NCBI GenBank assembly: GCA_021812705.1 | Contig: JAKAMT010000014.1 | Span: 1-34,511 of the forward strand | Length of the DNA stretch: 34,511 bases | Reading direction: 5' to 3' | From: Bacteroidota bacterium | GTDB lineage: Bacteria; Bacteroidota; Ignavibacteria; Ignavibacteriales; Melioribacteraceae | Shown here: positions 1-34,511 of the stretch, piece by piece | Numbering within the stretch: the first letter of the stretch is position 1 | Layout of the letters: each line of letters begins with the position of its first letter | Translations under genes and position numbers: made by a program | The notes under the pieces: generated by a model | Told to the model about the DNA's origin: nothing | The model's input: only the letters and a program-made list of their open reading frames with translations | The model's database searches: none

Positions 1-1
1 G

Positions 2-877
2 GTTAATCTGATGAGCGAAGCAATAAAACTTACTGCTGAAAAAACGAAAGAAAAAGATTCAATCGGATGCGCTAAATTGGTCGTCTTCGCAAATGCAGTT
101 GAAGATAATCCGTTTGTAGCAGGAGCATTTCACGGCGTTACGGAACCGGAGATAGTTCTGAATGTCGGAATTAGCGGTCCCGGTGTTGTTCTTGAAGCGA
201 TTAAAGAAGCCGGTTATGTGGATCTTCAGCAGCTTTCGGAAGTGATTAAAAAAACAATTTATAAAATTACACGCGCCGGCGAGCTGATTGGGAGAAAAGT
301 CGCAGAAAAACACGGAATTCCTTTTGGAATTGTAGATATCTCTTTAGCTCCCACTCCGGCTGAGGGCGACAGCATAGCTGATATCTTGAAAGCCATGGGA
401 GTGGAAGACGTTGGAGCGCCTGGAACAACAGCAGCCTTGGCTATGTTGAATGATTCAGTTAAGAAAGCCGGACTGATGGCAAGTTCTTCTGTAGGCGGAA
501 TGAGCGGGGCTTTTATTCCCGTTAGTGAAGATATGGGAATGATACGCGCTGTTCAGGCGGGAAATCTTTCTCTTGAAAAATTGGAAGCTATGACTGCCGT
601 CTGTTCGGTCGGTCTGGATATGATTGCCATCCCGGGCGATACGCCTGCAACCACTATAGCAGGTATAATTGCAGATGAAGCGGCAATCGGTATTATAAAT
701 GATAAAACCACTGCCGTTAGAGTTATTCCTGCATTCGGGAAAAAGATCGGCGATATGGTAGATTACGGCGGCTTGCTGGGCAAAGCGCCTATCATGAGCG
801 TCAGAACTATAAGCAGCGCCGGATTCGTAGAAAGAGGCGGAAGAATTCCCGCCCCTATGCGCAGCCTGACTAACTGA
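2..877 (+). CDS. UPF0210/PFL family protein, 5' truncated by the window
   Basis: The frame is open from the first codon of the window (V-N-L before the first Met at 11), so the gene begins upstream and about one third to two fifths of a family protein of roughly 450 residues is missing. The visible part carries the conserved core '[20 protein letters not shown]' and the glycine-rich '[10 protein letters not shown]', which I recognise as the UPF0210 family, whose fold resembles pyruvate formate-lyase. The function of the family is unknown, and no glycyl-radical site typical of true PFL is seen in this part. The family assignment is fairly sure; the Met at 11 should not be taken as the start. 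Confidence 0.8.
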
Positions 878-917
878 TTCAAAAATTTAAAATATATTTT
901 TTTATTAAGGAGGATAA

Positions 918-1523
918 ATGAGCAAAGGTCTAAAGATCGGTCTGGGGATTGTGGGTGTTATTGTTCTCTTTATATTTCTTCTCGTATCCTGGGCAACCAG
1001 CAAGTATAACGCATTCGTCGGTTTGAATGAAAATGTCAAATCTGCCTGGAGCCAGGTGGAAAATGTTTATCAGAGGAGAGCTGACCTCGTTCCCAATTTG
1101 GTTGCCACTGTAAAAGGTGTAGCCAATTTTGAAAAGGAAACTTACACCGCTGTTACGGAAGCTCGCGCTAAAGTAGGTCAAATTAAACTTTCCGCAGATC
1201 AGCTAAGCGATCCAGCCGCGATTCAGAAGTTCCAGCAGGCGCAGGACGGATTGGGTAGCGCCCTCTCACGATTGCTCGTAGTCTCCGAAAATTATCCTCA
1301 GCTTAAAGCAAATGAAAATTTTCTTCAGCTTCAGGCACAGCTCGAGGGAACCGAGAACAGAATTACCGTAGAAAGACAAAAATACAATACCGTTGCAACT
1401 GAGTATAATACTGCCATCAAACGATTTCCCGGAGTGATAATTGCAAACTTCGGCGGATTTAGAGAAAAAGAATACTTCAAAGCTGCTGCCGGCTCAGAGC
1501 AGGCACCGAAAGTGCAGTTTTGA
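918..1523 (+). CDS. LemA family protein
   Basis: The protein has 201 residues. An N-terminal hydrophobic segment at about 7-27 should anchor it in the inner membrane, and the rest is a helical, coiled-coil-prone domain with the LemA signature 'NAFVGLNENVKSAWSQVENV' followed by 'RRADLVPNLV'. The length fits the family (about 180-200). A strong ribosome binding site (aaggagg, about 908-914) fixes the start. It is followed by a TPM-domain gene, a pairing seen in many bacteria that suggests both proteins act together at the envelope. The biochemical role of LemA is not settled. Confidence 0.92.
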   Translation: MSKGLKIGLGIVGVIVLFIFLLVSWATSKYNAFVGLNENVKSAWSQVENVYQRRADLVPNLVATVKGVANFEKETYTAVTEARAKVGQIKLSADQLSDPAAIQKFQQAQDGLGSALSRLLVVSENYPQLKANENFLQLQAQLEGTENRITVERQKYNTVATEYNTAIKRFPGVIIANFGGFREKEYFKAAAGSEQAPKVQF

Positions 1524-1550
1524 GTTAATAGTTAAAAGTTAAGAGTTCAA
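1523..1550 (+). repeat. Four-unit heptanucleotide tandem repeat between lemA and the TPM gene
   Basis: Four 7-bp units stand head to tail: AGTTAAT, AGTTAAA, AGTTAAG and AGTTCAA. The first base overlaps the lemA stop codon and the array ends 7 bp before the TPM start. No coding role is visible. It occupies the position where the ribosome binding site of the next gene would be, and no Shine-Dalgarno sequence is seen there. Confidence 0.75.
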
Positions 1551-1557
1551 CGAGACG

Positions 1558-2304
1558 ATGAAAAAATTATTTATTCTCTTTTTAATTCCGGTTCTGATTT
1601 TAAATGCGCAGATAGAGTATCCTGTATTAAAAAATTATGCAAATGATTTTACGAATACTCTATCTGAATCGGAACTCTTTTCTCTTAACTCAAAACTCAA
1701 AAGATTCGACGATTCCACTTCAAATCAAATTGTTTTTCTGATGATCTCATCTTTAGATGGAAATTCATTAGAAGATTTTACATATCAGACTGCAACAAAA
1801 AATCAGATCGGTTCAAAAAAAAATAATAATGGTGTTCTCTTTTTTGTCTCCAAAAATGACCGCAAGATGAGAATTGAAGTCGGTTACGGATTGGAAGCGG
1901 TTCTTCCGGATGCTCTTACGAGTTCTATCCAAAGAAACGAAGTGCGTCCTTATTTCAAAGAAGGGAACTACTACGCGGGTATCAATGCCGGTATTAATGC
2001 ACTTATAAAAGCATCCCGCGGGGAATATAAAGCCGATAAAAAAGGAACCGACAGTAAAGAACATGGTTTTCCGTTTATTTTCATTATCATGCTTATAATT
2101 TTCCTCTCATCTCTCTTTAAAAAAGGGGGTAAAGGGGGCGGCGGGGGCGGATTGCTGCCGTTGCTCATTTTAAGCTCCATGGGAAGCGGTAGAAGCCGCA
2201 GCGGTTGGGGAGGTGGAGGAGGATTTGGCGGAAGTGGCGGTTTTGGCGGTTTTTCGGGGGGTGGCGGCTCTTTTGGCGGCGGCGGCTCCAGCGGAAGCTG
2301 GTAA
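1558..2304 (+). CDS. TPM-domain (DUF477) membrane protein with glycine-rich tail
   Basis: The protein has 248 residues. A signal peptide is visible at about 1-18 (ends L-N-A-Q), followed by a TPM domain at about 22-150 with the characteristic 'YANDFTNTLSESEL' opening and 'VGYGLEAVLPDALTSSIQRN' segment. A transmembrane helix at about 171-187 follows, then a very glycine- and serine-rich tail at about 190-248. This is the classical layout of TPM phosphatase-like proteins: periplasmic domain, one helix, Gly-rich cytoplasmic end. It lies directly after lemA and may be co-transcribed. Phosphatase activity has been reported for some TPM domains but cannot be inferred here. Confidence 0.9.
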   Translation: MKKLFILFLIPVLILNAQIEYPVLKNYANDFTNTLSESELFSLNSKLKRFDDSTSNQIVFLMISSLDGNSLEDFTYQTATKNQIGSKKNNNGVLFFVSKNDRKMRIEVGYGLEAVLPDALTSSIQRNEVRPYFKEGNYYAGINAGINALIKASRGEYKADKKGTDSKEHGFPFIFIIMLIIFLSSLFKKGGKGGGGGGLLPLLILSSMGSGRSRSGWGGGGGFGGSGGFGGFSGGGGSFGGGGSSGSW

Positions 2305-2332
2305 TTTTTTCCTAAAACTTTTATTTGGCTTG

Positions 2333-2728
2333 ATGTTCTATCCCCCTTTTATTATTATTTCACCCGCATTGAAAGATATTTCGGAAGGCATTAGATTATT
2401 CAATGATGCCGATTTTTTTTCGGCTCATGACTTTTTTGAAGATTGCTGGCTCAACTGCGCCAATGATGAAAAAGCTTTCTTTCAGGGACTGGTGCAAATT
2501 TCTGTAGGATCATTTCATCTTTTGAGCGGAAATTTTAAGGGAAGCAAAAGTCAGTATTCGAAAGGAATTAAGAAGCTGGAAAAATACATTCCCTTTTTCT
2601 GTGATCTGGACATTAAAAAATTATTAGATCAAACGGGATTATTGATCAATTTGATGGATGACTTATCTTTCACTCAGAATCCAAAAAAAATCTTGGATTT
2701 AATACCAAAACTGGAACGCTTTAATTAA
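2333..2728 (+). CDS. DUF309 domain-containing protein
   Basis: The protein has about 131 residues from the ATG at 2333. The frame stays open further upstream, but that part is only the glycine-rich end of the TPM gene read out of frame, so I chose 2333. The family signature 'GIRLFNDADFFSAHDFFEDCW' carries the H-x3-E motif of DUF309, and the second part 'KAFFQGLVQISVGSFHLLSGN' is also typical. It is a small soluble all-helical protein of unknown function. It lies 28 bp behind the TPM gene without a clear ribosome binding site, so it may be translationally coupled. Confidence 0.8.
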   Translation: MFYPPFIIISPALKDISEGIRLFNDADFFSAHDFFEDCWLNCANDEKAFFQGLVQISVGSFHLLSGNFKGSKSQYSKGIKKLEKYIPFFCDLDIKKLLDQTGLLINLMDDLSFTQNPKKILDLIPKLERFN

Positions 2729-2754
2729 ATTTTTAATAAATAAGGAGGCCTGCT

Positions 2755-3087
2755 ATGGCAATAAAGATAACTGACGAATGTATTAATTGCGGCGCTTGCG
2801 AACCCGAATGCCCCAATACCGCAATTTATGAAGGTGGCGCTGAATGGAAATTAGCCGGTAATTCATACGGTGAAGGAAGTGCTGCTCCATCAGGTGCTGC
2901 GGGATTCTTTTCTAAAGATTATTTCTACATCGTTCCGGATAAATGTACAGAGTGCGTGGGTTTTCACGATGAACCTCAGTGTGCTGCAGTTTGCCCGGTT
3001 GACTGCTGCGTGCCGGATCCTAATCACGTAGAAGATAAAGATGCTCTTTTGAAGAAAAAAGATTATCTGGATAGTTTGGGGAGATAA
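2755..3087 (+). CDS. Two-cluster [4Fe-4S] ferredoxin with a long inter-cluster insert
   Basis: This is a soluble electron carrier of 110 residues. The first binding motif is C9-x2-C12-x2-C15-x3-C19 and the second is C64-x2-C67-x8-C76-x3-C80, with extra cysteines at 84 and 85. The longer spacing in the second motif is typical of Alvin/YfhL-type ferredoxins. About 44 residues separate the motifs, far more than in a minimal 60-residue ferredoxin; the insert is rich in Gly/Ala/Ser. A strong ribosome binding site (aaggagg, about 2742-2748) precedes it and a terminator follows. Partner enzymes cannot be told from the context. Confidence 0.9.
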
Positions 3088-3110
3088 TTGATTTAAAATC
3101 AGGTTAAAGA

Positions 3111-3139
3111 AAGAGCGGTTTCATGCCGCTCTTTTTTTT
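3111..3139 (+). terminator. Rho-independent terminator after the ferredoxin gene
   Basis: An 8-bp stem (AAGAGCGG / CCGCTCTT) with a 7-nt loop is followed by a run of T to 3139. It lies between convergent genes. The opposite strand has no clean T run, so it mainly serves the ferredoxin transcript. Confidence 0.88.
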
Positions 3140-3143
3140 GAAT

Positions 3144-4031
3144 TTACTTCCTGAATCCAATTACGGCTGTCACCGGAAAATGATCCGAAGGATATTTCCC
3201 TTCAAAATTTCTTCTGATGATTTCAGATTTCTCTGCATCTAAACCGTCCGATATAAAAACGAAATCAATCCTATCTCCGCCGGTTTCACCTTTGAAGGAA
3301 TTAAATGTCCCTTCATTTTCTCTTTTTGAATTTCTCAGTCTGTAGCAGTCTTTCATTCCGCCCGAAAGAATAGATTTGATTGCGTTATTTTCTTCGCCGC
3401 AATTAAAATCTCCGGTTAGAATAACCGGCTCTTTTTTCTCTTGGATCTTTTTTATTACAAGCAGAGCGCTTCTTTCTCTCGAGTATTGAGATTCATGATC
3501 TAAATGAAGATTGAAATGGTAAAAACTTTCTCCTGTCAGCTTATCCCTCGCATGAATCCATGTGCAGATTCGGGTGATATTATTTCCCCAATTTTTAGAT
3601 CCGGGAATTTCCGGAGTATCTGAGAACCAGAAAGTTTTAATGGTATCAACCTCAATACGATCTTTCCGGTAAAAGACAGAAGAAAATTCTCCTGCGGATC
3701 TGCCGTCATCTCTGCCGGCTCCGGCACAAGAATATTCCGGCATCATCTTAAGGAGTTCTTCGTTTTGAAAATTCAACGCCTCCTGAAAGCCGATCAGGTC
3801 CGGCTTCGATTCCTTTATAACAGCCACAACATTCTCTTTTCTGAACCGCCAGCTGTTCTCTCCGTCCTCCGCGGTTCCGTAGCGCAGATTGAAACTCATT
3901 ATCCTGAGGTTATCTCTATCCTGGGCATTTATTGGAATGGAAAGATTCCCCAATAAAATAAGGGCCGAAATAATTATTTGAATTCGGGCCTTTGCCGGAT
4001 GAACAAATTTTTCCGTTTGGATGTTGTTCAT
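3144..4031 (-). CDS. Secreted endonuclease/exonuclease/phosphatase family protein
   Basis: The protein has 295 residues from the ATG at 4031, which has AGGGA seven bases upstream. A start 11 codons earlier (4064) is possible but lacks such a site. An N-terminal hydrophobic stretch ending near 'SIPINAQ' looks like a signal peptide, so the enzyme should act outside the cytoplasm. The catalytic set of the EEP fold is visible: 'RIMSFNLRYG' with its Asn, 'IGFQEA' with Glu, 'FNLHLDHES', 'ILTGDFNCG' with Asp/Asn, 'RIDFVFIS' and the terminal 'YPSDHFPV' with the Asp-His pair. Members hydrolyse phosphodiester or phosphomonoester bonds in DNA, lipids or sugars; the substrate is not predictable. Confidence 0.9.
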   Translation of the reverse strand: MNNIQTEKFVHPAKARIQIIISALILLGNLSIPINAQDRDNLRIMSFNLRYGTAEDGENSWRFRKENVVAVIKESKPDLIGFQEALNFQNEELLKMMPEYSCAGAGRDDGRSAGEFSSVFYRKDRIEVDTIKTFWFSDTPEIPGSKNWGNNITRICTWIHARDKLTGESFYHFNLHLDHESQYSRERSALLVIKKIQEKKEPVILTGDFNCGEENNAIKSILSGGMKDCYRLRNSKRENEGTFNSFKGETGGDRIDFVFISDGLDAEKSEIIRRNFEGKYPSDHFPVTAVIGFRK

Positions 4032-4100
4032 ATAAATTTCCCTGTTTATTTGTAACTTTATCATAAAGATATCATTTACAAATTAAAGATTGTGCGAAAA

Positions 4101-4949
4101 ATGAAAATAGGAAAATACAATTTATATGCTGTAGAAACGGGCAGATTCGGGTTGGACGGTGGCGCCATGTTCGGTATTATCCCTAAACCGTTATGGAGCA
4201 AACTGAATCCTGCGGATGATTTAAACCGCGTTTCTCTTAATGCCCGCAATCTTCTATTAGTCAGCGATTCCAGAAAAATTCTGATCGATACGGGCATTGG
4301 CAATTATTGGGATGACAAATTCACAAAGATCTACAGACTGGACCAGTCCCGGTTCACATCTTTTTCATCTTTGAACAGTCTTGGAATAATGCCGGATCAG
4401 ATTACAGATGTTCTGCTCACGCATCTTCATTTCGATCACACGGGCGGATCTACAATATTAAAAGATGATAAATGGATTCCAGCCTTTCCGAACGCCAAAT
4501 ATTATGTCCAGAAGAAACATTTCGAGTGGGCAATCAATCCTACCGAAAGAGACCGGGGAAGTTTTATTCAAAACCGGTTTATGCCTCTTTATCATGAAGG
4601 ACTACTGAATTTTATTGACGGAGATGCCCTGTTCGATGATGAGATAAGTTTTATAACCGTTCACGGTCATACAAGTTTTCAGCAGTTGATAAAAGTGCAG
4701 GATGCATCCAGCGCAGTTCTCTACTGCGGAGATCTGTTCCCCTTCACTTCTCATATTCCGCTTCCTTACGTTATGGGCTATGATCTTCAGCCTGTTGTGA
4801 CGGTTCAGGAGAAAAAGAAAATTCTTCCGCGGGCAGTTGAAGAAAATTGGAAATTGTTTTTTGAACACGATCCTGAAGTGATACTGGCAACGGTGACTGA
4901 AACCGGCAGCGGATTTACCGTCAAAGATATTTATACAGAGCTTATATGA
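4101..4949 (+). CDS. MBL-fold metallo-hydrolase
   Basis: This is a soluble metallo-beta-lactamase-fold enzyme of about 282 residues. The metal-binding signature 'THLHFDHTGG' (H-x-H-x-D-H, about 108-113) is followed by further ligands in 'VHGHT' (about 190), 'YCGDLFP' (about 211) and 'FFEHD' (about 256), so both metal sites look complete. A GTG at 4092 would add three residues; neither start has a clear ribosome binding site. The stop overlaps the next gene (Rieske protein) by four bases, so the two are probably translated together. The substrate is unknown; the family includes lactonases, thiolesterases and sulfur dioxygenases, but no subgroup motif stands out. Confidence 0.9.
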   Translation: MKIGKYNLYAVETGRFGLDGGAMFGIIPKPLWSKLNPADDLNRVSLNARNLLLVSDSRKILIDTGIGNYWDDKFTKIYRLDQSRFTSFSSLNSLGIMPDQITDVLLTHLHFDHTGGSTILKDDKWIPAFPNAKYYVQKKHFEWAINPTERDRGSFIQNRFMPLYHEGLLNFIDGDALFDDEISFITVHGHTSFQQLIKVQDASSAVLYCGDLFPFTSHIPLPYVMGYDLQPVVTVQEKKKILPRAVEENWKLFFEHDPEVILATVTETGSGFTVKDIYTELI

Positions 4950-5284
4950 CGAACGGAACCGAGGGATTTTTTAAAGTATGCCGCGAATCCGATCTGAAAG
5001 AAAAGGCAGGAAGAAGATTTATCGTGAACGATGTGGATATTGCGTTATTCAAAGTGGAAGGAAATATTTACGCCTTGAACAATATGTGCATTCATCAAAA
5101 AGCCGCTATAATTTATGACGGTTTTATAGAAGAGAATTTGATCACTTGTCCCGCTCACGGCTGGCAGTTCGATCTGAAAACGGGAAAAGTGCCCGGCGGC
5201 GTTAAAGGTCTGGATGTCTATGAGGTGAAAATTATTGACGGAAATGTTTATGCAAAAGTTTATCCGAAAAAATTCGAATGGTGA
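4946..5284 (+). CDS. Rieske [2Fe-2S] ferredoxin-like protein
   Basis: The protein has 112 residues. The Rieske ligands are complete: C48-x-H50 ('MCIHQKA') and C68-x2-H71 ('CPAHGWQFD'). No membrane helix or signal is present, and the length matches NirD-like or dioxygenase-type soluble Rieske ferredoxins. Its start overlaps the MBL hydrolase stop (ATGA). No oxygenase or nitrite reductase lies nearby, so the electron acceptor is unknown. Confidence 0.9.
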   Translation: MTNGTEGFFKVCRESDLKEKAGRRFIVNDVDIALFKVEGNIYALNNMCIHQKAAIIYDGFIEENLITCPAHGWQFDLKTGKVPGGVKGLDVYEVKIIDGNVYAKVYPKKFEW

Positions 5285-5324
5285 TAAATAAATTTAAAAT
5301 GTTTTAACAGTGTAAATCAATTCT

Positions 5325-6266
5325 ATGCCTCTGAATAACCATACGATAATTGAGAAAGCAAAGGAATTGGGATTTGATCTTGTGGGATTTTCTCCAGCCG
5401 TGCAATTGAATTCCGAAGCGGATCATTTAAAAGAATGGCTCTCCAAAAATTATAACGCCACAATGGAATACATGTCGAAAAATTTCGACAAGCGTTCGGA
5501 TGTTAAAAATATTTTCCCGGCTGCAAAAAGTGTAATCTCTTTGGCGATGAATTATTATACTCCGTATTCCCATCTGTCAAATCGGGAATTGACGGAACAG
5601 AAAAAAGGGAAGGTCTCGCGTTACGCCTGGGGAAAAGATTATCACCTCGTTATCTGGGAAAAACTGGACATCCTAAAATCCGAATTGAAAAAAATCGATC
5701 CGGATTTTGACTGCATAACATATGTGGATACAGGACCTACAATGGATAAAGCCTGGGCCGTAAGAAGCGGAATCGGCTGGCAGGGAAAACATTCTAATGT
5801 AATTTCAAAAGAGATAGGAAGCTGGTTCTTTTTATCAACTCTGATCTGCAATCGTGAATTTAATTATTCTCCGCCGGTAGCGGATCACTGCGGCTCATGC
5901 ACTGCATGCATTGATGCCTGCCCTACAAATGCCATCGTTGATAATTATCTTGTCGATTCCAGCAGATGCATCTCTTTTTTAACGATTGAGAATAAGGGAG
6001 ATATCCCTAACGAATATAAGAATAAATTTGAAGACTGGATCTTCGGATGCGATATTTGCCAGGATGTATGTCCGTGGAATAAAAAATTTTCTGCCGTTAC
6101 TTCAATTCCGGAATTCTATCCGCATGGGAACAAGGAAATTTCTCTGGAAGAAGTTGAATTTATGAGCGAAGATCTCTTCAAAAAAAGATTTGAATTAAGT
6201 TCTATCAAAAGAAGCAAATTAAAAGGACTGAAAAGGAATGCCAAATTTCTGCAGGATTCGGTCTGA
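5325..6266 (+). CDS. queG: Epoxyqueuosine reductase QueG
   Basis: This enzyme reduces epoxyqueuosine to queuosine at the wobble position of tRNAs with GUN anticodons, using cobalamin and two [4Fe-4S] clusters. The protein has 313 residues. The family catalytic Asp sits in 'YVDTGPTMDKAWA' (D135). The cluster motifs are C189-x2-C192-x2-C195-x3-C199-P and C242-x2-C245-x3-C249-P, with C215 as the remaining ligand. The short form lacks the C-terminal HEAT-repeat extension of some homologues, as is common. It is monocistronic or at the end of the preceding group; no other queuosine gene is in the window. Confidence 0.95.
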   Translation: MPLNNHTIIEKAKELGFDLVGFSPAVQLNSEADHLKEWLSKNYNATMEYMSKNFDKRSDVKNIFPAAKSVISLAMNYYTPYSHLSNRELTEQKKGKVSRYAWGKDYHLVIWEKLDILKSELKKIDPDFDCITYVDTGPTMDKAWAVRSGIGWQGKHSNVISKEIGSWFFLSTLICNREFNYSPPVADHCGSCTACIDACPTNAIVDNYLVDSSRCISFLTIENKGDIPNEYKNKFEDWIFGCDICQDVCPWNKKFSAVTSIPEFYPHGNKEISLEEVEFMSEDLFKKRFELSSIKRSKLKGLKRNAKFLQDSV

Positions 6267-6313
6267 TATTAATACGTCCAATGAATCTATTTCTTGATCT
6301 ACTCATCTAACTA

Positions 6314-6345
6314 TTGTTAAAATTATATTTGTTTAACTAATTTTG
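6314..6345 (+). promoter_or_regulatory. Possible Bacteroidota-type promoter of trxB
   Basis: TTG at 6314-6316 and TAATTTTG at 6338-6345 are 21 bp apart. TAATTTTG fits the Bacteroidota -7 consensus TAnnTTTG and the TTG fits the -33 element. It lies 26 bp upstream of the trxB start, which has GGAG at 6359-6362. Whether this organism uses that promoter type is an inference, and the region is AT-rich enough for chance matches. Confidence 0.35.
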
Positions 6346-6370
6346 TACAGAAATTATCGGAGATATTTTA

Positions 6371-7321
6371 ATGTCTACTAATCATCATAAAGTTATAATT
6401 ATCGGTTCTGGACCGGCTGGTTTAACGGCAGCCCTCTATACTTCGAGAGCGAATCTGAATCCTGTGGTTTTCGAAGGGATGCAGCCGGGCGGTCAGTTAA
6501 CAATTACGACAGAGATCGAAAATTTCCCGGGGTTTGAGCACGGAATACAGGGGCCGGAATTAATGGATACGATGCGCAAACAGGTACTCCGTTTCGGCGC
6601 GCAATGTTTTTTTAAGAACGTAACAGAAGTCGATTTTTCAAAACGCCCTTTCACTGTGAAGGCAGATAACGAAGTATATACCGCAGATTCCGTAATCGTC
6701 TCAACCGGCGCATCCGCAAAACTTCTGAATATCGATTCCGAAAAATTTTACATGGGCTACGGTGTTTCTGCATGCGCAACCTGCGACGGTTTCTTTTTCA
6801 AAGGATTGAAAATTTTGGTAGTCGGCGGTGGAGATACGGCATTTGAAGAAGCGATCTATCTTACAAAATTTGCTTCCGAGGTTTCACTGGTTCACAGACG
6901 CGATGAATTCCGCGCTTCCAAAATTATGATCGAACGCGCAAAGAAAAATCCTAAAATTAAATTTATTACGAATGCCGTAATTAAAGAAGTTCTTGGTAAA
7001 CAAGAAGACGGTAAAAAATTTGTCACCGGCGCGCTTATTCAAAACACAAAAGACGGATCCACTTACGAAGTTGCGACAGACGGAATTTTTATGGCTATCG
7101 GACATCAGCCGAATACATCATTGTTCAAGGGAATTCTTGATATGGACGAAACCGGCTACTTAATTGTAAAACCGGGAACAACTAAAACGAATATTGAAGG
7201 AGTTTTTGCTGCGGGCGATGTTGCGGATAAAACTTACCGCCAGGCAATTACAGCAGCAGGAAGCGGATGCATGGCTGCAATAGACGCGCAGCACTGGCTC
7301 GAAGAGCACGAACTTGCTTAA
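6371..7321 (+). CDS. trxB: Thioredoxin-disulfide reductase
   Basis: This cytoplasmic FAD enzyme transfers electrons from NADPH to thioredoxin. The 316 residues match the low-molecular-weight type. Visible are the FAD-binding 'IIGSGPAGLTAALY' at the N terminus, the redox-active pair C135-A-T-C138-D, the NADPH-binding 'VVGGGDTAFEEA' (about 151-162) with 'VHRRDEFRAS' just behind, and the C-terminal FAD motif 'GVFAAGDVAD'. It is monocistronic, with a promoter candidate upstream and a strong terminator downstream. In a bacterium living with reactive sulfur species it would support thiol homeostasis, but that link is inference. Confidence 0.97.
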   Translation: MSTNHHKVIIIGSGPAGLTAALYTSRANLNPVVFEGMQPGGQLTITTEIENFPGFEHGIQGPELMDTMRKQVLRFGAQCFFKNVTEVDFSKRPFTVKADNEVYTADSVIVSTGASAKLLNIDSEKFYMGYGVSACATCDGFFFKGLKILVVGGGDTAFEEAIYLTKFASEVSLVHRRDEFRASKIMIERAKKNPKIKFITNAVIKEVLGKQEDGKKFVTGALIQNTKDGSTYEVATDGIFMAIGHQPNTSLFKGILDMDETGYLIVKPGTTKTNIEGVFAAGDVADKTYRQAITAAGSGCMAAIDAQHWLEEHELA

Positions 7322-7342
7322 TCTTATTTTAGCTGCAATAAA

Positions 7343-7380
7343 AAAGGCTGCCCTGCTAAAGAGGCAGCCTTTCTTTTTTT
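7343..7380. terminator. Bidirectional terminator between trxB and the DUF6249 gene
   Basis: The stem AAAGGCTGCC / GGCAGCCTTT has a 10-nt loop. It is followed by a C and a T run on the plus strand and preceded by an A run that becomes a T run on the minus strand. The two genes converge here, so it can end both transcripts. Confidence 0.92.
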
Positions 7381-7395
7381 TTGAGAGTAACAGTA

Positions 7396-7782
7396 TCAGC
7401 TGTTACCGTTTTTTAATTTTCTGGTGAATAAAAAAGCAGTTACAAAACCGAGCCCCGTCATTGCGATAATCCAGAACGATATCCATTCATCGTGATCCCT
7501 GTATTCGGTCCATTGATCTGCCCCTGTTCCGTGAACTACCTGATAAGCGGTCAGATCTCTCATAAGAAATCCGAGACCAAGCCCCAGACCGATAAACAGA
7601 ATTACAATTCCCAATTTCAGAGATATATAAGGATCTCTTTTTGTTTTTAAGAGTTCCATCATCTGCTCGATGGACAATCCTTTCTCTATCATCATCTGTT
7701 TTTCTTTGGAACGGTAATAGATAAATGTCACAATTACCAATCCGGTTACCAAAAACAATACTATAGGTATTAACGTTTCCAT
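7396..7782 (-). CDS. DUF6249-like small membrane protein
   Basis: The protein has 128 residues from the ATG at 7782, preceded by a perfect AAAGGAGG. The 15 codons in frame upstream are not needed. Three hydrophobic helices are visible, at about 5-22, 55-72 and 101-119. A basic/amphipathic stretch with 'MMIEKGLSIEQMMELL' follows the first. This pattern fits the DUF6249 family, small membrane proteins often found beside ECF sigma factor genes in Bacteroidota. It is divergent from the sigma factor, and its promoter candidate has the same sequence pattern as that of the sigma gene, so it is probably a regulon member. The function is unknown. Confidence 0.7.
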   Translation of the reverse strand: METLIPIVLFLVTGLVIVTFIYYRSKEKQMMIEKGLSIEQMMELLKTKRDPYISLKLGIVILFIGLGLGLGFLMRDLTAYQVVHGTGADQWTEYRDHDEWISFWIIAMTGLGFVTAFLFTRKLKNGNS

Positions 7783-7810
7783 ATTTCCTCCTTTGTTATT
7801 TGAAACTTTT

Positions 7811-7837
7811 GACCGATTATTTTTCAAAAAGGTTACA
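7811..7837 (-). promoter_or_regulatory. ECF-type promoter candidate for the DUF6249 gene
   Basis: Read on the minus strand, TGTAACC (7837-7831) is followed after 15 nt by CGGTC (7815-7811). The AAC core in the -35 box and the GTC in the -10 box are typical of ECF sigma promoters. The same two-box pattern with the same spacing stands before the sigma gene on the other strand. The -10 box is about 29 bp from the start codon. Confidence 0.6.
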
Positions 7838-7906
7838 TAATTATTAAGATATTTTTGAGAATGTACCTTTTAATTATAATTTTCTGATTCCGTTCACTGC
7901 TTTGGA

Positions 7907-7933
7907 CTGTAACCGTTGCTTGAAAGGTTACAG
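7907..7933. repeat. Perfect inverted repeat CTGTAACC-N11-GGTTACAG
   Basis: An 8-bp perfect inverted repeat with an 11-nt spacer lies in the sigma/DUF6249 intergenic region. Each arm contains the TGTAACC box also found in the two promoter candidates. The minus-facing arm is followed after 16 nt by CAGTC, so it may be an additional minus-strand promoter. It could also be an operator or an RNA hairpin. Confidence 0.55.
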
Positions 7934-7951
7934 AAAATCTTCATTATTTTG

Positions 7952-7978
7952 TGTAACCTATTCCGAATATATTCTGTC
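7952..7978 (+). promoter_or_regulatory. ECF-type promoter candidate for the sigma factor gene
   Basis: TGTAACC (7952-7958) is followed after exactly 15 nt by CTGTC (7974-7978), matching the minus-strand candidate at 7811-7837. It ends 10 bp before the sigma start, so the transcript would be leaderless or nearly so. This suggests positive autoregulation by the ECF sigma factor, an inference from the shared motif. If transcription begins near the start codon, the GGAG at 7983 would contribute little. Confidence 0.55.
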
Positions 7979-7988
7979 TAATGGAGTG

Positions 7989-8555
7989 ATGAATAAATTA
8001 AACGACATAGAGATAATCGATTCGGTTAAAAGAGGTAATTATTCCGATTATTCACTGCTTATTAACCGGTATAAGGACAGGGCATTTTCGCTTCTTAAAA
8101 GGCTATTGAAGAACGAGATGGACGCGGAAGAAGCGCTTCAGGACAGTTTTCTAAAAGCGTACAATTCCTTGGCGGCATTCCGAAATGATTCACAATTCTC
8201 TACATGGTTTTATAAAATTGTTTACAACACAGGATTAAGCGTCATTGCTTCCAAGAAAAGGAAAGTGGAGCAGCAGATGAGCTCGATTGATGAGCAGTTT
8301 GATCTTGTCAGTTATGATGCCGAAATTTACAGCGGCGCTGAAAACGGAAGAGAGTATATTCTTAAAATGGTCGATAAACTTCCTATCCGCGGCGCTCTTG
8401 TTGTTATATTGTTTTATATGGACGGACTTTCGTTAAATGAGATAAGCCAGATTATGGGCCTCTCTCTGGTGAATACAAAAGTGCTTTTGCACAGATCGCG
8501 CAATGCCCTTAAGGATCTGCTCATTAAGCACAATTATCAGGAGGAAATGTTATGA
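7989..8555 (+). CDS. ECF-family RNA polymerase sigma factor
   Basis: The protein has 188 residues from the ATG at 7989. A longer reading from 7902 would run through the promoter candidate and adds no conserved sequence. Region 2 is visible at about 15-85 ('YSLLINRYKDRAFSLLKRL', 'DAEEALQDSFLKAYNSL', 'FSTWFYKIVYN') and region 4 at about 122-182 ('LVVILFYMDGLSLNEISQI', 'NTKVLLHRSRNALKDLL'). It directs RNA polymerase to stress or envelope promoters. The stop overlaps the anti-sigma start by four bases. The twin promoter motif suggests that it controls itself and the DUF6249 gene. Confidence 0.93.
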   Translation: MNKLNDIEIIDSVKRGNYSDYSLLINRYKDRAFSLLKRLLKNEMDAEEALQDSFLKAYNSLAAFRNDSQFSTWFYKIVYNTGLSVIASKKRKVEQQMSSIDEQFDLVSYDAEIYSGAENGREYILKMVDKLPIRGALVVILFYMDGLSLNEISQIMGLSLVNTKVLLHRSRNALKDLLIKHNYQEEML

Positions 8556-9082
8556 GTAAGTTAACTGATGAAATGTTAAATAAATATTTGGACGGGGATC
8601 TTGAAGTATCAGATCTTGAGGCAGTTAAGGAAGAACTGAATTCTGATCCGGATGCGCTTGCCCGTCTGAGAGCGCTGAGAGCCGTGGATGCAACTTTAAA
8701 AACAATCGAAGCCGATCATGCGCCGGAAAACATCTCGGACAGAATCATGAAAAAGATTTCGGCGGGTAAATATACCGTCAAAACCGCGCCGGCTCATTTT
8801 TTTATCTCCATCATCTCTATCCTTTTAGTGGGGATAATTTCTGTAACAGTTGCCGCGTTCCGCAGTGCAAGTCATAGTTCGGCAAACAACAATCTGGTTG
8901 ATTATACGGATAAGATTAAAAATACTCTTGTAAAAAACGCTGAATCAGCTCAAAACTTCTTTTCAAATCCGGGAGTCGTTTTTACGGTCGGCGCTCTGAC
9001 AATTATTTTTTTAATAGCGGCATATTTTACAATTGAGTCTCATAAAAATTTCACAAAAAAATTTAACAGCCTCTCAAATTAA
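8552..9082 (+). CDS. Probable membrane anti-sigma factor without zinc-binding motif
   Basis: The protein has 176 residues, overlaps the sigma gene by ATGA and is preceded by AGGAGG. The N-terminal cytoplasmic part (about 1-78) resembles anti-sigma domains ('LTDEMLNKYLDGDLEVSDLE' followed by 'ALARLRALRAVDATLK'). Two hydrophobic helices follow at about 82-103 and 141-161, with a short loop between. There is no cysteine at all, so the H-x3-C-x2-C zinc motif of ZAS-type anti-sigma factors is absent. The call rests on position and the N-terminal pattern. It would hold the sigma factor at the membrane until a signal releases it. Confidence 0.75.
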   Translation: MSKLTDEMLNKYLDGDLEVSDLEAVKEELNSDPDALARLRALRAVDATLKTIEADHAPENISDRIMKKISAGKYTVKTAPAHFFISIISILLVGIISVTVAAFRSASHSSANNNLVDYTDKIKNTLVKNAESAQNFFSNPGVVFTVGALTIIFLIAAYFTIESHKNFTKKFNSLSN

Positions 9083-9222
9083 TAAAGCCTTTTGATGAAG
9101 TGAGATTTTCTTTGTAAGTTATTCCTGCTTTAATTGAACGACACAATCAAAATAAATTCAAACTGGTTAGCGTATCTGCCATTCTTTCAATATTTTCACA
9201 TCTGAAATAGATAAGAATAATC

Positions 9223-10131
9223 ATGTCTCATAAAGCCGGATTCGTATCAATAGTCGGAAAGCCGAATGTGGGTAAATCCACACTTATGAACTCTCTTTTG
9301 GGAGAGAAACTTTCTATTACAACAAATAAACCGCAGACGACGCGTAAAAAAATACTCGGAATTTTATCGGCGGATAATTACCAGATAATCTTTCAAGATA
9401 CTCCGGGAATTTTAAATCCCGAGTATCTGCTTCAGGAAAGAATGCTGGATTATGTTTTCAGTTCCACAAAAGATGCGGATCTTATAATCTTTATTGTAGA
9501 TGTAAGCGAAGACCCGGATGCTTCCCGCACATTGTCCGATGAAAGAGTTGTAAAAATCATAAATTCATCTCAGGCCAAAAAAATTCTGTTGGTAAATAAA
9601 ATTGATGTGTCGGATCAGCCGTCTGTTGAAAAATTGATCGATTCCGCCGGCAGGAAAAATATATTTGAAAAAATCATTCCGGTTTCCGCCAAAGAAAAAT
9701 TCAATCTTGATCTGGTGCTGAATACAATTCTGGAATACCTGCCGGAGCATCCTAAATATTATCCTGACGATCAGCTAAGCGACGAGAATGAGAGATTCTT
9801 CGTATCCGAAATAATCCGCGAGAAAATATTTGAAAGATTCCGGGATGAAATACCGTACAGCACAGAAGTAATAATCTACGAATTCAAGGAAAGAGAGAAC
9901 GCAAAAGATTTTATCAGTGCGGAAATTATTGTTGAAAAAGAGAGCCAGAAGCCGATCATTTTGGGCGCTAAGGGAGATACAATCAAAAGACTCGGTCAGG
10001 AGGCAAGAGAATCCATCGAAAAATTTCTGCAGCGGGAAGTGTTTCTTGAACTTCGGGTGAAGATCCGCGAAAAATGGCGCTCCAATCCGTCTGCACTGAA
10101 TAGTTTCGGTTACATTAAAGATGAAGAATAG
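9223..10131 (+). CDS. era: GTPase Era
   Basis: This essential GTPase binds the 3' end of 16S rRNA and helps 30S subunit maturation. The 302 residues match the family. Visible are G1 'GKPNVGKST' (12-20), the switch region 'TTNKPQTTRKKILG', G3 'DTPG' (59-62) and G4 'NKID' (125-128). The C-terminal KH domain includes the 'KPIILGAKGDTIKRLGQEAR' segment. The upstream gap of 140 bp should hold its promoter, but I could not fix one. The 3' end overlaps the EamA gene by 11 bp, starting a run of tightly packed genes. Confidence 0.97.
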   Translation: MSHKAGFVSIVGKPNVGKSTLMNSLLGEKLSITTNKPQTTRKKILGILSADNYQIIFQDTPGILNPEYLLQERMLDYVFSSTKDADLIIFIVDVSEDPDASRTLSDERVVKIINSSQAKKILLVNKIDVSDQPSVEKLIDSAGRKNIFEKIIPVSAKEKFNLDLVLNTILEYLPEHPKYYPDDQLSDENERFFVSEIIREKIFERFRDEIPYSTEVIIYEFKERENAKDFISAEIIVEKESQKPIILGAKGDTIKRLGQEARESIEKFLQREVFLELRVKIREKWRSNPSALNSFGYIKDEE

Positions 10132-11068
10132 TCCGGCGGAAAAAAAATCGCCTCCTTTCTTCGGCGAAGCTGCGCTCCTGCTTATGACCCTCATATGGGG
10201 TGGAACATTTGTAATCGTAAAAGAATCTCTTAACGATATATCGGCATTCCTCTTCGTTGCGTTCCGTTTTGGAATAGCCGCCTCAGTTTTGGCATTAATA
10301 CTTGTTATTAAAAAAATTAAAATCGAAAAAAAATCTCTCTTGCCGGGAATGTTTTTGGGCCTTCTTCTCTTTCTCGGTTTCTTCACGCAGACAATCGGAC
10401 TCAAATACACTTCTGCAACCAAATCCGGATTTCTGACCGGTTCGTTGGTTGTTATGGTTCCGATTTTTCAAATGATAATCGAGAGGAGGGCGCCATCAAA
10501 GGGATCGGTGTTCGGAACTGTTCTTGTTTTTGCGGGCATCCTATTTCTTTCCAGCGGAGGATCTTCTTTAGGAGGATTGCTATCCGAGCTTGGTGCAAAT
10601 TTTAATTTCGGTGACGGCATGACGCTTTTATGCGCGGTCTTTTTTGCAGTTCATGTTGTTTACATTGATGTGATCTCCGTAAAAAATCATTTCTGGACTA
10701 TTCTTCTTATTCAGATCACAACAGTTTCAATCCTAAGTTTCATATCGGCACTATTTTCTGCTGCCGTTTCCATCGAACCGCTGCGGCTGTCGCTAACAAA
10801 ATATCTGATATTCGGACTGCTTTACACTTCACTGCTGGCTACATTATTTAATATAGGAATGCAGACAAAATTCCAAAAAATTGTAAGTCCTACCCGTGCC
10901 GGAATAATTTATTCATTCGAGCCAATCTTCGCCGCTCTCTTTGCATTCTTTTTACTCAATGAGAAAATCAGTAATTTTGGAATCATAGGGAGCATTCTGA
11001 TATTTCTTGGCCTGATTGTTTCCGAAACATATGAGTCTTTTTTTTATAAAGAAAAGAATGATGCATGA
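10121..11068 (+). CDS. EamA/DMT-superfamily transporter
   Basis: This inner-membrane protein has 315 residues. About ten hydrophobic helices form two EamA repeats: the first opens with 'LLLMTLIWGGTFVIVKESL', and the second starts near 'GDGMTLLCAVFFAVHVVYIDV' and contains 'PTRAGIIYSFEPIFAALFAF', both characteristic. Members export amino acids, nucleotides or other metabolites; the substrate is unknown. The start lies inside the era 3' end (11 bp overlap) and the stop overlaps the acylphosphatase start by four bases. Confidence 0.9.
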   Translation: MKNSPAEKKSPPFFGEAALLLMTLIWGGTFVIVKESLNDISAFLFVAFRFGIAASVLALILVIKKIKIEKKSLLPGMFLGLLLFLGFFTQTIGLKYTSATKSGFLTGSLVVMVPIFQMIIERRAPSKGSVFGTVLVFAGILFLSSGGSSLGGLLSELGANFNFGDGMTLLCAVFFAVHVVYIDVISVKNHFWTILLIQITTVSILSFISALFSAAVSIEPLRLSLTKYLIFGLLYTSLLATLFNIGMQTKFQKIVSPTRAGIIYSFEPIFAALFAFFLLNEKISNFGIIGSILIFLGLIVSETYESFFYKEKNDA

Positions 11069-11337
11069 AAAGAGCCGAGATAATTGTGAACGGGCTGGTT
11101 CAGGGTGTCGGATTCAGATATTTTGTGGTAAGGAAAGCAGAGAAATTGGGACTAAAAGGTTATACCAAAAATCTGGAAAGCGGAGAAGTATATACGGTAG
11201 CAGAAGGGGATACATGGGCAATTGAAGACCTGTACAATGAAATTAAAACTGGACCGCGTCATGCTGATGTTAAAAATGCTTCTATAAAATGGAGCGAGTA
11301 TAAAAAAGAATTTAATCAATTTGAGGTCAGATTTTGA
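11065..11337 (+). CDS. acyP: Acylphosphatase
   Basis: This small soluble enzyme (90 residues) hydrolyses acyl phosphates. The signature '[14 protein letters not shown]' carries the catalytic Arg (R18), and the catalytic Asn lies in 'TKNLESGEV' (N36), replacing the usual N-x-x-D-G with N-L-E-S-G. The length matches the family. It overlaps both neighbours by four bases, so translation is probably coupled. Confidence 0.93.
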
Positions 11338-11825
11338 ACTCTAATTTTAAAATTGGTTTCGGATATGATGTTCATCCTCTAGTCGAGGGAAGAAAGCTGA
11401 TCCTCGGCGGCGTCGAGATTCCAAGCCGGTTAGGACTTCTTGGTCACTCCGATGCGGATGTTCTTCTCCATGCAATTTGCGATTCCATTCTAGGCGCTCT
11501 GGCATTGGGTGATATAGGCAAACATTTTCCCAATACGGATCCTAAATACAAGGACGCCGACAGCAAACAGCTCCTGAATCAGGTGTACTACTTAATGACG
11601 GACTTTAATTTTCAGATCGGAAATATAGATTCCACCATACTGCTGGAAGAGCCGAAACTGGCTTCATATATTCCGGAGATGAGAAAAAATATAGCCAATA
11701 TTTTAAGCGTTGATGTTGACCACGTTTCAATTAAAGCAACCACTTCCGAGAGATTGGGATTTGTCGGGCGCAGCGAAGGATGTGCCGCGCATGCAGTAGT
11801 TCTTCTTATTAAAAAAGAGAAATAA
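11334..11825 (+). CDS. ispF: 2-C-methyl-D-erythritol 2,4-cyclodiphosphate synthase
   Basis: IspF makes the cyclic diphosphate intermediate of the MEP isoprenoid pathway in the cytoplasm. The 163 residues match the family. Zinc ligands are visible as D12-x-H14 ('GYDVHPL') and H46, in '[15 protein letters not shown]'. Other conserved parts are '[10 protein letters not shown]', '[17 protein letters not shown]' and 'AHAVVLL'. The start is a TTG that overlaps the acylphosphatase stop (TTGA), and the stop shares one base with the next ATG. Confidence 0.96.
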
Positions 11826-12430
11826 TGCTTCAACAGATAATAAATTACATCGGCACATTAGATCCCGCACTTATTTATTTGGCGCTCATCTTTTTTTCTT
11901 TCATTGAAAATGTAATTCCGATGTCGCCCAGCGATCTGGTGGTGGTATTCGGCGCGGCAATTCTGTCCCAGTCCCCGTATGCATTTTTGCCTCTGCTGTT
12001 GTTAACAACCGCCGGCAGTGCTGCCGGATTCATTGTAATGTATTTTGTGGGTGAATTTCTGGGGGAGAAAATTATCAGAAAAGGGAGATTCAAATTCATA
12101 AAGGAAGATGCGTTAAATAAAGCCGACCTGTTTTTCCACAAATATGGATACAAAATAATTGTCGTAAATAGATTCATGCCGGGCACAAGGGCGGTAATAA
12201 GCTTTTTCGCAGGGGTTCATCGGTTAAAACCGCTTCGTACTTTTATCTTTGCTTCAATAAGCGCGCTCCTCTGGAATGCAGTACTGATTTTTCTTGGAAT
12301 CAAATTAGGACAGAATCTGGAACTGGTTGACTATTATCTTTCCAAATATTCTCAAGTGGCAATTGTAGTCACCGTGCTTGCAGTTGTCTTTTTTACCGTT
12401 AAGTATTTTGTGAAGAAGAAGAGCAGATGA
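11825..12430 (+). CDS. DedA family (VTT-domain) membrane protein
   Basis: The protein has 201 residues with several hydrophobic helices. The DedA signatures are present: 'SFIENVIPMSPSDLVVVFGA' with the conserved acidic residue and proline, and 'VVNRFMPGTRAVISFFAG' with the conserved R-x3-G-x-R. DedA proteins are thought to move or flip phospholipids or lipid carriers and support envelope homeostasis. It overlaps ispF by one base and lnt by four. Confidence 0.92.
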   Translation: MLQQIINYIGTLDPALIYLALIFFSFIENVIPMSPSDLVVVFGAAILSQSPYAFLPLLLLTTAGSAAGFIVMYFVGEFLGEKIIRKGRFKFIKEDALNKADLFFHKYGYKIIVVNRFMPGTRAVISFFAGVHRLKPLRTFIFASISALLWNAVLIFLGIKLGQNLELVDYYLSKYSQVAIVVTVLAVVFFTVKYFVKKKSR

Positions 12431-14082
12431 ATATTTTTAGAAAATTTAGGGCACCATTATCTCCGGAAGAAAAAGAGATTAGGAAAAGAGAACTTTTGTT
12501 CGGGGCTCTTTCCGGATCACTATTGGGATTATCTTATCCGCCGGTTCCTCTCCCTTTTTTGAGTTTCTTCGCGTTAGTCCCTTTTTTCTTTGTGATTGAA
12601 AAAAGAAAAACTCTCGGTTCGCTTAACAGATTTGTTTATTTCACCCTCTTCATCTTTAATTTTATAACACTTTACTGGGTGGGCAGCTGGACAAAGGAAG
12701 CCGATCCCTTTCTTATGATCTCAGGCGGAACTCTTCTTTTTTTCAATCCTCTTTTTTACCTGATCATTTCCGTTCTCTTTCATTTCTCAAGAAAAAGTTT
12801 CGGTGAAAAAATATCCTTATTCCTTTTCCCCCTATATTGGGTAGCGTTCGAATATCTGTACAGCGTTACCGATGCACGTTTTCCCTGGCTGACACTGGGA
12901 AATTGCCTCTCATATTTTAATACATTTATACAATCCGCAGATCTCGTTGGGGCCTACGGCCTTTCTCTAATTATTCTCTACATAAATTTGTTTATATATC
13001 TCTCAGTCAAAAACCTGAAAGTGAAAAAAAAAATAGAGAACCGGTTTGCTCTCGCCGCGGTAATTCTATTTTTTTCTGTGATGGCTTATGGAACCTTTAG
13101 ACTTAACAATCTTCCGATACCGGAGAAGAAAATTAAAGTCGGTCTTATACAGCCGAACCTGAATCCCTGGGATAAATGGAAAGACGGGAATCTTGACGAG
13201 CAGCTTTCACAATACCTGGAGCTTTCGCAAAAAGCGATCGACCGTGGCGCAAAATTAATTATCTGGCCTGAATCTGCGCTTCCTGTTTATCTTCTCAGCG
13301 GAAATTACGATGAGCAGGTGAACCGAATAAAGAATTTTGTCTCGTCAAAAAATGTTTTTCTTCTCACCGGCATGCCTGACGTGAATTTTTATTTCAACAG
13401 AAATGACGCGCCTGAAGACGCCAAAAAAACAAAGAGCGGAGTTTTGTACACAAGTTATAATTCTCTCCTCTTCTTTTCTCCGATGATACCCGAAATTCAA
13501 AAATACGGTAAAATAAAATTAGTCCCGTTCGGAGAGCATGTCCCCTTCGTTGAACAGCTCCCGTTCCTTGGCGATTTTATCAAATGGGAAGTTGGAATTT
13601 CGAGTTGGAATGTTGGCAAGAAGCAAACAGTTTTAACCAGCGACGGCACTCAATTTGCGCCTCTAAAAATCGGCGGAGTAATATGCATTGAATCCATATA
13701 TCCTGATTTTGTGGCCGGATTCGTTCGGGATGGAGCAAATTTAATAGCTGTTGTTACTAATGACAGTTGGTACGGTTATTCGAGCGGTCCGTATCAGCAC
13801 AAAGAAATTTCGGTTCTGCGTGCGGTAGAAAACAGAAGAACAGTTTTAAGGTGCGCCAACGGTGGAATAAGCTGCATAATAGATCCAGCCGGAAGAACAA
13901 TCTCATCCACAAAACTTTTTGTAAAAGATGTTCTGGTCGGCGATGCTTATATCCAAAATGAAGTAACATTTTATTCAAAGTATCCTCTTTTGATTCCTAT
14001 CCTGGTGTCGCTGATGTCGTTAATAACTGTAGCAACGTTCATAATTAAGAGACTATCAATTATCGGAAATAAAAAATCATGA
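12427..14082 (+). CDS. lnt: Apolipoprotein N-acyltransferase
   Basis: Lnt adds the third acyl chain to the N-terminal cysteine of lipoproteins at the inner membrane, so its presence supports a Gram-negative envelope. The 551 residues comprise an N-terminal membrane domain (about 1-225, several helices) and a periplasmic nitrilase domain (about 235-500). The catalytic triad is visible: Glu in 'WPESALP' (E282), Lys before 'LVPFGEHVP' (K362 or K364) and Cys in 'GVICIES' (C420). A C-terminal helix lies at about 520-540. It overlaps its neighbours by four bases on both sides. Confidence 0.96.
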   Translation: MNIFRKFRAPLSPEEKEIRKRELLFGALSGSLLGLSYPPVPLPFLSFFALVPFFFVIEKRKTLGSLNRFVYFTLFIFNFITLYWVGSWTKEADPFLMISGGTLLFFNPLFYLIISVLFHFSRKSFGEKISLFLFPLYWVAFEYLYSVTDARFPWLTLGNCLSYFNTFIQSADLVGAYGLSLIILYINLFIYLSVKNLKVKKKIENRFALAAVILFFSVMAYGTFRLNNLPIPEKKIKVGLIQPNLNPWDKWKDGNLDEQLSQYLELSQKAIDRGAKLIIWPESALPVYLLSGNYDEQVNRIKNFVSSKNVFLLTGMPDVNFYFNRNDAPEDAKKTKSGVLYTSYNSLLFFSPMIPEIQKYGKIKLVPFGEHVPFVEQLPFLGDFIKWEVGISSWNVGKKQTVLTSDGTQFAPLKIGGVICIESIYPDFVAGFVRDGANLIAVVTNDSWYGYSSGPYQHKEISVLRAVENRRTVLRCANGGISCIIDPAGRTISSTKLFVKDVLVGDAYIQNEVTFYSKYPLLIPILVSLMSLITVATFIIKRLSIIGNKKS

Positions 14083-15110
14083 AAAATATTATTGACCTTA
14101 GAAGCGATACGCTTACTAAACCATCTGATGAAATGCGCATGGCAATGTATGAAGCAGAAGTGGGAGATGATGTTTACAAAGAAGATCCTACGGTTAACAG
14201 GCTGGAAAAATTTGCAGCCGAAATTCTTGGAAAAGAAGCCGCACTCTATGTGCCCAGCGGAACAATGGGAAATCAAATTTCACTTAATGTTTTAACTAAG
14301 CCCGGCGATGAAGTGATATGCGAAAAAGATGCACACATTTTTCAATATGAATCCGGCTCTCCGGCTGCATTAAGCGGAATAATGCTTAGTCTCGTTGACG
14401 GAGTGAGAGGCGTATTCACTCCGGATCAGGTCGAGCCGCTTATCCGTCCTGTCAGCGCTTATTATATGGCTCGTTCAAGGGTGATTGAAATTGAAAATAC
14501 TCACAACCGCGCTGGAGGTACCATAAATCCCATTGAGAATATTGCGGCGGTAAGCGCACTCGGTAAAAAGTATAACCTCTACATGCATCTGGACGGCGCC
14601 CGAATATGGAATGCCTCGGTGGCTACAGGCATCTCTCCCGCGGAATATGCAAAACATTTCGACTCTGTATCATGCTGCCTGTCTAAAGGTTTAGGGGCAC
14701 CTATCGGATCCTTGATAGCAGGGACAAAAGATTTCATTCAAGAAGCATACAGAGTTAGAAAAGGTTGGGGCGGCGGAATGAGGCAGGCGGGAATTTTAGC
14801 CGCAGCCGGTTTGTATGCTTTAAAAAATAATATCGAACGCCTCAAAGAGGATCACGAAAAGGCCGAAACTCTGGCAAAAAAACTGGCTGCAATCCCGGGA
14901 GTGTCGGTGGATATGGAATCCGTTCAGACAAATATCGTCATGTTTACTCAGTCAAAATTAAGCGTGGAAGATTTCCTATCAAAATGCAGTGAGAATGGTT
15001 TGAAATTAGGCACCGGAAAAGTCGGCGTTATAAGAGCGGTAACGCATATGGATGTGTCGCTTAATGAAATGACGGACGCCGCGCATCTGATCGAAAAAAT
15101 TATGAATTAG
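14079..15110 (+). CDS. ltaE: Low-specificity L-threonine aldolase
   Basis: This PLP enzyme cleaves L-threonine and L-allo-threonine to glycine and acetaldehyde. The 343 residues match the family. Visible are the N-terminal 'IDLRSDTLTKPSDEMR', 'DPTVNRLE', the aromatic/His segment 'DAHIFQYESGSPAALSG', 'MHLDGARIWNA' with the PLP-contacting Asp, and the Schiff-base lysine in 'CLSKGLGAPIGS' (K203). It overlaps lnt by four bases and ends the packed run starting at era. Confidence 0.95.
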   Translation: MKNIIDLRSDTLTKPSDEMRMAMYEAEVGDDVYKEDPTVNRLEKFAAEILGKEAALYVPSGTMGNQISLNVLTKPGDEVICEKDAHIFQYESGSPAALSGIMLSLVDGVRGVFTPDQVEPLIRPVSAYYMARSRVIEIENTHNRAGGTINPIENIAAVSALGKKYNLYMHLDGARIWNASVATGISPAEYAKHFDSVSCCLSKGLGAPIGSLIAGTKDFIQEAYRVRKGWGGGMRQAGILAAAGLYALKNNIERLKEDHEKAETLAKKLAAIPGVSVDMESVQTNIVMFTQSKLSVEDFLSKCSENGLKLGTGKVGVIRAVTHMDVSLNEMTDAAHLIEKIMN

Positions 15111-15158
15111 AATTCAAGAAAAAAGATTCTAATTATTGAAACAAAACATGAGCACAAA

Positions 15159-15611
15159 ATGAAAATATCGGATTATAATCACAGTATAAAAGAAGTGGTG
15201 CGTTTTCATGAAGTTGATCTTCTCGGAGTATGCAACAACGCGGTCTATTTCAATTATTTTGAGGATGCCCGCCTTAGATATGTGCAGGATCTGAAAAATA
15301 AATTTGAACTGAAAGAATTTATGGAAGGCTACTCCTTTTTTATAATGGCCCACAACGAATGCGATTATCTTAAATCAGCGCACCTTGATGATGAATTAAA
15401 TATTTACACCAGAATCGATTTTATAAAAAATTCCAGTTTCGGCTTTAAACACTTAGTGGAGAAAGTTAGGTCGAAAGAGATTATTGCCCGCGGCGGCGGA
15501 GTGATGGTTCACATAGATGTAGATAGTAAAAAACCCGCTCCAATTCCCCGGGAATTTTACGACGCAGTATCAAAATTCGAAAAACAGGTTCAGATTTTAA
15601 AATCGACTTAG
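15159..15611 (+). CDS. YbgC/4-hydroxybenzoyl-CoA-thioesterase-like hotdog protein
   Basis: The protein has 150 residues. The N-terminal signature 'RFHEVDLLGVCNNAVYFNYFEDARLRY' region carries the catalytic Asp (D20) and the F-E-x-A-R segment of YbgC-type acyl-CoA thioesterases, and 'GFKHLVEKV' is the following strand. It should be a soluble thioesterase acting on short acyl-CoA or acyl-ACP. There is no clear ribosome binding site. The 3' end overlaps the convergent acyltransferase gene by four bases. Confidence 0.85.
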   Translation: MKISDYNHSIKEVVRFHEVDLLGVCNNAVYFNYFEDARLRYVQDLKNKFELKEFMEGYSFFIMAHNECDYLKSAHLDDELNIYTRIDFIKNSSFGFKHLVEKVRSKEIIARGGGVMVHIDVDSKKPAPIPREFYDAVSKFEKQVQILKST

Positions 15612-16738
15612 CGCAAAAAGAAAATTATTGTAGCACCGGCTAAGACTATTACAGAAATCCATCTGCTGTAGTGGGGATAATTTTTCTTTATCATTCCCCA
15701 TCCCTTCGCAAGAAGCAGCATCGGAATTATAAGTGCAATTGTGAAAAGTGTGCATTGCAAAAAGCCGTAACTCTGATTCGAAATATCCACAAAACTTTTT
15801 CCGTCGAAGAATGCCCGGTAAATGATCTGCAGGTGGACCCAGTAGATGAGCAGAGATTCCCGGCTCACGTCTAAAATTAATGATTTGTAATTCTCCTTCT
15901 TATTCAAGTAGAACCAGAAAATTCCAAGCAGAAAGAGAATTATACCGAATCTTTCTGAGAACCAGAGGGGATTAGGCCGCAATCCGATATCGAGTGCCGG
16001 AAAAATCACATACATAAATACAACGCTCGTGAGATAAAAAGCTGCGCCGTTGATTACCAGCTTTCTCGCAAATGCCTGTTCCGTTTTCGCATCCCGGGCT
16101 GCCAGATAAAATTTTGCCGTGTAAGCGCCGCTGAAAACAAAAGCCCACCATGGAAAAATAGGAAAAAGTGAACCGTGCATTTTATTTATATAGTTCGAAA
16201 AAAAGAGAGGCATGTAATTCGCAAAGTCAAAATTCCACATGGTTGGGCTCAGAATTAGTACAACCAGTGTTATAATCAGGGCGAAATTGAAAAACTGTTT
16301 CTCGGTCTTTAATATTGCTCTGGCTGCCAAAAGAACAAACAATCCGGTGGAAATCAGTTGCAGAATATCGACCGTGAATAAACTTTCTAAATTCGGTTGA
16401 GTTAAATTATTCATCAGTTTCGTCCACGAATAATAGGGAAGATGGAGTGAGTAACCGATATAAAATATGAGTCCAATCCTGCTTAACTTTTTCAGAAAAT
16501 CTTTGTCGAATATTCTAAGCTGATCACCTCCTTTGTGAAGCGAAAGAACAAAAACCAATCCGGATGCAAAACTGAATGATGGCGCTACCAATCCATTTAT
16601 AAAATTTAACCGGTCAAAAATCCATGACTGTTTCAGTGCCGGTAAAAGCATAGAATTGAATACGTGCACTTCTATCATTACAATCAGCGCCAGTCCCTTT
16701 AATAGATCTATAAAGAGCGCTCTGTTCTTCTGGATCAT
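15608..16738 (-). CDS. DUF1624/heparan-alpha-glucosaminide N-acetyltransferase-like membrane protein
   Basis: The protein has 376 residues, with about ten hydrophobic helices along its length. The N-terminal 'RALFIDLLKGLALIVMIEVHVFN' is typical of the membrane acyltransferase superfamily containing DUF1624/HGSNAT and acyltransferase 3; the His in the first helix is the family's conserved position. 'FPWWAFVFSGAYTAKFY' and 'SRESLLIYWVHLQIIY' also fit the superfamily. It probably transfers an acyl group from the cytoplasm to an extracytoplasmic sugar or other acceptor. The subfamily and substrate are uncertain. It is monocistronic and divergent from the exonuclease gene. Confidence 0.75.
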   Translation of the reverse strand: MIQKNRALFIDLLKGLALIVMIEVHVFNSMLLPALKQSWIFDRLNFINGLVAPSFSFASGLVFVLSLHKGGDQLRIFDKDFLKKLSRIGLIFYIGYSLHLPYYSWTKLMNNLTQPNLESLFTVDILQLISTGLFVLLAARAILKTEKQFFNFALIITLVVLILSPTMWNFDFANYMPLFFSNYINKMHGSLFPIFPWWAFVFSGAYTAKFYLAARDAKTEQAFARKLVINGAAFYLTSVVFMYVIFPALDIGLRPNPLWFSERFGIILFLLGIFWFYLNKKENYKSLILDVSRESLLIYWVHLQIIYRAFFDGKSFVDISNQSYGFLQCTLFTIALIIPMLLLAKGWGMIKKNYPHYSRWISVIVLAGATIIFFLR

Positions 16739-16886
16739 ATAGAATTCCGTTAAAATTTGAAATTAAGATAATGAATAATTTTTTTTTTGCAATGGGGATC
16801 TTTTAAAAATCTCGACGGCCGCATCCTGTGTAATTTCACTTCAAAAAATGTTAGTTTATACGGAACAAATTTATAAAGGGGGCTTT

Positions 16887-17576
16887 ATGAATCTTGTTTT
16901 TGATATCGAAACCGTGGGTTATGATTTCGAATCCCTTTCAGAATCTCAGCAGGAATTTTTAACCCGCTATTCAGAATCCGAAAAAGATCCGCTCAAAAGA
17001 TTGGAATTGATTGATGAATCGAAACGGTATCTTAGTCTTTATCCATTCACCGCTAAAACAATCGCTATCGGCTTGTTCAACGTTGAAAAAGAGAAAGCAA
17101 TTGTCCTTTATGAAAATTCTCTCAATGAAGAGTGGGTCTCAGAGGAGAAGACCGTAACCTATAAGCCGGTGCCGGAAGATGAGATGCTGAAATATTTTTG
17201 GAAATATGCCGGAAAAGCTGAAAAATTGATCTCGTTTAACGGTCGCGCGTTTGATCTTCCTTTTTTAATGATCCGTTCGGCAATCAATAAGATCAAACCC
17301 GCAAGAAATTTATTGAGAAACAGATACGATCTGAGTAAACATGTGGATCTGCTTGAGCAATTCACTTTTCACGGACTGACTAAAAAATTCAACCTGGATT
17401 TTTACTGCCGGTCGTTCGGAATCGATTCCCCAAAATCCCAGGGGGTGACCGGCATGGATGTTAAAGAACTTTACAAAGCCGGCAGAATGAAAGAGATAGC
17501 CATCTATTGCGGAAAAGATATTAAAGCGACTTACGAGCTCTACAGGATCTGGAATGATTTTCTGAATATCGGGTAA
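16887..17576 (+). CDS. Stand-alone DEDDy 3'-5' exonuclease, PolB-like
   Basis: The protein has 229 residues from the ATG at 16887, which has AAAGGGGG just upstream; 13 in-frame upstream codons look spurious. The exonuclease motifs are visible: Exo I 'FDIETVG' (D6, E8), Exo II 'ISFNGRAFDLPFL' (D123) and Exo III Y207-x3-D211 ('YCGKD'), so the DEDDy catalytic set is complete. No polymerase domain follows. It fits the predicted PolB-like 3'-5' exonuclease family. The role is probably DNA or RNA trimming in the cytoplasm, with no helpful neighbours. Confidence 0.87.
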   Translation: MNLVFDIETVGYDFESLSESQQEFLTRYSESEKDPLKRLELIDESKRYLSLYPFTAKTIAIGLFNVEKEKAIVLYENSLNEEWVSEEKTVTYKPVPEDEMLKYFWKYAGKAEKLISFNGRAFDLPFLMIRSAINKIKPARNLLRNRYDLSKHVDLLEQFTFHGLTKKFNLDFYCRSFGIDSPKSQGVTGMDVKELYKAGRMKEIAIYCGKDIKATYELYRIWNDFLNIG

Positions 17577-17708
17577 AGCATTTTAATTTAATATCTGATC
17601 AGGCGGTCTTCCGTTGCGTAAATTATTAGCTTAATTTATTGCGTAGTGATATATCTTCTTTTCGTTTGAAAAAAAAATTAAGAAATTGCGTCTCAAAATT
17701 TCAGGTTA

Positions 17709-18341
17709 TTGTTGAAAAGAGAACTCTATAATAATGTAAACTGCATAATTCTCACCGGGGGAAAAAGCAGCAGGATGGGAACAGATAAATCATTCTTAAA
17801 GATCGGCTCCGAAACTATGATCCAAAGAATGAAAAACCTTCTTTCAAATATTTTCAAGAATGTTTTTTTGAGCACAAACGATTTTGATCCCTATTCCGGA
17901 CTGCAGCTGACTATGATTGAAGATATTTACAGAGATAAAGGACCGCTTTCCGGCATTCATGCCGCGTTGAAATTTTCTTCCACACAAAAAAATTTTATTA
18001 TTTCATGCGATCTTCCGTTTGTTACGGAAGATGCAATCAAATATTTGGTTGAGTATGCATCGCAAAAGCCGATTTTAATTCCGTCTGCCGGAAACAGAAT
18101 GCAGCAATTGTGTGGTATTTACAGTAAAAGCCTAGTTCCGGCAATAGAAAAAATATTTAATGAATCGGATTCTGATATTTATAATGCGGCAAAAAGAGGG
18201 GTCAGCGTTCAAAGATTGATTGAATATGCCGGAGCAGAAATTATAAATATGGAACGCCTTCCTTTTTATAATGAAAATATTTTTTTTAATATGAACTCGG
18301 AAGCAGATTACAATTTTGTGAAGAGTATAGTAAGAAACTGA
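17709..18341 (+). CDS. mobA: Molybdenum cofactor guanylyltransferase
   Basis: MobA joins GMP to Mo-molybdopterin to form the MGD cofactor used by DMSO-reductase-family enzymes. The 210 residues match the family. The nucleotide-binding signature 'LTGGKSSRMGTDKSFL' (15-30) is complete, 'DKGPLSGIHAAL' and the metal-binding 'ISCDLPFV' follow. No ATG fits; the start is a TTG at 17709 (or the adjacent TTG at 17712). It lies one base from the multihaem cytochrome gene and close to a molybdoenzyme gene that needs MGD, which strongly suggests a shared purpose. Confidence 0.93.
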   Translation: MLKRELYNNVNCIILTGGKSSRMGTDKSFLKIGSETMIQRMKNLLSNIFKNVFLSTNDFDPYSGLQLTMIEDIYRDKGPLSGIHAALKFSSTQKNFIISCDLPFVTEDAIKYLVEYASQKPILIPSAGNRMQQLCGIYSKSLVPAIEKIFNESDSDIYNAAKRGVSVQRLIEYAGAEIINMERLPFYNENIFFNMNSEADYNFVKSIVRN

Positions 18342-18342
18342 G

Positions 18343-20304
18343 ATGAAAAAATCGCCAAATATTAAATTCGTAATCACGGCTTATCTTTTTGTGCTGGCCG
18401 CGGCGGGATTTTTTGTTTACGGAGTTTTCAACTTTATAAACAGTCCTGTAAATGAAAAAATTGAGAAGTACCGGATAGAAAAATTGAAAAGGGAAACGGG
18501 GATAGATGAATCGTCCTTCTCCGACCTGCCTCTTATATTGAACCGAAGGGAAGGGTGCCTGATCTGCCATGGAGAAATGGAGGGATTTGAAAGCTCTCAC
18601 GACCCTCAAAAAATAGGATGCTACTCATGCCATCTTGGGAACCGTTTGGCAAGAGATAAATCGAGTGCTCATAAAAATCTTCTTCGCATTCCGGGAAATT
18701 CAAATGATGTGTCAGTTACATGCGGAGAAAAACAGTGCCACCCGCAGATGATTGCGAGAATGGAAAACAATATTATGACTACGATGAACGGAGTTGTGAG
18801 TGTAGATAAATGGGTCTTCGGAGAAACCGCCTCGCCCACTGCCAAATCTCCGGTCGATTCGATCAAATATTCTCCTGCGGACACACATCTGAGAAATCTC
18901 TGCGCATCGTGCCATCTTTCAAATGCAAAAACGGAAGCCGGACCGGTGCAGGAACTTTCGCGCGGCGGGGGATGCCTTGCTTGCCATTTAAATTATTCGA
19001 AAGAATCCGAAGAGATGCTCGTTCAGCTCTCCGAAGAAAAAAACAAATATGAGAATAAGATTTCAAAATTAAAATTCCATCCGTCCGTTTCTCTTAATGT
19101 TGAAAATAAACATTGTTTCGGATGCCATTCGAGATCGGGCAGAATTTCGCTAAGCTACGACGGCTGGCACGAAACGCTCCTTAAACCCGAGGACGTAAAG
19201 GGAAAAATCGGTTTCAGAATTCTTGACGACGGCAGAGTAGTCCAGCAGATAAAAAAGGATATTCATTCGGAACTGGGACTTCAATGCGTCGATTGCCACA
19301 CATCTTACGAATTGATGGGCGATGGAAAATATTCTCTTCATAAAGAAGAGCAGATGAAGATTCAGTGCGTAGACTGTCACCTGGTCTCAAATTCAACAAC
19401 TCGAAAAATTTCTCAATTTGAATTCGAATCCGCTCAAATATCCCGATTGAAAAAATTTGACCGGCCGGATCGGGATTATTTGGTGAGTGCAAAAAATGGA
19501 TTTCCGCTGGTTAATGTTTTTTTGAAGAACGGCAAACCGTATCTGATCAGAAAATCGACAGGACAAATTATTGAGATAAAATTGCCGTCGCAAAATTGTG
19601 CCCGGAACGGTGCGCATAAAAATCTCTCATGCAACAGTTGTCACAATTCCTGGTCGCCTCAATGCGTCGGATGCCACACCGAATTTGATAAAGACGGTTC
19701 GATGTTCGATCTGTTATCAAATAAAGAGGAGAAAGGGGAGTGGCTTGAACACCCGAAGGATCTTTTGCCCGAACCCGCTGTTCTGGGAGTACGGGAATTT
19801 TCAGAAAACGGTATTAAGAAAAAAATTGTTGAGGAATTCATTCCTGGAATGGTACTCACAATTAACAAAGATAAGAACAAAAAAGAAGAAAAAATTTTCA
19901 ACCGTCTGTTTGCCCCCGGTTTCTCACACACAATCAGAAAAGAAACGCGCTCTTGCGTCTCCTGCCATAATAATTCCGCGGCTTTAGGATACGGTAGAGG
20001 GAAATTGGATTTTCAAATTAACGGAAAGACAGGAGTCTGGAAATTTTCTCCTTCATATTATCCCATTCAGTATGACGGACTGCCGGAAGATTCCTGGATC
20101 GGTTTTCTGAAAGAGAGAAGTTATAATTCCACTACCAGAGATAACACGCGCCCGTTCTCAATAAGCGAGCAAAAAAAGATTCTTACCGTAGGAGCCTGCC
20201 TCACTTGCCACAAGCCGGATTCATGGGTAATGAAGAATTCTTTGAATGATTTTCAGCTTGTTCTGGAAAAAAGATCCTCAATGTGCGTTCTGCCTCAATG
20301 GTGA
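18343..20304 (+). CDS. Membrane-anchored dodecahaem cytochrome c
   Basis: The protein has 653 residues. One hydrophobic segment at about 9-31 anchors it, with the bulk in the periplasm. Eleven C-x2-C-H haem sites start at C72, C93, C187, C211, C258, C315, C342, C430, C441, C538 and C619. A twelfth, unusual C-x4-C-H site is at C127-C132-H133. Haem spacing is uneven, with a gap of about 95 residues between the sites at 441 and 538. I do not recognise a named family such as NrfA, OTR or Hao, and no beta-barrel partner is adjacent. It probably carries electrons in the periplasm for the molybdoenzyme system downstream. It follows mobA by one base; the regulator gene follows after 222 bp. Confidence 0.9.
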   Translation: MKKSPNIKFVITAYLFVLAAAGFFVYGVFNFINSPVNEKIEKYRIEKLKRETGIDESSFSDLPLILNRREGCLICHGEMEGFESSHDPQKIGCYSCHLGNRLARDKSSAHKNLLRIPGNSNDVSVTCGEKQCHPQMIARMENNIMTTMNGVVSVDKWVFGETASPTAKSPVDSIKYSPADTHLRNLCASCHLSNAKTEAGPVQELSRGGGCLACHLNYSKESEEMLVQLSEEKNKYENKISKLKFHPSVSLNVENKHCFGCHSRSGRISLSYDGWHETLLKPEDVKGKIGFRILDDGRVVQQIKKDIHSELGLQCVDCHTSYELMGDGKYSLHKEEQMKIQCVDCHLVSNSTTRKISQFEFESAQISRLKKFDRPDRDYLVSAKNGFPLVNVFLKNGKPYLIRKSTGQIIEIKLPSQNCARNGAHKNLSCNSCHNSWSPQCVGCHTEFDKDGSMFDLLSNKEEKGEWLEHPKDLLPEPAVLGVREFSENGIKKKIVEEFIPGMVLTINKDKNKKEEKIFNRLFAPGFSHTIRKETRSCVSCHNNSAALGYGRGKLDFQINGKTGVWKFSPSYYPIQYDGLPEDSWIGFLKERSYNSTTRDNTRPFSISEQKKILTVGACLTCHKPDSWVMKNSLNDFQLVLEKRSSMCVLPQW

Positions 20305-20526
20305 AATAGCAGCTAAAAATTCCTTGCATTTTTGATCTCAACCTTATTATGTTTTGTGCTGTAATTTTTAATAAAAGGACAGCTAGAACCGATTTAATTA
20401 GACTAAAAGTCGTTTTTTGATAAAAAATAGATTTTTTATTCAGATGTTCTTGTTAAAAAATTTTTTTTGTACTGATATATATTTATAAATATCAACAATC
20501 TGCATAGATAAAAATATAGAATCGAA
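20305..20526. other. AT-rich intergenic region before the MerR regulator gene
   Basis: These 222 bp contain no gene, tRNA or clear terminator. Several A and T runs are present. An imperfect dyad TGATAT-N10-ATATCA (20473-20494) could be an operator, but the area is so AT-rich that chance is likely. The promoter of the merR-psr operon should lie here. Confidence 0.5.
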
Positions 20527-20967
20527 ATGTTCACTAATGAAAATAAATTCAATGAGCCCATCTTTTCAATAAGCACAGCGGCAAGAATATTGAATATCTC
20601 TGTACATACATTAAGAATGTATGAAAGGGAAGGGCTTTTCATTTCATTTAAAAATAATTCTAATCAACGTCTCTTTTCTCAATCCGATATCGAACGCATT
20701 CAATGTATTCGCACTGCGATCAATGAAGCTGGGATAAGCATCAGCGGAATAAAAACAATTTATTCTCTTATCCCCTGCTGGAAAATTAAAGGTTGCCTCG
20801 AGGAAGATCGAAAAAAATGCGACGCATACAATAATTCGCACGTGCCGTGCTGGAGTTATGAACATAAAAATTTTTGCAAAGATAAAAATTGCAGGGAATG
20901 CGAAGTTTACTATAAATATTCGCAGTGCGGAGCAATTAAAGAATTAATTAAATCCATTTCGAGGTAA
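20527..20967 (+). CDS. MerR-family regulator with cysteine-rich C-terminal domain
   Basis: The protein has 146 residues. The winged-helix DNA-binding domain fills about 11-80 ('FSISTAARILNISVHTLRMY', 'QRLFSQSDIERIQCI'). The C-terminal part is not the usual coiled coil plus effector domain but holds eight cysteines: 84, 90, 98, 108, 117, 122, 125 and 134. Two are followed by Trp (C84-W, C108-W). Such a set could bind an iron-sulfur cluster, zinc or persulfide; which one is unknown. The stop codon touches the ATG of the molybdoenzyme gene, so it probably regulates its own operon in response to redox or sulfur state. Confidence 0.85.
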   Translation: MFTNENKFNEPIFSISTAARILNISVHTLRMYEREGLFISFKNNSNQRLFSQSDIERIQCIRTAINEAGISISGIKTIYSLIPCWKIKGCLEEDRKKCDAYNNSHVPCWSYEHKNFCKDKNCRECEVYYKYSQCGAIKELIKSISR

Positions 20968-23169
20968 ATGATGAAAAATATTTCTCGAAGAAAGTTCTTA
21001 AAAATCACGGGATTCTCTGTCGGTGCAGCAGCTGCTGCTTCGGCACTTAGTCCTATGATCAAGGGAGCGAATAAAATAAACAGAGAAAAAGTAAAAGGAG
21101 TGCAGGTAGTACCCACATATTGTGATATCTGCTTTTGGAAATGCGGATCGATGGCGTATTTGAAAGACGGTGAACTATGGAAAGTTGAAGGCAATCCGAA
21201 AGATCCTCTTTCAAAAGGCAGACTGTGTCCCCGCGGAACAGGCGGCGTAGGTGCGGTGAGCGATCCCGACAGGCTGCGTTCTCCGCTTATTAGAACTCGT
21301 GAACGAGGTGAAGAAGTTTGGAAAGAAGTTACATGGGATGAAGCCCTTTCTTATGTGGCCAATAAAATGAATGATATTAAAGCGAAGTACGGCGCGGAAT
21401 CATTCGCTTCATTCTCTCACGGCATCGGCGGAAATTTTTTGAGGCATATGCTGAACGCATATGGAGCAATAAATTTTGCCGCACCTTCATTCGCCCAATG
21501 CAGGGGTCCACGCGATGTGGGTTTTGAACTTACTTTCGGAGATGCAATCGGATCACCGGAAAGAACAGACATAGAAAATTCAAAATGTCTCGTGCTTATA
21601 GGCTCGCACCTTGGAGAAAACATGCATAACTCTCAAGTGCAGGAATTTGCATCTGCCGTGCAGAATAATGCGAGCATTATAGTTGTCGATCCTAGATTCT
21701 CAGTCGCAGCTTCAAAAGCAAAATATTATTTGCCAATTAAACCGGGAACAGACATTGCACTGTTGCTGGCGTGGATGAACGTTATAGTCTCGGAAAAATT
21801 ATACGATATAGATTACGTTACAAATTACGGATTCGGATTTGAACAGTTTGCCGCAGAAATTTCTCAGTATACACCGGAGTGGGCTTATCCCGAAACCGGA
21901 ATTGATCCGCAGCTGATACGCGCATCCGCTCGTGAAATGGCTATGCATAAGCCGGCTACACTGGTTCATCCAGGCAGACACACAAGCTGGTACGGAGATG
22001 ACGCGCAGAGAAGCCGTGCAATTGCACTTCTGAATGCATTGCTCGGAAGCTGGGGACGCAAGGGAGGATTTTTCTACCCGGTTGCATATTCTCTGCCTAA
22101 ATATCCCTATCCGCCATATCCAGCTTCAACCAAAGAAAAATTGGATAATCCTGGAAAAAAATATCCATTCGCTTCCGAAGAGATAACTACCGGAATACGC
22201 GAAGCTACTATTACGGAAAAACCGTATCCTATCAAAGGATGGTTTATTTATGCTACAAATCTTATTCAAGCTCTTCCAAACCAGCAGGAAACTATAAAAG
22301 CCATTCAGAATTTGGATTTGATGGTCGTTGTTGATGTTATTCCAAGCGAAATTGCCGGATGGGCAGATGTTGTTCTTCCGGAATCCGTTTACCTGGAAAG
22401 ATATGACGATCTCCATATGTCCGCATTTAAAGAAACTTTTGTCGGAATAAGACAGCCCGTAATTGATTCACCGGCAGATCAGAAACCGAATTGGTGGATC
22501 GCAAAAAAATTAGCGGAAAAATTGGGACTCGGAAATTATTTCCCGTGGAATCATGTGGAAGAATATCTTGACTACAGACTCAAAGCCGGCGGCTTGAGTC
22601 TCGAGCTGCTGAAAAAAGAAGGGATAATAAAAGGTCCCAAAAAACCGATATACATAGAGGAAGGAGTTACGCCTGAATTTCCAACCCCTTCGGGCAAAAT
22701 TGAATTTTATTCGCTTCAGTTGCAGCAGGCCGGATTTGACCCCGTGCCTAAATTTAAAAGACCGGAACAGCCGCAGGACGGATTTTACAGATTATTATTC
22801 GGACGCGCACCGGTTCATACATTCAGCCGTACTCAATCGAACAGAATTCTTTCAGATATGATGGCAGAAAATGAAGTCTGGATTAATAACGATGTTGCGG
22901 AGAAATGGGGAATTAGAAATGCTCAATACATACGCTTAAAAAATCAGGATGGAGTCGTGAGCAATAAAGTAAAAGTGAAAGTAACCGAACGAATAAGAAC
23001 GGACTGCGTTTTTATGGTGCACGGGTTCGGCCATACAAGCAAAATGCTTAGAAGCGCATTTGGAAAAGGCGCAAGCGATACAAACTTGGTAACCAGATAC
23101 AATATAGATCCGTTGATGGGAGGTACCGGCATGAATGTGAACTTTGTAACTTTTGAGACGGAGGCTTAG
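20968..23169 (+). CDS. Molybdopterin oxidoreductase, polysulfide/thiosulfate reductase catalytic-subunit type
   Basis: The protein has 733 residues. A Tat signal is visible (S-R-R-K-F-L-K at 6-12 plus a hydrophobic alanine-rich stretch to about 33), so it is exported folded. A [4Fe-4S] site follows: C52-x2-C55-x3-C59-x27-C87-P-R-G. C178 in 'FAQCRGPRD' is a likely molybdenum ligand, as in PsrA/PhsA. Later parts match the family: 'HPGRHTSWYGDDAQRSRAI', 'GWADVVLPESVYLERYDD' and the C-terminal MGD-binding domain from about 610. Length and the two following genes fit PsrA/PhsA. The substrate (polysulfide, thiosulfate, tetrathionate or arsenic species) is not decided by sequence. A second ATG at 20971 is equally possible as start. 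Confidence 0.88.
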   Translation: MMKNISRRKFLKITGFSVGAAAAASALSPMIKGANKINREKVKGVQVVPTYCDICFWKCGSMAYLKDGELWKVEGNPKDPLSKGRLCPRGTGGVGAVSDPDRLRSPLIRTRERGEEVWKEVTWDEALSYVANKMNDIKAKYGAESFASFSHGIGGNFLRHMLNAYGAINFAAPSFAQCRGPRDVGFELTFGDAIGSPERTDIENSKCLVLIGSHLGENMHNSQVQEFASAVQNNASIIVVDPRFSVAASKAKYYLPIKPGTDIALLLAWMNVIVSEKLYDIDYVTNYGFGFEQFAAEISQYTPEWAYPETGIDPQLIRASAREMAMHKPATLVHPGRHTSWYGDDAQRSRAIALLNALLGSWGRKGGFFYPVAYSLPKYPYPPYPASTKEKLDNPGKKYPFASEEITTGIREATITEKPYPIKGWFIYATNLIQALPNQQETIKAIQNLDLMVVVDVIPSEIAGWADVVLPESVYLERYDDLHMSAFKETFVGIRQPVIDSPADQKPNWWIAKKLAEKLGLGNYFPWNHVEEYLDYRLKAGGLSLELLKKEGIIKGPKKPIYIEEGVTPEFPTPSGKIEFYSLQLQQAGFDPVPKFKRPEQPQDGFYRLLFGRAPVHTFSRTQSNRILSDMMAENEVWINNDVAEKWGIRNAQYIRLKNQDGVVSNKVKVKVTERIRTDCVFMVHGFGHTSKMLRSAFGKGASDTNLVTRYNIDPLMGGTGMNVNFVTFETEA

Positions 23170-23170
23170 T

Positions 23171-23710
23171 ATGGCAAGATATGGAATGGCCATCGATACT
23201 AAAAAATGCGTTGGATGCATGGACTGTGTTGTCGCATGCAAAACAGAAAATAATGTTCCTGAAGGATTTAACAGAGACTGGATTGTTACTGTGGCTAATG
23301 GAAAATTTCCGGATCTGAATTTGGAGATCCAGAGCCAGAGATGTAACCATTGCGATAATACTCCCTGTGTATCATGCTGCCCAACGGGAGCCAGTCATGT
23401 TCACGATGTCGGCGCTGTTGTCCTGGTCGATCACAATATGTGCATTGGATGCAAAGCGTGCGTTGCCGCCTGCCCTTATGATGCAAGGTTTGTCAATCCC
23501 GAAGGGTATGCGGACAAATGTACATTCTGCATTCACAGAGTTGAAAATGGTGAATCGACTGCGTGTGCAAGCGTGTGTCCCACACATTGTATCTATTTCG
23601 GAGATCTCGATGATCCGAATAGCGAAGTAAGCAAATTGTTGGCTTCAAGAAAAAATCATCCGCTCTTGCCTGAAGCGGGAACATCACCAAGAATTTTTTA
23701 TCTGGTCTGA
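23171..23710 (+). CDS. Four-cluster ferredoxin subunit, PsrB/PhsB type
   Basis: The protein has 179 residues from the ATG at 23171, chosen because GGAGG stands at about 23159-23163 and the psrA-like stop is at 23169. Sixteen cysteine positions are expected for four [4Fe-4S] clusters. Visible groups are C13/16/19/23, C58/61/66/70, C91/94/97/101 and C117/120/132/136. This is the electron-transfer subunit between the molybdenum subunit and the membrane subunit. It has no signal of its own, so it would be co-exported with the Tat substrate, as known for this family. Confidence 0.93.
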   Translation: MARYGMAIDTKKCVGCMDCVVACKTENNVPEGFNRDWIVTVANGKFPDLNLEIQSQRCNHCDNTPCVSCCPTGASHVHDVGAVVLVDHNMCIGCKACVAACPYDARFVNPEGYADKCTFCIHRVENGESTACASVCPTHCIYFGDLDDPNSEVSKLLASRKNHPLLPEAGTSPRIFYLV

Positions 23711-23719
23711 GAGGTCTAA

Positions 23720-24667
23720 ATGCAAGAATTAACAACTACTCGTCATAATCCGCAGATCGATCCTTTCACTGCCGTGTGGGGCTGGGAAATTCCTGTCTAT
23801 CTCTTTCTCGGCGGACTCGTGGCTGGAATGATGGTAATAGCGGGATATTTTTTGTACAAAGAGAAATATAAAAACGCAGAGAGCATTGTAAATTATATTC
23901 CATTGCTCAGCGTATTGTTTTTGAGTTCAGGTATGGGAGCTCTTTTTCTGGATCTGGAACACAAATTATTTGTGTGGAGACTTTACACAACATTTAAGAT
24001 CTCATCCCCGATGTCGTGGGGCGCATGGATCCTGATTTTAGTTTATCCTGTCATTCTGGCAAACGCACTTATCTCTCCGCCGGAATTTATCCTGAACCGC
24101 TTTCCCCAGCTTAAGAAAATTACTGCAGCATTAATTTCAAAACCGGATCTGATTAAGAAGATTGGGATAGGAAATATGATTTTGGGAAGCATGCTCGGCG
24201 TTTATACAGGAGTTTTACTTAGCACAATGGGTTCCCGCCCATTGTGGAATACATCCGTACTCTGGCTCCTTTTTCTGGTGTCCGGACTGTCAACTGCCGC
24301 GGCATTCATTCACATGATCGCTAAAAATAATGAAGAGAGCGAACTGCTGGCTAAAGCGGATAACGGTTTTATTGTGCTTGAAATGTTTGTGATTGCAATG
24401 ATGCTTGTCGGACTTTCAACTGCGTCGCAGGCGCATATTTTTGCGGCTAAGCTCTTGATGGGTGGGCCTTACACTGCGCAGTTCTGGGTTTTTGTGGTTG
24501 GAATAGGATTAGTCCTGCCGCTCATCTTACAAATTCTTGCATCAAAACATAAAATAAAACATACTCCAATCGCCCCTGTCTTGGTAATTGCAGGGGGATT
24601 GATTTTAAGATTCATAATTGTTTCAGCCGGACAGTACAGTCACTACTTAAATGCTCACTTTAAGTGA
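23720..24667 (+). CDS. NrfD/PsrC-family membrane subunit
   Basis: This inner-membrane protein has 315 residues. Eight hydrophobic helices are visible, the first beginning at 'WGWEIPVYLFLGGLVAGMMV', a typical NrfD/PsrC opening. The family binds quinone and exchanges electrons with the PsrB-type subunit. It starts 9 bp after the ferredoxin subunit gene, completing a PsrABC set. Residues lining the quinone site cannot be assigned safely by eye. Confidence 0.9.
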   Translation: MQELTTTRHNPQIDPFTAVWGWEIPVYLFLGGLVAGMMVIAGYFLYKEKYKNAESIVNYIPLLSVLFLSSGMGALFLDLEHKLFVWRLYTTFKISSPMSWGAWILILVYPVILANALISPPEFILNRFPQLKKITAALISKPDLIKKIGIGNMILGSMLGVYTGVLLSTMGSRPLWNTSVLWLLFLVSGLSTAAAFIHMIAKNNEESELLAKADNGFIVLEMFVIAMMLVGLSTASQAHIFAAKLLMGGPYTAQFWVFVVGIGLVLPLILQILASKHKIKHTPIAPVLVIAGGLILRFIIVSAGQYSHYLNAHFK

Positions 24668-24715
24668 GAATGTTAAAAAAAGATTTTCAAAAAAGTGTAA
24701 TTGACGGAGTAATTC

Positions 24716-25270
24716 ATGAATTCAAAAAATGAAAAATCACACGAAGGAAAATCCTTCGAGCCCAAACCATATTCTAATCCGTATGTAGTCGGATTTGGAC
24801 TTGGTTTGGTTCTGCTCGCCTCATTTTTAGTAATGGGGCGCGGACTTGGCGCTTCCGGTGCGGTTTCAACTGTTGTGGCAGTAGGAGTTGAAAATATTGC
24901 ACCCCAGCATGCGGCGAAAAATAATTTCTATAAAGAATATCTTGGAGATGGCACAACCAATCCGCTTAAAGACTGGTTGGTCTTCGAAGTAATCGGTGTT
25001 ATGGTAGGCGGTTTTATCTCAGGATCTCTAGCCCATAGAATTAAACGCACTACGGAAAAAGGTCCTAATGTAACTGTGAAAACAAGATTGATATATGCCT
25101 TTGCCGGAGGAGCTATAATGGGAATAGGAGCTAAGCTGGCGCGCGGCTGCACAAGCGGGTTGGCTCTTACTGGAGGCGCTCTGTTAAGCTTAGGCGGCTG
25201 GGCATTCATGTTCGCGGTTTTTGGCGGCGGCTACGCGGCCGCATATTTTATAAGGAGGCAATGGTTATGA
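24716..25270 (+). CDS. YeeE/YedE-family sulfur permease, first half-size protein
   Basis: The protein has 184 residues with about four to five hydrophobic helices. The signature 'GAKLARGCTSGLALTGGALLSLGGW' region carries a conserved cysteine (C145), as in TsuA-type thiosulfate carriers, where cysteines line the path. A hydrophilic loop lies at about 62-86. GGAG precedes the start. Full-length TsuA proteins are about twice this size; here the second half is the next gene, overlapping by four bases. Relatives include PmpA/PmpB pairs. The likely role is import of thiosulfate or another reduced sulfur species, inferred from family and context. Confidence 0.87.
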   Translation: MNSKNEKSHEGKSFEPKPYSNPYVVGFGLGLVLLASFLVMGRGLGASGAVSTVVAVGVENIAPQHAAKNNFYKEYLGDGTTNPLKDWLVFEVIGVMVGGFISGSLAHRIKRTTEKGPNVTVKTRLIYAFAGGAIMGIGAKLARGCTSGLALTGGALLSLGGWAFMFAVFGGGYAAAYFIRRQWL

Positions 25271-25869
25271 TGCCATATTTTAAATTCGATTACTTCGGCT
25301 TTGATTTCAGCTTGGTCGTGGCTTTTATTGTAGGCATTGGTTTCGGCTTCGCGTTGGAAAGAGGCGGATTCGGAAACGCAAGAATATTAGCTGCTCAATT
25401 TTATTTCTACAATATGCGCGTGCTTAAAGTAATGTTCTCTGCAATTGTTACCGCAATGCTCGGACTTTTTTATTTCGCTTGGATCGGCTGGCTGGATCTT
25501 TCGTTAGTTTATATCGGTGATACTTACATAGTTCCTCAGATTATCGGCGGTCTGATTTTAGGTATTGGATTTGTGATCGGCGGTTACTGTCCGGGTACCT
25601 CATTGGTGTCGGCTTCAACGGGAAGAACAGACGGAATTGTTTTTGTTCTGGGAATCTTTGCGGGAATTTTTGTCTTCGGCGAATTATTCCCGTTGATAGA
25701 AGGATTTTACAATTCAACAAATTTAGGACGCGTTACTCTTCCCGAATTTTTAGGAATCTCGCACGGAATGGTTGTGTTTCTTGTTGTCCTGATGGCATTA
25801 GGCGCGTTTGCTGCTGCCGGATGGGGAGAAAAAGTTTTGGCAAAGAAAAACGGAAGAGGTGTTGAATGA
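25267..25869 (+). CDS. YeeE/YedE-family sulfur permease, second half-size protein
   Basis: The protein has 200 residues from the ATG at 25267. That start overlaps the upstream stop as ATGA and lies 8 bp after AAGGAGG (25252-25258); the ATG at 25261 is too close to that site. Signatures are 'GFGFALERGGFGNARILAAQ' near 25-45 and 'GFVIGGYCPGTSLVSASTGR' with C108, both typical of YeeE/YedE half proteins. About five helices are visible. It should pair with the preceding protein to form one carrier. The stop overlaps the rhodanese-like gene by four bases. Confidence 0.87.
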   Translation: MMPYFKFDYFGFDFSLVVAFIVGIGFGFALERGGFGNARILAAQFYFYNMRVLKVMFSAIVTAMLGLFYFAWIGWLDLSLVYIGDTYIVPQIIGGLILGIGFVIGGYCPGTSLVSASTGRTDGIVFVLGIFAGIFVFGELFPLIEGFYNSTNLGRVTLPEFLGISHGMVVFLVVLMALGAFAAAGWGEKVLAKKNGRGVE

Positions 25870-26531
25870 AAGAGCTCTTGAAAAAATTAAGTGCTGCACA
25901 GAAATTAGCCGCCGCCGCTTTTCTACTCGGACTGCTGGCATTGATAATCGGCACTCCTTCGAATAATCATTCTGTAAATGTGAACGCGAAGGAGATGCTT
26001 CTTTCTACAATCAAAACTCAGGACAGAGTAGATGTGATGACATTGGCAGACTGGCTCATAAAAGAAAAATTGGATTACACTCTGGTTGATCTTAGAAGCG
26101 AAAAAGAATTTGCTGCTTACAATATTCCTTCATCGCTCAATGTTCCTGTGGAAAATATTCTCACTTCGGATCTGCGTCGCAACCAAAAAATACTTCTATA
26201 CGGAAATGATGATGTAGCCTCCGCTCAGGCGTGGTTTATACTGAAAAGCTCCAATTATAAATCAGTTTATATTTTAGATGGCGGCTTGAATGCCTGGAAG
26301 GATAAAATCCTTTTCCCCAAACTCGCAGATAATTCCACAGATGAAGAAAAAAGCACATTCGAAAAAGTGAAACAGATTTCACTTCACTTTGGCGGAACTC
26401 CGCAATTAATTTCCGGCGGAACATCGTCTGCGGTAACTCCTCAGTCAGCTCAAGTTCAGCCGATGCCTAAGCTTTCCGCGCCCAAAAGCCCAGCAGGAGG
26501 CGTCGCTAAGAAGAAAAAAGAGGGCTGCTGA
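25866..26531 (+). CDS. Membrane-anchored rhodanese-like protein lacking the catalytic cysteine
   Basis: The protein has 221 residues. One hydrophobic helix lies at about 12-30, and a rhodanese domain at about 55-150 with 'YTLVDLRSEKEFAAYNIPSSLNVP' and 'SVYILDGGLNAWK'. The active-site loop reads L-L-Y-G-N-D-D-V-A-S, so the usual cysteine is replaced (by G113) and normal sulfurtransferase chemistry is not expected. The only cysteine is the very last residue (C221), after a lysine run at the end of a flexible Pro/Ala/Ser tail. It overlaps the permease gene by four bases. It may be a sulfur-binding or scaffold protein for the permease, which is inference. Confidence 0.83.
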   Translation: MKELLKKLSAAQKLAAAAFLLGLLALIIGTPSNNHSVNVNAKEMLLSTIKTQDRVDVMTLADWLIKEKLDYTLVDLRSEKEFAAYNIPSSLNVPVENILTSDLRRNQKILLYGNDDVASAQAWFILKSSNYKSVYILDGGLNAWKDKILFPKLADNSTDEEKSTFEKVKQISLHFGGTPQLISGGTSSAVTPQSAQVQPMPKLSAPKSPAGGVAKKKKEGC

Positions 26532-26540
26532 TTTTGAAAT

Positions 26541-26584
26541 GGATCAGAAGCAGGTTTTCGGATAATCACCGCCTGCTCTGATCC
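26541..26584 (+). other. Long hairpin after the rhodanese-like gene
   Basis: GGATCAGAAGCAGG (26541-26554) pairs with CCTGCTCTGATCC (26572-26584): 13 pairs with one bulged A and a 17-nt loop. It lies 9 bp after the stop codon. The nearest T run begins about 12 nt later, so it is not a standard Rho-independent terminator. It may attenuate read-through or protect the upstream mRNA end. Confidence 0.55.
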
Positions 26585-26658
26585 TGATTGTTCTGAAATT
26601 TTTTAATGATTGTTTTAACCACGAATCAATCCCGCCAAAATTATAAGAGGTGTGCACA

Positions 26659-27768
26659 ATGAAATATTTTGTTAAAACTGTTTTACTATTTCTTTTCTTG
26701 TCGATAGGTGCGGTTTTCCCTTCTCAGCACGGTATCTATCTTCACACGGTTGCTAATATTAAAGGAGATATTAATAAGGTAGGGGAAGAGCTTAAGGTTA
26801 AATTGAAAAATGCCGGTTACAATATTTTGAACTATACAGATGTTGCTACTCCGGATATTGTAAGACAAAAAAAAGAGGAGCAGTGCAATTTTAAAGCTAA
26901 ACTCATATTGCTCGGTTCAAATGATTTTACGAAAATGATTACTGCCCGCGGTAATAAATATCTCGCTGCGGCTTTTATAAGAATTGGAATTTATGAATCA
27001 CAAGACGGTATACAGGTCGTAATTGCAGACCCGGAGACAATCAACCGGGTGGTCTTTAATGATCTGTGGGAAAGCGGAAAAGAGAACGATTACAACCAAA
27101 TCATTGCGAAGACAAAAGAATTTAAAACCAATCTGATTAAAACCATTCATTCAATCGGAACAGGAAATAATATTGAAAAACCGATGGAACCGATTCGCAG
27201 CGATGAAGATCTGCGCGAGTCTTCGCGCGATATGTTCATGATGGTGGGAAAAATGACCTTCTTTAATGATGAGGATCAATTTCCGGTTGTCTTTTCAAGA
27301 AAAAATAATGAGGGAAGAAAAGGACTTGACAGATTGATCGGTGAGATGAAAAATAATTTGAAAAATTTTAGTCCGGCAAAAAATGATGTAGAGTACCGCT
27401 ATGTGGCATCACCCGAAGTATTGAAATGGAGAATCATCGGTCAGATCTATTCACCGGATTCCACTTCGGTAGTTCTGGGAATTACTCGCCCGCAGACAGA
27501 AGGACTTTCATTTCATATTGCCGGTTCAAAATTTGAGACAAAAGAAAATAAATGTCCGGGCATCAATCACCTTGTTGCTTACCCGATAGAAATTTTGATT
27601 ACTCAAAAAGACGGACAATTGATTGTTAATACGGCAAGAGAAATGTTCAGAATGGATATGTATTTCTGGGATGCGGGTAAAATGGCTTTTATGAATCATA
27701 TGAGTATGCCGTCTGTGCTGGATGAATCGATTAAACTGGCGCTCTTTGGAAAAGAATCTAAAAAATAG
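26659..27768 (+). CDS. Secreted protein with DUF302-like N-terminal domain
   Basis: The protein has 369 residues from the ATG at 26659, which has AGAGG eight bases upstream. A signal peptide is visible (KYFVKTVLLFLFLSIGAVFPSQ). Residues about 30-150 resemble DUF302: helix 'VGEELKVKLKNAGYNIL', strand 'KLILLGSND', then 'AAAFIRIGIYESQDGIQVVIADPETIN'. The remainder (about 190-365) has no family I recognise; it includes 'MVGKMTFFNDEDQFPVVF' and a C-terminal Met-rich stretch. It precedes a FadL-type porin gene by 48 bp, so both may be co-expressed envelope proteins. The DUF302 call is moderate. Confidence 0.6.
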   Translation: MKYFVKTVLLFLFLSIGAVFPSQHGIYLHTVANIKGDINKVGEELKVKLKNAGYNILNYTDVATPDIVRQKKEEQCNFKAKLILLGSNDFTKMITARGNKYLAAAFIRIGIYESQDGIQVVIADPETINRVVFNDLWESGKENDYNQIIAKTKEFKTNLIKTIHSIGTGNNIEKPMEPIRSDEDLRESSRDMFMMVGKMTFFNDEDQFPVVFSRKNNEGRKGLDRLIGEMKNNLKNFSPAKNDVEYRYVASPEVLKWRIIGQIYSPDSTSVVLGITRPQTEGLSFHIAGSKFETKENKCPGINHLVAYPIEILITQKDGQLIVNTAREMFRMDMYFWDAGKMAFMNHMSMPSVLDESIKLALFGKESKK

Positions 27769-27816
27769 ATGTTTTGAAAAATGCTTCACAACTCACTAAA
27801 ATAAAGGAGTATTAAA

Positions 27817-29292
27817 ATGAAGTTAGTAAAATCAGTTGCTCTGTTCCTGTTGGTTGCTTCGGCTGTAATGGCGCAAACCGGAACCCGGTTAGTTGGATTT
27901 ACAGCGCAATCTATGGGACGCGGCGGTGCTTCAATTGGAACTTTCGACAGTAATGAATTGATGATGACAAATCCGGCCGGAATATCGTTCCTCAACAATT
28001 CATCGCTTGATGTAAATTTGTCTTTAATGTTTCCCTCACTTCATTTCAAAAATAATTTGAATGATGCGAACGGAGATAAAAATGTATTTCCGCTCCCTGC
28101 GGTTTCATACGTTCATAACTGCGGCTCAAGCGATTTTACATGGGGAGTAGGATTTTTTACTGCAGGCGGAATGGGTGCGGATTACAAATTGAAACACGCT
28201 CTGTACGGAACCGCACTTCAGGAGTACCATTCTAAACTTGCTTCTATGCAGGGCGGTTTGACATTTGCATACAAGTTCGATAAAAATTTATCTGTGGGCG
28301 CAAGCCTTCATTTGGTTTACAGCATGCTGGAATTTTCAATGCCGTTCGCGTTGAATCCTCTCGCGATGCAGGGAATAGCAATGCCCGGCATGACATTCGG
28401 ACAAATGTTTGCGGCTCCTCCTGCCATGGGCGGATTCGGATACGATGAAGTTACAGCTGCCGCAAAGATGAACAATCTTACTGCCGTGGGCTTTAACGGC
28501 AAGATCGGTTTTGCTTATAAGGTGAATGAAAAATTTTCTTTGGGATTAAGCTATACAATGCCTACATCTCTTACTTATAGCGGAGGCAAGGCAACAATGG
28601 ATATGACAGCGCAGCTCAACGACGCGTTCGGAAAAGCAATGATGGGCTGGATGATGCAGAACCCAGGAAAGACACAGCAGGATGCTCAGGCGGCAATCAT
28701 GGCCCAATTTACGGCACTTGGTATTGATATGTCCAAAGGTGTTATTGCAAATTATGATCTAGATGTTGATCTGAAATTCCCTCAGTCGATCGGATTCGGC
28801 GCGTCCTACGAGGCAGCGAATAATTTGAAATTGTCAGCCGATATAGAATGGATAAATTGGGAAAATGCTTTCGATAAAATGACCTTGAAACTGAAGAGCG
28901 GGAACAACGCAAACATCAACAAGATGATGGGCAACACAGGAACGTTCAATATCGATTTCCCGATGAACTGGAAAAATTCTATTTTAGTAAAATTAGGCGG
29001 TGAATTAAAACTGAATAAGGCATTTACAGCAAGATTAGGATACGCATACGGAGGAAATCCGGTTCCTGAATCAACAGTATTTCCAATCTTTCCGGCAATT
29101 GTGGAAAACCATATAACAGCAGGCTTGAGCGTTAAAGCTTCTGATTCTATTACACTTAATGCGGCTTTTGAAATGGCACTTAACAAATCTTTGAAAGCCA
29201 GCAATCCCAGCGTAATCTCAAACGAATTCGACGGAAGTACAAGCGAATTATCAACAACTTTAATTCACTTCTCTTTCAATTACGCTTTCTAA
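27817..29292 (+). CDS. OmpP1/FadL-family outer-membrane protein
   Basis: The protein has 491 residues. A signal peptide is visible at about 1-20 (ending A-V-M-A-Q). The mature N terminus 'FTAQSMGRGGASIGTFDSNELMMTNPAGISFL' region is the classical FadL/TodX plug motif (N-P-A-G). The rest shows alternating strand patterns of a beta-barrel, ending in N-Y-A-F, a typical outer-membrane insertion signal. A methionine-rich stretch lies at about 185-205. FadL proteins take up hydrophobic compounds such as fatty acids or aromatics. AAGGAG precedes the start and a terminator follows. Confidence 0.9.
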   Translation: MKLVKSVALFLLVASAVMAQTGTRLVGFTAQSMGRGGASIGTFDSNELMMTNPAGISFLNNSSLDVNLSLMFPSLHFKNNLNDANGDKNVFPLPAVSYVHNCGSSDFTWGVGFFTAGGMGADYKLKHALYGTALQEYHSKLASMQGGLTFAYKFDKNLSVGASLHLVYSMLEFSMPFALNPLAMQGIAMPGMTFGQMFAAPPAMGGFGYDEVTAAAKMNNLTAVGFNGKIGFAYKVNEKFSLGLSYTMPTSLTYSGGKATMDMTAQLNDAFGKAMMGWMMQNPGKTQQDAQAAIMAQFTALGIDMSKGVIANYDLDVDLKFPQSIGFGASYEAANNLKLSADIEWINWENAFDKMTLKLKSGNNANINKMMGNTGTFNIDFPMNWKNSILVKLGGELKLNKAFTARLGYAYGGNPVPESTVFPIFPAIVENHITAGLSVKASDSITLNAAFEMALNKSLKASNPSVISNEFDGSTSELSTTLIHFSFNYAF

Positions 29293-29302
29293 AAAACCTT
29301 TT

Positions 29303-29337
29303 CAGGGAGAAGAAAATTTTTTCTTCTCCCTGTTTTT
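29303..29337 (+). terminator. Strong terminator after the FadL-type gene
   Basis: A 12-bp perfect stem CAGGGAGAAGAA / TTCTTCTCCCTG with a 6-nt loop is followed by TTTTT. It lies between convergent genes; the minus-strand side has an A/T-rich flank and may also terminate the NTPase transcript. Confidence 0.9.
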
Positions 29338-29815
29338 AAGCTCCCGTTTCTTCCGCAATATCAAAGATTTTAAATTTGTTTTCCAGATAATAATGTTTCA
29401 CAAATTTATCAAGCATCTCTTCTCTCACGACGCACAGAATATTAAAGGGCACAGATTCAGCAGCCGACAATATTTTTGAGAAAGCAGGTTCAATCCCTTT
29501 GCCTGCAAGTTCCAGAGGCCCAATCTCATCAATAATCAGCCAGTCCAATTCTTTTCGAAGGGATTCTTCCAGAAGAGCCTGCGACCACTTGAATGACTCG
29601 ATGCTGAATTTATATTTGCCAATACTTATATAATCATTTTCACTCTCTGTTTCCAAAGGCTTTAGAGTTCTGCTTCCCAGATGATATAAGAACCTTTTTC
29701 CGTCTACTACCGGCTGAAAAATTCCGTCTATCCCGGAATGCGAAACTGCCCATTTCATCAAACGGGTAGTCTTTCCGGAATGGACTGGACCCGATAAAAT
29801 AAATATTCGGCTCAT
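29336..29815 (-). CDS. THEP1-like nucleoside-triphosphatase (NTPase_1 family)
   Basis: The protein has 159 residues from the ATG at 29815, which overlaps the stop of the upstream gene as ATGA. Walker A 'GPVHSGKTT' (9-17) is at the N terminus, and Walker B with the catalytic Glu is 'LIIDEIGPLEL'. Size and the 'IDEIGPLEL' pattern fit the THEP1/NTPase_1 family, which hydrolyses NTPs slowly; the biological role is unknown. Coupling to a membrane protein gene suggests that it might energise or regulate that protein, which is inference. Confidence 0.83.
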   Translation of the reverse strand: MSRIFILSGPVHSGKTTRLMKWAVSHSGIDGIFQPVVDGKRFLYHLGSRTLKPLETESENDYISIGKYKFSIESFKWSQALLEESLRKELDWLIIDEIGPLELAGKGIEPAFSKILSAAESVPFNILCVVREEMLDKFVKHYYLENKFKIFDIAEETGA

Positions 29816-30885
29816 CTTTTTTCTTCCCAGAATAACAGATACGTGAACGAATCCGCAAAAAATATTTTGAAGCGGTTTATTCCTCTTAAGTTTTTGGACC
29901 CTCTCCAGCAATAATTTATTATCGTCCTGAAATCGGGGAACAATGATGTTATATCATTTACTTCCGAAGCATGTCTAAAATTATTTTTTTCCAGAAATCT
30001 CCTGAATTTTTTTACAGCAAAGGGAGAAATGACTGAAAACCAGATAATTGTAATTGCGACAGAACGTAAAATCATTATCAGAATTTCATAGACTTTGTTT
30101 TTGCCCAATTCGGGATCAAAAAAAGAAATTAAAAGCATTGCAGCAAAAAAGAAAATCAATAAAAGTCCCGATCTTTTTTTCCACCACTTTTTCTTGACCC
30201 TCTTTTTCCCGGCGAACAGATCTTCGCTAATTTCAGTATCCAAAACACTTTTGTCGAAAATATTTTTTTTCTCTTTTATCCAGTCAGAAATTTTCGCCGC
30301 TTTTATTCCGACATAAATACCTGCAATAAGATGGAGCGCTGTGTAAAATCCTATCAATATCAGACTGAATCTTACCGAAAGCGATCCTTTTAAAACAGGA
30401 ATTTGCGATAGAACGAAATCCGTGAATATGTCGATCGATTTCCAGAACTCTGTGCCGAATAATAACGTGAGGATAAACAGTTTTTGCAGCGCTGAAAAAA
30501 GAAGAGATACTATTCCATGAAGTAGAGCTGCCAGCCGCTCATATTTGATGGCAGAATAGAAAAGATATCCTGTTAATCCCTGCAGAGCAACTGCAAAGTA
30601 AGCGGTTAAAGGAGAATAGGGGCTGACAAAAGCTTTTACAAGAATGACTATCAGCGTTGAACGTAAGATTGTGTTTTTTTCTTTTGAATATTTCGCGATC
30701 AGAAAAATAAAAATAATTGCGGCACTTCCGAGAAATGCCCCCGTAAATGGAATTTTTAACGCATGAAGAACGCCACCAAGCGCTGCTTCGCTGAATCCCC
30801 ACAAAGCTGTAAATCTTTGAACACCTACTGATTCGGCCGTTTTAAAATTCTGAACGCGGCTGCTAATAGATTCTATTTCATTCAA
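29812..30885 (-). CDS. Polytopic membrane protein of unknown function
   Basis: The protein has 357 residues. I do not recognise a named family. The N-terminal half (about 25-200) has about five to six hydrophobic helices with small-residue patterns ('ALWGFSEAALGGVLHALKIP', 'TGAFLGSAAIIFIFLIA', 'VSPYSPLTAYFAVALQGLTG') loosely reminiscent of ECF-transporter S components. A charged linker (about 205-235, with many Lys) follows, then two further helices and a soluble C-terminal tail of about 70 residues. It lies two bases after the AhpD-like gene and overlaps the NTPase gene by four, so the three form one operon. Confidence 0.65.
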   Translation of the reverse strand: MNEIESISSRVQNFKTAESVGVQRFTALWGFSEAALGGVLHALKIPFTGAFLGSAAIIFIFLIAKYSKEKNTILRSTLIVILVKAFVSPYSPLTAYFAVALQGLTGYLFYSAIKYERLAALLHGIVSLLFSALQKLFILTLLFGTEFWKSIDIFTDFVLSQIPVLKGSLSVRFSLILIGFYTALHLIAGIYVGIKAAKISDWIKEKKNIFDKSVLDTEISEDLFAGKKRVKKKWWKKRSGLLLIFFFAAMLLISFFDPELGKNKVYEILIMILRSVAITIIWFSVISPFAVKKFRRFLEKNNFRHASEVNDITSLFPDFRTIINYCWRGSKNLRGINRFKIFFADSFTYLLFWEEKR

Positions 30886-30887
30886 TA

Positions 30888-31211
30888 CTATTTGCCTTTC
30901 TTCTTGTCGAGTATGTCGTCCATCCAGCTCATTACCGCCATCGATTTCGGGAATCCGATTGTAGGTATTGCCAGCAGCGCCACATGACGGATCTCTTTTT
31001 TTGTAATCTTAAGTTTAAGCGCCTTTCTGACCTGTGCGTGAACGGCTCCTTCCATGCCCGCGCCAGCTGCCAACGCCAATTTTACAAGCTGACGCTCCTT
31101 GTCGCTTAATGCGCCGTCTCTATGTATCGAGTCGCCCAGTGTTTCGTAAGCTACGGCAATTTCAGGATATTCTCTCAAAAATCTTTCAAATCTTTTTGGC
31201 AATGCAGACAT
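30888..31211 (-). CDS. Carboxymuconolactone decarboxylase/AhpD-like protein without cysteines
   Basis: This small soluble protein has 107 residues. The CMD core 'LSDKERQLVKLALAAGAGMEGAVHAQVRKA' region is clear, with E54 and H58 at the usual place. The C-x2-C pair of AhpD peroxidases is missing; the protein has no cysteine, so it cannot act as a classical thiol peroxidase. GAGG is located upstream of the start. It is the first gene of a three-gene minus-strand unit. Confidence 0.87.
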   Translation of the reverse strand: MSALPKRFERFLREYPEIAVAYETLGDSIHRDGALSDKERQLVKLALAAGAGMEGAVHAQVRKALKLKITKKEIRHVALLAIPTIGFPKSMAVMSWMDDILDKKKGK

Positions 31212-31347
31212 ATTAACCTCGCGTTAAAATTTAACAAAAGATTTTATTTAAGATGATGAAGCCTCAATTCTCATATTTAAAGATAATCAATCATTATGAA
31301 TAAAAAGTTTTTGTATTTTTAAATAGTTAAAATATGCAGAGGCTCTA

Positions 31348-32322
31348 TTGAAAATATTGGTGACGGGAGGAGCAGGTTACATCGGTTCCCATTTTGTGAA
31401 ATACCTTCTGAAAAATAATTACGAACCTGTAGTGCTGGATAATCTTTCAAGAGGACACAGAAAAGCTGTCCCAGACGGAGTTGCATTCGAAGAGATAGAT
31501 CTTCATGACAGCGATGGTTTATCGGACGCGATTAAAATTCACTCTCCATCTGCAGTTGTGCATTTCGCGGCATTTGCCTACGTCGGTGAATCGGTTGAGC
31601 ATCCGGATCTGTATTATCACAATAATGTTGCCGGCAGCATGAATTTAATTCGCTTGTGCGCCAAAAATGGAATTAAGAATTTTATCTTTTCATCGACATG
31701 CTCAATATACGGCAATCCGGCGCGCACTCCCATTTCCGAAGAAGAACCGGCCAATCCGATAAATCCTTATGCAAATACAAAATTAATTATAGAGATGATG
31801 CTGAAGGATTTTGAAAACGCATTCGGGATGAAGTATGTAGCCCTTCGATATTTCAATGCCGCGGGGGCGGATCCTGCGGGAGAAATTGGAGAAAGTCACT
31901 ACCCAGAGCCGCATCTAATCCCTATTGTGCTGGATGCCGCTGCGGGCAAAAGAGATAAAGTTTCGGTCTACGGAGATGATTATGACACTCCCGACGGCAC
32001 CTGCATTCGCGACTATATTCACGTGAATGATTTGGCGGACGCGCATCTTAAAGCCATTAGTTATCTGAATTCGGGGAATGAATCAACCGTGATTAATTTG
32101 GGAACCGGACACGGTAATTCTGTGCGTGAAATTATTGAGAGAGCTGAGTCGGTGACGGGTAAAAATATTCCTTTTGAAATTGTAAAACGCCGCGCCGGAG
32201 ATCCGGCTGTACTGGTGGCGGATAACCGGAAAGCAAAAAATCTTTTAAATTGGTCGCCGGCCTTTTCAACCGGAGATATTATTAAGAGTGCATGGAACTG
32301 GCATACTAATCCAAAATTTTGA
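31348..32322 (+). CDS. galE: UDP-glucose 4-epimerase
   Basis: GalE interconverts UDP-glucose and UDP-galactose. The protein has 324 residues. The NAD-binding 'GGAGYIGSH' (7-15), 'VVHFAAFAYVGESVEHP', the catalytic T117/Y141-x3-K145 ('PYANTK') and 'RYFNAAGADPAGEIGE' are typical, and 'PDGTCIRDYIHVNDLA' follows. The start is TTG at 31348, with AGAGG about six bases upstream; no ATG fits. It begins a run of sugar-nucleotide genes (rfbC, ugd). Confidence 0.95.
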   Translation: MKILVTGGAGYIGSHFVKYLLKNNYEPVVLDNLSRGHRKAVPDGVAFEEIDLHDSDGLSDAIKIHSPSAVVHFAAFAYVGESVEHPDLYYHNNVAGSMNLIRLCAKNGIKNFIFSSTCSIYGNPARTPISEEEPANPINPYANTKLIIEMMLKDFENAFGMKYVALRYFNAAGADPAGEIGESHYPEPHLIPIVLDAAAGKRDKVSVYGDDYDTPDGTCIRDYIHVNDLADAHLKAISYLNSGNESTVINLGTGHGNSVREIIERAESVTGKNIPFEIVKRRAGDPAVLVADNRKAKNLLNWSPAFSTGDIIKSAWNWHTNPKF

Positions 32323-32330
32323 GGTGTAGT

Positions 32331-32879
32331 TTGAAATTTGAAAAAGTTTTTATTGAAGGCCTTCTTCTTATTACTCCGGATGTTCACAAAGATGCGCGCG
32401 GATTTTTTTATGAATCTTTCAATAAAAAGAAATTTACTGAAGGGGGAATTGATCTGAATTTTGTTCAGGATAATATCTCAAAATCATCCAAGGGAACAAT
32501 CAGAGGATTGCATTACCAGTCCGGCAAATTTGCGCAGGGCAAATTGTGCACCGTAGTTGAAGGAAAAGTGCTTGATGTTGCGCTTGATATTCGCCATGGT
32601 TCTCCAACATTCGGAAAATATTTTTCAGTTGAATTGAATGATGAAACAAAAAATCAGCTCTGGATTCCTCCCGGATTCGCGCATGGATTCTCCGTTCTTT
32701 CAGATTATGCAATCTTCAGTTATAAATGCACATCGCTTTATGAACCTCAGAGTGAAAGGACCATTCTATTCAGCGATTCGGACCTGAATATAAATTGGAT
32801 AGTGGAAGATCCTGTGGTTTCCGAAAAGGATATGAAGGGAACTCCATTTAAAAAAATCGAAAAAGATTTCAACTATTAA
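32331..32879 (+). CDS. rfbC: dTDP-4-dehydrorhamnose 3,5-epimerase
   Basis: RfbC (RmlC) epimerises dTDP-4-keto-6-deoxyglucose on the way to dTDP-rhamnose. The protein has 182 residues from the TTG at 32331, chosen because GAGGTG (32321-32326) precedes it with good spacing; a TTG at 32319 overlapping galE is the alternative. Visible are 'DARGFFYESFN', 'QDNISKSSKGTIRGLHYQ' with the catalytic H61, 'VVEGKVLDVALDIR', 'WIPPGFAHGF' and 'YKCTSLYEP' with the likely catalytic Tyr. rfbA, rfbB and rfbD are not in the window. Confidence 0.92.
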   Translation: MKFEKVFIEGLLLITPDVHKDARGFFYESFNKKKFTEGGIDLNFVQDNISKSSKGTIRGLHYQSGKFAQGKLCTVVEGKVLDVALDIRHGSPTFGKYFSVELNDETKNQLWIPPGFAHGFSVLSDYAIFSYKCTSLYEPQSERTILFSDSDLNINWIVEDPVVSEKDMKGTPFKKIEKDFNY

Positions 32880-32893
32880 ATAAAAGGGGAAAT

Positions 32894-34222
32894 ATGAATC
32901 TTGCGGTAATTGGCACAGGTTATGTCGGGTTGGTAAGCGGCACCTGCTTTGCAGAGATGGGAAACAAAGTTATCTGCGTGGATAACGATTCTAAAAAATT
33001 AAAAATGCTGAATGAAAAAATAATTCCTATCTACGAACCGGGTCTGGAAGTCCTTTTCAAAAGAAATATTGAAAGCGGAAGAATCTCATTTACCGGTGAT
33101 CTCAAGGAGGCAATTGTTAAATCCGAAATGATTTTTCTCTGCCTGCCTACGCCGCAGGATGAAGACGGTTCGGCAGATTTGAAATACGTCTATGGCGTCG
33201 CCAAGGAGATTGCAAAAATTTTAAAAGATGCCGGTAATAAGGAATCTAAAATCATTGTCAATAAAAGCACTGTTCCTGTAGGAACATCCGGTAATCTGGT
33301 CGCAATATTTGAAGAAGCAGGAGTGAAAAATGTTGAAGTGGTCTCCAATCCCGAATTTTTAAGGGAGGGATTTGCGGTGGATGATTTCATGAAACCGGAC
33401 AGAATAATTGTGGGCGCGAGGACCAACGAAGTATTCAAGAAAATGCACGCTCTGTACGAACCGTTTGTACGCCAGGGAAATCCGATAATCGAAATGGATC
33501 CGGAAAGCTCCGAAGTTACAAAGTACGCGGCAAATTCATATCTGGCGATGCGAATAACTTATATGAATGAACTTGCCAACTTCTGCGAATCCGTGGGCGC
33601 CAATGTCGATCTTGTTCGAAAAGGAATAGGCGCGGATACAAGAATCGGAAAAAGATTTTTATTCCCCGGCATCGGCTACGGCGGTTCCTGCTTTCCAAAA
33701 GATGTGAACGCACTTATTAAAACATCAGACGAGCATAAATCGCCGATGAATATTCTAAAGGCGGTCGATCGGGTAAATAGAGATCAAAAATTGGTTTTAG
33801 TTAAGAAGATTATAAATCATTTTGGCGAAAATCTTAAAGGAAAGAAGTTCGGAGTATGGGGATTGGCTTTCAAACCTAACACTGATGATATGCGGGAGGC
33901 ACCTGCCGTGGTTATAATCAATGAATTGATCCGGCTCGGCGCTTCGGTGTCTGCTTATGATCCGGCTGCGATGGAGAATGCCCGATATTATTTCGGAAAT
34001 TCAATAGAATATTCCGGAAGTCAGTATCAGGTCCTTAAAAATGCCGATGCTTTGCTCACGCTTACGGAATGGAATGAATTCCGTAACCCGGATTTTGATA
34101 AATTAAAATCGGAATTGAAAAATCCTGTCATCTTCGACGGAAGAAATATCTACGATCCGGTGAAGATGAATGAATTGGGATTTGTTTATTTCAGTATCGG
34201 AAGAAAACCAGTGCCGAGATAA
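32894..34222 (+). CDS. ugd: UDP-glucose 6-dehydrogenase
   Basis: This enzyme oxidises UDP-glucose to UDP-glucuronate with NAD. The 442 residues match the bacterial family. Visible are the NAD-binding 'VIGTGYVGLVSG' at the N terminus, 'STVPVGTS', 'NPEFLREGFAVDDFMKPDRI' and the catalytic cysteine in 'GYGGSCFPKD' (C266). The C-terminal part 'VWGLAFKPNTDDMREAPA' and the final Rossmann domain are complete. AGGGG precedes the ATG, 14 bp after rfbC. A terminator follows, so galE-rfbC-ugd is probably one operon for polysaccharide precursors. Confidence 0.96.
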   Translation: MNLAVIGTGYVGLVSGTCFAEMGNKVICVDNDSKKLKMLNEKIIPIYEPGLEVLFKRNIESGRISFTGDLKEAIVKSEMIFLCLPTPQDEDGSADLKYVYGVAKEIAKILKDAGNKESKIIVNKSTVPVGTSGNLVAIFEEAGVKNVEVVSNPEFLREGFAVDDFMKPDRIIVGARTNEVFKKMHALYEPFVRQGNPIIEMDPESSEVTKYAANSYLAMRITYMNELANFCESVGANVDLVRKGIGADTRIGKRFLFPGIGYGGSCFPKDVNALIKTSDEHKSPMNILKAVDRVNRDQKLVLVKKIINHFGENLKGKKFGVWGLAFKPNTDDMREAPAVVIINELIRLGASVSAYDPAAMENARYYFGNSIEYSGSQYQVLKNADALLTLTEWNEFRNPDFDKLKSELKNPVIFDGRNIYDPVKMNELGFVYFSIGRKPVPR

Positions 34223-34248
34223 TTATAAATTGTAGGGGAGTATTGATA

Positions 34249-34276
34249 ATGTCCGGCCGAGACCGGACATTTTTTT
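34249..34276 (+). terminator. Rho-independent terminator after ugd
   Basis: The 8-bp stem ATGTCCGG / CCGGACAT (34249-34256 and 34263-34270) with a 6-nt loop is followed by a run of T to 34276. It separates ugd from the convergent glycosyltransferase gene. Confidence 0.9.
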
Positions 34277-34511
34277 AAGAGTTCAGAATTTTTTCATAAT
34301 AAGAAACATACTTGGGCACAATCAGGTTCTTATCGAAATTGTTTACGGCGCGTTCGCGTGAATTTTTAGAGAAGGAATCATATCTTTTTTTATTTGTCAG
34401 AAGTTCCACTGTGTATTTTGCCATTCTGTCAATGTCGCCTATCTCTGCAATGTATCCTGTTTCATTATGAATAACCAATTCCGGCAGCCCTCCTACCGAC
34501 GAACTTACAAC
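34275..34511 (-). CDS. GT4-family glycosyltransferase, 3' part only (BshA-like)
   Basis: Only the last 78 codons are inside the window; the frame is open to the window edge, so the gene starts outside it. The visible sequence 'VVSSSVGGLPELVIHNETGY' is the nucleotide-sugar site of GT4 glycosyltransferases, and the ending with 'RERAVNNF' and 'LIVPKYVSYYEKIL' closely resembles BshA, which makes N-acetylglucosaminyl-malate for bacillithiol. BshA is a reasonable but unproven name; a polysaccharide GT4 enzyme beside ugd/galE is the alternative. Confidence 0.8.
   Translation of the reverse strand, partial: VVSSSVGGLPELVIHNETGYIAEIGDIDRMAKYTVELLTNKKRYDSFSKNSRERAVNNFDKNLIVPKYVSYYEKILNS

Follow-up and report, generated by a model that had tools for sequence, protein, structure and literature searches.

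A PsrABC-type locus with a split YeeE/YedE transporter and a degenerate rhodanese ending in cysteine, a candidate periplasmic sulfur carrier

Introduction

Why would a PsrABC-type locus encode a rhodanese that has lost its catalytic cysteine and carries its only cysteine as the very last residue? The question is raised by nine consecutive plus-strand genes in the window (the whole stretch of DNA analyzed, 34,511 nucleotides), the nearest named relatives of which are from Stygiobacter (Ignavibacteriota). An earlier note on this DNA had described these genes as one functional unit with a "cysteine-less" rhodanese. Judging from sequence, we think it rather probable that the locus encodes a periplasmic module for handling sulfane sulfur, in which this rhodanese, here called RhoGC, would serve a split YeeE transporter (y1 and y2) as a SoxY-like arm, in this case coupled to a Psr-type enzyme. 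The observations behind this proposal are the anatomy of the locus, its conservation and synteny, gene fusions, co-occurrence, and an operator in relatives.

Methods

Eight loci are doubles of named ones (L033, L034, L035, L039, L042, L043, L044 and L045 with L050, L099, L049, L064, L065, L070, L094 and L102, respectively), and counts for named loci cover L047–L126 only. One locus analysis took 80 of 88 loci; for core completeness, 22 of the 80 were excluded with under 5 kb before the rhodanese gene, leaving 58 testable loci. The tally of 77 RhoGC homologues excludes 4 of 81 reading frames that run off the contig. The 108 distinct rhodaneses are the 111 rows beside y2 (identical ends removed) minus L101, L109 and L123, which are y2 reading frames recovered by profile spill. 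The same tally contains 15 rows without y2 nearby, eight without a terminal cysteine and seven with one; these seven are L056 and L110 (cut contigs), L109 (an over-long reading frame missed by the distance rule), a second copy in L128, L147 twice (contig edge), and L113 (solitary). The MerR alignment of 58 reading frames includes duplicate genomes and second merR genes. Later RhoGC locus sets partly overlap earlier ones, and the window belongs to one set of 30 loci.

Results and Discussion

Profile searches (Pfam, NCBIfam) assigned all nine reading frames to the families that had been expected from the sequence. The mobA and cytochrome genes lie 1 bp apart, merR directly abuts psrA (0 bp), psrA and psrB overlap by 17 bp, psrB and psrC are separated by 9 bp, psrC and y1 by 48 bp, and y1–y2 and y2–rho overlap by 10 and 4 bp. 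The description of most gaps as 0–50 bp or overlaps thus holds for most junctions, with one clear exception, the 222 bp between the cytochrome gene and merR.

The enzyme consists of three subunits. The PsrA/PhsA-type molybdopterin catalytic subunit (20968..23169, 733 aa) carries an RRKFLK signal motif and matches the Thermus thermophilus PsrABC enzyme (2vpw) over its full length (731 bits, residues 6–730), and its Cys178 aligns with the cysteine of 2vpw that we take to be the molybdenum ligand. The best NCBIfam model is PhsA, with 517 bits below the cut-off of 694. Next come a PsrB-type multi-[4Fe-4S] subunit (23153..23710; Fer4_11, 1e-22; 18 cysteines) and a PsrC/NrfD-type membrane subunit (23720..24667; NrfD, 1e-43). 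A molybdopterin subunit with the presumed cysteine ligand, an iron–sulfur subunit and an NrfD protein together place the enzyme in the PsrABC/PhsABC (CISM) family.

The following two genes encode halves of a YeeE/YedE protein. The PmpA-like C-terminal half y1 (24716..25270) covers positions 178–309 of the Sulf_transp profile and the PmpB-like N-terminal half y2 (25261..25869) positions 1–150. Each has a single cysteine, Cys145 in y1 (invariant in 68 of 68 aligned sequences) and Cys110 in y2 (64 of 64), so that the family assignment draws on both halves of the domain and a conserved cysteine in each. The y1 protein weakly matches the TsuA structures 8j4c and 6leo; a comparison of y2 with PDB sequences returned no meaningful relative. 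The TsuA residues equivalent to these cysteines, Cys91 and Cys293, are called indispensable in the passages on them in Li et al. 2024 (PMC11582611).

The synteny of enzyme and transporter genes in relatives, put forward earlier as a check, was found: of 58 testable named loci, which come from several phyla, 57 have all six core genes (psrABC, y1, y2 and rho) in this order and on a single strand, an arrangement far beyond chance. Strong rhodanese matches and strong PsrA matches fall in the same 12 genomes of a 178-genome phylum sample. From these two observations we conclude that enzyme, YeeE-type carrier and rhodanese belong together; to this extent the idea of one functional unit stands, though not for all nine genes. 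Three loci count against the module: L113 has a solitary RhoGC with no Psr or YeeE within about 10 kb on either side, L169 has PsrABC followed by two RhoGC genes with no y1/y2 between (the contig ends right there), and in L131 an A-type enzyme occurs without y1 directly after psrC (the contig ends about 400 bp on). A search of a plasmid collection gave two weak partial matches. The pair of RhoGC and y1/y2 is accompanied by PsrABC, by an octahaem cytochrome of the tetrathionate reductase family with a cytochrome b, or by an SseA-like protein.

RhoGC (25866..26531) has a rhodanese fold according to Pfam (Rhodanese, 5e-16) and Foldseek (3ilm, E 8e-8). A helix (residues 10–28) precedes the rhodanese domain (about 51–155) and a disordered arm (about 185–221), and in the AF2 model pLDDT is over 90 through the domain and 52–62 in the arm. 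Gly113 aligns with the cysteine of the active-site loop of 1yt8, and the catalytic cysteine is therefore lost. This position is Ser, Gly, Ala, Asp or Thr in 75 of 77 homologues and Cys in two; six more have a cysteine at position 112, and these eight of 77, with a cysteine in or next to the former active site, count against the proposal. An active rhodanese was rejected, since the loop cysteine is missing in the window and in most homologues. A fully cysteine-free protein was rejected as well: the single cysteine is residue 221, at the end (...KKKKEGC) of a flexible tail of roughly 40 residues rich in Pro/Ala and Lys. The label "cysteine-less" had masked the most informative feature of the protein.

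A cysteine is the last or second-last residue in 106 of the 108 distinct rhodaneses that adjoin or are fused to PmpB-like y2, and both exceptions are interrupted reading frames with the tail in another frame. For comparison, only 3 of 387 other reading frames of the locus families end in cysteine, and the terminal cysteine is absent from eight ordinary rhodaneses (42–60 bits) without y2 nearby. The final Gly-Cys is kept in an alignment of seven sequences with 17–57% identity to the first. This conservation suggests that the tail is probably a flexible arm that hands sulfur to the transporter. It is unlikely that RhoGC carries nothing, the rhodanese domain being a YeeE subunit for structure or sensing and its terminal cysteine serving lipidation, disulfide anchoring or stability. 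Such a role would suit the lack of an active-site cysteine in most members, the fusion of many of them to y2, and a Lys-rich tail that could act electrostatically; however, a Gly-Cys end that stays constant despite linkers of 27 to 55 residues, with GGCA and GGCG variants, fits a reactive arm better, and periplasmic proteins ending in ...GC are not known to be lipidated at the C-terminus.

Of 15 weaker matches, 12 are fusions of y2 to RhoGC; all 12 have y1 upstream and end in GGC, VGC, GGCA or GGCG, while the remaining three, without y1/y2, have no tail. Ten named loci from Acidobacteriota and Verrucomicrobiota also contain such fusions. A structure model of a fusion (mean pLDDT 55, pTM 0.36) was discarded. 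The N-terminal side of the RhoGC helix is richer in Lys/Arg than the other in 59 of 76 proteins, equal in 12 and poorer in five, and this charge bias points to a periplasmic domain. The opposite topology, a cytoplasmic RhoGC that replaces TsuB or TusA as acceptor from YeeE, seems improbable: the known TsuA partner TsuB is cytoplasmic (PMC11582611) and a search of the window genome for TusA gave no match, but the charge bias (59 of 76 versus 5) speaks for the periplasm and the fused proteins inspected have several Lys/Arg in the linker preceding the helix. The same genome search returned no match to DsrC and none above cut-off to SQR III. These negative results, that for TusA included, count against the proposed module.

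The first two genes are accessory. A MobA-like nucleotidyltransferase for the MGD cofactor (17709..18341, 210 aa, TTG start; Pfam NTP_transf_3, 1e-33; MobA equivalog models of NCBIfam below their cut-offs) adjoins the cytochrome gene also in close relatives. The c-type cytochrome (18343..20304, 653 aa, N-terminal hydrophobic segment) is indeed dodecahaem, as had been counted before, with 11 CxxCH and one CX4CH motif (CGEKQCH), each kept in 25–27 of 27 aligned homologues. It is ExtM-like, with scores for the NCBIfam ExtM model of 251 bits in the window and 266 in L036 that fall short of membership (cut-off 800). In the 178-genome sample this cytochrome occurs only with a PsrA homologue (8 of 8 genomes), and likewise in 15 of 15 genomes among the 57 nearest, three of which have only a distant homologue (45–46% identity). 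The cytochrome gene is near the enzyme in 20 of 48 testable loci.

It is unlikely that the nine genes, which the earlier note took for one functional unit, encode one stable complex including the cytochrome. The distance matrices of PsrA and cytochrome do correlate (r = 0.81, 27 loci, species tree not corrected for), and every genome searched in which the cytochrome was found also has a PsrA homologue. Co-transfer and common descent are indistinguishable in such a correlation, which was not used as proof. On the other hand, 28 of 48 testable loci have no cytochrome gene near the enzyme, and in some loci it lies on the opposite strand. We rejected the nine-gene complex given this optional cytochrome and the 222-bp gap; mobA and the cytochrome make up a second unit, which is optional. 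In several relatives (L036, L038–L041 and L043; confirmed by Pfam for L036) the cytochrome is fused to Cytochrome_B with a Rieske gene upstream. Neither Rieske nor cytochrome b is among the genes of the window locus, which has the haem part alone; the cytochrome is probably a remnant of a Rieske–cytochrome b–12-haem complex.

The regulator (20527..20967, 146 aa; MerR_1, 2e-16) was correctly called Cys-rich: it has nine cysteines, and its C-terminal domain contains two Cys-Trp pairs, a pattern presumably known as "two-CW". Seven cysteines and two tryptophans are invariant in all 58 aligned reading frames, and the other two cysteines in 57. An NCBIfam scan of this part up to E = 1 gave no match. 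A putative operator (20475..20496) is a decayed GTTGATA-N8-TATCAAC with a degenerate left arm and three mismatches; relatives have the consensus here. With 2 matches at three mismatches against 1.9 expected, the copy in the window is not significant, and the operator claim therefore rests on relatives. There, it occurs with at most one mismatch upstream of just 18 of 29 named merR genes that precede psrA, and the same operator stands before a second merR of a neighboring SQR-DsrC-DsrE operon in all five named loci that contain the SQR cassette. A sigma-70 promoter scan found 21 sites versus 21.5 expected.

From these elements a working mechanism can be drawn. Anchored by one N-terminal helix, RhoGC would place its domain, devoid of an active-site cysteine, in the periplasm, and the tail cysteine may bear sulfur as a persulfide or thiosulfonate like the swinging arm of SoxY. 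It would shuttle the bound sulfur between a redox enzyme of the periplasm (here Psr-type, with an NrfD quinone subunit) and a split YeeE channel to which y1 and y2 would each contribute one invariant cysteine. The MerR protein may regulate the operon through the putative operator, and the cytochrome, probably derived from a Rieske–cytochrome b–ExtM-like complex, may serve as an optional electron partner. Sulfur loading of the cysteine, its periplasmic side, the direction, the substrate and the contact with PsrA are what we infer.

As to direction, net sulfur oxidation, in which the enzyme would reduce quinone and cytochromes drain the electrons, seems slightly favored over reduction. Respiration of thiosulfate or polysulfide, to which we give somewhat less than even chances, would have PsrABC reduce the compound with quinol, RhoGC bind polysulfide and feed PsrA in the manner of Sud, and YeeE import or export the product. 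PhsA as top model, 1qxn (presumably Wolinella Sud) among the rhodanese matches, and the nearest solved enzyme, 2vpw, deposited as a thiosulfate reductase, speak for it. Reduction is favored also by the transcription of thiosulfate-reduction genes in the anaerobic night in a relative (Thiel et al. 2019, PMC6338057), and authors on cable bacteria regard Phs/PsrABC as a reductase (PMC13047784). However, the Rieske/cytochrome b complex and the SQR-DsrC-DsrE operon with the same operator in relatives fit oxidation, and RhoGC is found also without Psr.

We see an even chance that RhoGC represents an unrecognized class of sulfur carriers, in which a rhodanese fold would have given up the catalytic cysteine for a reactive one at the tip of a C-terminal arm, independently of SoxY. 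In several phyla such carriers would dock with split YeeE channels on the periplasmic side, and the redox enzyme that goes with them (Psr, octahaem cytochrome or SseA-like) would be interchangeable. RhoGC-like proteins should not be annotated as active rhodaneses. A degenerate rhodanese with a terminal GC beside PmpB-like genes can serve as a marker for sulfur modules in uncultured members of the Ignavibacteriota, Acidobacteriota, Gemmatimonadota and Verrucomicrobiota.

Comparison with Known Systems

The exact gene set was not known to the earlier note as a described system. The core with its MerR gene, though not the cytochrome, has in fact been in print since 2019: for Ca. Thermonerobacter, Thiel et al. 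2019 (PMC6338057) describe a cluster of MerR, psrABC, two Sulf_transp genes and a rhodanese, and M. roseus was reported by Kadnikov et al. 2013 (PMC3534657) to have psrABC together with a MerR gene. The passages describing these loci name a rhodanese-related sulfurtransferase and mention no cytochrome link, terminal cysteine, fusions or operator. The cytochrome unit resembles Geobacter extHIJKLMNOPQS, with 12-haem ExtM, Rieske ExtO, cytochrome b ExtP and rhodanese-like ExtH (Jahan et al. 2018, PMC5877670). It differs in that several relatives carry cytochrome b and the 12-haem part in a single protein, and that the window lacks b and Rieske, has a Psr enzyme, and scores under the ExtM cut-off. 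Among YeeE-type transporters such as PmpA/PmpB and SoxT (PMC11582611), PmpA/PmpB are likewise two halves with one conserved cysteine each; y1 and y2 are longer (184 and 202 aa versus about 130) and accompany or fuse to RhoGC.

Two carriers come close to RhoGC, and both differ from it. RhoGC matches the sequence of 1qxn, which we take to be Wolinella Sud, with 9e-6. Sud is a rhodanese domain that partners a Psr enzyme and uses its own catalytic cysteine, which RhoGC lacks. SoxY ends in GGCGG, and some RhoGC tails end in GGC, GGCA or GGCG. RhoGC has Rhodanese as its sole Pfam match, differs from SoxY in fold, is membrane anchored, and no SoxZ is found among the nine genes. What it shares with SoxYZ (PMC11237559) is the carrier logic, a cysteine near the C-terminus on a flexible swinging arm, although loading with sulfur is only predicted for RhoGC. 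For periplasmic presentation of sulfur to YeeE, SoxYZ with DsbA or SoxS have been discussed as candidates (Li et al. 2024, PMC11582611). With a putative carrier arm encoded next to one half of the channel, and in many genomes covalently joined to it, periplasmic sulfur delivery becomes testable through one protein and one cysteine.

Conservation of the locus

The nine consecutive genes that the earlier note had assigned to a respiratory sulfur locus (17709-26531) were confirmed by an ORF check and profile searches in position, strand and family. The gaps between them are generally small as described, except for 222 bp between the cytochrome gene and merR. The window is one contig of a draft genome of 3.16 Mb with 91% completeness. 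By rhodanese, two Stygiobacter records are the nearest named relatives (69 and 66% identity), and the catalytic A subunit in L047, a neighborhood from Stygiobacter sp. RIFOXYC2_FULL_38_25, is 88% identical to that of the window.

Besides the window's own genome, 14 of the 56 other nearest genomes contain a strong rhodanese match. In all 14 fetched neighborhoods the genes for PsrABC (A, B, C), the two halves of the split YeeE/YedE protein (y1, y2) and the rhodanese (rho) are consecutive, with rho interrupted in L046; merR is absent from one (L039), and the cytochrome is nearby in ten. Among 80 named loci, 58 contain at least 5 kb before rho, and in 57 of these the six core genes are all present on the same strand, arranged A, B, C, y1, y2/rho. 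The sole exception, L113, has rho alone: a solitary rhodanese with an EGC tail (L113:9857-10582), with no Psr or YeeE match in the fetched flanks of about 10 kb on each side. Forty-eight named loci have a nearly complete A gene plus 3 kb or more of upstream sequence; among them, the cytochrome is present in 20 (11 of which also match a cytochrome b profile), a Rieske gene in nine, and merR directly upstream of A in 27.

In a sample of 178 genomes from the phylum, strong rhodanese matches (>260 bits) and strong A matches (at least 67% identity) mark an identical set of 12 genomes, and all eight cytochrome-bearing genomes contain an A homologue; since the genomes searched are related, these and the following co-occurrence counts are not independent events. 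Weaker matches pair less neatly: five more genomes have a rhodanese at 110-125 bits and 11 more an A homologue at 44-54% identity, with G184 as the only genome common to both lists. The members fetched or scanned account for part of this. G184, G185, G062, G067 and G072 encode more distant rhodaneses of this type, G120 and G189 combine such a protein with y1/y2 but no Psr, and G111 has no y1 after C up to the contig end. Of the 57 nearest genomes, the 15 with strong A are also the 15 with a strong rhodanese, and one genome (G029, 68% complete) contains A in pieces without a strong rhodanese. The cytochrome also occurs in 15 of the 57, 12 with strong A and three (G052, G054, G056) whose A homologue reaches just 45-46% identity; in G031 it is a fragment on another contig. 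Four nearest genomes (G015, G019, G029, G047) have A without cytochrome.

Both flanks of the locus recur in relatives. Downstream (26650-29292), the window encodes a protein of 372 residues that matched neither Pfam nor NCBIfam, and a PorV-family/FadL-like protein; homologues are present on the downstream side in L034 and L035. Upstream of mobA (15608-17576) are genes for a divergent membrane protein (376 residues) and for a second protein (242 residues), with homologues at the same place in L034-L037.

A degenerate rhodanese with a terminal cysteine

The rhodanese, which we call RhoGC, had been described as cysteine-less. This holds at the catalytic position, where Gly113 aligns with the cysteine of the 1yt8 active-site loop, but not at the very end of the protein, where a cysteine is found as in 76 of the 77 complete ORFs from the window and the named loci. 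The residue equivalent to Gly113 is Ser in 50 of these ORFs, Gly in 13, Ala in nine, Asp in two, Cys in two and Thr in one; six further ORFs contain Cys one place earlier. The C-terminus reads EGC in 75 cases and DGC in one, and for the 77th ORF (L073) a KKKKKEGC end is encoded in a different frame. Interrupted RhoGC ORFs with a Lys-rich EGC tail encoded in another frame are located at L046:11948-12545 and L073:2776-3426. Only three of 387 other ORFs of the locus families terminate in Cys, and a KKKEGC-stop DNA pattern occurs once in the window genome, at this rhodanese.

The AF2 model of RhoGC consists of a helix (residues 10-28), a confidently modelled rhodanese domain and a disordered tail; Foldseek matches are rhodanese domains. 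The N-terminal helix flank is richer in Lys and Arg in 59 of 76 proteins, equal in 12 and poorer in five, and the rhodanese domain is therefore probably periplasmic.

A profile built from mostly distant members was searched against 395 genomes of the phylum, and the best 30 loci, window included, were fetched. All 31 RhoGC-type proteins above 60 bits in these loci end in Cys, and y1 and y2 adjoin them in 29 of the 30. In the search of the nearest genomes, 12 of 15 weaker rhodanese matches are y2-rhodanese fusions (394-400 residues) that directly follow y1 and have GGC, VGC, GGCA or GGCG ends. The other three (L024, L026, L027) are without y1/y2 and contain an internal but no terminal Cys. After pooling and removal of identical ends, 108 rhodaneses beside or fused to y2 remain, and in 106 of them the last or second-last residue is Cys; the other two are interrupted ORFs whose tail is encoded in a different frame. 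Among rhodaneses that are not beside y2, eight lack such a Cys. Seven others have one, namely two from truncated contigs, one that escaped the distance rule, three tandem copies (L128, and L147 twice) and the solitary L113 protein. In L147/L169, two RhoGC genes follow PsrABC without intervening y1/y2, but this contig stops right after them. The tandem pairs at L169:7-2270 and L128:2128-3415 have EEGGC and KPEGGC tails.

Alternative enzyme partners

RhoGC and y1/y2 are found with PsrABC, with an octahaem cytochrome or with an SseA-like protein. The octahaem cytochrome belongs to the tetrathionate-reductase family TIGR04315 (568 and 590 bits for the two proteins scanned, L164 and L166; cut-off 375). 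The octahaem gene and a gene for 217-231 residues precede y1 in all five fetched fusion loci (of the 12). L164-L168 contain in a row the octahaem cytochrome, a cytochrome b gene (shown for L164), y1 and the y2-rhodanese fusion. The best model for the one cytochrome b scanned (L164) is PRK15006, thiosulfate reductase cytochrome b, at 109 bits, below the cut-off of 204. No strong PsrA was found in the genomes of L164-L168. In L132 and L133, the partner is a two-domain rhodanese with 3-mercaptopyruvate sulfurtransferase as best model.

A second molybdenum-enzyme locus (L043:4387-10695, L070, L045:10964-17289, L102) comprises merR, a TorD-like chaperone, a PhsA-like A' subunit (540 bits), an Fe-S subunit, a fusion of a cytochrome b561 domain with the C-terminal YeeE half (y1; shown for L043), and the other YeeE half. 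Here again, YeeE is tied to a quinone-linked enzyme.

The dodecahaem cytochrome

The window cytochrome contains 11 CxxCH motifs and one CX4CH. Geobacter ExtM is the best curated model, but at 251 bits against a cut-off of 800 we do not count the protein as a member of this equivalog. The Geobacter selenite/tellurite cluster encodes a 12-haem cytochrome (ExtM), a cytochrome b (ExtP) and a Rieske protein (ExtO), according to Jahan et al. 2018 (PMC5877670). In contrast to these separate components, the homologue in L036, 900 residues long, carries a Cytochrome_B domain at its N-terminus, and a Rieske protein is encoded ahead of it; L038-L041 and L043 share this arrangement, as judged from their sequences. 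The window gene encodes the haem part alone, which we read as a remnant of a quinol-oxidising complex.

MerR and a putative operator

In an alignment of 58 MerR ORFs, seven cysteines and two Cys-Trp tryptophans are invariant, and two further cysteines are kept in 57. The palindrome GTTGATA-N8-TATCAAC at merR starts occurs 23 times (at most one mismatch) in the 1.197 Mb of window and named loci, compared with 0.38 on average and at most three for 60 shuffled palindromes. Twenty-one of the sites fall within the distance allowed from a merR start, and the remaining two (L050, L077) inside over-long merR ORFs. The palindrome covers 18 of the 29 named merR genes that immediately precede A, and is exact in two merR-bearing octahaem loci (L164, L168); L165-L167 contain neither merR nor palindrome. 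The copy in the window has three mismatches and would not be noticeable alone.

The palindrome also precedes a second merR in all five named loci where this gene heads SQR-DUF1641-DsrC-DsrE (L049, L069, L070, L085, L099; L070 ends after DUF1641). This cassette, with a type III sulfide:quinone reductase (SQR), follows rho in these loci, in L034 (2227-5487) and in L035, and is absent at this place in the window. The L034 SQR exceeds the cut-off of the selenoprotein-subtype model. In the window genome, DsrC and TusA gave no match, and no protein exceeded the SQR cut-off (best 79 bits).

Mechanism and relation to known systems

According to Li et al. 2024 (PMC11582611), PmpA and PmpB correspond to the YeeE halves, each with one cysteine, and sulfur delivery to the YeeE-family channel is modelled via SoxYZ with DsbA or SoxS. 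RhoGC could take over this role here, in line with a relay made up of the periplasmic enzyme, the RhoGC arm and the YeeE channel with its two cysteines. Sulfur oxidation is favoured by the bc-type complex in relatives and by the SQR operon that shares the operator. In favour of sulfur reduction are the closest enzyme of solved structure, Thermus thermophilus thiosulfate reductase (2vpw), and reported night transcripts of thiosulfate reduction. We lean slightly to oxidation and hold reduction to be nearly as probable.

The earlier note did not know this gene set as a described system. The core gene order was in fact already noted by Thiel et al. 2019 (PMC6338057), and Kadnikov et al. 2013 (PMC3534657) mention a MerR gene accompanying psrABC in Melioribacter roseus. 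In the open-access literature searched, we found no description of the terminal cysteine, the fusions, the operator or the link to the cytochrome. The locus is therefore a variant of known sulfur modules, and RhoGC inside it is possibly a new class of carrier.
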